Shown: piece by piece, positions 1 through 64,000 of the stretch
Numbering within the stretch: position 1 is the stretch's first letter
Layout of the letters: each line of letters begins with the position of its first letter
Origin: Agrobacterium rosae
Lineage (GTDB): Bacteria > Pseudomonadota > Alphaproteobacteria > Rhizobiales > Rhizobiaceae
NCBI RefSeq assembly: GCF_002915175.1
Contig: NZ_NXEJ01000008.1
Location: forward strand, 283,096 to 347,095
Direction of reading: 5' to 3'
Length of the DNA: 64,000 nt
The notes under the pieces: generated by a model
The model's database searches: none
Seen by the model: the letters and a program-made list of their open reading frames with translations, nothing else
What the model was told of the DNA's origin: nothing
Translations under genes and position numbers: made by a program

Positions 1-1
1 C

Positions 2-787
<786 letters not shown>

Positions 788-802
788 GAAAGGAGAAGCA
801 AA

Positions 803-1084
803 ATGAATTTTTCCTGGATGGCATGGACGCTGCCCACGGCGCTGTTTTTTCTGACCATTTTACTACTGCTGATCGGCATGGCGATTTGGGAATATATCTC
901 GCCCGGCGGCAATCCTCGCGTCGGCATCTTACGCTTCGAGACGACGCGCGGCGACCGCCTGTTCGTGTCGCTGCTCGGCTCCGCATTCATCCACCTCGGT
1001 TGGCTCGGCCTCGTCGGCCCCGGCCTTTGGTGGGCACTGGCTCTTTCGGTTGTCTATGCGATTGGCGTGTTCCGCTTCGTTTAG
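803..1084 (+). CDS. DUF2160 small membrane protein of the glycerol ABC operon
   Basis: This 93-residue protein has two or three hydrophobic segments: residues about 5-30, then about 48-65 (LFVSLLGSAFIHLGWLGL) and 70-90. A Shine-Dalgarno AAAGGAGAAG lies at 788-797, correctly spaced from the ATG. It sits 15 bp after the permease gene and 78 bp before the binding-protein gene, all on one strand, so it belongs to the same operon. The family (DUF2160) is known almost only from this position in alphaproteobacterial glycerol-type ABC operons. Its biochemical role is not established; an accessory membrane subunit of the importer is inferred from the constant linkage. Confidence 0.85.
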   Translation: MNFSWMAWTLPTALFFLTILLLLIGMAIWEYISPGGNPRVGILRFETTRGDRLFVSLLGSAFIHLGWLGLVGPGLWWALALSVVYAIGVFRFV

Positions 1085-1162
1085 GCATTCGACTGAAATA
1101 CCGGGAGGGAGGACCGCCCGGAGATACATCTGCAAGCAATCGTAAACACTGGGAGGATGATT

Positions 1163-2884
1163 ATGCGAGTGCATCTTTTAACAACGACAGCGGCGGCGCT
1201 GCTGGCAATATCAGGCGTGGCAAACGCCGGAATGAACGAGGCCAAGACATTTCTGGACAAGGAAATTGGTGATCTCTCAAGCCTTTCCCGTGCCGATCAA
1301 GAAAAGGAAATGCAATGGTTCATCGATGCCGCAAAGCCTTTTGCCGGCATGGATATCAAGGTCGTTTCGGAAACCCTGACGACGCATGAATACGAGTCCA
1401 AGGTGCTGGCCAAAGCCTTCACCGAAATCACCGGCATCAAGCTGACGCACGACCTGATCGGCGAAGGCGACGTGGTCGAAAAGCTGCAAACGCAGATGCA
1501 ATCAGGCGAAAACATCTACGACGCCTTCGTCAACGATAGCGACCTGATCGGCACCCATTGGCGCTACCAGCAGGCCCGCAACCTGACGGACTGGATGGCT
1601 AACGAAGGCAAGGATGTCACCAATCCCGGTCTCGACCTGAAGGATTTCATCGGCACGAAATTCACGACAGCACCTGACGGTAAGCTCTACCAGTTGCCCG
1701 ACCAGCAGTTCGCCAACCTCTACTGGTTCCGGTATGACTGGTTCAACGACGAAAAGAACAAGGCAGATTTCAAGGCCAAGTATGGCTACGATCTCGGCGT
1801 TCCCGTCAACTGGTCAGCCTATGAAGACATCGCCGCCTTCTTCACCGGCCGCGAAATCAACGGCAAAAAAGTCTATGGCCATATGGATTATGGCAAGAAG
1901 GACCCGTCGCTCGGATGGCGCTTTACCGATGCGTGGCTTTCCATGGCCGGCAACGGCGACAAGGGCCTGCCAAACGGCCTGCCGGTCGATGAATGGGGCA
2001 TCAAGGTCAACGAGAAATCGCAGCCGGTCGGCTCTTGCGTCGCGCGCGGCGGTGACACCAACGGTCCTGCCTCCGTCTATGCCATCCAGAAGTACCTCGA
2101 CTGGTTGAAGGCTTACGCGCCTCCAGCAGCGGCGGGCATGAACTTCTCCGAATCCGGTCCCGTTCCGGCGCAGGGCGAAGTCGCGCAGCAGATTTTCTGG
2201 TACACTGCGTTTACAGCTGATGCGGTCAAGAAGGGACTGCCTGTCGTGAACGAGGATGGCACGCCGAAATGGCGCATGGCCCCCTCCCCGCATGGCGTTT
2301 ACTGGAAAGATGGCATGAAGCTCGGCTATCAGGACGTGGGTTCCTGGACGCTGATGAAATCCACCCCTGACGACCGCGCCAAGGCCGCCTGGCTCTACGC
2401 ACAGTTCGTGACCTCGAAGACCGTGGATGTGAAAAAGAGCCATGTCGGCCTGACCCTCATCCGCGACTCCTCGATCAACCACGAAAGCTTCACCAAGCGC
2501 GCCAAGGATCTCGGCGGCCTGATCGAGTTCTACCGTTCGCCAGCCCGCGTTCAGTGGTCTCCAACCGGCACCAACGTTCCTGATTATCCAAAGCTGGCCC
2601 AACTCTGGTGGCAGGCCGTGGGCGATGCATCGTCCGGCGCGAAGACCGCGCAGGAAGCCATGGACTCGCTCTGCGCCGAACAGGAAAAGGTCATGCAGCG
2701 TCTGGAACGCGCTGGCGTTCAGGGCGAAATCGGACCGAAGCTGGCTGAAGAGCACGATCTTGAATACTGGAACAAGGACGCCGTTTCCAAAGGCCACCTT
2801 GCACCACAGTTGAAGATCGCGGATGAAAAAGAAAAGCCAATGACCGTCAATTATGATGAGTTGGTTAAGAGCTGGCAGAAGTAA
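1163..2884 (+). CDS. glpV: Glycerol-type ABC transporter substrate-binding protein
   Basis: This is a large periplasmic binding protein of 573 residues in the extracellular solute-binding family 1. A signal peptide is clear (MRVHLLTTTAAALLAISG, cleavage near VANA-GM). The mature part is much longer than the usual ~400 residues of sugar binding proteins, which is typical of the rhizobial GlpV type. Two in-frame ATGs occur, at 1157 and 1163. The first abuts the GGGAGG at 1151-1156, so the second, six bases away from it, is the better start. The gene ends the operon and is followed by a strong terminator. Glycerol as ligand is inferred from family and gene order; other polyols are possible. Confidence 0.85.
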   Translation: MRVHLLTTTAAALLAISGVANAGMNEAKTFLDKEIGDLSSLSRADQEKEMQWFIDAAKPFAGMDIKVVSETLTTHEYESKVLAKAFTEITGIKLTHDLIGEGDVVEKLQTQMQSGENIYDAFVNDSDLIGTHWRYQQARNLTDWMANEGKDVTNPGLDLKDFIGTKFTTAPDGKLYQLPDQQFANLYWFRYDWFNDEKNKADFKAKYGYDLGVPVNWSAYEDIAAFFTGREINGKKVYGHMDYGKKDPSLGWRFTDAWLSMAGNGDKGLPNGLPVDEWGIKVNEKSQPVGSCVARGGDTNGPASVYAIQKYLDWLKAYAPPAAAGMNFSESGPVPAQGEVAQQIFWYTAFTADAVKKGLPVVNEDGTPKWRMAPSPHGVYWKDGMKLGYQDVGSWTLMKSTPDDRAKAAWLYAQFVTSKTVDVKKSHVGLTLIRDSSINHESFTKRAKDLGGLIEFYRSPARVQWSPTGTNVPDYPKLAQLWWQAVGDASSGAKTAQEAMDSLCAEQEKVMQRLERAGVQGEIGPKLAEEHDLEYWNKDAVSKGHLAPQLKIADEKEKPMTVNYDELVKSWQK

Positions 2885-2901
2885 GTCTGACCTTCACCTT
2901 C

Positions 2902-3087
2902 GTCATCCTCGGGCTCGTCCCGAGGATCTACCAACGTACAAGCAGGCTGTGACGCGAGCTTGTGCCCGAAACGAAGAAGCCGGAGGTGAATTCACCACTT
3001 CCGGCTTTTTTATAATCTGCATCTAGAGCCAACTACCGTTGTGAAAGACGAGACGTAGCAGATCCTCGGGTCGAGCCCGAGGATGAC
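2902..3087. repeat. Inverted pair of a short palindromic intergenic repeat
   Basis: Two copies of a roughly 29-base palindromic element face each other, at 2902-2930 and about 3059-3087. Each is itself a palindrome built on ATCCTCGGG and CCCGAGGAT. Read in opposite orientation the two copies match over nearly their whole length. They flank the glp terminator, between the ends of two convergent operons. Elements of this appearance are widespread in Rhizobiaceae intergenic DNA. No coding potential is seen in 2885-3121. Confidence 0.75.
2978..3011 (+). terminator. Rho-independent terminator of the glycerol operon
   Basis: The arms AGCCGGAGGTG (2978-2988) and CACTTCCGGCT (2996-3006) form an 11-bp stem with one G-U pair and a 7-nt loop. 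The stem runs directly into six T residues at 3006-3011. Confidence 0.85.
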
Positions 3088-3121
3088 GGAGGAGAGGGGA
3101 TTGCCCCTTCTCTAAAGAACC

Positions 3122-4186
3122 TTACGAAATCACCGGGTCCAGCGACCCCGAAGCATAACGCTTCGCCATCTCCCGCAGTGGGATCGGCGTGATCTTCGAT
3201 GCCTGCCCAGCTGTCCAGAACAACTCAAACCGCTCCTTGCAGAGCTTCGTCATCGCATCCCGCGCAGGCTTCAAATACTTGCGCAAATCGAACTCAGCCG
3301 GGTCTTCCGCAAGAACCTTGCGGATTTGTCCGGTGATGGCCATGCGGCAGTCCGTATCGATGTTGATCTTGCGCACACCGTTCTTGATACCGCGCTGAAT
3401 TTCCTCGATCGGCACGCCCCAGGTCGGCTTGATGGCACCGCCGTAAGCGTTGATGATATCCTGCAAATCCTGCGGCACGGTGGAAGAACCGTGCATCACA
3501 AGATGCGTGTTCGGCAGCTTGTTATGGATTTCCTCGATGACATTCATGGCCAGCACCGAGCCATCCGGCCTGCGGGTGAACTTGTAGGCACCGTGGCTCG
3601 TGCCCATGGCAACGGCCAGTGCATCCACCTTGGTTTCGCGCACGAATTTCACCGCTTCGTCAGGGTCTGTCAGCAGCTGGTCATGCGACAGAACACCCTC
3701 GGCACCGTGGCCGTCTTCCGCCTCGCCCATGCCGGATTCCAGAGAACCGAGAACACCCAACTCGCCCTCGACGGAAATGCCGCCATAATGGGCCATGTCG
3801 GTGACTTGTTTGGTAACGCCTACATTGTAGTCCCAGTCGCCCGGTGTTTTGCCATCGGCCTTGAGAGAACCATCCATCATGACCGATGTAAAACCGGCCT
3901 GAATGGCCGTCATGCAGCTGGCGGCCTCGTTGCCGTGGTCTAGGTGCACGCAAACGGGAATATGCGGATAAATTTCGACAACTGCATCCATCATGTGCTT
4001 GAGCATGATGTCGTTTGCATAGGCGCGCGCGCCGCGCGAAGCCTGCATGATGACAGGCGAATTGGTCGCATCCGCTGCGTCCATAATGGCCAGCGCCTGC
4101 TCCATATTGTTGATGTTGAAGGCAGGTACGCCATAGCCGTGTTCTGCCGCGTGATCGAGCAATTGACGGAGCGTTATTCGAGCCAA
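3122..4186 (-). CDS. fba: Class II fructose-bisphosphate aldolase
   Basis: The 354-residue product cleaves fructose 1,6-bisphosphate to dihydroxyacetone phosphate and glyceraldehyde 3-phosphate in the cytoplasm, using zinc. Visible signatures are the N-terminal [20 protein letters not shown], the metal/phosphate segment [14 protein letters not shown], and HGSSTVP near residue 275. The sequence is of the longer 'Calvin cycle' subtype found in alphaproteobacteria. The start taken is TTG at 4186, because the family N-terminus begins there and a purine-rich AGGGGGA lies 7 bases upstream; the frame stays open another 51 codons but that part has no family likeness. The gene stands alone, convergent with the glp operon. 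Confidence 0.93.
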
Positions 4187-4535
4187 GGTATTTCCCCCTA
4201 AACGAGTTGTTTTGAGAATGGCATCCCTCAACACCATCCTGTCCTTTGCCGGACAGTTGCTACTATTGCCTTGCGGATACCAACTATCCAGCTTTTTTTG
4301 ACATCCATCAGCAAAGAGTGAGCGATCCACACACCGCAAGCCGACATGGCGGAAAAGTTACCTGAAGATTAAAATGCCGTGACCTGTCGTGGTTTGGCGG
4401 ATGGCCGTCGCAATTTGCGTAGGTTGCGGGCGTGCTTCACGCCATCATCCGTTCAACTTTGCAAAGACAAAGACAGGGGCAGACCCAAGCGGCAGGTTCG
4501 TCTCTTTATAAGCGTCGCCAATAAAGGGAACAGAT
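4187..4535. other. Divergent intergenic region
   Basis: This 349-bp stretch separates the aldolase gene from the betaine-type importer and should hold both promoters. No gene, strong hairpin or recognisable operator was seen. Confidence 0.5.
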
Positions 4536-5537
4536 ATGAAGAAACTGCTTGCATCCACCTGTCTGGTGTTCGGTTTGCTGGGTGGCGCATCCGCGTCGAA
4601 CGCCGCAGACTGTGGTAGCCCCACCATCGCCAGCATGAATTGGCAAAGCGCCGAAGTGCTCTCCGCCATCGACAAGATCATTCTCAACGAAGGTTACGGT
4701 TGCAGCGCCGATATCACCATCGGCGATACCGTGCCGACAATCACCTCCATGGTTGAAAAAGGCCAGCCGGATATCGCCCCGGAAGCCTGGGCCGATACCC
4801 TGCCGGAGGTGGTCAAACGCGGCGTGGATGAAGGCAAACTCGTCGTTGCTGCAACGGCGCTGCCGGATGGCGGTATTCAAGGCTGGTGGATTCCGAAATA
4901 CGTGGCCGACGCCCACCCTGATATCAAGACCATCGGCGACCTGCTGAAAAATCCGAAGCTTTTCCCCGATGCTGAAAACCCTGAAAAGGGTGCCATCGTC
5001 AATGGCCCGCAGGGTTGGGGCGGCACCGTCGTCACGGCCCAGCTTTACAAGGCATTCGGCGCGGAAAAAGCGGGTTTCACCCTCGTGGATAGCGGCTCTT
5101 CCGCTGGTCTCGACGGCTCCATTGCCAAGGCTTACGAGCGCAAGCAGCCATGGGTCGGCTATTACTGGTCGCCCACCGCCCTTCTCGGCAAATACGAAAT
5201 GGTGAAGCTTGAGCCCGGCGTCGCCGCCGACGCAGCCGAATGGAAACGCTGCAACACGGTTGCCGATTGCCCGGACCCGAAGCCGAACGCATGGCCGGTC
5301 GACAAGGTCGTCACGCTGGTTGCCAAGCCTTTCTCGGAAAAGGCTGGTCCTGAAATTATGGATTACCTCAACAAACGTTCGTGGAGCAACGCGACCGTCA
5401 ACAAGCTGATGGCCTGGATGACGGACAATCAGGCGACCGGCGAAGACAGCGCCAAGCATTTCCTCAAAGAAAACCCGGACATCTGGACGAAGTGGGTTTC
5501 TGCCGACGCTGCGGAAAAGATCAAGGCTTCGCTCTGA
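4536..5537 (+). CDS. Glycine betaine/choline-type ABC transporter substrate-binding protein
   Basis: This 333-residue periplasmic protein belongs to the OpuAC/ProX family, which binds quaternary amines through a box of aromatic residues. A signal peptide is seen (MKKLLASTCLVFGLLGGASA, cut near NAA-DC). Family segments include NWQSAEVLSAIDKIIL, the QPDIAPEAWADTL segment near residue 77, and a tryptophan/tyrosine stretch WVGYYWSPTALLGKYE near residue 205. AAGGGAACAG precedes the ATG. The permease and ATPase genes follow, giving a full ProXWV-type system. Whether the ligand is choline, glycine betaine, proline betaine or another amine cannot be read from sequence. Confidence 0.88.
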   Translation: MKKLLASTCLVFGLLGGASASNAADCGSPTIASMNWQSAEVLSAIDKIILNEGYGCSADITIGDTVPTITSMVEKGQPDIAPEAWADTLPEVVKRGVDEGKLVVAATALPDGGIQGWWIPKYVADAHPDIKTIGDLLKNPKLFPDAENPEKGAIVNGPQGWGGTVVTAQLYKAFGAEKAGFTLVDSGSSAGLDGSIAKAYERKQPWVGYYWSPTALLGKYEMVKLEPGVAADAAEWKRCNTVADCPDPKPNAWPVDKVVTLVAKPFSEKAGPEIMDYLNKRSWSNATVNKLMAWMTDNQATGEDSAKHFLKENPDIWTKWVSADAAEKIKASL

Positions 5538-5582
5538 AGACCTTCCCTGCTGCCTGACCCACCGTCCGGCGGCCACGCAAAT

Positions 5583-5616
5583 CGACATGCGATTGGTAAA
5601 AACCGATCGCATGTCG
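5583..5616 (+). promoter_or_regulatory. Long intercistronic stem-loop between binding protein and permease genes
   Basis: CGACATGCGAT (5583-5593) pairs with ATCGCATGTCG (5606-5616), and the stem continues inward (TGGT with ACCG) to an AAAA loop. No T run follows, so this looks more like an mRNA-stabilising or processing hairpin that lets the binding protein be made in excess than a terminator. It ends 11 bases before the permease Shine-Dalgarno (AGGGGAA, about 5627-5633). Confidence 0.6.
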
Positions 5617-5637
5617 CCGTGATCATAGGGGAATTGT

Positions 5638-6525
5638 ATGGACTGGTTTTACAAGTTTCCGCACATGAACGACGATATGCTTCGTAATCTGAAAAAGATC
5701 ATCGATGACGGTTTTCGTGAGTTCACGCGCGCCTGGGGCGGCAGCATCGAAGGCTTCTTTTCGCCGCTTCAGCAGTTTTTGATCTGGGCCGAGCGTTTCA
5801 TGACGCAAACGCCGTGGCCGATCATCATTCTTATCATTCTGGCGATTGCCTGGGCTGGCAGTCGCAGCCTCAAGATCGTGCTGGGCTGTCTTTTCACGCT
5901 GCTGGCTATCGGCTATTTCGATATGTGGACGGATACGATGCGGACGATCTCTATGATCTTCGTCTGCACGGTTTTGTCCATCACCATTGGCCTCCCCATC
6001 GGCATTCTCATGTCGCATTCCAATCGCTTCCAGCGCGTGGTCAATCCGATCCTCGATGTCATGCAGACCATGCCGAGTTTCGTCTACCTCATTCCCGTGG
6101 TCATGCTGCTGGGCATCGGCAGGGTGCCGGGGCTGATCGCGGTGGTGATCTACGCCATTCCGCCGATGATCCGCCTGACCAATCTCGGCATTCGGCTGGT
6201 GGACCGGGATGTGCTTGAAGCGGCAGACGCGTTCGGCTCATCCGGCTGGCAAAAACTTTTCAAGGTGCAATTGCCGCTGGCGCTTCCCACCATCATGGCC
6301 GGTATCAACCAGACCATCATGATGGCACTCGCCATGGTCGTCATTGCCTCCATGATCGGTGTGCAGGGGCTGGGACAACCGGTTCTGAAAGCCATCGCCA
6401 ACCAGTATTTCACGCTGGGCATCTTCAATGGCCTCGCCATCGTCGGCATTGCCATCATCTTTGATCGCATTAGCCAAGCCTATGGCAAAAGGCTCCAGAA
6501 ACATCAGGAGATTGCCCATGGCTGA
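5638..6525 (+). CDS. Glycine betaine/choline-type ABC transporter permease (ProW-type)
   Basis: This 295-residue inner-membrane protein is of the ProW/OpuAB type. An amphipathic N-terminal part of about 60 residues precedes the first membrane segment (PIIILIILAIAWAG). Several further membrane segments follow, and the EAA-like coupling loop (DVLEAADAFGSSGWQKLFKV) lies near residues 190-210. The start has AGGGGAA 5 bases upstream. Its last codons overlap the ATPase start by 8 bases, so the two are translationally linked. Confidence 0.9.
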   Translation: MDWFYKFPHMNDDMLRNLKKIIDDGFREFTRAWGGSIEGFFSPLQQFLIWAERFMTQTPWPIIILIILAIAWAGSRSLKIVLGCLFTLLAIGYFDMWTDTMRTISMIFVCTVLSITIGLPIGILMSHSNRFQRVVNPILDVMQTMPSFVYLIPVVMLLGIGRVPGLIAVVIYAIPPMIRLTNLGIRLVDRDVLEAADAFGSSGWQKLFKVQLPLALPTIMAGINQTIMMALAMVVIASMIGVQGLGQPVLKAIANQYFTLGIFNGLAIVGIAIIFDRISQAYGKRLQKHQEIAHG

Positions 6526-7609
6526 CACTGCATTTGGTGGCATCAAGATCAGCAATCTCTACAAGATTTTCGGGGTGAAACCGGAAGCCCATATCGACGC
6601 TGTCAAACGGGGGCTGACAAAGACGGAGCTAAACGAGAAACACGGTCATGTTCTTGGGCTCCGGGATATCAACATCGACATACCCTCCGGCTGCATTCAG
6701 GTCATCATGGGACTGTCCGGCTCCGGCAAATCCACGCTGATCCGCCATATCAATCGGCTGATAGACCCGACAGCCGGTGAAGTGCTGGTCGATGGCGTCG
6801 ACGTGGTGAAGATGAATTCCACCGAGCTTCGCACCTTTCGCCGCCACCAGACCGCCATGGTCTTTCAGAAATTCGCGCTTCTGCCGCATCGTAACATTTT
6901 GGACAACACGCTTTACGGACTTGAAGTGCAGGGCATGGCACGCGCAAAAAGCGTCGATATTGCCATGCGCTGGCTGGAACGGGTTGGCTTGAAAGGCTAT
7001 GAAACGCGCTTTCCCAACCAACTCTCTGGCGGCATGCAGCAACGCGTCGGGCTGGCGCGGGCGCTGTCCAACGATGCGCCTGTGCTGTTGATGGATGAGG
7101 CCTACTCGGCGCTCGACCCGTTGATCCGCACCGACATGCAGACCGTGCTTCTCGATATTCAAAAGGAAATCAAGAAAACCATTGTCTTCATCACCCATGA
7201 TCTGGATGAGGCACTGCGCCTGGGCGACCAGATCGCCATTCTGCGCGATGGCGAGGTCATTCAGCAGGGCACCAGTCAGGATATCGTCTTGCGGCCTGCG
7301 GATGATTACATCGCAACCTTCGTCAAAGAAGTGAACCGCGGTCGCGTCATCAATGTCGAAGCGATCATGTCTCCGGTCAGACCCGGGCCGCCGCTGACTG
7401 GTCCGCAGGTGGTGGTGGGAACCAGTGTCGAGGAGGCCATGCGCCTGTTGTCTGTCAGCGGTCAGGACGATGCCGCGGTCGCCAGCCCATCCGGGGAGGT
7501 CGTGGGCATGGTCAGTTTCAGACAGCTCGCCAGTGCCATCGTCAATGCGCAGGTGCCGGAGGGGCAGCACATTCATGCCACCGGAGGCGTCGTTCGCGCC
7601 AAGGCCTGA
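6518..7609 (+). CDS. Glycine betaine/choline-type ABC transporter ATPase (ProV-type) with C-terminal CBS-like region
   Basis: The 363-residue cytoplasmic ATPase powers the importer. Walker A is GLSGSGKST (near residue 68), the signature LSGGMQQRV lies near residue 170, and Walker B LLMDEAYSALDPL follows. The N-terminus carries the extra ~50 residues before Walker A that are typical of ProV, and the last ~60 residues (EEAMRLLSVSG...GMVSFRQLASAI) resemble a single CBS motif, a regulatory element in this family. The ATG at 6518 has AGGAG 7 bases upstream and overlaps the permease stop. Upstream in-frame starts exist but lie inside the permease gene. Confidence 0.9.
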   Translation: MADTAFGGIKISNLYKIFGVKPEAHIDAVKRGLTKTELNEKHGHVLGLRDINIDIPSGCIQVIMGLSGSGKSTLIRHINRLIDPTAGEVLVDGVDVVKMNSTELRTFRRHQTAMVFQKFALLPHRNILDNTLYGLEVQGMARAKSVDIAMRWLERVGLKGYETRFPNQLSGGMQQRVGLARALSNDAPVLLMDEAYSALDPLIRTDMQTVLLDIQKEIKKTIVFITHDLDEALRLGDQIAILRDGEVIQQGTSQDIVLRPADDYIATFVKEVNRGRVINVEAIMSPVRPGPPLTGPQVVVGTSVEEAMRLLSVSGQDDAAVASPSGEVVGMVSFRQLASAIVNAQVPEGQHIHATGGVVRAKA

Positions 7610-7641
7610 ACAGACTGTTCACAATCGGGCCGGTACATTCT

Positions 7642-7687
7642 CTGAATTGCGCACTATATGTTCGGCAACGAAACATACGCAATTCAG
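7642..7687 (+). promoter_or_regulatory. Interrupted inverted repeat upstream of the flavin monooxygenase gene
   Basis: CTGAATTGCG (7642-7651) is the exact inverse of CGCAATTCAG (7678-7687). Nested inside, TATGTT (7657-7662) pairs with AACATA (7672-7677). The structure ends 10 bases before the ATG at 7698, so it is either an operator or a leader hairpin touching the ribosome site (GGTGAAG). It could also act as the end of the upstream operon, though no T run is present. Confidence 0.55.
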
Positions 7688-7697
7688 GTGAAGTATC

Positions 7698-8720
7698 ATG
7701 AAAAAGATCGGTTTTCTGTCTTTCGGTCACTGGAGCCCCGGCGCGCATTCGCAGGCCCGTACCGCGAAAGACGTGCTGCAGCAATCCATCGAACTTGCCG
7801 TTGCCGCCGAAGAAATCGGTGTCGATGGTGCCTATTTCCGTGTCCACCACTTTGCCCGCCAACTCGCCTCGCCCTTTCCGCTGTTGGCCGCCGTCGGTGC
7901 CAGAACGAAGACGATCGAGATCGGCACCGGCGTCATCGACATGCGCTACGAAAATCCGCTCTACATGGCGGAAGATGCCGGTTCCGCCGACCTTATTTCC
8001 AACGGACGCCTACAACTGGGCCTCAGCCGTGGCTCGCCGGAACAGGTGATCGATGGCTGGCGGTATTTCGGTTACCAGCCGAAAGAGGGTTCAAGCGACG
8101 CCGATATGGGCCGCAACAGCACGGAAGTCTTTCTGGAAGTGCTGAAGGGTGAAGGCTTTGCTGAGCCGAACCCGCATCCGATGTTCCCTAACCCGCCCGG
8201 CAAGCTTCGCCTTGAACCGCATTCGGAAGGTCTGCGCGACCGCATCTGGTGGGGCGCTGGCTCCAATGCAACTGCCATCTGGGCTGGCAAGCTGGGCATG
8301 AACCTGCAAAGCTCGACCTTGAAGGACGACGAAACCGGCGAGCCGTTTCATGTGCAGCAGGCAGCGCAAATTCGCGCCTATCGCCAGGCATGGAAGGAAG
8401 CTGGCCACAGCCGCCAGCCCCGCGTTTCCGTTAGCCGCAGCATCTTTGCGCTGACAGATGACCGCGACCGCGCCTATTTTGGCAGCGGAGCCAAGGAAAG
8501 CGACAGCATCGGTCATCTGGATGCCAACACCCGCGCTATCTTTGGGCGCTCTTATGCGGCAGAGCCGGACGTTCTGATCAAGGAACTGGCACAGGATGAG
8601 GCCATTGCCGAAGCCGATACGCTGTTGTTGACGATCCCGAACCAGTTGGGTGTCAACTACAATGTCCACGTCCTTGATTCCATTTTGAAATATGTCGCAC
8701 CGGAACTCGGCTGGCGATAA
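7698..8720 (+). CDS. LLM-class (luciferase-like) flavin-dependent oxidoreductase
   Basis: This 340-residue cytoplasmic protein has the bacterial luciferase-like TIM barrel. The N-terminus MKKIGFLSFGHWSPGAHS, the FRVHHFARQLASPFPLL segment near residue 48, and GRLQLGLSRGSPEQ near residue 105 fit FMN/F420-type monooxygenases of group 2. The family oxidises varied organic substrates with reduced flavin supplied by a separate reductase; none is encoded nearby, and the substrate is unknown. The gene is alone, convergent with the ABC exporter gene, and is preceded by a notable inverted repeat. Confidence 0.85.
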   Translation: MKKIGFLSFGHWSPGAHSQARTAKDVLQQSIELAVAAEEIGVDGAYFRVHHFARQLASPFPLLAAVGARTKTIEIGTGVIDMRYENPLYMAEDAGSADLISNGRLQLGLSRGSPEQVIDGWRYFGYQPKEGSSDADMGRNSTEVFLEVLKGEGFAEPNPHPMFPNPPGKLRLEPHSEGLRDRIWWGAGSNATAIWAGKLGMNLQSSTLKDDETGEPFHVQQAAQIRAYRQAWKEAGHSRQPRVSVSRSIFALTDDRDRAYFGSGAKESDSIGHLDANTRAIFGRSYAAEPDVLIKELAQDEAIAEADTLLLTIPNQLGVNYNVHVLDSILKYVAPELGWR

Positions 8721-8721
8721 T

Positions 8722-8755
8722 AAAAAGGTCCACGGCATCGTGCGATGCCGTGGAC
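8722..8755 (-). terminator. Terminator of the ABC exporter gene
   Basis: GTCCACGGCATC (8728-8739) and GATGCCGTGGAC (8744-8755) form a perfect 12-bp stem with a 4-nt loop. On the minus strand it is followed by a run of five T (A residues at 8722-8726). The 3' end of the flavin oxidoreductase gene faces it, so it may serve both. Confidence 0.85.
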
Positions 8756-8763
8756 TTGAGACC

Positions 8764-10611
8764 TTATTCGGCAACGTCCATCACGAGGCCTTTCGTCAGC
8801 TCCAGCGCCTGCTGCTCGAACAGGCCGCGATAGATGCCGCCCTTCTTCTGGATGAGGCTGACATGCGTGCCCTCTTCCGCAATCGTGCCGTGGCTGAACA
8901 CTAGGAGACGGTCGAGCGAGCGGACGGTTGAGAGACGGTGTGCCACGACCAGCGTCGTGCGCCCCTGCATCAACCGTTCCATCGCATGCTGGATCAGCAT
9001 TTCAGATTCCGAATCCAGGCTGGACGTCGCTTCATCGAGAATGAGCACGGGCGCATCTGCCAGAAACGCCCGGGCAATGGCGATACGCTGACGCTCTCCA
9101 CCCGAAAGTTTCACGCCACGTTCACCCACCAGCGTGCCATAACCCTTCGGCAGGGCGGTGATGAAGCCGTGCGCGCTGGCAAGCTTCGCCGCATTCTCGA
9201 TTTCGCTCTGCGTGGCGTTTGGCCTTGCATAGGCAATGTTTTCCGCCAGCGACCGGTGAAACAGGATCGGTTCCTGCTGCACGATGGCAATCTGCTGGCG
9301 CAGCGACGCCTGCGACACCTGCGAAATATCCTGCCCATCAATGCGGATAGAGCCGTGGCTGACATCATGCAGCCGCTGGATCAACTTGATGAAGGTCGTC
9401 TTGCCCGAACCGGAATGGCCGACAAGTCCCACCCGCTCACCCGGTTTGATGGTGACGGAAAAATCCTTGTAAAGCGGCGCGAGATGTTTGCCGTAATGGA
9501 AGCTCACCCGGTCGAACTCGATTTTTCCTTCATTGATGACAAGCGTCTTTGCGTTTGGCACATCGTCAATGCCAAGCGGCTGCGAATGGATGGAGACGAG
9601 CTCCTCCATATCGTTCACCGACCGCTGCAGGTTGCGGATATGCATGCCGATTTCGCGCAGGTAGCCTTGCAGGATGAAAAACGCCGTTAGAACGAAGGTG
9701 ATATCACCCGCGTTGGCTTTGCCGCTGGCCCAGAGCAACAGCGCAAGGCCGACCACGCCTGCCCGCATGATGCTGAGCAGGCCAGCCTGCAACGTGCCGT
9801 TGATGGTGCCGCGCGTCCAAGTCCGCCGTGTCCGGTCCTGCCACTTGCCCATGACGCGCGTCAGCCGGCTGTCTTCCCGCTCTTCCGCGCCGAAGGCTTT
9901 CACCACGGCATTGCAGGTCACGGCATCGGCCAGGGAGCCGCCGAGCTTGGTATCCCAGGCGTTGGCAAGACTTGCCATGGGCGCGACATAGCCAAGCGCC
10001 ATGCACACCGTGATGGCGACGAAAAGCAAGGAGCCCAGCCCGACAAGTAGGCCCATCATCGGCCAGTACCACGTCATCAGAACAGTCGATCCGATGAGCA
10101 TAATGACCGACGGAAACAGCGCGACGAACACCGTGTCGTTCAACAGATCCAGCGCCCACATGCCGCGCGTGACCTTGCGAACCGTCGAGCCGGCAAAGCT
10201 GTTGGCATGCCAATCCGAAGAGAAACGCTGGATGCGGTGAAACGAATCCGCAGCGATATCCGTCATGGACCGCAGCGTGAAACTGATGATCGTCATGAAG
10301 GTGGCGTGCCGCAAAATGACGGCCAACACGGCAAGACCCATGAGCCAACAGAATGCAGTGAGCGCATTGTTCCAGACGATGGGATCGCTGGCCGTGCCGG
10401 AGACCACGGCATCCACGAGATGACCGGCAAACATTGGCGTCAACACATCGGCGAGCGTGGAAAACAGCACGGCGCACAGCATGAAAGCCACACGACCGGG
10501 TTGTTGCCGCCAATGCGCCCAACAGAAACGAAAAACGCTGCGAAACGCCTGACTTCGGCGCATTTTCAAACCAAAAGACATGAACAGCATCCGGCTGGCA
10601 GCCGGTCCCAT
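8764..10611 (-). CDS. ABC exporter, fused membrane and ATPase domains (MsbA/multidrug type)
   Basis: The 615-residue half-transporter has six membrane segments in residues about 35-320 and an ATPase domain in about 360-600. Walker A is GHSGSGKTT, the signature LSGGERQRIAIARAF, and Walker B VLILDEATSSLDSES. It should work as a homodimer in the inner membrane, exporting lipids, drugs or peptides; the substrate cannot be told. The start is uncertain: the ATG at 10611 has no clear ribosome site, and other ATGs follow at 10590 and 10563. Its long leader holds a 15-codon ORF and competing hairpins, which suggests induction by a compound that affects ribosomes (see the leader entries). Confidence 0.87.
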   Translation of the reverse strand: MGPAASRMLFMSFGLKMRRSQAFRSVFRFCWAHWRQQPGRVAFMLCAVLFSTLADVLTPMFAGHLVDAVVSGTASDPIVWNNALTAFCWLMGLAVLAVILRHATFMTIISFTLRSMTDIAADSFHRIQRFSSDWHANSFAGSTVRKVTRGMWALDLLNDTVFVALFPSVIMLIGSTVLMTWYWPMMGLLVGLGSLLFVAITVCMALGYVAPMASLANAWDTKLGGSLADAVTCNAVVKAFGAEEREDSRLTRVMGKWQDRTRRTWTRGTINGTLQAGLLSIMRAGVVGLALLLWASGKANAGDITFVLTAFFILQGYLREIGMHIRNLQRSVNDMEELVSIHSQPLGIDDVPNAKTLVINEGKIEFDRVSFHYGKHLAPLYKDFSVTIKPGERVGLVGHSGSGKTTFIKLIQRLHDVSHGSIRIDGQDISQVSQASLRQQIAIVQQEPILFHRSLAENIAYARPNATQSEIENAAKLASAHGFITALPKGYGTLVGERGVKLSGGERQRIAIARAFLADAPVLILDEATSSLDSESEMLIQHAMERLMQGRTTLVVAHRLSTVRSLDRLLVFSHGTIAEEGTHVSLIQKKGGIYRGLFEQQALELTKGLVMDVAE

Positions 10612-10680
10612 AAAAGAAGGAAAAACGGAATCCGCGCTGGATTGATGCGCGAAATAATTTGGGGAAAAACAAGAAAGAGC

Positions 10681-10750
10681 TAGCTCAGCCAGCTATTGTG
10701 TTGCGATCTCTTGATGAGAAGAGAGGCTGGGCCTCAGCCGTGATTGGCTG
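10681..10750 (-). promoter_or_regulatory. Attenuator-like set of competing hairpins in the ABC exporter leader
   Basis: On the minus strand the segment GGCTG at 10739-10735 can pair either with CAGCC just before it (10750-10746, inside the end of the leader ORF) or with CAGCC just after it (10729-10725). The second CAGCC can instead pair with a GGCTG at 10690-10686, which otherwise sits in the loop of a TAGCT/AGCTA hairpin (10681-10695). Another hairpin lies at 10707-10724 (TCTCTT/AAGAGA). A pyrimidine-rich tract with T runs follows the last hairpin (10680-10666). Mutually exclusive pairing next to a short ORF is the layout of a transcription or translation attenuator. This is read by eye, not folded. 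Confidence 0.6.
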
Positions 10751-10781
10751 ATGCCACCGGGGAGTTAGAAAAATATGCCAT
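10734..10781 (-). CDS. Putative 15-residue leader peptide upstream of the ABC exporter
   Basis: The ORF encodes MAYFSNSPVASANHG and has a near-perfect Shine-Dalgarno (GAGGGAGG, about 10796-10789) with a 7-base spacer. This is much better than any ribosome site of the exporter itself, whose start lies about 120 bases downstream on the same strand. The stop codon sits inside the first of several competing hairpins. The peptide resembles no family I can name. A ribosome-stalling leader controlling the exporter is inferred from layout only. Confidence 0.55.
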   Translation of the reverse strand: MAYFSNSPVASANHG

Positions 10782-11096
10782 CAAATACCTCCCTCGTTAA
10801 CGTTGATGGGGACATCGTATGCATCTTAAATCAAAAGACCAGCCCATTTTTTATTCAGATGCAACTAAACCTCTGGCTGCGGCAGAGTTGCCACAGGTAG
10901 CGCCGACGGTGGCGGTATGGGCCGGCACGCCCCTCCCCATTTCCGCGTAAAAAACTGGCATTGCAAAGTCATTGTCCCCATATGCCAAAAGAAGAATTTT
11001 TCTCCTCTCCATCGCGCCTTTTGTGGATGATTATTTGGCGACTTTGCACGCGCGACAAGAGAAAATCAGATTCTAACCTTATGCTTGGAGCATGCC
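10782..11096. other. Divergent intergenic region, exporter leader and peroxiredoxin gene
   Basis: The stretch should hold the promoter of the leader/exporter transcript (minus) and of the peroxiredoxin gene (plus). No further ORF with a good ribosome site and no certain operator was seen. Confidence 0.5.
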
Positions 11097-11756
11097 ATGA
11101 CGTTGCGTATCAACCAGACCGCCCCGGATTTTACCGCCGATACAACCCAGGGGTCGATCAGCTTTCATGAGTGGATCGGCGATAGCTGGGCTGTCCTGTT
11201 TTCTCACCCCAAGAACTTCACGCCGGTCTGCACCACGGAACTGGGCGCGATGGCGGGCCTCGATGGCGAGTTCAAGAAGCGCAATGTGAAGGTCATCGGC
11301 ATTTCGGTCGATCCGGTGGAAAGCCACTCCAAGTGGAAGCAGGACATCCAGACCGCAACCGGCTTCGAGGTTGCCTATCCGCTGATCGGCGACAAGGACC
11401 TCAAGGTCGCAAAGCTCTACGACATGCTGCCGGATGATGCGGGCGAAAGCTCCGAAGGCCGTACGCCTGCCGATAACGCGACCGTTCGCTCCGTCTACGT
11501 CATCGGCCCCGACAAGAAGATCAAGCTGATCCTCACCTACCCGATGACCACAGGCCGCAACTTCGATGAAATCCTGCGCACAATCGACTCGATCCAGCTG
11601 ACCGCCAAACACCAGGTGGCGACACCGGCGAACTGGAAGCAGGGCGAGGACGTGATTATTACGGCTGCGGTTTCGAATGAGGATGCGATTACGCGGTTTG
11701 GTTCGTTTGATACGGTGTTGCCGTATTTGCGCAAGACGAAGCAGCCGCAGGGTTGA
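11097..11756 (+). CDS. 1-Cys peroxiredoxin (Prx6 family)
   Basis: The 219-residue cytoplasmic enzyme reduces hydrogen peroxide and alkyl peroxides. The peroxidatic cysteine lies in NFTPVCTTELG near residue 45. The Prx6-type C-terminal dimerisation arm is present (NWKQGEDVII near residue 180, then a basic tail), and the YPMTTGRNFDEILR segment near residue 150 is typical. The ATG at 11097 has GGAG 6 bases upstream; a TTG four codons earlier is in frame but lies within that site. The gene appears monocistronic, divergent from the ABC exporter leader. Confidence 0.93.
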   Translation: MTLRINQTAPDFTADTTQGSISFHEWIGDSWAVLFSHPKNFTPVCTTELGAMAGLDGEFKKRNVKVIGISVDPVESHSKWKQDIQTATGFEVAYPLIGDKDLKVAKLYDMLPDDAGESSEGRTPADNATVRSVYVIGPDKKIKLILTYPMTTGRNFDEILRTIDSIQLTAKHQVATPANWKQGEDVIITAAVSNEDAITRFGSFDTVLPYLRKTKQPQG

Positions 11757-11825
11757 TGTCTCGGGGCGCACTCTGTTCTGCTTTGGTGGGCGACGTCTGA
11801 CGCACGTTCGCCAAGCGGCAGTGTT

Positions 11826-12400
11826 GCGCCCTATTCTCCACTCGGGGTGATCTAGTGGGTTCACCACACCCTCCGTCCTCATGCTGAGGTGGCGCGCAGC
11901 GCCCTCGAAGCATCCTGCCGCGTACTCCTTGGCCCGCAACCCTCGTCCTTCGAGGCTGCGGCTTCGCCTCCGCACCTCTCCTTCGACGGGCTCAGGATGA
12001 TGGATGAGGGTTGCTGTGGTGTGCGTTATTCTCCACTCCACTTGATGTAGTCGGCTAACCACACCCTCCGTCCTCATGCATCATCCTGAGCCTGTCGAAG
12101 GAGAGGTGGCGCGCAACGCCCTCGAAGCATCCTGCCGCGTACTCCTTGGCCCGCAACCCCCGTCCTTCTAGGCTGCGGCTTCGCCTCCGCGCCTCAGGAT
12201 GAGGGTTGCTACCGTTGCGCCCTATTCTTCATTCCACTTGATGCCGTCAGCTCACCACACCCTCCCCTCATGCTGAGGTGCTTTGACCGAAGGGCAAAGC
12301 CTCGAAGCATCTGCCGCGCACTCTGCCCCCAAGTCCGCAACCCTCGTCCTTCGAGGCCCCTGCGGGGCACCTCAGGATGAGGGTTGCTGCCGTTGCATCC
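11826..12400. repeat. Three tandem copies of a ~195-bp palindromic intergenic repeat
   Basis: A landmark (TATTCTCCA or TATTCTTCA) recurs at about 11832, 12027 and 12223, a period of 195-196 bp. Each unit then has CCACACCCTCC, a CCTCATG...GAGGTG arm, CCCTCGAAGCAT or GCCTCGAAGCAT, CGCAACCC and a closing CTCAGGATGAGGGTTGC, so each can fold on itself. The copies differ by small internal changes, for example an inserted CATCCTGAGCCTGTCGAAGG in the second. The element is of a kind common between genes in Rhizobiaceae. No protein-coding gene is supported in it. Confidence 0.75.
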
Positions 12401-12569
12401 GGCATCTACCGTTGCCTGAGGCAAAACAATTGCCCTCAGCCACACCTGCCCTCACTGATCCCCTCACTATCAAAAATCCCGGCCACCGCTTACGCAAGCT
12501 TCGCCGTTCACGCGGCAGCATCTGCCCGTGTCATGCTTCATTCTCAGGTCCCATAACCATTCGCAGCCA

Positions 12570-13080
12570 TGGATAGTCGGACGGGGCGCTGCAAGCTGCC
12601 TCGTTGGGTAGTACAATAATGGCACCTCACAGCGCCCCGTTCAGCTCTTTTGGCCAAACAGCAATCCACTTGCCACGGCTGGCAGAACCCGGACGGCGAA
12701 GGGGGAAACCTTGCCGGAGAACCGGTCGGACATAGTCAAGGTCCGACCCTTCCCATCCGGGTGGCGATGGCCTGTTGCCAGATCATCGCCCCGCCAGTTC
12801 AGCCACATCTGCCTTCGATTTGCTCCCGCGCCGATAATCTAGGGGCGGAAGGATCGATCCGTTTTTCGCAAGCTCTGCACCCGCCAGCCCCGGCCAAGTG
12901 CGCCCCTTGCGATCCGTCCGCACCATCTCTGGTGCGGGGCAGATGCAGCGTGTTCCTGTGTACCGCCTGACTTTCGCTTCAATCCCCATAGTCGCATTCG
13001 ACCAGAGGACGATGAGCTGTCGGTACACCCGGCGACTAGGTCGGGCATCGGGAGAATGACACCGGTCGGTCCGAAACCGG
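12570..13080. other. Gene-free block rich in strong stem-loops; possible structured RNA
   Basis: No convincing ORF is present, yet many exact stems are: GGGGCGCTG/CAGCGCCCC (about 12576-12639), ACCCGGA/TCCGGGT enclosing GTCGGAC/GTCCGAC (about 12690-12761), GGCGAT/ATCGCC (about 12763-12790), CCGCACCA/TGGTGCGG (about 12918-12937), GTGTACCG/CGGTACAC (about 12958-13027) and GACACCGG/CCGGTGTC (about 13048-13074). The density of nested, well-closed stems over 500 bp is more than chance suggests. I compared it from memory with RNase P RNA, tmRNA, 6S and SRP RNA motifs and did not find their conserved elements. The transcribed strand is unknown. Confidence 0.4.
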
Positions 13081-13345
13081 TGTCACGCTCCTCCCGTTGC
13101 CGCCGGGGAGATTGCTGCTCGACCCCGGGAGCGAAAGGTTTGCGTCACCCTTTCAACCCCAGCGCCGGTCCCGCCTCGCCGCAACGCCTTGCGGTGTATC
13201 CGAGGGCGGAACGGGGAGATTGTGCGGGTGATTCGCGCGCTGTGGAGAAAAGTGCGGGAGGTTTTTTGAGGATTTTGCGGGTTTTTGGGTAAGGTATTGA
13301 TTTGGTTGGGGAGTATTTTTAGTGGAGAGGTTGGAGGGTGCCGCT
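13081..13345. other. Gene-free stretch with strong base skew
   Basis: No gene is supported. The second half (about 13240-13330) is strongly G- and T-rich on the plus strand. Nothing else was recognised. Confidence 0.4.
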
Positions 13346-13502
13346 CACCCCCCTCTGCCCTGCCGGGCATCTCCCCCTCAGGTGGGGAGATTGGCTGGGC
13401 GCGCCGCCGTCACTTTATTCTCGACCGCTAAGAATGCCAAAAGGTCGCCACGAGCCGATCTCCCCCCTTGAGGGGGAGATGCCTGGCAAGGCAGAGGGGG
13501 GT
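13346..13502. repeat. Inverted pair of a ~46-bp intergenic repeat
   Basis: The copy at 13346-13392 (built on CCCCTCTGCCCTGCC, GGCATCTCCCCCTC, GGGGAGAT) is matched in inverse orientation by 13457-13502. Each copy also contains a short internal CTCCCC/GGGGAG hairpin. The pair lies just beyond the 3' end of iolB. Repeats of this type are frequent in rhizobial intergenic DNA. Confidence 0.75.
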
Positions 13503-13520
13503 AAGCCCCACCCAGCAACT

Positions 13521-14330
13521 TCACCCATTATCCCGCTTGAATATCCAATCATGATCCGGGTGGTTCTGGAAGCGCCATTTGCGCATCGGCCCCGCCATCA
13601 CGTTGAGATAATACATCTCATATCCGTATGGCGCACCGCAGGGATGGTGCCCCTTGGGTACCAGCACGACATCGCCATCGGAAACCGCCATGGTTTCATC
13701 CAGCGATCCATCTTCCGTAAAGACACGCTGGAAGCCGAAGCCCTGGGCGGGGTTAAGGCGGTGGTAGTAGGTTTCTTCCAGATAGGTCATGTCGGGGAAA
13801 TTGTCCTCGTCATGCCGGTGGGGCGGGTAGGATGACCAGTGGCCGGATGGGGTGAAGACTTCCGTGACGAGCAGACTATCGGCCACATCGCGGTCTTCCA
13901 TGGCAATCGGGAAAATGTAGCGGGTGTTGGCACCCTTGCCGCGTTCGCTGAGCGAAATGCCGGTGGGACCGATGATCTGCGCCTCCCTGCCCGGCTTGGC
14001 GGGTGCTGTGCAGACGCCGATGGTGCAATCGCTCGTGGCTTTGACCGACCACGAGGAACCGGCGGGAATATAGACGCAATGCGGCGGTTTGCGCTCGAAC
14101 ACGTTCATGCGGTCGCCGAGTTCGCCGAAGTTCTTGTCTTCGGATGACACTTCCGCTTTGCCTTCGACCAGCACAAGAATGACTTCCGTGTCGCCGGTTT
14201 CCTCGGCAGCGGTCTCACCCGGTTTCAGTCGATAGAGACCAAAGCCGACATAGCCCCATTCAGCACTTTGTGGTGTGATGTCGTGGACCTTGCCGGTTTT
14301 TCCGGTTGGCTTGCGAAGCAGATTGGCCAT
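13521..14330 (-). CDS. iolB: 5-deoxy-glucuronate isomerase
   Basis: The 269-residue cupin enzyme isomerises 5-deoxy-D-glucuronate to 2-deoxy-5-keto-D-gluconate in myo-inositol breakdown. Visible family segments are the N-terminal SAEWGYVGFGLYRLKPGE, ETGDTEVILVLVEG, and the metal-binding YPPHRHDEDN (near residue 165) and VLVPKGHHPCGAPYGY near residue 230. It is the last gene of the iolC-D-E-B set and follows iolE by 15 bp. AAAGGAGAC precedes its start. Confidence 0.95.
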   Translation of the reverse strand: MANLLRKPTGKTGKVHDITPQSAEWGYVGFGLYRLKPGETAAEETGDTEVILVLVEGKAEVSSEDKNFGELGDRMNVFERKPPHCVYIPAGSSWSVKATSDCTIGVCTAPAKPGREAQIIGPTGISLSERGKGANTRYIFPIAMEDRDVADSLLVTEVFTPSGHWSSYPPHRHDEDNFPDMTYLEETYYHRLNPAQGFGFQRVFTEDGSLDETMAVSDGDVVLVPKGHHPCGAPYGYEMYYLNVMAGPMRKWRFQNHPDHDWIFKRDNG

Positions 14331-14345
14331 CGTCGTCTCCTTTGA

Positions 14346-15245
14346 TCAGGCTTTATCCAGCCCGGCTTGCCTGGCGAAGTCCCGCAGGGATTTCAGACCG
14401 AGGCTTTGATATTCGAAGGGATTGCGCACATCCGGGTCCTGCTCGGCCTCGATCACCAGCCAGCCGCTGTAGCCATGTTCGGCGGCAATTTTCAGCACGG
14501 GTGGAAAATCGACGCCACCGTCCGTATCGCCGGGAACGGTGAAGACGCCGCGACGTACGCCTTCCAAGAACGAAAGCTTTTCGCTGCGCACTTGGGCTGC
14601 AATATCAGGTCGAACGTTTTTCGCGTGGATGTGGCCGACGCGCGCCATGTGCTTGCGGGCGAGACGTGCGGGATCACCGCCGCCAAATAGCGTGTGGCCA
14701 GTGTCCAGCAGCAGCTTGGTATGCGGCCCAGTATTTTCCATCAGACGGTCGATTTCGTCTTCGCTTTCGATGATGGTGCCCATGTGGTGGTGGTAGACGA
14801 GTGCGATGCCCTGCTCCGCAGCGAATGCCGCCAGTGCTTCCACGCCTTCACCAAAGTTTTTCCAGTCGGCATCGGCAAGCTTGGGGCGGTCATTGACCGG
14901 CTTTCCATCATCCCCGTGGATCGCGTTGGAGGTTTCGCAGACGATGATGACCTTGGAGCCCATCGCTTTCAGAAGATCGAGCGCAGACTGCATGGCGGCC
15001 TTTTCGTCTTCGATGGAGTTGGTCAGCAGGTTGAGCGAATGCCAGCCGGAGACGAAGCGCAGATTGCGGGGCTCCAGCACAGCTTTCAGCGCCGCGGGCT
15101 CCTGCGGGAACTTGTGACCCTTTTCGATACCGTCGAAACCGATTTTAGAGGTTTCATCCAGGCATTGTTCGAGGCTGATATGGGCGCCCAGCGTGCGGTC
15201 GTCGTCATTGCTCCAGGCAATGGGGTTGGTGCCGTAAAGGATCAT
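14346..15245 (-). CDS. iolE: Inosose dehydratase
   Basis: This 299-residue TIM-barrel enzyme (xylose isomerase-like fold) dehydrates 2-keto-myo-inositol (scyllo-inosose) to the trihydroxycyclohexanedione used by IolD. The N-terminus [15 protein letters not shown] and the segments [12 protein letters not shown] and [10 protein letters not shown] fit the family closely; metal ligands sit in the Glu/His-rich strands, including [15 protein letters not shown]. It starts one base after the iolD stop, so translation is probably coupled. Confidence 0.95.
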
Positions 15246-15246
15246 C

Positions 15247-17070
15247 TCACTGTCTTTCCTTCAACGCGGCTTCGTAAGCGGCGCGTGCATTGTTGACTTC
15301 TTTCCGCTGCGAAACCTCCGGCACCGCCACATCCCACCAGTAACCACCGGCATCCGGTGTCGGATATGGGTCCGTATCGATGACGATAACGGTCGTCACC
15401 GTCGCCTCGCGCGCGGCATTCAGTGCGGTTTCGAGTTCCGCAATCGAAGAGACCTTGTGCGCATCCGCGCCCATGCTGGCGGCGTGGGCGGTAAAATCGA
15501 TGGCGATGGGGTTGGTGTGGTTGGTGTGGGCGTAGAGATTGTTGAACTCCGCGCCGCCGGTGCCCATTTGCAGCCGGTTGATGCAGCCGTAACCCCTGTT
15601 GTCGGTGATGACGAGGGTGATTTTCACGCCCATGGCGACGGCGGTGGCGAGCTCGGAATTCATCATCATATAGGAGCCATCGCCAACCATGACGATCACG
15701 TCGCGATGCGGCTCAGCCATCTTGATGCCGAGGCCACCGGCAATCTCGTAACCCATGCAGGAGAAACCGTACTCCATGTGGTAGGAGAGCGGCAGCTTGG
15801 CTTTCCACAACTGATGCAACTCGCCAGGCATGGTGCCAGCCGCGCACATAACGACGGTATTGTCGCGCGATGCGCGCTGCACAGCGCCGATGACCTGCAT
15901 GTCGGTTGGAAGGCTGTTGGCTTCGGTTGGCGCTGCGGTGACGGCGTCCGCCTTTGCGAACCATTGCTGTTTCAAGGCAGTGTCGGGTGCCTTAAAACGG
16001 TGGTTGCCCAAGGCGTTCGACAGTTTTTCCAATCCAACTTTTGCATCCGCCGTCAGGCTGATGGCATTGTGTTTGACGCTGTCATAGGGCTGGACGTTCA
16101 GCGCCAGCAGCTTACGATCCGGGTTCTTGAACAGCGCCCAGGAGCCGGTGGTGAAATCCTGAAAACGGGTGCCGATGCCAAAAACGAGATCGGTTTTTGC
16201 GGCGATGGCATTGGCGCTATCTGCACCGGTCACGCCGATAGGGCCGAAGTTCAGGTCGTGGTCCCAGGCGAGCGCTGACTTGCCCGCCTGCGTTTCGATG
16301 ACGGGAATGGCGTGCGTTTCGGCAAAGCGTTTCAGCGTTTCCGTTGCGCCGGAGAAGTGAACACCGCCACCGGCGACAATGACCGGATTTTTGGCGGCTT
16401 TCAGAGCGGCGACGGCTTCTTCAAACTCTGCAACATCGGGCTCGGGACGGCGTTGACGCCAGACTTTTTTCTCAAAGAAACTGGCAGGGTAGTCATAGGC
16501 TTCCGCCTGGACATCCTGACAAAAGGCGAGCGTCACCGGGCCGCAATCGGCGGGGTCGGTCATGGTACGCATGGCGCGTGGCAGGGCGGTCAGAAGCTGT
16601 TCGGGGCGCGTGATGCGGTCGAAATAGCGGCTGACGGGCTTGAAGCAATCATTGGCGGAAACGGTGCCGTCACCGAAATCCTCGATCTGCTGTAACACCG
16701 GATCGGGCCCGCGATTGGCGAAGACATCGCCGGGGATGAGCAGAACCGGCAAACGGTTGACATGGGCCAGTGCGGCTGCCGTCACCATGTTGGTCGCACC
16801 GGGGCCGATGGAGGATGTAACCGCCATGGCGCGGCGGCGGCCAAGCTGCTTGGCGTAGGCAATGGCGGCGTGGGCCATGGATTGCTCGTTCTGGCCGCGA
16901 TAGGTCTTCAGCTCATCGCGAATGCCGTAGAGCGCTTCACCGATACCGGCGACATTACCGTGGCCGAAAATAGCCCAGACACCGGCGATATAGGTCTCGC
17001 CAGCTTCGTTCATCTGCGTGGCCAGATAGCGCATCATCGCCTGCGCTGCCGTCAATCGTAGTGTCGTCAC
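15247..17070 (-). CDS. iolD: 3D-(3,5/4)-trihydroxycyclohexane-1,2-dione hydrolase
   Basis: This 607-residue thiamin-diphosphate enzyme opens the ring of the IolE product to give 5-deoxy-D-glucuronate. The acetolactate synthase-like fold is evident: the N-terminal part with a glutamate-rich cofactor segment, the middle domain ([22 protein letters not shown]), and the C-terminal thiamin motif [17 protein letters not shown] with its N at RGYGCI. It overlaps the end of iolC by 4 bases (ATGA type). The length is usual for the family. Confidence 0.95.
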
Positions 17071-18989
17071 GCTGCTTCTCCCTTGTTTCCCGCGGCGCGC
17101 GCCTCATCCCAGATGCGGCAAAGCGCGCTGTAGCGCTCCGCCATCTGGCCGACGGCCTCCACATCGTTCATCTTGCCCGAAAGCCATGCACGGCCAGCAT
17201 CGGCAAAAATCGTTCGGCCAACGGCAAAGCCTTTGACGAGATCGAAGCCTGCTGCCAGACGGAAACTCTCCTCAAGCTCCGCCTGCGGTGCATCCAGCCC
17301 CAGCACCACGATGCCGCGCACGTAAGCGTCGTTGCGCTGCACCGCATCGGTCGCATTTTTCCATGCTGCCTCGCTTTTCATCGGCTCCAGCTTCCACCAG
17401 TCGGGGTAGACGCCGATCTCGTAGAAACGGTCAATGATCTTGGCCGTCGTCGTGTCATCCACAGGTCCGACTTTGGACGGAATGACTTCCAGCAGCAGTT
17501 CCAGCCGGTTGCGGCGGGCGGCCTGGAAGAGGCGAAGCACCGTGTCTTCCTGTTCCCTGCGCAGATCGGCTGCATCATCTGGGTGATAGAAGCAGAGAAC
17601 CTTGACGACATTGTTGGCTGGCCATTCGTTCAGCCCGCCGAAATCGAGGCCGAGTTCGGGCTCCAATGTCAGGGGACGAGAGCCCGGCCATTCCACGGGG
17701 CGGCCGATCCAGAGGTTCGTGCCGCTCGCCTCGTAAAGCGCATCGCGGCCCAAGCGGCTGTCGCAGAGAATGCCGTACCCGGCTTCGCCGCCGGACACCT
17801 GAAGAGCTGCTTGCAGGCAAAGCTTCTTGAACTCGCCAATCTTGTCGTGCGCAACTCCTGCCTCATCAGCCATCGCTTCCAGTTGCATGCGGTGATCGAA
17901 GGCGAAGACGCGCATGGTGTTCCAGTCACCCTTGCGGTTCGTGGCCCAGTGCACCTGCTCCAGCGCTTCATCCTTGCGCAATGCCTTGTTGTTGATGCCG
18001 GTGCGGAAGAAATATTGCAGCTCTTCCCAGCTTGGGTAAGCGGGTGTGCAGCCGTGTCGGGAGACGGCGAAGGCACCGCAGGCATTGGCGTATTTCAGGG
18101 TCGTCGGCCAGTCCTCACCGCGCAGCCAACCGCGGAACAGGCCAGCCATGAAGCCATCGCCCGCACCCAGCACGTTAAAGACTTCGATGGGGAAACCCTC
18201 GCCGGATTCGCCGTCATCGAGACTGGCTGGAATATCGCCCGGAAACACGGATGCACCCATGGGGCCGCGCTTGCAGACCAAAGTCGCTTGGGAGACCTTA
18301 CGAACGGCCTTCAACGCTTCCAGGGTATCGGTAGAACCACCGGCAATGTGAAATTCCTCTTCCGTCCCGACGATGAGGTCGAACAGATGCAGGGTCGATT
18401 GCAGCTTGGTTGTCACCTTTTCGGATTCCACGAAACGACTTTCGCCATCGCCGTGGCCTGCGACACCCCAGAGGTTGGGTCGGTAATCGATATCGAGGGC
18501 TGTCTTTGCGCCGTTTTCCCGCGCGAGGTTCAACGCCTTCAACACGGCGGCTTCCGTCTTGGGGTGGGAAAGATGTGTTCCGGTGGCGCAGACGCATCCA
18601 GCATCGGCGATGAAGGCGGGATCGATATCGTCTTCGCACAAAGCCATATCGGCGCAGTTTTCGCGGTAGAAGATCAGCGGAAATTGCGACTGGTCGCGGA
18701 TGCCGAGCAGCACCAGCGCCGTCAGGCGTTCGGGGTCGGTCTTCACGCCCCTGATATCGACGCCTTCGCGCACCAACTGTTCGCGGATAAAGCGGCCCAT
18801 ATGCTCGTCACCCACGCGGGTGATGACGGCGGTCTTCAGACCCAGCCGCGCCCCACCGGCTGCGATATTGGTGGGCGAGCCACCGATATATTTGTTGAAG
18901 GACGACATATCCTCCAGCCGCCCGCCAACCTGCGCGCCGTAAAGATCGACCGATGAACGGCCAATGGTAATCAGATCAAGCTTTTTCAC
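17067..18989 (-). CDS. iolC: 5-dehydro-2-deoxygluconokinase fused to a DUF2090 (aldolase-like) domain
   Basis: The 640-residue protein joins a PfkB-family sugar kinase (residues about 1-325) to a DUF2090 domain (about 330-635). The kinase part has the N-terminal ITIGRSSVDLYG, GGSPTNIAAGGARLG and the catalytic GAGDGFMAGLFRG. It phosphorylates 2-deoxy-5-keto-gluconate. DUF2090 resembles class I aldolases; in proteobacteria it is thought to cleave the phosphorylated product, a step done by a separate IolJ in Bacillus. No other aldolase for this step is in the cluster, which fits. It is the first gene of the operon and is preceded by likely IolR sites. Confidence 0.93.
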   Translation of the reverse strand: MKKLDLITIGRSSVDLYGAQVGGRLEDMSSFNKYIGGSPTNIAAGGARLGLKTAVITRVGDEHMGRFIREQLVREGVDIRGVKTDPERLTALVLLGIRDQSQFPLIFYRENCADMALCEDDIDPAFIADAGCVCATGTHLSHPKTEAAVLKALNLARENGAKTALDIDYRPNLWGVAGHGDGESRFVESEKVTTKLQSTLHLFDLIVGTEEEFHIAGGSTDTLEALKAVRKVSQATLVCKRGPMGASVFPGDIPASLDDGESGEGFPIEVFNVLGAGDGFMAGLFRGWLRGEDWPTTLKYANACGAFAVSRHGCTPAYPSWEELQYFFRTGINNKALRKDEALEQVHWATNRKGDWNTMRVFAFDHRMQLEAMADEAGVAHDKIGEFKKLCLQAALQVSGGEAGYGILCDSRLGRDALYEASGTNLWIGRPVEWPGSRPLTLEPELGLDFGGLNEWPANNVVKVLCFYHPDDAADLRREQEDTVLRLFQAARRNRLELLLEVIPSKVGPVDDTTTAKIIDRFYEIGVYPDWWKLEPMKSEAAWKNATDAVQRNDAYVRGIVVLGLDAPQAELEESFRLAAGFDLVKGFAVGRTIFADAGRAWLSGKMNDVEAVGQMAERYSALCRIWDEARAAGNKGEAA

Positions 18990-19026
18990 GACCGTCCTCC
19001 CTCGCTGTGACGCGAATCCTGCATCT

Positions 19027-19080
19027 GGAATGACACTCCACTATCATTCCATTTCAGGTTATTTTTGGACTATAAATTCC
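19027..19080 (-). promoter_or_regulatory. Likely IolR operators in front of iolC
   Basis: GGAATGA (19027-19033) and TCATTCC (19044-19050) form a perfect inverted repeat, and GGAC-N6-TTCC lies at 19067-19080. These resemble the GGAA-N6-TTCC palindrome reported, to my recollection, for the IolR repressor of Sinorhizobium meliloti, and an exact copy occurs upstream of iolR here. They lie 40-90 bases before the iolC start. Confidence 0.55.
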
Positions 19081-19106
19081 ATTTTCTCCATTTTCAACAT
19101 AAATAT

Positions 19107-19922
19107 TCAATTTTGGCGGTGCGTGCCGACACCGACAGCCAGTGCGATTGCAACACACAAAGTGGCCGAAAGCGAGCGGAACGCGCCGAAATCCACCTCT
19201 GATACTGCAAGGATCGTCGCACCCAACTTGCGCATCGGGCTGACCGCCGTATCGGTCATGGCAATCACCGGAATCTGACGCGCGAGGCTTGATGATACGA
19301 CGTCCATCGTCTCTACCGAGTAGGGCGAAAACGTGATGGCCAGCACCACATCGCCAGACCGTATGGCGCTCTCATTGTGCAGTTGCCCGACCGATGCGTG
19401 CAGCATGGCGGGAACGCCCATTTTTTCGAACGCGTATGCCAGATAGCTGGCGACAGCAAAGGAACGGCGTAGGCCGATGATGTGGATGGTGCTGGCTTGC
19501 GACAGAACCCGGATGGCGGTTTCGAACTCCTGCGGATCAACGGTTTTCAGCACGTTTTCGAGCGAGGCACGACCGGCATCCACGAACTCGGCCAGAAGCA
19601 GCGCGCCGCCGTCTTCACCATTGTCCCGCAGGTTGCTAAGCCGCGTCGTATAATCCGGCCAGCCGCCGGTATAGTGTTCGCGAAACAGACGCTGCATGTC
19701 TGAAAAGCCGGAAAAGCCCATAATCTGGCTGAAGCGCATAATGGCAGATGGCTGGACGCCTGCGCCTTCCGCCAGTTCGGCCACAGTTGAAACTGCGATG
19801 CGGTCGGCATGGGAGGCGACGTAGTCGGCGCATTGTCGCAGACGTTTGGGCAGACTGCCGGTTATCTCCAGCAATCGTTCCCGAAAGGCTTCAACCGTTG
19901 TCGGGGCCGCATCTGCGCTCAT
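19107..19922 (-). CDS. iolR: RpiR-family repressor of inositol catabolism
   Basis: The 271-residue regulator has an N-terminal RpiR/MurR helix-turn-helix domain (residues about 5-80; ISTVAELAEGAGVQPSAIMRF pattern) and a C-terminal SIS sugar-phosphate-binding domain (about 125-255; IHIIGLRRSFAVASYLAY and AITFSPYSVETMD). In rhizobia the RpiR-type IolR represses iol genes until an inositol breakdown intermediate binds. It lies directly upstream of iolC in the same direction, with 117 bp between that hold operator-like palindromes. Confidence 0.9.
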   Translation of the reverse strand: MSADAAPTTVEAFRERLLEITGSLPKRLRQCADYVASHADRIAVSTVAELAEGAGVQPSAIMRFSQIMGFSGFSDMQRLFREHYTGGWPDYTTRLSNLRDNGEDGGALLLAEFVDAGRASLENVLKTVDPQEFETAIRVLSQASTIHIIGLRRSFAVASYLAYAFEKMGVPAMLHASVGQLHNESAIRSGDVVLAITFSPYSVETMDVVSSSLARQIPVIAMTDTAVSPMRKLGATILAVSEVDFGAFRSLSATLCVAIALAVGVGTHRQN

Positions 19923-19958
19923 GATATCTCCCTCATTTTTCTATCCAACCCGCAATAT

Positions 19959-19972
19959 GGAATATCCATTCC
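19959..19972 (-). promoter_or_regulatory. IolR operator upstream of iolR
   Basis: GGAATATCCATTCC is an exact GGAA-N6-TTCC palindrome, 37 bases before the iolR start, which points to autoregulation. Confidence 0.65.
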
Positions 19973-20070
19973 AAAATATTTCACAAGGTTTCCATGGCGA
20001 TTCATCTGGTGACAGTGAGGGCCCGGCGTGGCATAGGGACGCCAAACCTCCAGCTTATCGGTTATTCCCA

Positions 20071-21694
<1,624 letters not shown>

Positions 21695-21696
<2 letters not shown>

Positions 21697-21723
21697 AAAA
21701 TGCGGCCTCCAGGGCCGCATTTT
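21695..21723 (+). terminator. Terminator after the ABC-F gene
   Basis: TGCGGCC (21701-21707) and GGCCGCA (21713-21719) form a GC-rich hairpin flanked by A and T runs, so it can also stop minus-strand transcripts of the DUF2171 gene. Confidence 0.75.
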
Positions 21724-21746
21724 GAGTTTGGTAAAGCGCTGGCACT

Positions 21747-21980
21747 CTAGTTGAGTGTTTCCCAGTTGCTTCGCACATCTGACGCCGATCTGCTGAGATG
21801 CACGTGTGCATCTACATGGTCGACCCAGTCCAACGGGATCAGATGGTGTTTGCCATCGTCGGAATCGGTTCTGGTCAACTTGATCCGGGTCTGGCCTTCC
21901 ATATGATCGACGGTGCCTACATGGCTACCATCTGCGGAACGCACTTCCATGTGCTCGCGAATTTTGTCTTCAGAAATCAT
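21747..21980 (-). CDS. DUF2171 domain protein
   Basis: The 77-residue soluble protein begins MISEDKIREHMEVRSADG and has the DUF2171 pattern of a small beta-barrel (PRC-barrel-like): VGTVDHMEG, IKLTRTDS, HLIPLDWVDHVDAHVHLSRSA. The function is unknown; the family is often seen beside stress genes. The ATG at 21980 has GGAGG 8 bases upstream and is preferred over one 11 codons earlier. Confidence 0.82.
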   Translation of the reverse strand: MISEDKIREHMEVRSADGSHVGTVDHMEGQTRIKLTRTDSDDGKHHLIPLDWVDHVDAHVHLSRSASDVRSNWETLN

Positions 21981-22077
21981 TTCTGTTTCCTCCGTTGTTT
22001 CTTCGATCTGCAAGGAGGAAATGAGAATGAGCCGATTTCGTTCCAGCTTTTATATGCGTATCTGTCAGCACCAGTTT

Positions 22078-23820
22078 CTAGAACAGGGCGTCCGCAAACA
22101 GATCATCATCCTCGGCGGCGGCAGATTGGCTTGCAAACGAACTGGATGTTGCCGTGCTGGCGGGCAGGAAACGAAGGTGAATATCGCGCTCCTGAGCCAT
22201 GGTGTAAAGCTTGAAAACCTGGGAGCTGAAAGGGCTGATCTTGTCGGCAAATCCGGAAACATCGGCATTGAAGCCTTGCGACAATTGCGCAGCAATCTGA
22301 CAGCATTCGTTGAACGTGTTGCCAAGCTCGCTTTGGAAGTCGAGTGAAACCACCGCAGAGCTGATGCGGCTGAACACGGCCTGGCCTTCCTCGGCAAGTG
22401 CGTCGATGCCGCTTTCCATCTGCGTCTTGGCAAGGCGCACGGTTTCCAACGCTTCATTCAAAGGTGACGCGAGATCCGCGGAAAGCCCGCGTCCCTCCTG
22501 AGCCAGTTGCTGCGTCGTTGTTTCAACCCGATGCAGTTCTTCAACGATAGCGTCGGCGGGCGTTTCCAACTTGCCTGCGAACAGGCGCATTTCACCGCTG
22601 ACGACATTGACGGAACGGCCGGCATCGCCAAGTTTCGAGCAACGCAGATTGGAGTTGAGCGCCATGTAATGGATATCGATTTTGATGGAGCGGAGAACTT
22701 CGATCCCGCGCGACAGCTCTTGCGCGCTGCTTGTGACGGACTGGACCACCTCATCGGCCTCGGCGCTGCTTTCCTGAACGCGCGCAACGAGATTGCAGGC
22801 CTCGACGATTCCCTTCTCCATCAGGGACAACACGTTCCGATCGCCATTCGATGTTCTGTCCACCAGTTCATCGCGCAGCGAAAGAATGCGCGCCGCATCA
22901 TCTGCAAAGCTGGAGATACTGGTGAAGATTTTGCCGCAGTCGCGATGGAAGTCCGATGCCGTCTCATCCATATGCGCGCTGGCCAATTGAAGCACAGCTT
23001 CCTTCAGCACTTCATATTCGGCGTCGCTGAGGGCCTTGCCTTCAGGAGACGAGCCAAAGTCGTCCATCATCTGAAGCATGCTTTGAATGTGTTCGATGCG
23101 CTGGCGTGTGATATCGCCGATTTGCAGGGACGACAGCACGGAGCCGATCTTGCCCTGAATGGTCTGGGCAATTTTCTTCACCTGAGCGGCAATATCCACC
23201 ATCTCTTGATGCTGCTGGGAAATGCGGGCGGAATTTTCGTTCAAACTCGTAATGATCTGGGGAATGGTGGAGTCGAAATCCGCCTTCGTGGTGGACGAAA
23301 ACGATAGCGCCTTGATCAGCTGTGTTCGCATGACATCGAGGTTCTTTGCGAAACGCCCGACTTCATCGGCACCAGACTGAATGCGCTCGCGTATCTCATC
23401 TGCAAAGCCGGCAAACTCGGCAAGACCAGCGCCGGTGATTTTGACCGTGATGGCAAAGGTCTTCAAATAACGAATGGTTTCGTGAATATCATCGATGTGC
23501 TCACCCGTGGAAGCACACATATCGGCCAGCGACTTGAAGCCCGCCTGACGCCGTTCCTCCGTCTTTGGCAATTGCGCAAGGTCATTGATGGTCTTGCGTA
23601 AGCCATCAACGTTGTTCTTCGCCGTCTTGCCGTCCAGAGTTCCGGTCATTCCGTCGAGAATGCCGGTGAGGTTGCCAAGAATATCCATAACGGAAACGAG
23701 AACCGCGCCGCCATCGAGAAATCTCTTCTCGATCTTTGCATGGGCAGCCGTCAGCTTGGCGCTGAGCTCGGCCTGCTGATCAAGTTTGTAGGTCACGTTG
23801 GACTTATGCAAAGTATTCAT
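22078..23820 (-). CDS. Soluble chemoreceptor-like coiled-coil protein with degenerate signalling tip
   Basis: The 580-residue protein has no signal peptide and no membrane segment. Nearly all of it is predicted helix. Near residue 370-400 it reads NSNLRCSKLGDAGRSVNVVSGEMRL in parts, which matches the conserved hairpin tip of chemoreceptors (N-x-A-L-E-A-A-R-A-G-E-x-G-x-G-F-A-V-V-A-x-E-V-R) at the G-x-x-G-R, V-V and E positions but not at the E-A-A-R core. It is therefore a cytoplasmic MCP relative that may no longer bind CheA/CheW normally. No che gene is nearby. A LuxR-type gene lies 160 bp upstream on the same strand. Confidence 0.7.
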   Translation of the reverse strand: MNTLHKSNVTYKLDQQAELSAKLTAAHAKIEKRFLDGGAVLVSVMDILGNLTGILDGMTGTLDGKTAKNNVDGLRKTINDLAQLPKTEERRQAGFKSLADMCASTGEHIDDIHETIRYLKTFAITVKITGAGLAEFAGFADEIRERIQSGADEVGRFAKNLDVMRTQLIKALSFSSTTKADFDSTIPQIITSLNENSARISQQHQEMVDIAAQVKKIAQTIQGKIGSVLSSLQIGDITRQRIEHIQSMLQMMDDFGSSPEGKALSDAEYEVLKEAVLQLASAHMDETASDFHRDCGKIFTSISSFADDAARILSLRDELVDRTSNGDRNVLSLMEKGIVEACNLVARVQESSAEADEVVQSVTSSAQELSRGIEVLRSIKIDIHYMALNSNLRCSKLGDAGRSVNVVSGEMRLFAGKLETPADAIVEELHRVETTTQQLAQEGRGLSADLASPLNEALETVRLAKTQMESGIDALAEEGQAVFSRISSAVVSLDFQSELGNTFNECCQIAAQLSQGFNADVSGFADKISPFSSQVFKLYTMAQERDIHLRFLPASTATSSSFASQSAAAEDDDLFADALF

Positions 23821-23982
23821 CGTCGTTTTCCGATCTGGCGTTGTGGACTAACGCTAAGCGGATTTAGGAAACGACAGGTGAATCAAAGCGATGATCCGCA
23901 GTCAAATGCCAATTACGGTTAACAGTTGGCTACACCACCGGTTGACGGATAGGGGCGATATACAACGCCCCTGATCCGCCCG

Positions 23983-24762
23983 TTAATTGTGCCATTTGTT
24001 TCCCCCGCCATTCGACGCTTCATCTTTACCGAAGAACCGAGAAGCGGCCTCTGTCCGGTTGCGCACATTCATCTTCTTGTAGATGTTGCGAACATGAACC
24101 TTGACCGTGTTTTCGGACAGGTGAAGACGATCGGCGATGATCTTGTTCTGCGTACCTTTGCACAACAAATCCAGGATTTGCACTTCTCTGGTGGTGAGCG
24201 CGGAAAATTCGTTCTTGCGGGCCGCGAGCGCATCGGCACGGTTGGCAACAACGGAGCGCGTATCATAAACGGTGCTTTTGGACACTTCCGGGCCCGACGA
24301 CAGCCTGCCAAGCAAGGCAGACGGAAAATGCTCGCCTCCCTTGATCAGAAGATCGACCACCGCCATGAAGACATCGAGGCGCAAATTGAGGGGAAGCACG
24401 CCATCTATGATGCGTGTGTCGACAAGTTGCTTGAGATAGGACTCGATCATATCGATGGCGTCGATGACCAGAGCGACGCGCGCAAGCGGATGTTTGGCAT
24501 GAACCTCCGCCAGCAACTCACCCAGACGGGGTCCGGAGAGCTTGTAAAACAGAACGAGCTTGACCTCGCGTATCAGCCCTTCGGGTATGGATGACGACGG
24601 TCCCGCGCTCATCATCTCGCATGTGTGAAATTTTTTACCCAATGCCTCCACCAGACATTCGGAGAAGAGATCTTCATTGGCCACGACCAGTATTGTTCCA
24701 CCGGACGATAAGGCCGTGTTATTATGCTGTGCGTTGATAACCCTCGATGCAACCATGAACAT
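23983..24762 (-). CDS. LuxR/NarL-type transcription factor with a receiver lacking the phospho-acceptor Asp
   Basis: The 259-residue regulator has a C-terminal LuxR-type helix-turn-helix (residues about 187-240: LTTREVQILDLLCKG, NKIIADRLHLSENTVKVH). The N-terminal ~150 residues follow the receiver pattern (ILVVANEDLFSECLVEAL...VKLVLFYKLSG), but the phosphorylation-site Asp at the end of the third strand is replaced by an aromatic residue. Such pseudo-receivers occur in CsgD and VpsT, which control surface matrix genes. AGGGAGG precedes the start. It is divergent, across 850 bp, from a locus for probable surface proteins, so control of that locus is a reasonable inference. Confidence 0.8.
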   Translation of the reverse strand: MFMVASRVINAQHNNTALSSGGTILVVANEDLFSECLVEALGKKFHTCEMMSAGPSSSIPEGLIREVKLVLFYKLSGPRLGELLAEVHAKHPLARVALVIDAIDMIESYLKQLVDTRIIDGVLPLNLRLDVFMAVVDLLIKGGEHFPSALLGRLSSGPEVSKSTVYDTRSVVANRADALAARKNEFSALTTREVQILDLLCKGTQNKIIADRLHLSENTVKVHVRNIYKKMNVRNRTEAASRFFGKDEASNGGGNKWHN

Positions 24763-25614
24763 ATACGCCTCCCTAAAGCGTTACGCAGATACTCTGATTC
24801 ATGTAGGAGTGCGGTGGAATGGCAGAGAGCTTTTCGGGAGCATCTCAAACATAGCCCGCTTTATTCGTTAGTTATTTATTAATCATAAGAAATAGTACAA
24901 ATAAAATGCAAAATAAATTGCCCAAATGGATTAGTCGGGCTGTAATGGCATAATAATGAGTGGTTTTTTTGGTTTACTCATGCAATTCTTGTCGCTCAGC
25001 TAAAACACACTTCAAAAAATACATTGTTCAGATGTATAAATATAATCAAGTAATTCTAGATTGCGCATATCAAGCGCGGAATTTGCAAGCTCCTCATGCC
25101 ATCTGAGGACTTTCATAGGTGATATCGCCGCTTCATTCGTTCATTTGACCCCAAAAACGACTATGGGCCTTCCGGAAAAAGGGCGTAACCCATTCGATGT
25201 CGGCTCTGGACCCAGCACTGTGCTTAGTCAATGCTTAATCCCATTTAGCAGCTAGCAACCCCCGCCCAACTCGGACACATTCGGCCCCGTTGCAACAGAC
25301 CGCAACCGGTTCGATCCAACATCATCCTGTGTGTTTGCGTAAGGATGTAACCGGCGAACTGACAAAACGACCAGACAGACTGAAGCATGAAATCTGCATT
25401 CGTTCGCGATTGTGGAGCTGGATGCGCATGTTCGTGACCGTGTCTTGCGCATTCCCAAAAGCAGCGGCCTGAAAATCCGGGCCAATAGCCGCAGACGAAA
25501 CGTCGATGAGTACGTCTGCATGTGTGTCAATATCGGAGTGAGCGCGAGTAAAATCCCATTTAAGATGAGAGGGATTTCGAAAAGCTACTCCGAACTTTTT
25601 CGGAGGATATAGAC
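24763..25614. other. Long divergent intergenic region before the secreted-protein locus
   Basis: The first ~270 bp (about 24860-25050) are strongly A/T-rich compared with the flanking DNA, the rest is of ordinary composition. No ORF with a ribosome site is seen. It should contain the promoters of the LuxR-type gene and of the secreted-protein operon. The only clear structure is the hairpin just before the first gene of that operon. Confidence 0.5.
25588..25605 (+). promoter_or_regulatory. Hairpin covering the Shine-Dalgarno of the first secreted-protein gene
   Basis: CTCCGAA (25588-25594) pairs with TTCGGAG (25599-25605) around a CTTT loop. The right arm contains most of the ribosome site CGGAGG (25601-25606) of the ATG at 25615, so initiation would require opening a 7-bp stem. 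Confidence 0.5.
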
Positions 25615-26592
25615 ATGGGTTACCCACAACAGCAGCCAGCAGGCGACGACATCACTAAGGTTGGCGCGCTCGCAGATGGATTTGCCAACACAGCGACCAA
25701 CGACAGCAACGTGGATGACAGCAATGTCGGCGTCGCCAACGGCGGCAATCGCGACAACACCTATACCGACAACAGCCAGAACCTGGATGTCGATGCCAAG
25801 GTTCAGGTCGCGACCGACAATGGCGACAACCGCGACAACAGCTATAACTGGGACTACGACAGCAAGACATCCAGCTATAGCGACAATGACACCAATTCGA
25901 ACAACAAGACCGTCAACGTGAACGACGCTGATACCTCCGTGAAAAGCGATTACGACTGGAGCTATGACAGCAAGTCCTACAGCGACAACGACACCAAGGT
26001 CATTACGAACACCCACACAGATACCGACACCAAGACGTTCAACTACTCCGATACGGATACGGATATCAAAACAACGACCGATAGCTTCAACTCGGCGTTC
26101 TCCAAGACAGATACCGATTTCTCGACGATCGAACACGTCAAGGACATCGGAAATCTGGGTGTTGCCGGCGGTGACATCGCGTTCAACCTCGGCGACGACT
26201 TCTCCTTCTCGCTCAATGTCGACAACATTCTCAACAACTCGTTGAACGGCGATGGCAACGACAGCGCATTCAGCTTGGTTCAGGCCAGCCATCTGGCTGA
26301 TCAGGACACGGCCTACAATGTGAGCATGAACAACCAGGACGCCCATAACGACCTAAGCACCCAGGGCGGCGAAGCCCACGGCGCGCAGGGTATGGATATG
26401 GACGGCAAGGGTTGGGACCTCAAGGCAGGCGACGATGCGACGGGCACGAGCTCGACGAACGCCTCTTCGATCCTGGCGAACTCCGGCTACCATCTGGAAC
26501 TGGTACAGGGTGCAAACCTTCTCACCAACTCCTTCGAAGGCAGCGTCATCGGCGGCGACTCGCATCATGCGGGTGAAGACGCAAGCTCCTGA
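25615..26592 (+). CDS. Acidic D/N/S/T-rich low-complexity protein, probable type I secretion substrate
   Basis: The 325-residue product matches no family I can name. Residues about 25-175 are a low-complexity run of short units such as NDSNVDDSNVG, NGDNRDNSYNWDYDSK and YSDNDTKV, very rich in Asp, Asn, Ser, Thr and Tyr, with cysteine absent. The C-terminal part is more ordered and includes LVQGANLLTN (about residues 296-305), a G-x-N-x-x-x-N motif shared with the next gene's product. There is no N-terminal signal peptide and no RTX nonapeptide. Secretion by the transporter encoded just downstream is inferred from position and composition. Calcium binding by the Asp-rich region is possible. Confidence 0.65.
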   Translation: MGYPQQQPAGDDITKVGALADGFANTATNDSNVDDSNVGVANGGNRDNTYTDNSQNLDVDAKVQVATDNGDNRDNSYNWDYDSKTSSYSDNDTNSNNKTVNVNDADTSVKSDYDWSYDSKSYSDNDTKVITNTHTDTDTKTFNYSDTDTDIKTTTDSFNSAFSKTDTDFSTIEHVKDIGNLGVAGGDIAFNLGDDFSFSLNVDNILNNSLNGDGNDSAFSLVQASHLADQDTAYNVSMNNQDAHNDLSTQGGEAHGAQGMDMDGKGWDLKAGDDATGTSSTNASSILANSGYHLELVQGANLLTNSFEGSVIGGDSHHAGEDASS

Positions 26593-26617
26593 GACCTCAC
26601 TCTCTAGATCGAAAAGA

Positions 26618-26641
26618 CTGCACCGGCTTGGGCCGGTGCAG
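26618..26641 (+). promoter_or_regulatory. Intercistronic hairpin between the two secreted-protein genes
   Basis: CTGCACCGGC (26618-26627) and GCCGGTGCAG (26632-26641) form a perfect 10-bp stem with a 4-nt loop, followed by only three T. It probably lowers read-through or protects the first message, so the first protein would be made in excess over the rest of the operon. Confidence 0.6.
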
Positions 26642-26752
26642 TTTCCGGCTGTAGCAGCCGTAGACCCCGTTGAACGGCGATGTCGCCCGAAGCCGAAGCC
26701 CGGCTTCCTTGCTGCGGCGTGACCGGAACGGGTCTGAAGAGGGGGACAAGCC

Positions 26753-28765
26753 ATGTATACGGACAGGATTTCTGACATGATCGCCCACTTCATCGGGCTT
26801 TTCGAAACCGAAGTCGATGAAGCGCGAATGAGAACCCATTATGCTGGAGGCCAAGGTCTTCAAGACGATAGGGCACTGCCGCCGCATGACGACGTGCAGA
26901 ACGCTGACCAGACTTACGACGTACCGCTGCAGGACTATGACCCCGGCGTTAAATACCGTGCCGGTCACTATGAGTTCAGCGCAACACGCACGCACCATGC
27001 CTTGTCGTTCGACGACGCCATCCGTAAGCATTCGCACCATGCGTCTTATGATTTTGCTGGCTCGCATTTCAGAATGCCCGGCGAGATCGACGCCTATCAG
27101 GAACAGCCAAAACTCGTTCTCTATACCGGCCCCGGCTCCGTCATTGCGCATGTGTCACAGCTGACCTTGCTGCAGGATGACGACTATCTCAACATGACTG
27201 ATGGTCCCAATGTTGCGCGTGACACGACCTATGTCACCGAGCGCACGACCGAATATTACAACGAAGCGGCACGCTTCACCCCGTTCGACAGCTATCACCG
27301 CACCGACACCTATGATGGATTGCAGTCCATAGCGAAGGATCTGCACGACTACATCACGCAGGCCAGAGACAATGATGTTTCGTCTCTCGGGACAGGTGCC
27401 GACCAAGATTTCGTTGTCGCCAGCCATTCGATCACCGGAACCTATGTGAATGGCGTCGCGGCAACCGCATTGCCAGATGTCGATGATTTCATGCCGGATC
27501 GCGGCATTGCCAAACCGCCGACGGACCGGGAAGAAAGCGATGCGCCGCAGGAAAGTCACACCGGCGCGGGCAACAGTCTGGATGTGGCCGCCGGTGCCAA
27601 TGTGGTCGCTAATATCGTGTCCGTGGTCAATACCGGCGTCGTAGCGCCGGTCATGGCTGTTATGGGCGACTACCACCAGATCGATGCGATCACGCAATCC
27701 TATGTCTACAGCGATCACGACAGTATTGATTCCGCTTTCACCCGCGAAGACCATGCAGGAACCGTCGCCAACAATATCGCTGCGTTCCAGAGAACCGTCT
27801 GGGGCGAAAGCGCCGATGGCGGCCATGCGGAAAGCACACCCGACGCGACGATATTTCCGACCGCCTGGCGGGTCAGCTACATCGAAGGCGACGTGTCCTT
27901 CGTGCACTGGATCGAGCAATATCACTTCGTATCCGACAACGACACGATGACGGTGACGACATCAGGTGCCGATGTGAGCGTGCTGACCGGCGGAAACAGC
28001 GCCGTCAACCTGGCGAATTTCCTCGGCATCGGCATTCAATATGATCTGGTCATCGTTGGCGGCAATGTGCTGGACATGAACATGATCGCCCAGATGGCCG
28101 TTCTCTACGATAACGACAGCGTTCACGCCCTGCCCGGCTCGACATCCGGTGCCACCGTCCAATCCGGCAACAATCTTCTCTGGAACGAAGCGTCGATCCA
28201 CAATGTCGGTGCCAATGATCGGTTCGCGTCTATGCCCGACTATATGGTCGAGGCCGCCAAGGCGATCAACGAGCGCGATCCGCACATGCCGGAGGGGCTC
28301 TCGACGGACCCGAATTTCGCAGGCTATGCCGGTCTCAACGTCCTCTACATCACCGGCAATCTCTACGACGTCACCTACGTCAAGCAGGTCAGCGTTCTGG
28401 GGGATTCGGACGACGTGACACAAGCGGCCTCGAAGGTGCTTGCCAACAACGAGAACGCCACTGTTCACATCGATACCGGCAGCAACGCCGTCGTCAACAT
28501 TGCCCAGATCACCGATTACGACAGTTTTGGTGGCTCTACCTATGTCGGCGGTCATCTCTATTCGGATGCCGTGCTGATCCAGGGCGGACTGATCGAGCAC
28601 GACGCAACGCAGCCGCATCAGGCGGCTTTGGCCAACGAGGTCATTGCCTTTCTTCATGACGACAATCCAGCCGACGACCACATCGACGCGGTCTTCAACT
28701 CCGGGCACGACCTGTCGTGGTCGCAGGCCCATCCCGTCGATGTCATGCAAACGGCCGTCGCATAG
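26753..28765 (+). CDS. Large repeat-containing protein, probable type I secretion substrate or surface protein
   Basis: The 670-residue product has no signal peptide or membrane segment and is acidic and cysteine-free. A short motif of the form D-x-x-hydrophobic-x-Q-x-x-x-hydrophobic-x-D-x-D recurs about six times, near residues 129-146, 307-325, 380-398, 440-456, 539-554 and 603-618, for example DMNMIAQMAVLYDNDSV. A second motif, G-x-N-x-x-x-N, recurs near 281, 413, 471 and 577 (GGNSAVNL, GSNAVVNI). The alternation suggests a stacked beta structure. The type I secretion ATPase and membrane fusion genes follow, so secretion is inferred. Homologues, if any, are likely labelled as unknown or secretion-associated proteins. 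Confidence 0.65.
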   Translation: MYTDRISDMIAHFIGLFETEVDEARMRTHYAGGQGLQDDRALPPHDDVQNADQTYDVPLQDYDPGVKYRAGHYEFSATRTHHALSFDDAIRKHSHHASYDFAGSHFRMPGEIDAYQEQPKLVLYTGPGSVIAHVSQLTLLQDDDYLNMTDGPNVARDTTYVTERTTEYYNEAARFTPFDSYHRTDTYDGLQSIAKDLHDYITQARDNDVSSLGTGADQDFVVASHSITGTYVNGVAATALPDVDDFMPDRGIAKPPTDREESDAPQESHTGAGNSLDVAAGANVVANIVSVVNTGVVAPVMAVMGDYHQIDAITQSYVYSDHDSIDSAFTREDHAGTVANNIAAFQRTVWGESADGGHAESTPDATIFPTAWRVSYIEGDVSFVHWIEQYHFVSDNDTMTVTTSGADVSVLTGGNSAVNLANFLGIGIQYDLVIVGGNVLDMNMIAQMAVLYDNDSVHALPGSTSGATVQSGNNLLWNEASIHNVGANDRFASMPDYMVEAAKAINERDPHMPEGLSTDPNFAGYAGLNVLYITGNLYDVTYVKQVSVLGDSDDVTQAASKVLANNENATVHIDTGSNAVVNIAQITDYDSFGGSTYVGGHLYSDAVLIQGGLIEHDATQPHQAALANEVIAFLHDDNPADDHIDAVFNSGHDLSWSQAHPVDVMQTAVA

Positions 28766-28789
28766 CAGGCTTTTCAGGGGAACGTGGAA

Positions 28790-30964
28790 ATGGATCACAT
28801 TTCGAGAAACAAGATCGAGCAGGGGCGCATTCTCGGCCTTAATGAAAAGACGGATGGCGAGGCCGATGGCAATCTGACCGAGGCCTGCATCACGGCGATA
28901 AATGACGCGGTCGACAATCTGCGTCAGCTTTCGTCGGCAGCGGTCAAAGCGGAGATTGCGCCGGAGCCGGTAAGGACCGCCACGCCGGTCATAGAAGCAA
29001 GGGTAACACCCGACCCTGAAACCCCGTCGGTGAACCCCGCATCGCGCGACGCACCGACAGAAAAGCCAGATCTCAAAACCGGCCCGGACCTGCCTTTCAT
29101 CAAGACCATAGACAACAATGATGGCCCTATCCGTGAAAACGAACGCCGTCCCACCACGGGCGGTGGCGGCAATGGCAAGGAGCCGGACCTCAAAGGTGGC
29201 GGCGGCGGTGGTGGCGGAGGAAACGAGCACGGTTTTCACAAGCGCAGCGAGCCGGTCAACTTTGCCGCAAGTCTTGCAAAGGGCATCGCAGCCGTTCGCC
29301 GCAACATGGTGATCGTGATGCTGTTTACCGTCGCGATCAACGTCCTGCTGCTGGCCATTCCGCTTTACCTGTTCCAGATTTCCGACCGTGTTCTAACCAG
29401 CCGCTCCATGGATACGCTGGTCATGTTGACGATCGCAGTGATCGGCGCGGTTCTGTTGCAGGCCTTCATGGATGCGATCCGACGCTTCATTCTGATGCGC
29501 ACCGCAGTCGAACTGGAAGTTCAGCTTGGAGCACCGATCCTCAGCGCCGCAGCCCGCGCATCTTTGCACGGTAGTGGCAAAGATTATCAAATATTACAGG
29601 ACCTTCAGCAGCTTCGTTCTTTCCTGACATCCGGCACGCTGATTGCGTTTCTCGACGCGCCGCTGATGCCGCTATTCGTGCTGGTGGTTTACCTCGTCCA
29701 CCCGCATCTGGGCATCATCATCATGGCGTGTTGCGCCGTGCTGTTCGTTATCGCCTGGCTGAACCAGAAGTTCACGGCGAAGCAGTTTTCCGAAGCCAAC
29801 GGCTTTCACAGCCGTGCAAACTTCCACCTCGATTCCATGTCGCGCAATTCGCAGATCATCAATGCCTTGGCGATGATACCGGAGGCGGTGAAAATGTGGG
29901 GCCGCGAAACAGCGGGTTCGCTCAAATCCCACGTCGCAGCGCAGGATCGCAACATCATGTTCTCAGGCGTATCAAAGGCCTGCCGCATGATTACCCAGAT
30001 TGCTCTTCTCGGCTGGGGCGCGCATCTGTCGCTTTCCGGCGAGTTGACTGGCGGCATGGTGATCGCGGCATCCATCGTTTCGGGTCGCGCGCTTGCCCCA
30101 ATCGAAGGCGCAATCGAGGGATGGCATCAGTTCAACAAATCGGCCTCGTCCTATGGTCGCATCAAACAGCTTCTTCTCAGCTCTCCACTCAATTTTCCGC
30201 GCCTGCGACTGCCAAACCCGGAAGGAAGGTTGGATGTGGAGCGCATTCTGTTCGTTCCCCCACCGCAGAAAAAAGTGATCCTGAACGGCATTTCCTTCTC
30301 TCTGAAAAAGGGAGAGTCGCTGGCGATCATCGGCAATTCCGGTTCGGGTAAAACCACGCTCGGCAAGATGCTGGTCGGCTCCATCCTGCCCACATCAGGC
30401 AATGTGCGTCTCGATCTGATGGATCTGCGCAACTGGGATCAGCGCCAGTTCGGTGAGAGCATCGGTTATCTGCCGCAGGATGTGCAGCTTTTCCCTGGCA
30501 CCATCAAGGCCAATATCTGCCGTATGCGCGACGACGTGGAAGACCGGCAGATTTATGAGGCCGCCGTTCTTGCCGATGTGCATGAACTGATCGCAGGCTT
30601 TCCGCAAGGCTATGAAACAGTCGTTGCTGCCGATGGCGCACCGCTTTCGGGCGGCCAAAAGCAGCGTATCGCGCTTGCTCGCGCCTTCTTCGGTGATCCG
30701 AAATTCGTGGTGCTGGACGAGCCGAACTCCAACCTCGACACGCAGGGTGAGCAGGCGTTGGCGAAAGCGCTACTGCACGCCAAGACGCAAGGCATCACCA
30801 CAGTCACCATTACCCAGCGACCTGCTTTGCTGCAATGCGTGGATAAGATCATGATTTTGAAGGACGGATCGGTCGCGATGTTCGGAGAGCGGATCGAGGT
30901 GCTCAAGGCGCTATCCGGCAACAGGGGCTCGCAATCCGGTCAATCTCCGCAGATAGAGGGTTAA
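28790..30964 (+). CDS. Type I secretion ABC transporter (PrtD/HlyB class) with an N-terminal Pro/Gly-rich extension
   Basis: The 724-residue inner-membrane exporter ATPase has a transmembrane domain in residues about 165-440 and an ATPase domain after about 480. Walker A is GNSGSGKTT (near 514), the signature LSGGQKQRIALARAF (near 619) and Walker B VVLDEPNSNLD. The N-terminal ~150 residues are unusual: disordered, rich in Pro, Thr and Asp, and ending in long glycine tracts at about residues 123-145. PrtD-type exporters normally begin close to the first membrane segment. ATG 28790 is taken because AGGGG lies 9 bases upstream; a GTG two codons earlier is too close. The fusion-protein gene follows after 4 bases. 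Confidence 0.9.
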   Translation: MDHISRNKIEQGRILGLNEKTDGEADGNLTEACITAINDAVDNLRQLSSAAVKAEIAPEPVRTATPVIEARVTPDPETPSVNPASRDAPTEKPDLKTGPDLPFIKTIDNNDGPIRENERRPTTGGGGNGKEPDLKGGGGGGGGGNEHGFHKRSEPVNFAASLAKGIAAVRRNMVIVMLFTVAINVLLLAIPLYLFQISDRVLTSRSMDTLVMLTIAVIGAVLLQAFMDAIRRFILMRTAVELEVQLGAPILSAAARASLHGSGKDYQILQDLQQLRSFLTSGTLIAFLDAPLMPLFVLVVYLVHPHLGIIIMACCAVLFVIAWLNQKFTAKQFSEANGFHSRANFHLDSMSRNSQIINALAMIPEAVKMWGRETAGSLKSHVAAQDRNIMFSGVSKACRMITQIALLGWGAHLSLSGELTGGMVIAASIVSGRALAPIEGAIEGWHQFNKSASSYGRIKQLLLSSPLNFPRLRLPNPEGRLDVERILFVPPPQKKVILNGISFSLKKGESLAIIGNSGSGKTTLGKMLVGSILPTSGNVRLDLMDLRNWDQRQFGESIGYLPQDVQLFPGTIKANICRMRDDVEDRQIYEAAVLADVHELIAGFPQGYETVVAADGAPLSGGQKQRIALARAFFGDPKFVVLDEPNSNLDTQGEQALAKALLHAKTQGITTVTITQRPALLQCVDKIMILKDGSVAMFGERIEVLKALSGNRGSQSGQSPQIEG

Positions 30965-30968
30965 GGCC

Positions 30969-32321
30969 ATGGTTTTCAAAAGAAAACAAAAGCAGGTGGA
31001 GCAAGGTCAGCTCGAATGGTACAGCGAAGTCCCGCGCTCCATCCGCATGTACAGCGTGACAGGTCTTGCCGTTCTGTTCGCCTCGTTCGGTGGTTTCGGT
31101 TACTGGGCAGGCACCGCACCTCTGGCCTCCGCTATCATCGCGCAAGGCAGCTTTGTGGCGACAGGCAACAACAAAATCATCCAGCATCTGGAAGGTGGCA
31201 TCATCAAAGAAATGATGGTGAGCGAAGGTCAGGTGGTGAAAGAGGGTGATGTTCTCGTCGTTCTCGACAAGACGGCCGCACTTTCCAACCAGAAAATGAT
31301 CAACCTGAAACGGCTTCGCCTCGAAACCATCGTTTACCGCCTGCGGGCCGAGGCCCAGGGTGAAAAGACGTTCAAGGTGCCCGACATCGTGATGGCGGAG
31401 GCAAGCGACCCGGATGTGAATGCCATTATCCAGGGCCAGAATGTGGTTTTTCACAGCAAGCAGATCAAGCTGGAAGAGCAGCTCAATCTGGTCGAAAAGA
31501 ACATCCGCTCGCTCGAGTTTCGCTTTATCGGCTACAAGGGACAGAAATCATCCTTTGAACGCCAACAATCATTGCTGGAGCAGGAACGCGATTCCAAAGC
31601 CAAGCTTGCCAAGGACGGCGTGATCCGCAAGACCGATATGCTGGCGCTGGAGCGCGCCATTGCCGATGCGATGGGAGACATTTCCCGTCTGGATGGCGAG
31701 ATGAACCAGAGCGAGGCCGAAATCGCGAAATTCCGTCAGGAAGCTGTGATTGCCGTCAATTCCAACAAGCAAGCCGCACTCGACGCGCTGGAAACAGCCG
31801 AGGCCGATCTCGATGGCGTGCGTCAGCAATTGCGCGAAGCGTCCCAAATTTTAGACCGCACCGTGATCCGCTCTCCCGTCAACGGCACGGTCATTCGCTC
31901 CTACTATCATACGGCAGGCGGCGTCATCACCACCGGCAAGCCGATCATGGAAATCCTGCCAGCCCATGTGCCGCTCATTCTCGAAGCGCAGGTGTTGAGA
32001 ACCTCCATCGACCAACTGCATGAAGGACAGACGGCGGCCATCCGCCTTTCGGCGCTCAACCGACGCACAACGCCGGTGCTGGATGGAAAGGTGTTCTACG
32101 TTTCCGCCGACAGCATCGAGGAAAATGCTGGGATGCAGGTCAAGGACGTCTATATCGTCCGCGTCCAGATTTCGGACGAGGAATTGGCCAAGGTGCATGG
32201 CTTCCATCCGGTGCCCGGCATGCCGGCGGATGTCCTCATCCAGACATCGGAACGGACGTTCTTCGAGTATCTGACAAAGCCGATTGCCGATAGCATGTCG
32301 CGTGCCTTCAAAGAGCGCTGA
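30969..32321 (+). CDS. HlyD-family membrane fusion protein of the type I secretion system
   Basis: The 450-residue periplasmic adaptor has one N-terminal membrane segment (about residues 28-50), a biotinyl-lipoyl-like half (IQHLEGGIIKEMMVSEGQVV near residue 75), a long coiled-coil hairpin (about 100-290), the second lipoyl half (VIRSPVNGTVIR near 300) and a C-terminal beta-barrel. It links the ABC exporter to an outer-membrane TolC-like channel, which is not encoded in this window. It starts 4 bases after the exporter stop and ends the operon. Confidence 0.92.
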   Translation: MVFKRKQKQVEQGQLEWYSEVPRSIRMYSVTGLAVLFASFGGFGYWAGTAPLASAIIAQGSFVATGNNKIIQHLEGGIIKEMMVSEGQVVKEGDVLVVLDKTAALSNQKMINLKRLRLETIVYRLRAEAQGEKTFKVPDIVMAEASDPDVNAIIQGQNVVFHSKQIKLEEQLNLVEKNIRSLEFRFIGYKGQKSSFERQQSLLEQERDSKAKLAKDGVIRKTDMLALERAIADAMGDISRLDGEMNQSEAEIAKFRQEAVIAVNSNKQAALDALETAEADLDGVRQQLREASQILDRTVIRSPVNGTVIRSYYHTAGGVITTGKPIMEILPAHVPLILEAQVLRTSIDQLHEGQTAAIRLSALNRRTTPVLDGKVFYVSADSIEENAGMQVKDVYIVRVQISDEELAKVHGFHPVPGMPADVLIQTSERTFFEYLTKPIADSMSRAFKER

Positions 32322-32351
32322 GGCCAAAGCCAGCCTTCTTCCTCCCGAGAC

Positions 32352-32387
32352 ATCGGCCCGGAAATCCTTATCGATTTCCGGGCCGAT
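32352..32387 (+). terminator. Terminator-like hairpin after the type I secretion operon
   Basis: A perfect 15-bp stem is formed by 32352-32366 (ATCGGCCCGGAAATC) and 32373-32387 around a 6-nt loop. The T run is weak, so termination may be inefficient or Rho-assisted. Confidence 0.7.
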
Positions 32388-32426
32388 ACTGTATGATTAC
32401 CTCATGCTTTGGGCCGGAGGGTTGAA

Positions 32427-32918
32427 ATGGCAGCCATGTCTGACGTCTTGTTGCTGGTCGGCCGTCTCAACTATGTCTGGACCAATACCGAAAGCCTGTT
32501 GATCTATATCATCGCCCATCTTCTCAAGGTCGAGAAGGAGGCGGCGATCGTCGTGTTTCTGACGCTGAATACGACACGCGCGCGCATGGATCTCGTCGAG
32601 CGTCTGGCAAAGCTTCGTTCCACGTCCGTGGCCGATAGAAAAGCGGTTCTGGGCGCAATGGCGCGTCTGAAAAAGGAATCGAAGACGCGTAACAAATATA
32701 ATCACTGCATCTACGCCTTCGATGAGAACGGTGACATTTCCAGTACGCAGTTGATGCGGCTTGTGGAGGATGACAAGCGGGTGCGTTACGGCAAGGTGGA
32801 GCCTGTGGACGCCGCCGAAATCAAACTGCTGGAACGGTCGATTGCAGAGATTACCGATATCAGCAAGGATATGTGGGTCTTCATTAAGAACAGCAAATAC
32901 GTCTCTGGCGATCTATAG
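32427..32918 (+). CDS. Conserved-looking hypothetical protein, all-helical
   Basis: The 163-residue product begins MAAMSDVLLLVGRLNYVW and is mostly helix, with conserved-looking patches WTNTESLLIYIIAHLL, LNTTRARMDLVERLAKLR and KTRNKYNHCIY. It has no signal peptide; the first helix is amphipathic rather than membrane-spanning. I do not recognise the family. GGAGGG lies 6 bases before the ATG at 32427. Its last six bases overlap the 3' end of alkB, which comes from the other strand. Confidence 0.65.
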   Translation: MAAMSDVLLLVGRLNYVWTNTESLLIYIIAHLLKVEKEAAIVVFLTLNTTRARMDLVERLAKLRSTSVADRKAVLGAMARLKKESKTRNKYNHCIYAFDENGDISSTQLMRLVEDDKRVRYGKVEPVDAAEIKLLERSIAEITDISKDMWVFIKNSKYVSGDL

Positions 32919-33560
32919 CGACGCGTGTCTGAATGTCAGATTGAACCGCGCGCGCCCGGCCGCATCATGTGCTCCCTCCTTCAAGGGCATGATGCCGTGA
33001 AAGAACAGGCGGGACGGACCGCCCCAAACGACGACGTCGCCGTGGCTGAGCGGATATTTGCGCACGGGATCGCCACGATTGATACCGCCGAACTGGAAGG
33101 TCGCAGGCAGGCCAAGTGAAACAGATACGATAGGATTGGTGAAATCCTTCTCATCCTTATCCTGATGCAGCGACATTTTCGCGCCGGGCTCATAACGATT
33201 GATCAGGCAGGCATTCGGCACAAAGTCAGGATATCCCGCTTGCTTGGCGGCATTGACAGCAAGAGACATGAAACTCTCCGGCATGGCTGGCCAGGGCTGA
33301 CCGCTTTCGGGATCTGTCTTCTGATAACGATAGCCCTTACGATCCGTCACCCAGCCGAAGGGGCCGCAATTCGTCATGGCCACGGACATGGAAAATCCAC
33401 CGGGCGTGACCATGTGCCGGAACGGTGCGACCGTGGAGACACCTTCTATCTGCGATAACAGATCATGGGCATTTTCCAGCGCATAACGACGCAGCAACCA
33501 TGCACCATCCGCCATTTTTTCGTTTGCGCTATCGAGCCCGGAGAACAGATCAACCATCAT
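32913..33560 (-). CDS. alkB: AlkB-type oxidative DNA demethylase
   Basis: The 215-residue Fe(II)/2-oxoglutarate dioxygenase removes methyl groups from 1-methyladenine and 3-methylcytosine in DNA. Iron ligands are His132 and Asp134 (SLHQDKDE) and His188 (LFFHGI); the 2-oxoglutarate arginine lies in RARFNLTFR near residues 204-211. Spacing is almost the same as in E. coli AlkB. Its start overlaps the stop of the upstream gene by 4 bases (ATGA), so the two are co-translated. Confidence 0.95.
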   Translation of the reverse strand: MMVDLFSGLDSANEKMADGAWLLRRYALENAHDLLSQIEGVSTVAPFRHMVTPGGFSMSVAMTNCGPFGWVTDRKGYRYQKTDPESGQPWPAMPESFMSLAVNAAKQAGYPDFVPNACLINRYEPGAKMSLHQDKDEKDFTNPIVSVSLGLPATFQFGGINRGDPVRKYPLSHGDVVVWGGPSRLFFHGIMPLKEGAHDAAGRARFNLTFRHASL

Positions 33561-34195
33561 GCCAAAGCGCTCCCGGCCGTGGCAGTAACTGAGGGGTGGA
33601 GCAAGGGAAGATACCCCGCCTTCAGAGCACGCAGCGTTGAGGGTGGTGTCAACAAACCATCCACGAAAGGCAAGGTTTCGGGTGGCTCGTAGCCATCAGC
33701 GCTCCACCGATAGGGCTTACCCTTCTTGATAAGATAGGCTTTGCCATCAGCAGCGATCATTGCGCCGTCAGGCAATTCCTCCAAGGTCAAGAGCAACATG
33801 TTCAGACGCTTGCGGCGCGACTGAAGCCTCTCCTTGTGCAGGATGATATCGATATCTCCGGCAGTGGGCACAGATGTCCCGTTGCCCTTGGCCCACGCTG
33901 CCCGGAATTTGTCCGCATCCTGCCTGCGGCACTGAAAGCAGGGGCGGTGGCCAGCGGCCAGAGCCGTTGCCTCATCGAAAAAGAAAAGCTCGGTCCAGCT
34001 TCGTGTCGCCATGACATCCCGGCGTGCATTCTTGTAGTCGCAACTGCACACGAGCCAAGCCTTCGACGTCCAGCGCTTTGTCGTCAGCGTCTTCGTTTCG
34101 GGATCATGCAGAATACCGCGATTGCCGGTGAAGAGACCGCGCATAGGCAGGTCAACGATATCGCCAAACGGATCGACGCGATTCTGTAGCGGCAT
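33557..34195 (-). CDS. Ada-like zinc-site protein coupled to alkB
   Basis: The 212-residue protein is not one I can name outright. Residues about 43-95 resemble the zinc-binding N-terminal domain of Ada: a Cys pair at 50 and 52 (VCSCDYKNARR), then TALAAGHRPCFQC with Cys86 and Cys89. Ada itself has Cys38, Cys42, Cys69, Cys72 and the segment EALAAGFRPCKRC. The rest (a basic helix, then a small beta-rich part with AMIAADGKAYLIKKGKPYRW) is unlike Ada's methyltransferase half. The ATG at 34195 has AGGGAG upstream; the frame extends further but without likeness. The 4-base overlap with alkB supports a role in alkylation damage, as inference. Confidence 0.65.
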   Translation of the reverse strand: MPLQNRVDPFGDIVDLPMRGLFTGNRGILHDPETKTLTTKRWTSKAWLVCSCDYKNARRDVMATRSWTELFFFDEATALAAGHRPCFQCRRQDADKFRAAWAKGNGTSVPTAGDIDIILHKERLQSRRKRLNMLLLTLEELPDGAMIAADGKAYLIKKGKPYRWSADGYEPPETLPFVDGLLTPPSTLRALKAGYLPLLHPSVTATAGSALA

Positions 34196-34368
34196 ACTCT
34201 TCTCCCTGACGACAATGAGCAGTTCGCTCAAATCACATGCAAAAAGAGACCATTTTAGGGAGCTGCGGTGCCGCGATTTCGTTGTAAATGCGGCGTTAAG
34301 CACAATGGTCCATATCTTGTGAGAGATTTCGTGGCCCTGCCGTCACCGCTTGAGAAGGTTCGCCCCTA

Positions 34369-35103
34369 ATGCCCGCTCCCGAGATGCGCCGGAAGTTGTT
34401 TTCCCATGAGAGACCAGACGTTATTTACGCCATCGGCGATGTCCACGGCTGTTTCGACCTGTTGCAGGCATTGCAGCAAAAAATCCTGAACGATGCGGCT
34501 CAGCACCATGGCTCGAAATGGATCGTGATGCTGGGTGACTATGTCGATCGCGGGCCGAAATCCTCCTATGTCATCCATGAGTTGATGCAGCCGATGTCCG
34601 GCGACATCGAACGTTTTTGCCTTGCCGGAAACCACGAAGCGACGATGCTGGATTTTCTGGAGGATCCGCGTAAGGACCATCTCTGGCTGGAATTCGGAGG
34701 GCTGGAAACGCTCAAGTCTTACGGGATCGGCGAGATATCGCAGGACAAGAAACACCTGAAGGCGCAGCTTAAAGAACACATTCCGCAAAACCATATCGAC
34801 TTCATGGCATCGCTGCCATCGCTGCTGGCGGTTCCTGGCCTTTGTTTCGTGCATGCGGGCGTGGTGAACGGTGTACCGCTGCAACGGCAGGACGACAAGC
34901 ATCTGCTGTGGATACGACCCAAGGAGCAAACGGTGCCGGGCGCGGACAATCTGTTCATGACCGTGCATGGTCATACGCCGGTGCGTAGCGTTTCGCTGTC
35001 CGATAACCGGCTGAATGTGGACACCGGAGCGTTTATGACGGGGCGACTGTCTGCGGTGAAGATCGTTCGGGATGGCACGGTGACGGTGATGCACGCGGAG
35101 TAG
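34369..35103 (+). CDS. Metallophosphoesterase of the serine/threonine phosphatase (PPP) type
   Basis: The 244-residue cytoplasmic enzyme has the full set of PPP metal-site motifs: YAIGDVHGCFD (GDxHG), VMLGDYVDRGPKS (GDxVDRG) and CLAGNHEATM (GNHE), then FVHAG and VHGHTP. Such bacterial enzymes act as protein phosphatases or dinucleoside tetraphosphatases; the substrate cannot be fixed. No Shine-Dalgarno is obvious before 34369 and a second ATG at 34384 is possible. It is divergent from the Ada-like gene by about 170 bases. Confidence 0.9.
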   Translation: MPAPEMRRKLFSHERPDVIYAIGDVHGCFDLLQALQQKILNDAAQHHGSKWIVMLGDYVDRGPKSSYVIHELMQPMSGDIERFCLAGNHEATMLDFLEDPRKDHLWLEFGGLETLKSYGIGEISQDKKHLKAQLKEHIPQNHIDFMASLPSLLAVPGLCFVHAGVVNGVPLQRQDDKHLLWIRPKEQTVPGADNLFMTVHGHTPVRSVSLSDNRLNVDTGAFMTGRLSAVKIVRDGTVTVMHAE

Positions 35104-35124
35104 AATTACCGAACGGTAGAAACG

Positions 35125-35156
35125 AAAAACACCGGCTGAACCTCAGCCGGTGTTTT
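35125..35156 (+). terminator. Terminator between phosphatase and dehydratase genes
   Basis: CACCGGCTG (35130-35138) pairs with CAGCCGGTG (35144-35152), with A residues before and TTTT after, so it can act in both directions between the two convergent genes. Confidence 0.75.
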
Positions 35157-35174
35157 GCATTTCTCAAGCGACGT

Positions 35175-36995
35175 TTAGTGGTTGTCGCGTGGCACGCCCT
35201 TGGTCTGGGCGATGCGCTGATACTTGACGGCATTTTCCAAAACCGCGCCGGTTTCCATCTGGCCGACGAGGCCACGCTGGATTTCCTGCCATGGGGTCTG
35301 GTGGTCGGGGTACTTGTACCCGCCAGATGCGGAAAGGGCCTCATAACGCTTGGCCAGTTCTTCGGCAGAAATCAGAATGTCTGCCTTGCCGTTGCCAACG
35401 TCGATGCGAACCCGGTCACCGGTCTGAAGGATCGCAAGACCGCCGCCTGCGGCAGCTTCCGGCGATGCGTTGAGGATGGACGGGCTGCCCGATGTGCCGG
35501 ACTGACGGCCGTCACCAATGCAGGGGAGCGAGGTGATGCCCTGCTTAAGCAGGTAATCCGGCGCACGCATGTTGACGACTTCGGCAGCACCCGGATAACC
35601 GATTGGACCGGCACCGCGCATGAAGAGAACAGTGTTGGCGTCGATGCCGAGCGACGGATCGTCGATGCGGTGGTGGTAATCCTCCGGACCATCGAACACC
35701 ACGGCTTTGCCTTCGAATGCTTCCGGGTCGTTCGGGTTGGACAGGTAACGTTCGCGGAACTCAGGCGAGATCACGCTGGTCTTCATGATGGCGGACGAGA
35801 ACAGGTTGCCACGCAGAACGCGGAAGCCTGCGCGCTCTTTCAGCGGCTGATCGAACGGGCGGATGACCTTTTCGTCTTCGATGATGGCACCACGGCAATT
35901 GTCGCCAATGGTCTTGCCGTTGACCGTCATTGCGTCTTCTTTGATGAGGCCTTGCGTCATCAACTGGTTGACGACAGCTGGAACACCACCGGCGTGATAA
36001 TAGTCTTCGCCGAGATATTCACCGGCAGGCTGAAGGTTGACCAGCAAAGGCACTTCTTCGCCATAGGTCTGCCAGTCATCGACCGTCAGTTCAACGTCGA
36101 GGTGACGCGCAAGACCGTTCAGGTGGATAGGCGCATTGGTGGAACCACCAATGGCCGAGTTGACGCGGATTGCGTTGATGAAGGCGTCCTTCGTCATGAT
36201 GTCGGAAGGCTTGAGGTCTTCGCGAACCATTTCAACGATGCGCAAACCGGTGAGGTAGGAAATTTCCTGACGGTCGCGGTAAGGTGCGGGAATTGCCGCA
36301 GAACCGGGCAACTGCATGCCCAGCGCTTCAGCAAGCGAATTCATGGTCGTTGCCGTACCCATGGTGTTGCAATAACCGGTTGATGGAGCCGAGGAGGCAA
36401 CGAGCTTGACGAAACCGGCATAGTCGATCTCGCCCTTTGCCAGCAGCTCGCGGGCCTTCCAGACGATGGTGCCGGAACCGGTGCGTTCACCACGGAACCA
36501 GCCGTTCAGCATGGGGCCGACGGAGAGCGCGATGGCTGGAATGTTCACGGTGGCCGCCGCCATGAGACAGGCAGGCGTGGTCTTGTCACAGCCGATTGTC
36601 AGAACGACGCCGTCCAGCGGATAGCCGTACAGCACTTCCACGAGGCCGAGATAGGCAAGGTTACGGTCGAGGCCCGCTGTCGGGCGCTTGCCGGTTTCCT
36701 GAATGGGGTGAACCGGAAATTCGATGGCGATGCCACCTGCTTCGCGGATACCTTCACGCAGACGGTGGGCAAGCTCGAGATGGTGGCGGTTGCACGGCGA
36801 CAGATCGGAACCCGTCTGCGCGATACCGATGATCGGGCGATCAGACTGCAATTCTGCCTGGCTGAGGCCGAAGTTCATGTAGCGCTCAAGGTAGAGCGCC
36901 GTCATATCAGCGTTATCAGGGTTATCGAACCATGCGCGAGAACGCAGCTTACCGCCCTTTGCCTGTGTTGCGGGTAGGTTGGTCGAGTCTTTCAT
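35175..36995 (-). CDS. IlvD/Edd-family dehydratase, probably for a sugar acid (aldonate)
   Basis: The 606-residue iron-sulfur enzyme belongs to the dihydroxyacid/phosphogluconate dehydratase family. Cluster cysteines are visible in [11 protein letters not shown] (near residue 68), [14 protein letters not shown] (near 136) and [19 protein letters not shown] (near 208). The [11 protein letters not shown] segment and overall length fit the pentonate/hexonate dehydratases (L-arabinonate, D-xylonate, D-galactonate type) better than IlvD proper. It is divergent from a sugar ABC importer, which supports a role in oxidative, non-phosphorylating sugar breakdown. The precise substrate is not decidable here. 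Confidence 0.82.
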
Positions 36996-37491
36996 AACTT
37001 TGATCTCCAGCCGGAAGTGGCAAATGGGTACGACAACAGGATTGCGACGACCTTATGATGAGGACAAGAGAAAAGGAACTCGGCAGCACGATGCGCGAGA
37101 CAGGTCCGGCAGAGGACATCGCCAGAATTGACCGACCTTTTGAAGACAGTCGATAAGGATCGTCACACGTTTCCGCCCTGAATTCTTCTTTTGCCTGACA
37201 CTCATCTGCGGCAATTGACTGAGTCCGTCAATCACCAAGGATCAGCACTCGGTATTCGTATTACTATTTTGCGCCCCGGCCTCTTGTCAAGCAGAGCGCA
37301 GAGTTGATCGGTACGCCGCGCAAAAATTATTTACGGCTCGAACTCTATTGTAATATAAGGAAAAATTCCTGTTTTCTCAGGATTTCTTCCTCGTCGAATA
37401 CAAGAAAACGCTCAGAAGCCACTTTCCAAAGATAATACTATATGCTCATATCTGCCCGTCTTAGCCGAATTCATCTCTGGGAGGATTACAG
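36996..37491. other. Divergent regulatory region of the dehydratase and sugar importer
   Basis: The 496-bp stretch carries both promoters. The part at about 37320-37445 is A/T-rich. No gene is seen. A site for the GntR-type regulator encoded downstream is expected here, but I could not single out a convincing palindrome. Confidence 0.45.
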
Positions 37492-38451
37492 ATGAAAAAA
37501 GCACTCGCGGCAGTTACTGTCGCTCTATCTGCATGTCTGGCATCAGGCGTTTCCGCAAAAACTCTCACCGTTGGCTTTTCGCAGATCGGCTCTGAATCCG
37601 GTTGGCGCGCGGCTGAAACAACGGTGACCAAGCAGCAGGCCGAAAAACGCGGCGTGACGCTGAAGTTTGCCGATGCGCAGCAGAAGCAGGAAAACCAGAT
37701 CAAGGCCGTTCGCGGCTTCATCGCACAGGGCGTCGATGCCATCTTCATCGCACCTGTCGTCGCAACCGGCTGGGATGCCGTTCTGAAGGAAGCCAAGGAA
37801 GAGAAGATTCCTGTCATTCTTCTCGACCGTCAGATCGAGGCTCCAGACAGCCTGTACCTGACCGCTGTCACATCCGATCAGGTCCATGAAGGCAAGGTTG
37901 CCGGTGAATGGCTGGCCAAGGATGTCGGCTCCAAGGACTGCAAGGTCGTAGAGCTTCAGGGCACCACCGGTTCTTCGCCTGCGATCAACCGCAAGAAGGG
38001 CTTCGAGGAAGGCATCGCATCGCATGCCAACATCAAGATCGTTCGTTCGCAGACCGGCGACTTTACCCGCACCAAGGGCAAGGAAGTCATGGAAAGCTTC
38101 ATCAAGGCTGAAGGCGGCGGCAAGAATATCTGCGCAGTTTACGCCCACAATGACGATATGGCTGTCGGCGCAATCCAGGCCATTAAGGAAGCTGGTTTGA
38201 AGCCAGGCACAGATATCAAGGTCGTGTCCATCGATGCTGTCCCCGATATCTTCAAGGCCATGGCTGCCGGTGAAGCCAATGCGACGGTAGAACTGACGCC
38301 AAACATGGCTGGCCCTGCCTTCGACGCGCTTGAAGCATATTTGAAGGACAAGAAAGAGCCTGCAAAGTGGATCCAGACGGAATCCAAGCTCTACACGGCG
38401 TCTGATGACCCGATGAAGGTGTACGAGGAGAAGAAGGGACTTGGCTACTAA
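37492..38451 (+). CDS. Sugar ABC transporter periplasmic binding protein (YtfQ-like)
   Basis: The 319-residue protein belongs to the ribose/galactose-binding family (type I periplasmic binding protein). A signal peptide is seen (MKKALAAVTVALSACLASG, cut near VSA-KT). The N-terminus LTVGFSQIGSESGWRAAET is close to the galactofuranose-binding YtfQ of E. coli. Further family segments are GVDAIFIAPVVATGWD, HNDDMAVGAIQAIKEAG and the hinge near VSIDAV. GGGAGG lies 8 bases before the ATG. It starts an operon with the ATPase and two permeases. The ligand may be a furanose sugar. Confidence 0.9.
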   Translation: MKKALAAVTVALSACLASGVSAKTLTVGFSQIGSESGWRAAETTVTKQQAEKRGVTLKFADAQQKQENQIKAVRGFIAQGVDAIFIAPVVATGWDAVLKEAKEEKIPVILLDRQIEAPDSLYLTAVTSDQVHEGKVAGEWLAKDVGSKDCKVVELQGTTGSSPAINRKKGFEEGIASHANIKIVRSQTGDFTRTKGKEVMESFIKAEGGGKNICAVYAHNDDMAVGAIQAIKEAGLKPGTDIKVVSIDAVPDIFKAMAAGEANATVELTPNMAGPAFDALEAYLKDKKEPAKWIQTESKLYTASDDPMKVYEEKKGLGY

Positions 38452-38467
38452 GCCAGTTTCCAGCTTC

Positions 38468-38493
38468 GGGAGCGGCGCGCAAGCGCCGTTCCC
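38468..38493 (+). promoter_or_regulatory. Intercistronic stem-loop after the binding-protein gene
   Basis: GGGAGCGGCGC (38468-38478) pairs with GCGCCGTTCCC (38483-38493), an 11-bp stem with one G-U pair and loop GCAA. No T run follows. Such hairpins usually protect the binding-protein message and give it excess over the membrane genes. Confidence 0.65.
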
Positions 38494-38519
38494 ACCTATA
38501 TTCCGTGCAGGACTTGACC

Positions 38520-40043
38520 ATGCCCGAAACCAGCCCTCTTCTGGAAGCGCGCGCCATAGGAAAATCTTTCCTGGGTATCGCTGCGCTCGATAATGTCGAT
38601 ATATCGCTCAACCGTGGTGAAGTTCATGCTTTGCTGGGAGAAAACGGTGCGGGCAAATCGACGCTCATCAAAATACTGACAGGCGTTTATCACCGCGACC
38701 GTGGCACAATTCGTCTCGATGGCGCAGAGATTTCGCCGACCAATGTCGCCGAGGCGCAAAACCTCGGTATCGGCACCGTCTATCAGGAAGTGAACCTTCT
38801 CGAAAATCTGACCGTCGCCGAAAACCTGTTTCTGGGCAGACAGCCCCGCCGTTTCGGCCTGATCGACCGTCGCGAAATGCGCGCAAAGGCGGAAAAAATT
38901 CTGACGCGCTATGGCCTTACGATCAATGTCGATGCGTTGCTTTCGAGCTACTCCGTCGCAATCCGCCAGATTATTGCGATTGCCCGCGCCGTTGATCTCT
39001 CCGGCAAGGTTCTGGTTCTGGACGAGCCGACCGCGAGCCTCGACAGCCACGAAGTCGAGATGCTGTTCACCGTGCTGCGCCAACTGCGCACTGAGGGTCT
39101 TGGCATCGTCATCATCACCCACTTCCTCAACCAGGTCTACGATATCGCCGACCGCGTGACCGTATTGCGCAACGGCAAGCTTGTCGGCACCCGCCAGATT
39201 TCCGAATTGCCGCGCGGCGAACTCATTTCGATGATGCTGGGACGTGAACTGCAAAGCGTGACCCATGACCGTCAGGCCGCAGACAACACCGTGGTGGAGG
39301 GCGAAGCGCCGATCCGCTTCGAGGGGTAGGGAAAACGCGGCAGCGTCGAACCGTTTGATCTCGATGTGCGCCCCGGTGAAGTTGTTGGTATCGCCGGTCT
39401 TTTGGGTTCGGGCCGCAGCGAGACCGCTTTCCTGCTGTTCGGCATAGACAAGCCGGATGGCGGACAGGCCAGCATCGACGGCAAGACGGTTGCGATTTCT
39501 TCTCCGGAAGCTGCCATTGAAAACGGGTTCGGCTTTTGCCCGGAAGAACGAAAGACGGATGGCATCATTGGTGATTTTTCCGTGGCGGATAATATTGCGC
39601 TCGCCTTGCAGGCGAGACAGGGGTGGATGCGCCCGCTCTCTCACAAGCAAAAGGCCGCATTGGCGGATGGCTTTATCAAGTCACTCGATATCCGCCCGGC
39701 GGATCGCGAAAGACCGATCAAATTTCTATCCGGCGGCAATCAGCAAAAAGCAATCTTGGCTCGTTGGCTGGCGACCGATCCACGCCTGCTCATTCTCGAC
39801 GAGCCGACACGCGGCATCGACATCGGTGCGCATGCGGAAATCCTGAAAATGATCGAGCGTCTCTGTTCGCAGGGCATGTCGCTCATCGTTATATCGTCTG
39901 AACTGGAAGAGCTGACGGCTGTCGCGCACCGGGTCATCGTGCTGTCCGACCGGCGACATGTGGCCGAACTCAAGGGAGAAGACGTGACCGCGGATAACAT
40001 CATGCAAGCCATTGCCAGTGCATCCAGAACGGAGGCCGCATGA
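38520..40043 (+). pseudogene. Sugar ABC transporter ATPase (YtfR-like) interrupted by an in-frame amber codon
   Basis: The reading frame is a single, otherwise intact double ATPase of about 507 codons. Residues 1-269 form the first ATPase (Walker A GENGAGKST, VLDEPTASLD) and end at TAG (39327-39329). The same frame resumes at once with GKRGSVEPFDLDVRPGEVVG and completes the second ATPase (GLLGSGRSE, LSGGNQQKAILARWL, LILDEPTRGIDIGA). No base is gained or lost, so one substitution (for example from TTG, TAT or TAC) explains it. The stop lies in the linker just before the second domain. It could be a real nonsense mutation, a read error, or tolerated by re-initiation at GTG 39366. ATG 38520 fits the family N-terminus. 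Confidence 0.9.
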
Positions 40044-41086
40044 TGAAGAGCATCACTGCCCGCCTGAAACGGCTCGCGCCCCAGCTTGCCGCACTCATCA
40101 TCATCCTCGGCGCTATCGCTTTGATTTCACCTGGATTTCTGAATGTGTCGTTCCAGAACGGCCGCCTCTATGGCAGCGTCATCGACATTCTGGTGCGCGC
40201 AGCGCCGGTGGCATTGCTGACGATTGGCATGACGCTGGTCATCGCCACCAAGGGCATCGACCTGTCCATTGGTGCGGTCATCGCCATCTGTGGCGCAGTT
40301 GCCGCGACCTTGATCACCAGCGGCCACTCTATTCCCGTCGTTATCGCCGTTTCGCTTGCAGTGGGCATCGTCTGCGGTATCTGGAACGGTATTCTTGTCG
40401 CCATTCTCGATATCCAACCGATCATTGCAACGCTGATCCTGATGGTCGCCGGGCGCGGCATTGCCCAGCTCATCACCGAAGGCGTTATTCTGACGTTTAA
40501 CGATGACAGCTTTTCCGCCATCGGCACCGGCGCTTTTGCGGGCATCCCCATGCCTGTCATCATCTGGGTTGTGACAGCGCTGCTCGTGGGCATTCTGGTG
40601 CGCAAATCCGCACTCGGCTTTCTCATCGAAGCGACCGGCATCAACCGCCGCGCATCCGCGCTGGCCGGTGTACGGGCACGGTTTCTGTTGTTTTTCGTCT
40701 ACGCAGTATCCGGGCTTTGCGCAGCCGTTGCGGGCATGATCGTAACCGCCGATATCCGCGGTGCGGATGCCAACAATGCCGGTCTATGGCTGGAACTCGA
40801 TGCCATTCTGGCGGTGGTCATCGGTGGCACATCATTGAATGGCGGGCGTTTTTCCATCACCGCATCGCTGATCGGTGCCTTGATCATCCAGACCATCAAT
40901 ACCGGCATTCTGGTCTCCGGCTTTCCACCAGAATTCAACCTCATCATTAAGGCGGGCATCATCATTGTCGTGTTGACGCTGCAATCACCCGCCATCGGAA
41001 CGCTGATCGGCTTTACCAGATCGCGCAAGACACCGGCTCCAGTCACGCCGTCCCACACCGTCAACCATGAGGGAGCGGCGCGATGA
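40040..41086 (+). CDS. Sugar ABC transporter permease (YtfT-like)
   Basis: The 348-residue inner-membrane protein is of the RbsC/BPD_transp_2 family with about nine membrane segments. Characteristic parts are LVIATKGIDLSIGAVIAICG near residue 70 and the loop EATGINRRASALAGVRA near 195. It overlaps the end of the ATPase frame by 4 bases, and the next permease overlaps it likewise, so all are one operon. Confidence 0.9.
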   Translation: MMKSITARLKRLAPQLAALIIILGAIALISPGFLNVSFQNGRLYGSVIDILVRAAPVALLTIGMTLVIATKGIDLSIGAVIAICGAVAATLITSGHSIPVVIAVSLAVGIVCGIWNGILVAILDIQPIIATLILMVAGRGIAQLITEGVILTFNDDSFSAIGTGAFAGIPMPVIIWVVTALLVGILVRKSALGFLIEATGINRRASALAGVRARFLLFFVYAVSGLCAAVAGMIVTADIRGADANNAGLWLELDAILAVVIGGTSLNGGRFSITASLIGALIIQTINTGILVSGFPPEFNLIIKAGIIIVVLTLQSPAIGTLIGFTRSRKTPAPVTPSHTVNHEGAAR

Positions 41087-42063
41087 TCCACACCCGCAAT
41101 CTTCCGTTTCTGACGACTCTTGCCGTCTTTCTCGTCGCCTATGTGCTGTGCGTTATGCAGTACCCAGCCATGTTCTCGACGCGGGTCGTCGGCAATCTGT
41201 TGACGGACAACGCCTTTCTCGGCATCGCCGCAGTCGGCATGACCTTCGTCATCCTCTCGGGCGGCATCGACCTTTCCATCGGTTCGGTCATTGCCTTCGC
41301 CAGCGTGTTCGTGGCGGTTCTGGTTGGCACCTATAATGTCCATCCGCTGGTCGCCTTCGCAGCCGTGCTCGTCATCTCCACGATTTTCGGCTGCCTGATG
41401 GGAGCGATGATAAGATTCCTCTCAATACCGCCCTTTGTGGTGACCTTGGCTGGCATGTTTCTGGCGCGTGGTGCCGCCTATCTGATCTCGACGCAATCCG
41501 TGCCGATCTCGCATCCCGTCATCGATGCCATCCAGGGCTTCTACTTCCGGGTGCCCGGCGGTGGACGGTTGACGGCGCTTGCCATCGTGATGCTGATCGT
41601 CTTCGTCGTGGGCGGCATCGTTGCCAGCCGGACACGGTTTGGTGCGAACATTTATGCACTGGGCGGCAATCAGCAATCGGCGGAACTGATGGGTGTTCCC
41701 ATCGGCAAGACGATCATCGGTATCTATGCCCTCTCAGGCTTTCTGTCTGGGTTGGCTGGTATCGTCTACACGCTCTATACATCCTCGGGTTATTCGCTGG
41801 CGACGGTTGGCATGGAGCTTGATGCAATCGCAGCCGTGGTCATCGGCGGCACCTTGCTGACAGGCGGCACTGGGCTTGTGGCGGGGACTTTCATCGGCTT
41901 GCTGATCCAGGGACTGATACAGACCTACATCGTCTTCGAGGGCACATTGTCATCCTGGTGGACGAAAATCGTCATTGGCATACTGCTGTTCATATTCATC
42001 GTGTTGCAACGCACCATCATCTGGTATTCAAACAGAAGGCTGGCTGGAGCTCATCCGGCATAA
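41083..42063 (+). CDS. Sugar ABC transporter permease (YjfF-like)
   Basis: This second permease has 326 residues and the same family layout: VILSGGIDLSIGSVIAFASV near residue 62 and YALGGNQQSAELMGVP near 190. Pairing of two different RbsC-type permeases with a YtfQ-like binding protein is the hallmark of the galactofuranose-type importer. Start and stop overlap neighbours by ATGA or lie close by. Confidence 0.9.
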   Translation: MIHTRNLPFLTTLAVFLVAYVLCVMQYPAMFSTRVVGNLLTDNAFLGIAAVGMTFVILSGGIDLSIGSVIAFASVFVAVLVGTYNVHPLVAFAAVLVISTIFGCLMGAMIRFLSIPPFVVTLAGMFLARGAAYLISTQSVPISHPVIDAIQGFYFRVPGGGRLTALAIVMLIVFVVGGIVASRTRFGANIYALGGNQQSAELMGVPIGKTIIGIYALSGFLSGLAGIVYTLYTSSGYSLATVGMELDAIAAVVIGGTLLTGGTGLVAGTFIGLLIQGLIQTYIVFEGTLSSWWTKIVIGILLFIFIVLQRTIIWYSNRRLAGAHPA

Positions 42064-42085
42064 CGATAACGACGGAGGCATTTTA

Positions 42086-42817
42086 TTGGGGCTGCTGGAA
42101 ACCACAATTACCGGACGAAAGCGGCGCAGCAGCCATGCGCATGTCGTGGCTGAGCTCGGCAGCGCCATCGTATCGGGCCGCATCCCCGAAAACTCTCTTC
42201 TGCCGAATGATGCCGAGCTTTCCCTTCGCTTCGGCGTCTCGCGCACCGTGCTGCGTGAGACCATGAAGACGCTGGCAGCCAAGCGCCTTGTCGAACCAAA
42301 GGCAAAAGTTGGAACACGCGTTCTGGAAAAATCCAGCTGGAATTTCTTCGATCCTGATGTTTTGGGCTGGCGGTGCGATGCGGGGCTGGACCCTGAGTTC
42401 ATCAATCATCTAGCCGATATCCGACTGGCACTGGAACCGGCAGCCGCAGCAGCAGCAGCACGCCATGCGTCGAGCGAAGACATCGTCTCCCTCTATGCCA
42501 TTGCCGCTCGGTTCGACAATGTGAACCATACGCCCGAGACCATCGCCAAGGTCGATCTGGAATTTCATCTGGCCGTCGCCCGCATTTCCGGCAACCCCTT
42601 CATGCGTTCTGCCAGCGGCCTGATCGAGGCGGCACTCGCAATTTCCTTCCAGCTTTCTTCGCCGGCGTCGTCGCCAGAGACGATTTCGGAAATTGCATCC
42701 AATCATCTGCGCATCGTCCATGCCATTGCGGCACGGGATGAAGGCTCTGCCATCAAGGCCATGCGACAGGTAATTCTTGTCGGCAAGGACCGGATCAAGA
42801 ACGCGATCTCAGAGTGA
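42086..42817 (+). CDS. GntR-family (FadR-type) transcriptional regulator
   Basis: The 243-residue regulator has a winged helix-turn-helix (residues about 15-80: GSAIVSGRIPENSLLPNDAE, GVSRTVLRETMKTLAAKRLV) and a C-terminal all-helical FCD ligand domain (about 95-235), where KVDLEFHLAVARISGN and NHLRIVHAIAARD hold the metal-site Asp/His residues. The start taken is TTG 42086, 7 bases after GGAGG (42074-42078). It follows the transporter genes in the same direction and probably controls them and the divergent dehydratase in response to a sugar acid. Confidence 0.88.
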   Translation: MGLLETTITGRKRRSSHAHVVAELGSAIVSGRIPENSLLPNDAELSLRFGVSRTVLRETMKTLAAKRLVEPKAKVGTRVLEKSSWNFFDPDVLGWRCDAGLDPEFINHLADIRLALEPAAAAAAARHASSEDIVSLYAIAARFDNVNHTPETIAKVDLEFHLAVARISGNPFMRSASGLIEAALAISFQLSSPASSPETISEIASNHLRIVHAIAARDEGSAIKAMRQVILVGKDRIKNAISE

Positions 42818-42828
42818 CACTCTGAGAT
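42806..42828. terminator. Perfect palindrome between convergent gntR and dnaE2
   Basis: ATCTCAGAGTG (42806-42816) is the exact inverse of CACTCTGAGAT (42818-42828) with one base between. It spans the last codons of the regulator gene. It lacks a T run but can form a hairpin in RNA from either strand, so it may end both transcripts. Confidence 0.5.
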
Positions 42829-42840
42829 ATCCGGCGCGCC

Positions 42841-45800
42841 TCAATGAAAATTGCGGCCTTTGACGGTGATTTGGTCCCCTCCATCCTCCTGCATGTCGGC
42901 TCGTTTCGGTAGGCGGCGACGATCTTCGGGTGGAATGCCGTGATGAAACTCATCGCCTCGGCCATGCGGCAACGGAAACGGCCCTTCCCTTTCGCCCACG
43001 CTTTTCAGCACATCGGAGAGATCGGTGATACGGCGGGCGACAAGATGCACGACTTCGCCTTCACGCTGGATTTTTCCGTAAATCCCGACCATTCCCGCCG
43101 ACAGAATGACGCGGCGATATTTCTCGAAGGTTTTGACCCAGACGACGGCATTGGCAATGCCCGTTTCATCTTCCAGCGTCATGAAGATGACACCCTTGGC
43201 CGAACCGGGCCGCTGCCGAACCAGAACGAGCCCGGCAATTTCCAGCCAGCTTCCGTCGTTTGCACCAACGGTTTGCGCACAAGTCGCAATACGCCGCTTT
43301 GAAAGGTCATCCCGCAAAAACGCCATGGGATGCTCGCGCAAGGTCAAGCCGACATGGCCATAATCCTGAACCACCTCCCCACCCGCCGTCATGGGGCGCA
43401 AGGCGACCTCTGGTTCGCTCAACTCCGCAATGACGCTGTTCTGGCTTGCAGCAGCGGCCGCAAATAACGGCAAAGGCTCATCGCGCAACGCCTTGATGGC
43501 CCAAAGCGCCTGGCGGCGGGATAGGCCAAGCGACGGCAAAAAGGCATCGGCTTCGGCAAGCGCGACCAGAGCATCAACAGGAACACCGGCCCTTCGCCAC
43601 AGATCATCAATGGATACAAATGGGCGATCCTCACGGCATGCGATGATATCGCCTGCACGCTTGTTGGACAGCCCTTTGACAAGGCACATGCCGAGACGAA
43701 CGGCATTTCGCTCAGGGCCGACTTCCTCCTCAAGCCTGCAATCCCAGCGGCTGGTGTTAACGCAGACAGGGCGCACAACGACACCGTGATCGCGGGCATC
43801 GCGAACGAGTTGGGCGGGCGCATAGAAGCCCATCGGTTGGGAGTTCAGAAGTGCCGCGCAAAAAATATCCGGGTGATGGCATTTCACCCAGGAGGATGCG
43901 TAGGCGATCAGCGCGAAGGATGCCGCATGGCTCTCAGGAAAGCCGTAACTGCCGAAGCCTTTGATCTGCGCGAAAAGCCGTTCTGCGAATTCCGGCGCGA
44001 AACCTTTCGCGATGAGCCCGCCAATCAATTTACTTTCGAAATTGGCAATCGTTCCGACATTCTTGAATGTCGCCATTGCGCGCCTTAACTGATCGGCTTC
44101 ATTGGCAGAAAAGCCCGCACAGTCAATGGCGAGCCGCATGGCGTGTTCTTGAAAGAGCGGGACACCAAGCGTCTTGTGAAGAACTTTTTCGAGCATTGGA
44201 TGCTCGTACTCGATTGTCTTTCCCTGCGCCTTTTCCTCCCGCCGCTTGAGATAGGGGTGGACCATATTGCCTTGAATAGGACCGGGCCGCACAATCGCTA
44301 CCTGAATAACCAGATCATACAGTTCCTGAGGCCTCAGCCTCGGCAACATCGACATCTGTGCACGGCTTTCGATCTGGAACGTACCGATGGTATCGGCCTT
44401 GCAGATCATGGCATAGGTCGGTTTGTCACCATTCTCTATGCTCGTAAGCTCGAATTTTTTACCTTTGCGAACTGTCAGCATATCGAAGGCCCGACGCATG
44501 CAGGACAGCATGCCGAGTGCGAGGCAATCCATTTTCATAAATTCCACCACCTCGATATCGTCCTTGTCCCATTCGATGATGCTGCGGTCGTCCATAGCGG
44601 CGGGCAGAATGGGGACGAGTTCGTCCAGACGGTCATGCGTCAGCACAAAACCACCCGGATGCTGGCTGTGATGGCGCGGTGTGCCGATGAGTTGGCGGGC
44701 AAGATCAAAGGCAAGTTTTACGCGTCGATCATTCAGGTTGATGTTGAGGTCCTTGGCTTCCTTTTCCCCCGCATCTTCCGTCCACCACCAGATTTGCGAG
44801 GACATGAGCTTAGTCAAATCTTCCGGCAAGCCCAGTACCTTACCAACATCGCGAATGGCACCCTTTCCGCGGTAGCGACTGATGACAGAGCAAAGTGCCG
44901 CCTTGTCATGCCCATAATGATTGTAAATCCACTGGATGATCTCCTCGCGTCGTTGATGCTCGAAATCCACATCGATATCCGGCGGCTCGTCCCGGTCTTC
45001 CGAGACGAACCGTTCGAACAGAAGGTCGCTATCCTTGGGATCGATGGCGGTGATGCCCAGCACAAAACAGACGGCGGAGTTGGCCGCCGAGCCTCGGCCT
45101 TGGCACAGAATCTCCATCTCCCGCGCCTTACGGACGATGGCATTGACGGTGAGAAAATAGGGGGCGTATTTTTTCTTGGCGATGATCGCCAATTCATGTT
45201 TGAGGCTGTTTTTCACCTTTTCCGGCAGACCATCAGGATACTTACCAGGCACTTCATCCCAGACATATTTCTCCAGCGCTTCCTGCGCATTCAAACCCGG
45301 CAGGATGTTTTCTTCTGGGTATTGGTATTTCAGTTCCTTAAGCGAAAATTTGCACCGCCGTACAATCTCCAGCGTTCGCTTGAGAGCGCCGGGATAGGCG
45401 GAAAACAGCCGGTGCATTTCCTGCGGTGGTTTCAGGTAGCGGTCGGCGTGCCGTTCGCGCCTGAAACCGGCATCATCGATGGTACAATTGTGGCGGATGC
45501 AGGTGACGACGTCCTGCAGCATGCGGCGTTCCGGCTCATGAAACAGCACGTCATTGGTGACGACGGTGGCAACGCCTGTACGCTCTGCCATGTGCGAGAG
45601 ATCATAAAGCCGCACCTGATCGTTCGGACGGCGGCGGAGGCTCATGGCCACGTAGGCTCGATCACCAAAATCAGCTTTCAGCCGCCGCAGCCGAATGGAG
45701 AGGACTTCATCCGCAAGGTCCGGTAACAGGATGACCAGCAGCCCTTCACCATAGGCAACCAGGTCGCTCCATGTCAGATGGCATTTTCCTTTGCCCGCCG

Positions 45801-46098
45801 CTTTCTTGCCATGGGTAAGCAGACGGCACAGCCGGCCGTAGGCGGCCCGATCTGTGGGATAGACAAGCACGGAGATGTCGTCTTCCAGGTCGAGCCTGCA
45901 CCCGATGACGAGCCGGATTCCTGTTTTTTCCGCAGCCCGATAGGCGCGCGGGATTCCGGTGAGGCTGTTGCGATCCACAATGCCCAGGGCCTCGATGCCG
46001 AGGGCTTTTGCCTGGGCAAACAAATCCTCGCAGGAACTGACCCCCCGCAGGAACGAGAAATGCGATGTCACCTGAAGTTCGGCATATTGAGCGCTCAT
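42841..46098 (-). CDS. dnaE2: Error-prone DNA polymerase III alpha-type subunit
   Basis: The 1085-residue enzyme is the C-family polymerase that copies past lesions in the ImuA-ImuB-DnaE2 mutasome. It begins with a PHP domain (YAELQVTSHFSFLRGVSSCE), then the polymerase core with catalytic acidic residues in PDIDVDFEHQRREEII (near residue 375), and C-terminally a helix-hairpin-helix and OB-fold (LEIAGLVLVRQRPGSAKGV). It lacks the long C-terminal tail of replicative DnaE and is of the shorter DnaE2 length. Its start overlaps imuB by 4 bases. Confidence 0.96.
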   Translation of the reverse strand: MSAQYAELQVTSHFSFLRGVSSCEDLFAQAKALGIEALGIVDRNSLTGIPRAYRAAEKTGIRLVIGCRLDLEDDISVLVYPTDRAAYGRLCRLLTHGKKAAGKGKCHLTWSDLVAYGEGLLVILLPDLADEVLSIRLRRLKADFGDRAYVAMSLRRRPNDQVRLYDLSHMAERTGVATVVTNDVLFHEPERRMLQDVVTCIRHNCTIDDAGFRRERHADRYLKPPQEMHRLFSAYPGALKRTLEIVRRCKFSLKELKYQYPEENILPGLNAQEALEKYVWDEVPGKYPDGLPEKVKNSLKHELAIIAKKKYAPYFLTVNAIVRKAREMEILCQGRGSAANSAVCFVLGITAIDPKDSDLLFERFVSEDRDEPPDIDVDFEHQRREEIIQWIYNHYGHDKAALCSVISRYRGKGAIRDVGKVLGLPEDLTKLMSSQIWWWTEDAGEKEAKDLNINLNDRRVKLAFDLARQLIGTPRHHSQHPGGFVLTHDRLDELVPILPAAMDDRSIIEWDKDDIEVVEFMKMDCLALGMLSCMRRAFDMLTVRKGKKFELTSIENGDKPTYAMICKADTIGTFQIESRAQMSMLPRLRPQELYDLVIQVAIVRPGPIQGNMVHPYLKRREEKAQGKTIEYEHPMLEKVLHKTLGVPLFQEHAMRLAIDCAGFSANEADQLRRAMATFKNVGTIANFESKLIGGLIAKGFAPEFAERLFAQIKGFGSYGFPESHAASFALIAYASSWVKCHHPDIFCAALLNSQPMGFYAPAQLVRDARDHGVVVRPVCVNTSRWDCRLEEEVGPERNAVRLGMCLVKGLSNKRAGDIIACREDRPFVSIDDLWRRAGVPVDALVALAEADAFLPSLGLSRRQALWAIKALRDEPLPLFAAAAASQNSVIAELSEPEVALRPMTAGGEVVQDYGHVGLTLREHPMAFLRDDLSKRRIATCAQTVGANDGSWLEIAGLVLVRQRPGSAKGVIFMTLEDETGIANAVVWVKTFEKYRRVILSAGMVGIYGKIQREGEVVHLVARRITDLSDVLKSVGEREGPFPLPHGRGDEFHHGIPPEDRRRLPKRADMQEDGGDQITVKGRNFH

Positions 46099-47612
46099 CC
46101 GAATAGCCCGTGCATAAACCAGCTCAAGGAGCCGGTATTGGCGTGCTCACCATCACCGTAGCGGAAAATCCAGAAGCGCTCGCCTGCCTCATCCTCCACG
46201 GTGAAATAATCGCGAACTGCAGCCTGTTCGCAGTCGCGTTTCCACCATTCACCGAAAACGCGTTCCGGCCCATCGGCCCGTTTCACCAGACGGCGGACAC
46301 CGCGCCATGTGAAGCTTTTGGGCGGATGATCCGGCAACAGTGCCATTGTCTTGATCGGCTCCGGGCGGGCAAGGAGGCGAACTGGACGTGGCCAGTGGTC
46401 CGGCCAGCCGAGAGGATCAGCGGCAGACTGTGCAGCAACCATCTGGACGGAACGTTCGGGTACATCGCTGGCGACTGCCGCATAACGATAGACCTTGTGG
46501 CCGCGGTTGATGATGACATCGACGGTTTCACCAATATCGGCTTTCGCATCATCCAGCAGGGTGGAGCGCGCCTGCCCCACCACCAGCGCTTCCGCGTGGG
46601 TTGCCGTCAGAGTCATTTTCTCGATGCCGAAACCGGGGTCGATCGTATCGATCCGGTCGCTCAAGAGGCGGGTCAATTGCTTGACGTCGCGAACCGGTTT
46701 GGAGGTTCCGGCGCGGATGGCCTGCAAGCCGCTATCGACCCGGTGCAGCACGAGATCGACACGTCGTGCGCCGAGGCCACGCTTTTCCAGCCCGAGACAA
46801 AGCCGGCGAACGAGCTTTTCGGTGTATCGTGCGATGGTCTCGGCAGCAGAAATGGGTTCGGCAAAGAAGCGAAAAACTTCGACCAATTCCGGCACGCGGA
46901 TCGGCTCAATCGGTTCTGACAGCAGGCCATGAGCATGATCCAGCCTGCGACCCACCTGCGGGCCGAAACGCAGCGTGACCGGCGCACGCGCTGTTGCCAT
47001 CAACTGCCCAATGTGGCGAAAGCCCAGCACTTTCAGATCGGCCACGGTCCTCGGCTCCAGACGAAGAGCCGCCAAGGGGAGAGATGCGAGTGCGGCAAAG
47101 GCACCCGCTTGCGGCACGATGGTTGCGGCATCCTTGCCGAAGCGAGCCAGCGCATGCGCGGCACCCCAGCTGTCGGCAATCGCAGCACGTGCCGTAAAGC
47201 CAAGCCCGTGCAGGCGGTTGATCATGCCGGTCAGCATCAGATGTTCGTTGCCATGCAGATGGTCCGCACCCGTCGTATCCAGCACCAGACCATCAGGCGG
47301 ATCAGGCGCGACAATCGGTGCGTAGATCCGCAGGAACCAGAAGGCGAGGTCCCGCAGCGCTTTGGCATCCTCGGCAGCCTGCAACTCCTCCACGATGAGG
47401 CCGGGCAGAATGGCCTGCGCCTTGCTGACCGGCATGCCAAGCCTCAGGCCAGCCGATGCTGCCGCAACATCCTGCGCTGCGATTACCCGACGACTTCCCT
47501 GTCTGGCAATCATCACCACCGGGCGGTCAAGCGGTGGCGCTTGTTTGCCAAGCGTCCTGCGGTAGCGGTCTGTCGACCATGTCGGCAGGTAGAGCGAGAC
47601 GACCCTTTGCAT
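46095..47612 (-). CDS. imuB: ImuB, catalytically degenerate Y-family polymerase
   Basis: The 505-residue protein is a Y-family polymerase relative that lacks the acidic catalytic residues and acts as a hub, binding the sliding clamp and DnaE2. The start taken is the ATG at 47612 (MQRVVSLYLPTWSTDRYRR), which matches the family N-terminus and has GTGGAAG upstream; the frame stays open further into imuA. The segment ASAGLRLGMPVSKAQAILPG and the little-finger region follow the usual order. It overlaps the 3' end of imuA by 86 bases in another frame, and dnaE2 by 4 bases. Confidence 0.93.
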   Translation of the reverse strand: MQRVVSLYLPTWSTDRYRRTLGKQAPPLDRPVVMIARQGSRRVIAAQDVAAASAGLRLGMPVSKAQAILPGLIVEELQAAEDAKALRDLAFWFLRIYAPIVAPDPPDGLVLDTTGADHLHGNEHLMLTGMINRLHGLGFTARAAIADSWGAAHALARFGKDAATIVPQAGAFAALASLPLAALRLEPRTVADLKVLGFRHIGQLMATARAPVTLRFGPQVGRRLDHAHGLLSEPIEPIRVPELVEVFRFFAEPISAAETIARYTEKLVRRLCLGLEKRGLGARRVDLVLHRVDSGLQAIRAGTSKPVRDVKQLTRLLSDRIDTIDPGFGIEKMTLTATHAEALVVGQARSTLLDDAKADIGETVDVIINRGHKVYRYAAVASDVPERSVQMVAAQSAADPLGWPDHWPRPVRLLARPEPIKTMALLPDHPPKSFTWRGVRRLVKRADGPERVFGEWWKRDCEQAAVRDYFTVEDEAGERFWIFRYGDGEHANTGSLSWFMHGLFG

Positions 47613-48288
47613 CACAGGCTTCCACTTCAAAATCGGCACATTCGCCGCCACGACACCGCAAAAGCTCCAGAAACCAACGCGCCCGACCCACCCCCTGCAC
47701 CGGCAAGGGTGTGGAGGGCCGCACGGAAATGCGCCACCGCGTGACGGCAGCCGTCGGCTGTCCGAACTCAACAGCACCGGATGGATGACGCCAGCGACGA
47801 ATTGCGAGACCGACGACCCCGGACCCTTCCGCCGCCAATTGCAAACGTCGGGAGATGGTCATTGGCAGTTTCGACACTTCACCCACCACTGCCCCGAAGC
47901 CGTTGCAGCGCAAGCCCTCTTCGAAACAGTCCAGCACGCCTTTTTCATCGCGACACTCCACAATGATCAGGCGGTTTTGCGATAGGCCCGCCTGCGTCAA
48001 GGCAGGCATGAACAGATCAGGCCGGGTCACGCACCAAAGAATTTTGCCTTTCACACGTGCGGCTATGCCTGCGGAAAACAGCGCCGGAGCAGCGCCATCC
48101 ACGGCACCATTGCCGCCACCGCTGACCTCGTGCAAACTTCCGAGCTTCAAGCCGCCGCCGGGCAGATGCTCATCAATGGAAGGAACACCGAAAGGCAGGG
48201 TTTCATGATGCCGTACCGGACCTTGCGTGATCCGCTCCAGCCGCTCCCGCAATTCTTCGACAACCAACTGTTCGGCGCGTTTATGCAT
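47527..48288 (-). CDS. imuA: ImuA, RecA-like mutasome protein
   Basis: The 253-residue protein has a RecA/SulA-like fold and is needed for ImuB- and DnaE2-dependent mutagenesis. Typical segments are LPFGVPSIDEHLPGGGLKLG near residue 30 and LHEVSGGGN; the classical Walker A lysine is not evident, as in other ImuA proteins. It is the first gene of the operon, 44 bases downstream of a LexA box. Its last 28 codons overlap imuB. Confidence 0.93.
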   Translation of the reverse strand: MHKRAEQLVVEELRERLERITQGPVRHHETLPFGVPSIDEHLPGGGLKLGSLHEVSGGGNGAVDGAAPALFSAGIAARVKGKILWCVTRPDLFMPALTQAGLSQNRLIIVECRDEKGVLDCFEEGLRCNGFGAVVGEVSKLPMTISRRLQLAAEGSGVVGLAIRRWRHPSGAVEFGQPTAAVTRWRISVRPSTPLPVQGVGRARWFLELLRCRGGECADFEVEACDAKGRLALPADMVDRPLPQDAWQTSATA

Positions 48289-48331
48289 GACACAACACTT
48301 TTAGAGGCACTTCACGCTTCAAAAACTACTT

Positions 48332-48346
48332 GTTCACTTTTTGTTC
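48332..48346 (-). promoter_or_regulatory. LexA (SOS) box of the imuA-imuB-dnaE2 operon
   Basis: GTTCACTTTTTGTTC is an exact GTTC-N7-GTTC, the alphaproteobacterial LexA operator. It lies 44 bases before the imuA start, the usual place for SOS control of this cassette. Confidence 0.9.
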
Positions 48347-48422
48347 CTACTTCAGCAAAGAGTCAATAAGCTTTCCCGCGTCCTGTGGATAAGACAAAAA
48401 GACGTCTCCATATTGATGAAAG

Positions 48423-49688
48423 TCAGCGCCCCGGCACAGGGCGCATGGCCACGCCAGAAAATGCGCCAGCGGCCACACGCTTTGGCAGCGTCAGTTTTCC
48501 TGCTGAATAATAGAGCAGGAAAGAGCCGATCTGATAGGCGAAGATAATGTCGATTTCCACGAAGGATCGCACAACGAACAGCGCGCAAAGAGCAAAAAGG
48601 ATCAGTCCCTGCGGATCGCGGTTGCGCACCAGCACAGAGCGCAAGTGCCCGAGGAGCGTTCCGTACAGCACCATAACCAGCAGTGCCAAGCCAACGAAGC
48701 CATTCTCTACGACGGTTTCGATATAGGTATTGTGGAAGTGAAAACCGCTGCGCGTGGTGATGAAGAAATCGTCCCACAGACGCTCGGCATCATAAAAGCC
48801 CACGACCCAAAAGCCTTGATAGCCTACGCCCAGGATAGGAGAGGCTTTCGCGGCCTCGATGCCTTGCTGCCATAGATAGGTGCGCCCGGTCAGTGTCGAG
48901 TCCTTGCCGAAAATGCCAAGCACCGCATCCAGCAGGCCAAATTGCAAAGCCGCCACCACAAGCAGGCCACCTGCGCCCACCAGAGCAAGAAAGATCATCT
49001 TGCGATTGGCGGGAGACAGCATGCCCATGGGCATAAAGCCGATGATGAGAGCAACAACGGCGGCCGTCGTGATGACTGACGTGGCCGATTGTGATGCCAG
49101 CAGGCAATAAGCTGAGAGCAAGCCTGCCATTCCGGCAATACCAAGCCAGATCATGTCGCGCTGACGCAGCACCAGCACCGAGGAGGCGGCAAAAATCACA
49201 CCGAGAGATGCATAGAAACCAAGCTGATTCTTGGAGGAAAAAGCACCGACGAAACTGAATGTGCCATCCAGAGCGTCGAAAAGATAAATACCGAACAGCA
49301 TGGAATAAAGCAGAACGACAATAATGCCGATAAGCGCACCGCGCGTCAGTGTGGTGATCGAGATGACGCGCATCGCAATCAGTGCGCAGACGATATGCGT
49401 CATATATTGAATGGATGCCCTCATGGTTGTGGACATGGCGTCCGACCAGAAACTGGAGAGCACCGCGAGAATACCGAAACCGAAAATCCAGAGGTAACGG
49501 GTGTAATTGCCCAAAACACGACGGTAATCCACCAGAACGAGTGGGAGCCACACGGCGTAGTAGGCAAGGACCGAGACCATGCCGAACTTGGATGAATAGG
49601 CGAAGACGAAGAATGACAGCGCCACCGCCGCCATTCCGTAAAGGCCGTTTCTATCCGGATCGATCAGTGCCGATTTGGCAATCCGCAT
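48423..49688 (-). CDS. exoQ: Exopolysaccharide polymerase-like membrane protein
   Basis: The 421-residue inner-membrane protein has about ten membrane segments and a large periplasmic loop holding LTGRTYLWQQGIEAAKASPI, GVGYQGFW and HFHNTYIETVVENGFVGL, which is the Wzy/O-antigen ligase pattern. In Sinorhizobium meliloti ExoQ polymerises succinoglycan octasaccharide units. It follows exoF by 7 bases and ends the exoY-exoF-exoQ operon. It is distinct from lipopolysaccharide ligases by context. Confidence 0.85.
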   Translation of the reverse strand: MRIAKSALIDPDRNGLYGMAAVALSFFVFAYSSKFGMVSVLAYYAVWLPLVLVDYRRVLGNYTRYLWIFGFGILAVLSSFWSDAMSTTMRASIQYMTHIVCALIAMRVISITTLTRGALIGIIVVLLYSMLFGIYLFDALDGTFSFVGAFSSKNQLGFYASLGVIFAASSVLVLRQRDMIWLGIAGMAGLLSAYCLLASQSATSVITTAAVVALIIGFMPMGMLSPANRKMIFLALVGAGGLLVVAALQFGLLDAVLGIFGKDSTLTGRTYLWQQGIEAAKASPILGVGYQGFWVVGFYDAERLWDDFFITTRSGFHFHNTYIETVVENGFVGLALLVMVLYGTLLGHLRSVLVRNRDPQGLILFALCALFVVRSFVEIDIIFAYQIGSFLLYYSAGKLTLPKRVAAGAFSGVAMRPVPGR

Positions 49689-49695
49689 GTGGGCC

Positions 49696-50967
49696 TCACT
49701 GCATCAGAACGTCTGATGACACCTTTATCACATCACCAGGCTGAATGGATGTGGTTTCGTCAGCCTTGATTTCCTTCGATGTACCGTCCTGTTCGCGAAC
49801 GATAACGTAGGTGATGGTCGCCGACTTGCCCGAAGGATCAAAGCGAATGGCCTCGGCTGATTGCGCCAGTGCTTCGGAAATCAATTCGCGGCTGGTGCCG
49901 AGTTGCAGGTTCAGCTTCTGCAGTTCAGCTTCTGTATCCTGCAATTCCTTGGAGCGCTGAGCGACCCAATCATTGCGCAGGTTGATCTCGTCCTGCATTG
50001 CCTTGTTGATATCCTGCTTGGCGCGCAACGAAGACGTATCGATATCGAGAAGCGTGGACTCCACTTCGGCGGCACGCTCTTCGGCAGAAATCCGCCGCTG
50101 GGCAAGGGCAAGACCCTGCTCATTCAGCCGGTTTACCTTTTCCTTGTCCTCATTGGCCAGTTGCAGCTGACGATTCTGGGTTTCCGACTTCTTTTGCAGG
50201 GATTCGACTTCCGTTTCCAGAAGCTGCCTGAGATCGGTCAGGGCCTTCAACTGAAGCGTATAGCGTTCGCTACGCGACTTCATGAGAGCATTTTCGCTCT
50301 CCAAGAGAGCATCGATATTCAGGATATTTTCAAGGGCGGGCGTCTTGGCTATTTCCGTGTCGCCCCTCACCTCTGCCTGAAGCCGAGCCTGCCGTGCCAG
50401 AAGACGACCGCGCTGGTCGTCATAGACGGCAGCATCGCCACGGGCATTGATAAAGTCGCGTGCAAAGCGCTGGCCAGCATCGGAACGGCGCAAACCGCCG
50501 GAAAGGCTGACAGCCTTCAATACGGTCAGATTGGGGGCATAGGGATATTCGCCGGGGGTCTGAACATCACCGGTCAGGAACACCGGGCGGAATTGAGAGA
50601 TTTCGACGGAGGCAGACGGCAGGTTGCGCAACGCAAACTTGCTTTGCAGTTGCGCACCGATCTCTTCACCCACTTGGCCTGTGGTTTTACCGGCAACGTC
50701 CAATTGGCCGATGAATGGCAGGGACAGCGAACCGGATGCGCCAACGGAATAATCTCCGTTGATCACTTCCCAATTGCGGATAGTGCCATCGGCAGGCTGC
50801 CATTCGGCAACGCGAATGCGCAGCTTGTCAGCGGTGCCGAGAAGATATTGCTTGTCCTGCGCAAATGCCTGGAGAGGAGCAATGAAAACCAGCGACGCTG
50901 TAACAGCAAGCGCAAAGAATTTGCGGGACGCAACGTTTTTAGAAAAGCCGGTGGCGATGCCAACCAT
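49696..50967 (-). CDS. exoF: Polysaccharide export protein of the outer-membrane/periplasm
   Basis: The 423-residue protein has a signal peptide (SRKFFALAVTASLVFIAPLQ, cut near AFA-QD), a polysaccharide export domain (YLLGTADKLRIRVAEW, GDYSVGASGSLSLPFIGQLD), a soluble-ligand-binding beta-grasp repeat (VFLTGDVQTPGEYPYAPNLT), and then a coiled coil of about 150 residues. ExoF of Sinorhizobium has this layout. The ATG at 50967 is chosen because GGAG lies 6 bases upstream; the ATG four codons earlier lacks a site. Confidence 0.88.
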   Translation of the reverse strand: MVGIATGFSKNVASRKFFALAVTASLVFIAPLQAFAQDKQYLLGTADKLRIRVAEWQPADGTIRNWEVINGDYSVGASGSLSLPFIGQLDVAGKTTGQVGEEIGAQLQSKFALRNLPSASVEISQFRPVFLTGDVQTPGEYPYAPNLTVLKAVSLSGGLRRSDAGQRFARDFINARGDAAVYDDQRGRLLARQARLQAEVRGDTEIAKTPALENILNIDALLESENALMKSRSERYTLQLKALTDLRQLLETEVESLQKKSETQNRQLQLANEDKEKVNRLNEQGLALAQRRISAEERAAEVESTLLDIDTSSLRAKQDINKAMQDEINLRNDWVAQRSKELQDTEAELQKLNLQLGTSRELISEALAQSAEAIRFDPSGKSATITYVIVREQDGTSKEIKADETTSIQPGDVIKVSSDVLMQ

Positions 50968-51094
50968 CTTGAACTCCATATTTACGATCGCAAGACCGCG
51001 ACCGGATTACGACCAGCTTATAAGGGCCGGTCGCAAATGCCACATAGGGTGGCGGCAATATCTTTTGTGCAAAACGACGAACGATGAAATTTGT

Positions 51095-51775
51095 TCAGTA
51101 GCTGCCACGAGACATGCAAACTGCGGGAATGGTTTTAACGATAATCGAAACGTCCTGCATCATCGACCAGTTGCGCACATATTGCGTATCGAAGTCGACG
51201 CGCTCCTTGTAGGAAACGTCGTTACGACCGCTGATCTGCCACAAGCCAGTCAGGCCTGGACGCGTGCTGAGATAATAGGAAGCAGCGCCTTCGTAGTAGT
51301 TAAGCTCTTCGTCAACTACGGGACGTGGACCGACAACACTCATTTCGCCACGAAGGATATTAACGAGCTGCGGCAGTTCATCCAGGCTGAGCTTACGCAG
51401 AACGTTGCCGATCGCTGTGACGCGTGGGTCGTTCTTGAGTTTACGCGTAGCTTTCCATTCCTCGGCAGCTTCAGGGTTTGCTGCAAGGTACTGACGCAGA
51501 ACTTCATCACCGTTCATCACCATGGTGCGGAACTTCAGGCAATGGAACATACGTCCATTATGGCCGACGCGGCGGTGGCCATAAAATGCGGGACCACGGT
51601 CAGAGAATTTTACCATAGCCATGATCATCAAAAAGATCGGGCTAAGGATGAGGAGTGCTAGCAGGGCTGACGAAACGTCAAAGCTGCGTTTAGCAATTCC
51701 TCCGATTGGAAAGCTCAGGTCGGTATCGTCTGAGCTACTAAGCGGCGAAACAGCCGATCGTGTCGCGGACTTCAT
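51095..51775 (-). CDS. exoY: Undecaprenyl-phosphate sugar transferase starting exopolysaccharide synthesis
   Basis: The 226-residue membrane enzyme transfers the first sugar (galactose in succinoglycan) as sugar-1-phosphate to undecaprenyl phosphate. It has one N-terminal hydrophobic hairpin (KRSFDVSSALLALLILSPIF) and the catalytic part with CLKFRTMV, LRKLSLDELPQLVNILRGEM, SVVGPRPV and RPGLTGLWQISGR. GGAG lies 8-12 bases before the ATG. It heads the exoYFQ operon after a long leader. Confidence 0.92.
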   Translation of the reverse strand: MKSATRSAVSPLSSSDDTDLSFPIGGIAKRSFDVSSALLALLILSPIFLMIMAMVKFSDRGPAFYGHRRVGHNGRMFHCLKFRTMVMNGDEVLRQYLAANPEAAEEWKATRKLKNDPRVTAIGNVLRKLSLDELPQLVNILRGEMSVVGPRPVVDEELNYYEGAASYYLSTRPGLTGLWQISGRNDVSYKERVDFDTQYVRNWSMMQDVSIIVKTIPAVCMSRGSY

Positions 51776-52453
51776 AGAGGAAACTCCATTTATGTTTTGC
51801 GATGGTCGGTACCCGTTGGGCGCATCAATGAGACTAGATGAGACAGCAAGGCTGTGACCAGAATTTGATGGTTTTGAATTTTTTGTGAGGCAGGGTGCCT
51901 TAGTCTCGGCCCATGAGGGCCTCAGAAATACTCACAAAAGAACTGTTCACAATATTAACCGAACAAAAAACAACAACTACCCCACCTCTACGGTGCTTCA
52001 CGTTCGGAAATCTTGTGTTTACTCATGTATTAAGAGGGGCGTTACCTTGCATATAGTCTTATGGCGTTCTGCGTTGCGACGTGATTCCAAGTCCGCTTTG
52101 TCAAACAACGAAGCTTAAAAGGCCAAAAAATCTATTGTGCAGCGCAATAAAATTGCGGCGTCGCACACTCAAAAAGACAGGCAATGTCTGTATTTTTATG
52201 AAGAAAAATTAATCTTGTCTTCGAAATAATGGATTTACAGAGCAGAACTGGACGCAATCATGACGCAAATGCGGCGAAATAATGGCGCATTGAATTTGCA
52301 TAGCTCTTAATAATGCACGGCGAGTTCTCATATGCGGCGAATAGCATTTACGCCAATGAAATAAGTGTGATTCTACGCGCCCGTCTCGATTTATCAAAAT
52401 CACTAGCCATGCGTAAAAGCGAGTAGCGAACTTTAAATTGCATTCTATGAGGC
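51776..52453. other. Long regulatory region upstream of exoY
   Basis: About 680 bp without a gene. Near exoY an inverted repeat TTTTGTGAG (51881-51889) / CTCACAAAA (51931-51939) encloses two small hairpins, AGGC/GCCT (51888-51900) and GGCCC/GGGCC (51908-51921). The part from about 51950 to 52440 is markedly A/T-rich. Exopolysaccharide promoters in rhizobia are often heavily regulated, for example by MucR, so multiple sites are likely, but none is identified here. Confidence 0.5.
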
Positions 52454-52484
52454 AAAAAAAGAGCCGCCATTGGTATGGCGGCTC
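52454..52484 (-). terminator. Terminator of the PfpI/DJ-1 gene
   Basis: GAGCCGCCAT (52461-52470) and ATGGCGGCTC (52475-52484) form a perfect 10-bp stem with a 4-nt loop, followed on the minus strand by seven T (A run at 52454-52460). Confidence 0.9.
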
Positions 52485-52511
52485 TGATGGATGGCAATAT
52501 CGGTCTGGCAG

Positions 52512-53072
52512 CTATGCCGCACGTCGGTCGTGACGACCTTCTTCCACTTCCTCGACGATCTTTGCCACAAATGCGTCAAGGTCATCTGGCGAGCGTGACG
52601 TGACAATGCCCTTGTCGCAAACAACTTCCTCATCTTTCCAGATGCCGCCGGCGTTTTTAACATCGGTTTTAATGGAGCCGTAGGATGTAATCTGTCGGCC
52701 TTTTACTGCGTCTGCTTCCACCAGCAGCCACGGCGCGTGACAAATTGCAGCGACGACTTTGCCGGAAGCAACGAAATCTTTAACCACACGCATCGCGCTT
52801 TCATCGGCTCTCAAAACGTCTGGATTGATCTGCCCGCCTGGGAGAACGAGCGCGTCGAAGTCTTCAACGCGGACATCCTTTGCCAGCAGGTCGACACTGA
52901 TTGCGTCGCCCCAGTTCTTCTCATCCCAGCTTTTGATCTCGCCGTTCTCAATCGACGCGATTTTCACGTCGGCACCCTTGGCTTTCAACTGATCATAGGG
53001 AATGCGCAGTTCTGAACGTTCATAGCCATCAGTCGCAAGAATAACGATCTTTGCAGCATTAATCGCTGTCAT
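52512..53072 (-). CDS. PfpI/DJ-1 family protein (class I glutamine amidotransferase-like)
   Basis: The 186-residue cytoplasmic protein has the PfpI layout: KIVILATDGYERSELRIPYD, FDALVLPGGQINPD, and the nucleophile elbow AAICHAPWLLVEAD with the cysteine near residue 110 followed by His. Members act as deglycases, chaperones or peptidases in stress; the activity is not decidable. AGGAGA precedes the start. It is followed by a strong terminator and preceded by a small gene in the same direction. Confidence 0.9.
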   Translation of the reverse strand: MTAINAAKIVILATDGYERSELRIPYDQLKAKGADVKIASIENGEIKSWDEKNWGDAISVDLLAKDVRVEDFDALVLPGGQINPDVLRADESAMRVVKDFVASGKVVAAICHAPWLLVEADAVKGRQITSYGSIKTDVKNAGGIWKDEEVVCDKGIVTSRSPDDLDAFVAKIVEEVEEGRHDRRAA

Positions 53073-53110
53073 ATCTCTTCTCCTGTTGTTGGATTCTTAA
53101 AGTTGGAGGC

Positions 53111-53332
53111 TCAATTGGCCTCGTCAGAATTCACGGAGGGCAAAAAGAACTCGACATCTTCCATTCGAGCTTTTTCCAGCACCGCAATTCTCTCCTGCCA
53201 GAAGCGTTCCGCCTCTTCAGGTTCCTCGTCGTATTGACGAACAAACGTTTTATTGTCGTCGATCATCACCTGACGGGTTCCGCCAAGCAGCATGTATTCT
53301 TCCGCAAGCTTACGCGTTTCGGTCTTTTCCAT
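53111..53332 (-). CDS. Small hypothetical protein upstream of the PfpI/DJ-1 gene
   Basis: The 73-residue acidic protein starts MEKTETRKLAEEYMLLGG and is probably all helix; no membrane segment or known domain is recognised. GGAGAC lies 6 bases before the ATG at 53332; the frame is open 14 codons further without a ribosome site. It is 38 bp upstream of the PfpI/DJ-1 gene, so co-transcription is likely. Confidence 0.65.
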   Translation of the reverse strand: MEKTETRKLAEEYMLLGGTRQVMIDDNKTFVRQYDEEPEEAERFWQERIAVLEKARMEDVEFFLPSVNSDEAN

Positions 53333-53539
53333 GTCTTGTCTCCATTGACGGGACCTGGCGAGATCGGAGGACACCGGATGGTGAGGAGCTCGTTTGCCAG
53401 TTCGTCGGCCATCAAGAAAAAAGAAAAATCCTGATGTTCTTCAGCGCCATCATGTCCGTTTGACACGGCGGCTCTGCCAAAAGAACGTACCCCTTGGACA
53501 ATGGTTCCTAAAAAATAGAATACGAATATGAGGGAACGA

Positions 53540-54592
53540 TCAGGAACCGATAGCTTCGAGCTGGTTTAAAAGACGATGCGCGGACAAAAGTGCACTGCCG
53601 GTTGCGGCCACCATTTGCGGCAAAACCAGCCATTCCAGCATCCAGGCCGCACCCGAACGCTCTTGCTCGTGCACCATGGATTGATGCAGACCTGATATCT
53701 GCACGGCATTGAAGCGCCCCAGTGCAATAAGTGTTTCAGCCGCTACCGGATTTTGTTTGTGTGGCATGGCAGACGAGCCACCGCCGCCTGAAAGCCGGAT
53801 TTCGCCACCGGCCTGCGCCAGCAGCGCAATGTCCTGCCCGAGCTTTCCAAGCGAGCCTGTGATAAGGGACAGGATATGGCCGAAATCTGCAATACCATCG
53901 CGCTGGCTTTGCCATTGCCGTGCATCGACAAGTTCCAGCCGCTGCGCAAGCTCTGCCCGTACCGAGGCTCCCTTATCACCAAACTTTTCCAGCGTCCCGG
54001 CTGCCCCACCGAACTGAAGTGCAAAGCCATCGCTCGCGAAAGTCGCCAGACGCTCGCGGTGACGCCGTAAAGGCTCAAGCCATGTCGAAATTCTGTCGTC
54101 AGCAGTAATGGGGATCGCGGCCTGCATACGCGTGTAAGCCATCAGAGGCCTCGAGCCATCGCGCTTGGAAACATCCTCAAGCGCCGTGATGCATAAGGTC
54201 AGGCGTGCGTTGATAATTTGGGTCGCAGCTTTCAGACGCAGCATCAGGCTTGTATCGATGACATCCTGGCTGGTCGCGCCGAAGTGGACCTTTGCCGCTG
54301 CATTCCCGCCTACGGCACCGCGCAACTGGCGCACCAGTTCAGGGATGACCACGCCGTCTTTCGCGACGCCCTGACGCAACGCGTCTCCATCAATCGAAGC
54401 GCTTTCGATGCCCGCGACGATGTGCGCGGCATCCTCTTTCGAGATCACCCCCGTTGCGGCCTGCGCCTGCGCCAACGCGCTTTCAAACCGCAGCATGGCC
54501 GCGACATCTGCATCTGCAGAAAACAGCGCGGCAATTTCCGCGTCTCCGAAGAGACCACCGAGAAACGGATGTTCGAAAGGGGACAGGCTCAT
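53540..54592 (-). CDS. pcaB: 3-carboxy-cis,cis-muconate cycloisomerase
   Basis: The 350-residue enzyme of the fumarase/argininosuccinate lyase superfamily lactonises beta-carboxymuconate to gamma-carboxymuconolactone. Signatures are the N-terminal SLSPFEHPFLGGLFGD, HFGATSQDVIDTSLMLRL near residue 105, and the superfamily loop GSSAMPHKQNPVAAE near 260. The start at 54592 follows the family N-terminus and lies 8 bases after the pcaG stop. Members from other genera are about 100 residues longer at the C-terminus; the short form is common in rhizobia. Confidence 0.94.
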   Translation of the reverse strand: MSLSPFEHPFLGGLFGDAEIAALFSADADVAAMLRFESALAQAQAATGVISKEDAAHIVAGIESASIDGDALRQGVAKDGVVIPELVRQLRGAVGGNAAAKVHFGATSQDVIDTSLMLRLKAATQIINARLTLCITALEDVSKRDGSRPLMAYTRMQAAIPITADDRISTWLEPLRRHRERLATFASDGFALQFGGAAGTLEKFGDKGASVRAELAQRLELVDARQWQSQRDGIADFGHILSLITGSLGKLGQDIALLAQAGGEIRLSGGGGSSAMPHKQNPVAAETLIALGRFNAVQISGLHQSMVHEQERSGAAWMLEWLVLPQMVAATGSALLSAHRLLNQLEAIGS

Positions 54593-54600
54593 TTTACATC

Positions 54601-55221
54601 TCAAATGTCGAAGAAGACCGTTTCACTGTCACCTTGAAGGTGGATGTCGAAGCGATATGTGCCCTCTCCTTCCTTTTTAGCGATCAACGTTGCAAGCCTT
54701 GGTTTGTGCTCGACACGGGCCAGAATTGGGTCAACCGCATTGGCATCGGTTTCTTCCGGGAAATACATGCGGGTGTGCAGGCCAATATTGATGCCGCGTG
54801 CGACGATCCAGAAGGTGATGTGCGGGGCCATCCAGCGCCCGTCATTGAACGGCACCTTGCCCGGCTTGATGCTTTCAAACACGAATTCGCCCGTGTCCAT
54901 ATCACCGGGAGAGCGGCCCCAACCGGAAAAATTCGGATCGGCTGCACCGCGTGTCTCGCTGGGGCTGTTATAAAGCCCTTGCGCATCCGCCTGCCAAATT
55001 TCGATCAGCGCATCCTTCAGGGCATTACCGCCACCATCGTAAACGGTGCCGCGAATGGTGATCCGCTCGCCCTTGGCGTTCTCATTATAAAGCGCGCCTG
55101 AGCCGAGATCCTCGGAAAAGATGCCGCGAATACCGACGAAGTTAGGCGTGCAGCCGATATGGACATAGGGACCAGCGGTCTGCGAAGCGCTTTCCTTGAA
55201 GTAATAAAGTGGCTGAACCAT
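54601..55221 (-). CDS. pcaG: Protocatechuate 3,4-dioxygenase alpha subunit
   Basis: The 206-residue subunit pairs with PcaH in the intradiol ring-cleaving dioxygenase. N-terminal YFKESASQTAGPYVHIGCTP and the middle IRGTVYDGGGNALKDALIEIWQA fit the family; as expected for the alpha chain, the tyrosine and histidine iron ligands are not all present. The start is one base after the pcaH stop (GGAGGG site about 8 bases upstream), so translation is coupled. Confidence 0.95.
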   Translation of the reverse strand: MVQPLYYFKESASQTAGPYVHIGCTPNFVGIRGIFSEDLGSGALYNENAKGERITIRGTVYDGGGNALKDALIEIWQADAQGLYNSPSETRGAADPNFSGWGRSPGDMDTGEFVFESIKPGKVPFNDGRWMAPHITFWIVARGINIGLHTRMYFPEETDANAVDPILARVEHKPRLATLIAKKEGEGTYRFDIHLQGDSETVFFDI

Positions 55222-55222
55222 T

Positions 55223-55963
55223 TTAATTTCCCTCCACGCGATTTTCAAACAGGGTGGAGCGGCGTCCGCGCAGCACGATATCGAACTTGTAAGCGCGCAT
55301 GTCCATGGGAATGGCATTGGTCATGTCGAGTGCCGCAACCAGCCGCTCGACCGCTGCTTTGTCAGGGATTGTTTTAACGATCGGACATTGCCAGATCATC
55401 GGGTCGCCCTCGAAATACATCTGGGTGATCAGGCGCTGCGCAAAACCGTGGCCGAAGACGGAAAAATGGATGTGCGCCGGACGCCAGTCATTCACGCCGT
55501 TTGGCCATGGATAGGCTCCGGGCATGATCGTCTTGAACCAGTAATAGCCATCCGCATCCGTGATCGTGCGGCCGACACCACCGAAATTCGGATCGACGGC
55601 AGCCAGATAGCTTTCCTTCTTGTGAAGATACCGCCCCCCGGCATTGGCCTGCCAGAATTCCACCAATGCACCATCCACGCCTTTGCCGCGCTCATCCAGA
55701 ACACGGCCATGCACCAATATGCGCGGGCCGATAGGCATTTCGCCGGGCCGGGCGTAATTGAGGATAAGGTCATTATCCAGCGGGTTGAGCATGCTGTGGC
55801 CGAAGACCGGACCCGTAATTTCGCTCTTGGTGGATTCCAGCGAAATTAGAGCTCGCTGCGGCGAACGAAGAACCGAAGTCTTATATCCCGGCGCAAAAGC
55901 AGGCGGGTGAATGCTGCGGTCTCTGGCAAAAAACGGTCCGGTTTCGGGCAGTGTGTTGGTCAT
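55223..55963 (-). CDS. pcaH: Protocatechuate 3,4-dioxygenase beta subunit
   Basis: The 246-residue subunit holds the non-haem Fe(III) site that opens protocatechuate to beta-carboxy-cis,cis-muconate. Iron ligands are visible as the tyrosines in [10 protein letters not shown] and GAYPWPN and the histidines in [12 protein letters not shown]. Its start overlaps the end of pcaC by 4 bases. Confidence 0.96.
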
Positions 55964-56376
55964 TTCTGTTCCTCCTCACGCGAAGAAGCAGCCCGCATCT
56001 CCGCGAGCGTATTCTTCGCAATCTTGAAAGCATGGTTGGCGGCAGGAACGCCAGCATAAATGGCGACATGCATCAGCGCTTCGCGGATATCCTCTTCCGT
56101 TGCACCGGTATTAGCCGTGGCGCGCACATGCATGGCGACTTCCTCATCCTGGCCGAGCGCAGCAAGCAGCGCTATCGTTACAATAGAGCGCTCGCGCTTC
56201 GTCCACTGCGTACCCGACCAGACATTTCCCCAGGCCGACTCCGTAATCAACTGCTGAAAGGGTTGATCGAACGGCGTGGATGCCGCTTGCGCGCGGTCCA
56301 CATGCGCGTTGCCCAAAACCTCTCGACGGGTTTTCATGCCGGCATCGAACCTATCAGTCTTATTCGCATCAGCCAT
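55960..56376 (-). CDS. pcaC: 4-carboxymuconolactone decarboxylase
   Basis: The 138-residue AhpD-like enzyme decarboxylates gamma-carboxymuconolactone to beta-ketoadipate enol-lactone. It shows [34 protein letters not shown] and [15 protein letters not shown], the conserved histidine being in the last. It is separate from PcaD, not fused as in Actinobacteria. It follows pcaD by 3 bases. Confidence 0.95.
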
Positions 56377-56379
56377 GGA

Positions 56380-57177
56380 TCAAAGCTCCGGCAAGGATTT
56401 TATGAAAACATCGACAGCAGCAGCGTAGGCAGCAGGCTGTTCGAGACACGGTATATGTCCACAATTCTCGATCACAGAGACGCTACTATTGGGTATGAGA
56501 GCTGCAAGCTCACGAACCAGTTCTGGCGGCGTCGAGCCATCGCCATCACCCGCAACGCACAATGTCGGCACTGCGATCTTGCTTGCAAGTGCGGTAAAAT
56601 CCGCATCACGAATGGCAGCACACGTTCCGGCATAACCCGACGCATCCTGGCGGGCGAGCATGGTGCGTGCACCAAGATAGGCAGCATTATCCGGCTGGCG
56701 AAATATCGGTGTAAACCAACGCTCCATGACACCATTCACCAGAGGCGCGAGGCCATCACGTTCAATCTTGCCGATACGGTCATTCCACATGTCCGCAGTG
56801 CCAATCTTGTGCGCGGTGTTGCTGAGGATCAGCGCGCGGACGAGATCCGGGCGACGAGCGTAAACACCCTGCGCTATCAAGCCTCCGACGGAAAGCCCCC
56901 AGATGATGGCGTGTTTGATGGAGAGATGATCGAGCAGAATTGCGAGGTCATCAACATGGTCGTCTATTGAATAAGGTGTGACGCCAGTGTCCGACAGCCC
57001 GTGCCCGCGCTTGTCGTGCAGGATATAAGCATATCGCTCCCCAAGCGTGTCCATCACCGCGTTCCAGATACGAAAATCGGTACCCAGCGAGTTGATGAAA
57101 ACGATAACCGGCTTGTCTTTATCCAGATCAACCGCGCGATAATGGATCGCCCGATCGTTAGACAGCAAAAATTGCAT
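56380..57177 (-). CDS. pcaD: 3-oxoadipate enol-lactonase
   Basis: The 265-residue alpha/beta hydrolase opens the enol-lactone to beta-ketoadipate. The nucleophile elbow is GLSVGGLIAQG (Ser near residue 103), with the acid in the C-terminal half and His in ENCGHIPCLEQP. Two ATGs lie after AGGAGG; the one at 57177 has the proper 7-base spacing. It is the first gene of pcaDCHGB and is divergent from pcaQ. Confidence 0.94.
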   Translation of the reverse strand: MQFLLSNDRAIHYRAVDLDKDKPVIVFINSLGTDFRIWNAVMDTLGERYAYILHDKRGHGLSDTGVTPYSIDDHVDDLAILLDHLSIKHAIIWGLSVGGLIAQGVYARRPDLVRALILSNTAHKIGTADMWNDRIGKIERDGLAPLVNGVMERWFTPIFRQPDNAAYLGARTMLARQDASGYAGTCAAIRDADFTALASKIAVPTLCVAGDGDGSTPPELVRELAALIPNSSVSVIENCGHIPCLEQPAAYAAAVDVFIKSLPEL

Positions 57178-57247
57178 GCGCATTCCTCCTGTTGACGATA
57201 TTGCAAGATGGAAAAGGTTAAGTAAAATAAGTTTTTCATCACAAAAC

Positions 57248-57263
57248 ATAACCCACAGATTAT
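57248..57263 (+). promoter_or_regulatory. Likely PcaQ-binding site between pcaD and pcaQ
   Basis: ATAACC-CACA-GATTAT closely resembles the ATAACC-N4-GGTTAA PcaQ site that I recall being described for Sinorhizobium meliloti. It lies in the divergent promoter region just before pcaQ, as expected for a LysR-type activator. Confidence 0.55.
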
Positions 57264-57268
57264 GATTC

Positions 57269-58183
57269 ATGCTCGATGCGCGTCTGAAATTTCGTCACAT
57301 CCAGACTTTTGTAGAGATCGCTCGCCATAAAAGCGTGGCGCAGGCGGCGGCTGTTTTGCGCATCAGCCAGCCTGCGGTAACGAAAACCGTTCGTGAACTG
57401 GAAGACGTGCTGGGTGTTGCCCTGCTCGAACGCGATGGCCGTGGCATCAAGCTCAGCCGCTACGGCGAGATATTTCTGAAACATGCCGGAGCAACGATGA
57501 CGGCGTTGCGCCAGGCGGTAGATTCCGTTTCGCAGGATGCTGCGAAAGTAGGTCTACCGGTCAGGATCGGTGCGCTGCCGACGGTGTCCGTCAGCATCAT
57601 GCCGAAAGCCATGGCCAGCTTTTTGAAAGAAGACACAGGCAGCACGGTCAAAATCGTGACCGGAGAGAACGCGGTGCTGCTGGAGCAATTGCGGGTCGGC
57701 GAACTGGATCTCGTCGTCGGTCGTCTGGCAACACCGGAAAAGATGAGTGGATTCTCGTTCGAGCATCTTTATTCGGAAAGAGTGCGTTTCGTCGTGCGGG
57801 CCGATCATCCCCTGCTGGCGGAAAGCAGATCCATCTTCGAGCGACTTCACGAATTTCCAGTTTTAACGCCGACGCACAATTCCGTCATCGGCCCAGTCGT
57901 CGATCAATTCCTGCTCGCGCATGGGGTCGCACCCCTGCCAACCCGGATCGAGACGGTTTCGGACGCATTCGGCAGGGCATTTTTGAGAATGAGCGATGCC
58001 ATCTGGATCATCTCGGAAGGTGTTGTTGCGGCGGATATCGCTGACGGGACGCTCGCCATGCTGCCGCTAGACACGGCTGATACGAGCGGCCCTGTGGGAT
58101 TGACAATGCGCGCCGATACGCAACCCTCTCTGCCGCTTGCGCTGCTCATGCAAACGATCCGCGAAACCGCTGGCACGCTTTGA
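57269..58183 (+). CDS. pcaQ: LysR-type activator of the protocatechuate operon
   Basis: The 304-residue regulator has an N-terminal winged helix-turn-helix (FVEIARHKSVAQAAAVLRIS, PAVTKTVRELEDVLGVALLE) and a C-terminal periplasmic-binding-like domain. In Agrobacterium and Sinorhizobium, PcaQ activates pcaDCHGB in response to beta-carboxymuconate and its lactone. It is divergent from pcaD with 91 bp between them. Confidence 0.93.
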   Translation: MLDARLKFRHIQTFVEIARHKSVAQAAAVLRISQPAVTKTVRELEDVLGVALLERDGRGIKLSRYGEIFLKHAGATMTALRQAVDSVSQDAAKVGLPVRIGALPTVSVSIMPKAMASFLKEDTGSTVKIVTGENAVLLEQLRVGELDLVVGRLATPEKMSGFSFEHLYSERVRFVVRADHPLLAESRSIFERLHEFPVLTPTHNSVIGPVVDQFLLAHGVAPLPTRIETVSDAFGRAFLRMSDAIWIISEGVVAADIADGTLAMLPLDTADTSGPVGLTMRADTQPSLPLALLMQTIRETAGTL

Positions 58184-58189
58184 GGCAAC

Positions 58190-58948
58190 TCAAACCAGCA
58201 TTCTGCGCAGTTCGGCCTGAACGACGAGCAAGGGCGGAAGATATTGTTCGACAAGATCGTCCATCGACGCCGCAGTCGCAGGCAGCCCGACATTGAGTGC
58301 CGCAACCGTCTGGCCGCGCATGTTGAGGATAGGCACCGCAATGGACCGCAGGCCGACCTCGACTTCCTGATCGATCAGTGAATAACCCCGCGCTCTAATG
58401 CGAGCCAGTTCTGCCGTCAGCGTCTCCCTGTCGGTCAATGTCCTTGGCGTGCGCGCTTCGAGATGCGAGATATCGAGGATGCGTTGGCAGTCTGGTTCCG
58501 TCAGGGCTGATAGCAGCACGCGACCCATGGAGGTGCAATAGGCCGGCAGTCGCGAACCCGGCATGAGTGCAATCGACATGACACGGCGCTGTGCTGCGCG
58601 GGCGACATAGACGATTTCCGCTTCATCCAGAATGGACACAGACGTGCTCTGGCCGATCCGTTCCGACAATTGATCGAGCAGCGGCTGAACGATACGCGGC
58701 AGCGGCATGGTGGCAAGACAACCGGTGCCCAGACGCAGAACTTTCGGGGTTACGGTAAAGAACTTCCCGTCATAGGCTGCATATCCAAGCTCTGCCAATG
58801 TCAGCAGGCAACGCCGTGTCGTGGCCCTGTCCAGACCGGCGATGTCTGCTGCTTGGGAAATGGAAAGCCGCGGATGCTCGGCACTAAATGCCTCGATCAC
58901 CTTCAGACCCTTTGCGAGCCCTCCCATCAAGTCTCTCTCGCTGGCCAT
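58190..58948 (-). CDS. pcaR: IclR-type regulator of pcaIJF
   Basis: The 252-residue regulator has an N-terminal helix-turn-helix (GLKVIEAFSAEHPRLSISQAA, LDRATTRRCLLTLAELGY) and a C-terminal effector domain (MPGSRLPAYCTSMGRVLLSA, the typical IclR loop; VAALNVGLPA). PcaR-type proteins respond to beta-ketoadipate. The start at 58948 (MASERDLMGG) is preferred, since the longer frame would run over the operator at 58965-58979. It faces pcaI across 119 bp, and its 3' end is 6 bp from that of pcaQ. Confidence 0.9.
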   Translation of the reverse strand: MASERDLMGGLAKGLKVIEAFSAEHPRLSISQAADIAGLDRATTRRCLLTLAELGYAAYDGKFFTVTPKVLRLGTGCLATMPLPRIVQPLLDQLSERIGQSTSVSILDEAEIVYVARAAQRRVMSIALMPGSRLPAYCTSMGRVLLSALTEPDCQRILDISHLEARTPRTLTDRETLTAELARIRARGYSLIDQEVEVGLRSIAVPILNMRGQTVAALNVGLPATAASMDDLVEQYLPPLLVVQAELRRMLV

Positions 58949-58964
58949 ATGATGCGTCCATTTT

Positions 58965-58979
58965 GTGCGATAATCGAAC
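58965..58979. promoter_or_regulatory. IclR/PcaR-type operator between pcaR and pcaI
   Basis: GTGCGATAATCGAAC is nearly the inverse of the GTTCGATAATCGCAC palindrome known for PcaU/PobR/PcaR. A wider inverted repeat, TTTGTGCG (58962-58969) and CGCACAAA (58993-59000), adds a third half-site, as in those operators. Confidence 0.7.
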
Positions 58980-59067
58980 AAAAGTTACATACCGCACAAA
59001 TACCTTGCAGTCGAGCCCGGTTCGGATTTACCTCAACACAACGAAAGAGCATCGCTTGGGAGGCACC

Positions 59068-59775
59068 ATGGATAAAACGATCAAAAGCGCGGCTGAGGCG
59101 GTCTCCGCTATCGGTGACGGCGCGACGGTGATGATAGGCGGCTTTGGCGGCTCCGGTGCGCCGATTGAATTGATCCATGCGCTGATCGACAAAGGTTCGA
59201 AAAACCTCACCGTCATCAACAACAATGCCGGTAACGGACGCATCGGCATTGCCGCCATGATCGATGCTGGCATGGTCAGAAAGATGATCTGCTCCTTCCC
59301 CCGCTCCTCCGATCCGCGCGCCTTCACCGACCGCTATCTGGCGGGTGAGATCGAACTGGAACTGGTTCCGCAGGGCACGCTGGCCGAACGTATTCGTGCA
59401 GGTGGGGCTGGTATTCCGGCATTCTACACGCCAACCGCCTATGGCACTGAACTTGCCGATGGCAAGCCGATTGCCGAATTCGACGGACGCCATTATGTGC
59501 AGGAGCGCTGGCTGAAAGCGGATTTCGCCATCGTCAAGGCGCATCTGGGCGACACCCAAGGCAACCTGACCTACAGCAAGGCTGGCCGCAACTTCAACCC
59601 GCTGATGTGCATGGCCGCGGCAACGACGATTGCCCAGGTTTCAAAACTCGTCCCCGCAGGCGGGATCGATCCGGAGCAAGTCGTCACACCGGGAATATTC
59701 GTCAACGGCGTGGTCGAAATCAATGATCCGCAACAGGAAGAAGCCTTGATCCGCGCAGGAGTGGCCTACGTATGA
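59068..59775 (+). CDS. pcaI: 3-oxoadipate CoA-transferase subunit A
   Basis: The 235-residue subunit, with PcaJ, moves CoA from succinyl-CoA to beta-ketoadipate. It has the CoA-transferase family 1 glycine-rich start (GATVMIGGFGGSGAPIELI) and the NNNAGNGRIGIAA segment. GGGAGG lies 4-9 bases before the ATG at 59068. The gene starts the pcaIJF operon and overlaps pcaJ by 4 bases. Confidence 0.95.
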   Translation: MDKTIKSAAEAVSAIGDGATVMIGGFGGSGAPIELIHALIDKGSKNLTVINNNAGNGRIGIAAMIDAGMVRKMICSFPRSSDPRAFTDRYLAGEIELELVPQGTLAERIRAGGAGIPAFYTPTAYGTELADGKPIAEFDGRHYVQERWLKADFAIVKAHLGDTQGNLTYSKAGRNFNPLMCMAAATTIAQVSKLVPAGGIDPEQVVTPGIFVNGVVEINDPQQEEALIRAGVAYV

Positions 59776-60473
59776 CCGATACTCAAGCTCTCAACACATT
59801 CGAAGACATCAAGCTCTCCAATGCGCAGATCGCGTGGCGCGCCGCGCAGGACATTGCCGACGGGGCCTATGTCAATCTGGGCATCGGCTTTCCGGAAATG
59901 GTTGCGCGTTATCAGCCGCCGGGCCGCGAGGCGATTTTTCACACCGAAAACGGCATTCTCAACTTCGGCGAAGCGCCGCCTGAGGGCGAGGAAGACTGGG
60001 ATCTGATCAATGCCGGCAAGAAGGCCGTGACGCTGAAGCCGGGTGCTGCCTTCTTCCACCACGCGGATAGTTTCGCGATGGTGCGCGGTGGGCATCTGGA
60101 TGTCGCAATTCTGGGTGCCTATCAGGTTGCGCAGAATGGCGATCTCGCAAACTGGCGGGTCGGCTCCAAGGGCGTGCCTGCCGTGGGCGGCGCGATGGAC
60201 CTCGTCCACGGCGCAAAACAGGTTTTCGTCATTACGGAACATGTGACGAAGAAGGGTGAACCCAAGCTCGTAGAAAAATGCGCATTTCCTCTGACCGGCG
60301 TCGGCTGCATCACGCGCATCTATACCAGCCATGCGGTGGTGGATGTCGTGGACGGTCACTTCGTCTTGCGGGAAAAGCTGGCGGGCATGAGCATTGAAGA
60401 CCTGCAAGCCATGACCGGGGCCAAGCTGCACACGGATGGCCCCGTGGCCGATCTTGTTGCTCCCGAACTGTGA
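59772..60473 (+). CDS. pcaJ: 3-oxoadipate CoA-transferase subunit B
   Basis: The 233-residue partner of PcaI carries the catalytic glutamate, in the segment HTENGILNFGEAP near residue 60. Other family parts are YVNLGIGFPEMVARY and RGGHLDVAILGAYQV. It is translationally coupled to pcaI by ATGA and followed after 10 bases by pcaF. Confidence 0.95.
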   Translation: MTDTQALNTFEDIKLSNAQIAWRAAQDIADGAYVNLGIGFPEMVARYQPPGREAIFHTENGILNFGEAPPEGEEDWDLINAGKKAVTLKPGAAFFHHADSFAMVRGGHLDVAILGAYQVAQNGDLANWRVGSKGVPAVGGAMDLVHGAKQVFVITEHVTKKGEPKLVEKCAFPLTGVGCITRIYTSHAVVDVVDGHFVLREKLAGMSIEDLQAMTGAKLHTDGPVADLVAPEL

Positions 60474-60483
60474 GGTATCCGAT

Positions 60484-61689
60484 ATGACTGACGTCTTTAT
60501 CTGCGACTATATTCGCACTCCCATCGGTCGCTTCGGCGGCGCGCTCTCCTCCGTTCGCGCTGACGATCTCGGCGCAATTCCCTTGAAAGTATTGATGGAA
60601 CGCAACCCATCGGTCGATTGGGAAGCGGTGGACGACGTGATTTTCGGCTGCGCCAATCAGGCCGGTGAAGACAACCGCAATGTCGCGCGTATGTCCCTGC
60701 TGCTTTCAGGACTGCCGGTTTCCGTGACGGGAACCACCATCAACCGCCTGTGCGGGTCCGGCATGGACGCCGTCATCGCGGCCGCGCGCGCCATAAAATC
60801 TGGCGAAGCCGAGTTGATGATTGCCGGTGGCGTGGAGAGCATGAGCCGCGCGCCCTTCGTGATGCCAAAGGCGGATGCGGCTTTTTCCCGCAACGCCGAG
60901 ATTTACGACACCACCATCGGCTGGCGCTTCGTGAACCCGGCCATGAAAGCGCTCCACGGTGTCGATTCCATGCCCGAGACGGGCGACAATGTCGCTATCG
61001 ACTACGGCGTGTCCCGCGAGGATCAGGACGCCTTTGCGGTGCGCAGCCAACAGAAAGCGGCGCAAGCGCAAGCCGACGGAAGGCTGGCGAAGGAAATCAC
61101 GCCGGTCAGCATTTTACAGCGCAAGGGAGATCCTGTCATCGTTTGCAAGGATGAACATCCGCGCGAAACCAGCATCGAAGCGCTGGCGAAGTTGAGGCCT
61201 GTCAATCGCATGGACGGCGCGACGGTGACGGCGGGTAACGCATCAGGCGTCAATGACGGTGCAGCAGCCTTGATCATCGCATCTGCGGAAGCAGCCAAGA
61301 AATATGGTCTGACACCGATTGCCCGCATTCTCGGCGGCGCGACGGCTGGCGTTCCTCCCCGCGTCATGGGCATAGGCCCTGCCCCCGCCTCACAGAAGCT
61401 TCTGGCCCGTCTTGGCTTAAAGCAGGAGCAGTTGGATGTCATCGAACTCAATGAGGCGTTTGCGTCGCAAGGGCTTGCAACGCTGCGGCAGCTTGGTGTT
61501 GCCGACGACGACGCGCGCGCCAACATCAATGGCGGCGCGATTGCTCTCGGTCATCCGCTTGGCATGAGTGGAGCGCGCATCGCGGGTACGGCAGCGCTGG
61601 AACTTTCGCTGACCGGCAAGAGCAAAGCACTCGCCACTATGTGCATCGGTGTCGGTCAAGGCATCGCGATCGCTCTCGAACGGGTGTGA
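60484..61689 (+). CDS. pcaF: 3-oxoadipyl-CoA thiolase
   Basis: The 401-residue thiolase splits beta-ketoadipyl-CoA into succinyl-CoA and acetyl-CoA, the last pathway step. The acyl-accepting cysteine is in NRLCGSGMDAV (near residue 90); the other catalytic residues are in NGGAIALGHPLGMSGAR and ATMCIGVGQGIA near the C-terminus. The start at 60484 gives the family N-terminus MTDVFICDYIRTPIGRFGG. Confidence 0.96.
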   Translation: MTDVFICDYIRTPIGRFGGALSSVRADDLGAIPLKVLMERNPSVDWEAVDDVIFGCANQAGEDNRNVARMSLLLSGLPVSVTGTTINRLCGSGMDAVIAAARAIKSGEAELMIAGGVESMSRAPFVMPKADAAFSRNAEIYDTTIGWRFVNPAMKALHGVDSMPETGDNVAIDYGVSREDQDAFAVRSQQKAAQAQADGRLAKEITPVSILQRKGDPVIVCKDEHPRETSIEALAKLRPVNRMDGATVTAGNASGVNDGAAALIIASAEAAKKYGLTPIARILGGATAGVPPRVMGIGPAPASQKLLARLGLKQEQLDVIELNEAFASQGLATLRQLGVADDDARANINGGAIALGHPLGMSGARIAGTAALELSLTGKSKALATMCIGVGQGIAIALERV

Positions 61690-61696
61690 GCGCACC

Positions 61697-61733
61697 TCAC
61701 CATCGCAAACCGAAACGCTTCTTGCGATGGTGA
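61697..61733. terminator. Hairpin between convergent pcaF and binding-protein gene
   Basis: TCACCATCGCAA (61697-61708) and TTGCGATGGTGA (61722-61733) form a perfect 12-bp stem with a 13-nt loop. T runs are short, so it may end both transcripts only in part. Confidence 0.65.
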
Positions 61734-61734
61734 C

Positions 61735-62634
61735 TTATTGTATCGGTGCAGGGTTTGCCAGCGTGGCCTTCAACATTTCACTCATGGGAACGTTGAGAAT
61801 GATACCTTTGCCGGGAATAGGGCTTTCGAACCAACGCTTATAGAGCTCGGCCATATCAGGGCTTTTGTAAATTTCGGTAAGGGCATCATTCACAGCGGCG
61901 GTGAACTCGGTGTCGTTCAGTCGCATCATGAAGCCGAAAGGCTGAGAACCAGTCACCTTCTCGGTCGAGACTTGGTAATCCGTCGGATTTTTGCTCTGCG
62001 CAATCATCGTGCTTAGCAACACTTCGTCCATTGCAAAGGCAGACACCCGCCCATCCGTCACAAGGTCAAATGCGGCCTGCAAGGAATCCATTGGAACGAC
62101 GGAAATATTGAGCTTCTGGGCGCGGTTGATTTCGTTGATGTCACTGACATTGACCGTGCCAAGCGCCACACTGACGGATCGCCCTTTTAGATCCGCAACT
62201 GTCTCAAGATGATTTTTAGCAAGAGACACGTAACGCGTTGCACTGTAAAAATGGCTGATGGCGAAATTGGCGCTTTTTCGTCTCTCCACCGTATTGGTGC
62301 TGGCATTGCACTCAATGTCGATCGTGCCATCATTGAGCAGCTGAATACGATTGCTGGGTGTGCGCGGCACGAATTCGATGTCGATGGCTCCCAGCTTCAA
62401 GCGCGTTTTGAGTTTCTCAGCAACCTGACGGCAGAGATCGATGGAATAACCAACCACCTCACCACTCGGTGCCGTGAATGAGAACGGTGCGGTTACGCCG
62501 TAACCTATCCTGATCTTGCCGGTTTCCCTGATACGCTCAAGCGTCGGTGTGTTGAATTCGGCAAAAGCGAAAGTGGCAGACAGCATCAACAGCGCCGCTG
62601 GTAGAACGAGGAAATCGGAAAGAGTACGTCTCAT
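61735..62634 (-). CDS. Periplasmic amino-acid-type binding protein (GltI-like), second of a tandem pair
   Basis: The 299-residue protein has a signal peptide (residues 1-25) and the family 3 solute-binding fold: FNTPTLERIRETGKIRIGYG, PFSFTAPSGEVVGYSIDLC, DIECNASTNTVERR, DLKGRSVSVALGTVNVSDIN. This pattern is closest to glutamate/aspartate-binding GltI. It overlaps its paralogue upstream by 4 bases. No permease or ATPase gene is adjacent, and an EAL-domain gene heads the set, so a sensory role is possible. Confidence 0.87.
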   Translation of the reverse strand: MRRTLSDFLVLPAALLMLSATFAFAEFNTPTLERIRETGKIRIGYGVTAPFSFTAPSGEVVGYSIDLCRQVAEKLKTRLKLGAIDIEFVPRTPSNRIQLLNDGTIDIECNASTNTVERRKSANFAISHFYSATRYVSLAKNHLETVADLKGRSVSVALGTVNVSDINEINRAQKLNISVVPMDSLQAAFDLVTDGRVSAFAMDEVLLSTMIAQSKNPTDYQVSTEKVTGSQPFGFMMRLNDTEFTAAVNDALTEIYKSPDMAELYKRWFESPIPGKGIILNVPMSEMLKATLANPAPIQ

Positions 62635-63566
62635 TGCAAGTACTCCTTGGGATCATGAAACGCAGCCTGTAGTTCCGAAGACATCGGCAGATTGAAATTG
62701 CGACCTTCCGGCGGGATAGGAGACATGAACCATTTGTCGTAGATGCGGTTGATTTCACCGCTGACGAACAGCTGTCGCAAAGCATCGTTCACCACCTTAT
62801 TGAACGCATCGTCGCCCTTGCGCATCAATATTCCATAGGGCTCCGGTGGACCGAACGTCTCCGACGAGATCATGTAATCATCGGGAGACTTGGAAAACGC
62901 GACATGTGCCGCGAGCAAGACGCCATCCATGACGAATGCCGTTGCCTTGTTTGTTTCCACGAAGGCAAAACCATCGGAATTCTGTCGCGCCAACATCGCC
63001 GAAATATTGAGATTGTCGGCGCGGTTGATGTTCTGCAACTGATCGACATTCACCGTCCCGGTGGTGGAGGCGACTGTGCGTCCGGCCAAATCCCTTATGC
63101 TTTTGACTTGGCTGGATTTTTTCGCCACGAAACGGGTCGCCGTGATGAAGTGCGGATAGGAGAAGGCGACCTGCTCGCGCCGTTCCGCATTGTTGGTGGT
63201 GGCACTGCACTCCAGATCGATCTTGCCGCTTTTAACCAGAAGAAAACGCGTGGCCGGCGTTGCGATGACGTAATTGATATTGATTTTGTCCAGATTGAGC
63301 TGAGCCCGGATATGTTCTGCAATGTCGTTGCACAGTTCAACCGTATATCCGATAGCGCTACCATCCGCTGTCTTGTAGGCGAAAGGGACCTCATCTTCAC
63401 GATAACCGATCGATATCGTTTTCGTTCGGGCAATCTTGTCCAAGGTGCCGCTCTCTTGCGCATGGGCCAAAGACGCGGCACCGCCTGAGATCTGAAACAG
63501 GATTGCACTGGAAAGCGCGAATTTTAAAAGCTTTTTATTCACACACCAAAACTGAGGATATCGCAT
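62631..63566 (-). CDS. Periplasmic amino-acid-type binding protein (GltI-like), first of a tandem pair
   Basis: The 311-residue paralogue shares the same layout (ISIGYREDEVPFAYKTADGS, DLECSATTNNAERREQVAFS, DLAGRTVASTTGTVNVDQL). The N-terminus is long (about 36 residues) with a hydrophobic core KFALSSAILFQISGG and a cut near AHA-QE. It starts about 5 bases after the EAL gene stop, with AGGAG inside the end of that gene, so expression is coupled. Confidence 0.87.
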   Translation of the reverse strand: MRYPQFWCVNKKLLKFALSSAILFQISGGAASLAHAQESGTLDKIARTKTISIGYREDEVPFAYKTADGSAIGYTVELCNDIAEHIRAQLNLDKININYVIATPATRFLLVKSGKIDLECSATTNNAERREQVAFSYPHFITATRFVAKKSSQVKSIRDLAGRTVASTTGTVNVDQLQNINRADNLNISAMLARQNSDGFAFVETNKATAFVMDGVLLAAHVAFSKSPDDYMISSETFGPPEPYGILMRKGDDAFNKVVNDALRQLFVSGEINRIYDKWFMSPIPPEGRNFNLPMSSELQAAFHDPKEYLQ

Positions 63567-63570
63567 TCTT

Positions 63571-64000
63571 TCATGCTCCTAGCGATGACACCATCCGGGG
63601 ATAAAAATCGTTATACGTATGCTGAAGCTCTTTAATGTTTGCAGGGCGTCCAAGATGAAATCCCTGCCCTAACGTGCAACCCACAGAGCGCACGAACTGG
63701 AGTTGGTATTCGGTCTCTATACCTTCGGCTGTGGTCTCCAAACCGAGGCCTTTTGCCAGTTGAAGCAGGTTTGCAACCACTGTCCGGCTTTCGGCCTGTT
63801 CCTGAAGATGCATGACGAAACTACGATCTATTTTTATTTTGGTGATCGGCAGCGTCAGAAGATAGCTGATGCCGGAATACCCTGTGCCGAAATCGTCCAG
63901 AGCGATACCGATACCGAGCGCCCTTAGACCCGCCAGCATTTCCCGGCATTCGAGCGAACATATCTGCACGCTCTCGGTCAATTCCAGTTCCAGCCTGTTG
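63571..64000 (-). CDS. EAL-domain protein (cyclic di-GMP phosphodiesterase), N-terminal part outside the window
   Basis: The last ~143 residues of an EAL domain are seen. Catalytic motifs are intact: ELELTES, ALDDFGTGYSGISYL, KIKIDRSFV and TTAEGIETEYQ, so hydrolysis of cyclic di-GMP is expected. The domain ends at the C-terminus after YNDFYPRMVSSLGA. The part beyond 64000 should tell whether a periplasmic sensor domain or a GGDEF domain precedes it. Two periplasmic binding protein genes follow directly in the same operon. Confidence 0.9.
   Translation of the reverse strand, partial: NRLELELTESVQICSLECREMLAGLRALGIGIALDDFGTGYSGISYLLTLPITKIKIDRSFVMHLQEQAESRTVVANLLQLAKGLGLETTAEGIETEYQLQFVRSVGCTLGQGFHLGRPANIKELQHTYNDFYPRMVSSLGA

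Follow-up and report, generated by a model that had tools for sequence, protein, structure and literature searches.

A conserved upstream open reading frame and a putative hairpin-bridged start site in the leaders of ExsA-type ABC exporter genes

Translational attenuators of the erm and cat type carry a short leader open reading frame (ORF) before a transport or resistance gene, with hairpins downstream. PMC12218461 shows the S. meliloti gene duf1127_1 (sORF26) to be repressed through transcription attenuation, which requires translation of a 29-amino-acid upstream ORF (uORF) and depends on its C-rich codons 3-10. According to the same text, transcription starts 30 nt before the uORF, attenuation is relieved by tetracycline, the gene is induced by chloramphenicol, and Rho, together with masking by a hairpin with the uORF ribosome-binding site, has been proposed to act (PMC12218461). 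Among the 30 most induced genes, that text also lists SM2011_RS23660, which follows two small ORFs and is the leading large gene of an operon for ABC multidrug transport. In Bordetella pertussis, translation of the copper-responsive uORF bp2923 underlies attenuation of the Rho type at a transporter operon, as described in PMC12218461 (see also PMC9426467). Split translation initiation regions, with a hairpin between the Shine-Dalgarno sequence (SD) and the AUG, are described for genes 38 and 25 of phage T4 (PMC3014915, available in part). In the literature searched, whose coverage leaves out most subscription journals, we found this SD-hairpin-AUG arrangement described only for phage T4, and we found no published description of a leader ORF at exsA.

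We analysed the leader of an ABC exporter gene in a 64,000-nucleotide stretch of Agrobacterium rosae DNA (the window; Table 1). All relatives share an exporter start 12 codons upstream of a conserved FRSV-type motif, and the start of the window's exporter is therefore placed at ATG 10581. A first-pass annotation of this DNA had found no good ribosome site at the exporter start, which holds for ATG 10611 but not for ATG 10581, whose SD, TGGGA (10610-10606), is set apart from it by a hairpin (10605-10591). The exporter is 97% identical to that of A. rubi TR3 and 75% identical to its S. meliloti ortholog, and within the window's genus it is found in 32 of 39 genomes. None of the 25 NCBIfam models listed for it reached its curated cut-off, the best being MsbA_rel (367.6 versus 780.4 bits). 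The S. meliloti ortholog lies on pSymB, flanked by galE and queC-queD-queE, with exoZ and other exo genes nearby; we take galE to be exoB and queC to be exsB. This gene order identifies the S. meliloti ortholog as exsA, the ABC transporter gene that adjoins exsB in the available text of two reports (PMC1403797, PMC12239276), and by sequence comparison the window's exporter is an ortholog of S. meliloti ExsA. A review (PMC1403797, available in part) describes ExsA as important in the transport of high-molecular-weight exopolysaccharide I, so that drug export by this pump finds no support here.

Table 1. Features of the exporter leader in the window, in order of increasing coordinate.
Feature	Position	Strand	Basis or comment
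ABC exporter, ExsA ortholog	8764-10581	minus	605 aa from conserved start ATG 10581
Bridging hairpin P6 between SD and AUG	10591-10605	minus	covariation; 9 nt from P6 to ATG
Exporter SD TGGGA, 5' of bridging hairpin	10606-10610	minus	sequence
Hairpin P5 (TTCGCGC / GCGCGGA), then T-rich stretch	10631-10653	minus	98.4% paired, no two-sided change
Pyrimidine-rich tail of P4	10661-10677	minus	sequence, terminator scan
Hairpin P4, terminator-like	10678-10694	minus	93.2% of cells paired, 3 pairs changed on both sides
Hairpin P3	10707-10724	minus	pairing in 92.6% of cells, two-sided change in 1 pair
Hairpin P2, uORF stop codon in 3' arm	10730-10755	minus	pairing in 84.0% of cells, two-sided change in 1 pair
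uORF MAYFSNSPVASANHG, 15 codons and a stop codon	10734-10781	minus	sequence; conserved in relatives
C-rich element CTCCCC, uORF codons 6-8, complementary to uORF SD	10759-10764	minus	sequence
uORF Shine-Dalgarno GAGGGAGG	10788-10795	minus	duplex with 16S tail -12.7 kcal/mol
Weak promoter-like pair GCTGGT-N18-TACGAT, in the place of the relatives' CTTGGC-N17/18-TATTAT	10814-10843	minus	position by comparison with L009
Upstream element TGGCAACTCTGCCGCA, operator-like, possible regulator site	10878-10893	minus	sequence

The 15-codon leader ORF behind an SD, which the first-pass annotation had reported on the exporter's strand, is present in the window (Table 1), and alignment of orthologous leaders, the check that had been proposed for it, bears out its conservation. 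Our comparison comprised 130 loci (81 + 29 + 20), drawn from exporter relatives in named genomes (the best 80 of 168 confirmed stretches), from a further search that gave 64 places in 61 of 297 genomes (29 loci used besides the window's own), and from 20 fetched out of 34 places without a locus. An ATG ORF of 10-30 codons at -270 to -150 relative to the exporter start, led by an SD with a duplex of -7 kcal/mol or better, is found in 119 of the 130 loci, compared with 1.5% of dinucleotide-shuffled upstream sequences. At a stricter SD cut-off of -10 kcal/mol, the figures are 94/130 and 0.2%. The leader sequences are related, so these counts are not independent. Within the window's genus, for which 29 further loci were read, the uORF is present at all 28 loci with a resolved start (that of L261 is unresolved). 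Outside the order, a convincing uORF occurs in 9 of 27 loci with a resolved start (L201-L205, L219 and L228-L230, the last three from outside the class); the exporter start was unresolved in 4 of the 32 loci of this distant-ortholog set. Presence can differ within a genus, Pigmentiphaga kullae (L086) having the uORF and P. humi (L087) lacking it. We consider it almost certain that a regulatory uORF leader is conserved before ExsA-type exporters and, judged from these alignments, the leader is kept across an order (Hyphomicrobiales) and in some relatives outside it.

Further counts refer to a set of 121 leaders, which includes near-duplicates and holds 104 distinct uORFs. Nine loci with no accepted SD-led ORF at -270 to -150 were omitted from it (L087, L108, L110, L115, L119, L121, L122, L132 and L136), and in L021, L023 and L029 the conserved ORF at -191/-192 was assigned by hand, the automatic choice having differed. 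Among the omitted loci, L121 has a 44-codon ORF at -327, and L122, L132 and L136 are second exporter copies in their own genomes, without the conserved uORF. L108, L110 and L115 have no SD-led uORF and may carry an ORF without an SD: an ATG follows shortly after a TATAAG/CATAAG-like -10 sequence, perhaps as a uORF without a leader, ending in ...TSVRS.

In 92/121 leaders, against 1/121 control regions, there is a promoter-like -35/-10 pair whose -10 lies some 40 nt ahead of the uORF ATG; the copy in the window has diverged too far to fit this pattern. Since the pair lies just upstream of the uORF, the uORF probably opens the mRNA, with transcription predicted to start about 27 nt before it. A transcription start inside the supposed leader, which would have spoken against the first-pass reading, is thus not what the relatives suggest, their predicted start lying upstream of the ORF. 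Sequences of the GTTGCAAnnnnGCCGCA type, a pattern written after the sequences were seen, occur in 50/121 leaders at a median of 116 nt before the uORF ATG, and in 0/121 shuffled leaders. The window's version, TGGCAACTCTGCCGCA, lies upstream of the promoter-like pair and is possibly the site of some regulator.

Folding of the window's leader alone is mildly unusual compared with shuffled sequences (z -1.95, 4/200 as good; for a longer stretch z -1.76, 14/200), and the case for structure therefore rests on comparison. Across 120 leaders, local folding is better than shuffled directly 3' of the uORF stop (mean z values of -1.17 and -1.26) and, ahead of the exporter ATG, at about 70 nt (-0.98) and at 36-12 nt (-0.89 to -0.77); it is no better than shuffled near -48, around the uORF start and in the exporter coding part. 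In the window's clade, represented by 9 of its 10 distinct leaders (L264 carries an insertion and was omitted), 92.1% of the cells of P2-P6 are paired and the covariation score is matched by 1/500 shuffles; the number of pairs with two-sided changes (29/500 shuffles as high) and the pair types (349/500) are not exceptional. P5 is also present in Rhizobium rows of a leader alignment, and Phyllobacterium has a longer version, for which 69 pairs are predicted and two-sided changes are seen in 8. The hairpin with a U-rich tail that had been noted before the exporter is indeed there, at 10694-10678, and positions 10400-11150 contain three terminator-like sites versus a shuffled mean of 1.0. Terminator-like hairpins occur in 53/121 leaders versus about 25% of shuffles, and are hence enriched rather than universal, which led us to reject a universal intrinsic terminator. 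A possible long-range contact between the uORF SD and the pyrimidine tract that precedes the exporter (columns 19-23 with 196-200) was likewise rejected, the outermost of its five pairs being broken in 6 of 20 rows.

At the exporter itself, the SD lies too far from the AUG and a hairpin lies between them, as in the T4 genes. The hairpin P6 would shorten the SD-AUG spacing from 24 to 9 nt in the window, close to the values in the available text on T4 (22 to 5 nt for gene 38 and 27 to 11 nt for gene 25). The 40 nt directly ahead of the exporter ATG are more stably folded than their shuffles (mean z -1.18 over 118 leaders, 71 of them below -1). In 36 sequences from Ensifer and Phyllobacterium, 94.8% of the cells of the split-site hairpin are paired and 14 cells are changed on both sides; none of 500 shuffles reaches either value or the covariation score, and the number of pairs with two-sided changes (77/500 shuffles as high) and the pair types (74/500) are not exceptional. 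Here as for P2-P6, it is the cell counts and the score that carry the support. The SD upstream of the hairpin is stronger, by a margin of 2 kcal/mol or more, than any at normal spacing in 94/121 exporters versus 43/275 other ORFs, a control whose starts were chosen by a normal SD and so favour normal spacing. By eye, the split site persists in distant orthologs without a recognised SD-led uORF (L208, L211, L216, L221 and L224). Unlike the T4 examples, the exporter is a cellular gene, and its arrangement, with stems that covary, is kept throughout an order and also outside it.

The leader closest in anatomy is that of duf1127_1, which we located in S. meliloti 4H41 and, through its protein at E 1e-15, in 5 of 151 family genomes; the protein was not found in the window's genome at that threshold. 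All six loci (L165 and L194-L198) combine an SD-hairpin-AUG arrangement at the gene with an SD-led uORF that lies 249-259 nt upstream, and the available part of PMC12218461 makes no mention that we found of this split start site. Both kinds of leader have a strong-SD uORF at the 5' end with transcription starting about 30 nt before it (a prediction for the exporter), a spacer richer in C than in G (mean ratio 1.28 behind the exporter uORFs) and an SD-hairpin-AUG at the controlled gene; C-rich early codons complementary to the SD, present in duf1127_1 and in the window, are a candidate further likeness. They differ in that the exsA leader precedes an ABC exporter rather than a DUF1127 protein and in that its uORF is mostly 13-16 codons long rather than 29. 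The complementarity between SD and codons is also weaker in the exporter leaders and absent in some lineages. An SD-complementary tetramer, TCCC or CTCC, occurs in 83/104 distinct uORFs, mostly at codons 6-9, versus a mean of 65.6 and a maximum of 76 in 300 trials with shuffled codons; the 21/104 uORFs without it include the whole Mesorhizobium set and five that are Bradyrhizobium-like. Overall, the SD-codon duplexes are no stronger than with shuffled codons (mean z -0.56; 20/123 at p 0.05). These duplex energies do not support SD:anti-SD pairing within the uORF as a universal feature, leaving the tetramer enrichment alone, and together with the 21 uORFs lacking the tetramer and the unstructured uORF start they make the masking half of the model weak outside some lineages. 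For duf1127_1, attenuation and induction were established by experiment, whereas the evidence on the exporter leader is comparative. The likeness between the two may be convergent, since only 5/151 family genomes have the duf1127_1 protein.

On this anatomy, an attenuator in which the uORF senses translation status and feeds a hairpin-bridged start site is the best supported reading of the exporter leader, the leader nearest to it having been shown to work in this way; we put its chances at slightly better than even. Sequence supports the uORF, the promoter position, the hairpins P2-P6, the split site and the presence of both signatures, uORF and split site, in duf1127_1 leaders, and the course of events is modelled on the systems compared. 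Transcription would begin at the promoter-like pair, about 27 nt before the uORF. During healthy translation, the uORF would be translated and the ribosome released at its stop, exposing the C-rich codons 6-9 and the C-rich spacer between successive ribosomes, and transcription would end before the exporter, through Rho, through hairpins (P4 and P5, for example) or through both. If translation inhibitors or a shortage of ribosomes interfere with initiation or early elongation on the uORF, a parked ribosome would hide the C-rich element, as duf1127_1 suggests; by the same analogy, the C-rich codons of some lineages would pair with the uORF's own SD and so hide it. With the element hidden, transcription would, again as for duf1127_1, read through into the exporter. 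P6 would then loop out the SD-AUG interval and give a working distance for exporter translation, as proposed from T4 genes 25 and 38. A response of the exporter leader to translation inhibitors is plausible, its anatomy matching that of the leader induced by tetracycline and chloramphenicol.

A switch of the erm, cat or TnaC style, in which ribosome stalling on the leader peptide, provoked by a drug or ligand, makes hairpins rearrange so that the start opens or termination is prevented, is distinctly unlikely in our estimate. It would account for the short SD-led ORF, for a Pro-containing middle in 91/104 distinct uORFs, for the uORF stop codon within P2 and for some purifying selection in the window's clade, where pN/pS is 0.31 (bootstrap 0.09-0.63), but the peptide varies from family to family and shows weak constraint in each of the other five sets, with pN/pS values of 1.04 (Rhizobium), 0.66 and 0.37 (two Ensifer sets), 0.70 (Phyllobacterium) and 0.60 (Mesorhizobium). 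In S. meliloti and S. medicae, moreover, the nucleotides CTCCCTACGGGGCGG in mid-uORF are kept but read in a different frame from that of other Ensifer; the same stop is regained through a second indel, so that the ORF stays open (in S. meliloti 2011 too). This weak amino-acid constraint and the frame shift with a restored stop suggest that the peptide counts for less than an open ORF and the nucleotides in it; among the uORF sets compared, we found no conserved arrest peptide of the kind known from erm, cat and TnaC. Nor do the proposed alternative stems persist. The four motifs said to form mutually exclusive pairings are correctly placed on the minus strand (CAGCC at 10750-10746, GGCTG at 10739-10735, CAGCC at 10729-10725 and GGCTG at 10690-10686), but among 8 relatives only A. 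rubi (L009) keeps the CAGCC at 10729-10725, and that in part (TAGCC), so that this set provides no conserved alternative stems gating the downstream gene; the window's clade instead keeps P2-P6 as a row of separate hairpins. The leader therefore resembles erm and cat in having a short ORF before a transport gene with hairpins downstream, and departs from them in its lack of a conserved arrest peptide, in an exporter SD that lies outside its hairpin and in these stems. It also shows no sign of the translation arrest near the uORF end or the copper signal on which bp2923 relies in the available accounts. What survives of the drug-responsive attenuator first proposed is a regulated leader with a translated-looking, conserved ORF before the exporter; the specific stems, a stall peptide and drug export are not supported.

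Rather less improbable, though we still doubt it, is plain translational control without attenuation, the uORF recruiting ribosomes and stabilising the leader while initiation proceeds at a rate, either fixed or dependent on temperature, that the split site determines. The distant orthologs that keep the split site without a recognised SD-led uORF would be expected on this account, and so would the lack of a universal terminator. It leaves unexplained, however, both the conserved hairpins between uORF and exporter and the anatomy held in common with the transcription-attenuating duf1127_1 leader. That the leader is mainly a trans regulator, its short RNA or peptide acting on other targets, has a precedent in the same bacterial family in S. 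meliloti peTrpL (PMC7298713, available in part), yet peptide and leader sequence diverge fast between families and it is the location ahead of this one gene that stays constant. We regard a mainly trans role as very improbable.

Returning to the translation-status-sensing attenuator, we raise as a tentative possibility that ExsA-type exporters and duf1127_1 genes share one leader class, 'uORF plus hairpin-bridged start site', that switches genes on when translation fails, the signal being translation status. ExsA would then join a general response of Hyphomicrobiales to ribosome-targeting compounds. Rather than a phage curiosity, the split start site would on this view act as a functional, covarying component of a cellular switch. 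If the attenuator reading holds, a rhizobial transporter that takes its name from exopolysaccharide export would be coupled to ribosome status through a leader without an Rfam family. The exporter leader would give the uORF mechanism proposed for duf1127_1 a second test case, and its more than one hundred natural variants could reveal what a hairpin lying between SD and AUG does to the level of translation.

Elsewhere in the window's genome, the start-site motif occurs at 28 places (control 6) when searched with a pattern that requires a CCGG core and leaves divergent hairpins outside its reach; four of them passed a simple gene-start filter, and among these four the exporter alone has an SD-led uORF. 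A looser SD/anti-SD pattern gave 19 matches (control 3). One of these matches, another SD-ATG-antiSD palindrome at C22:794280-794318 (L154 781-819), has no convincing gene context. Rfam covariance models gave no match in 8 ortholog loci, nor in positions 10500-10900 at E values up to 5. Over the whole window, a single match was obtained at gathering scores; it lies away from the leader, on the minus strand at 53371-53475, and belongs to the Rhizobiales sRNA family Atu_At1 (RF02496, 77 bits).
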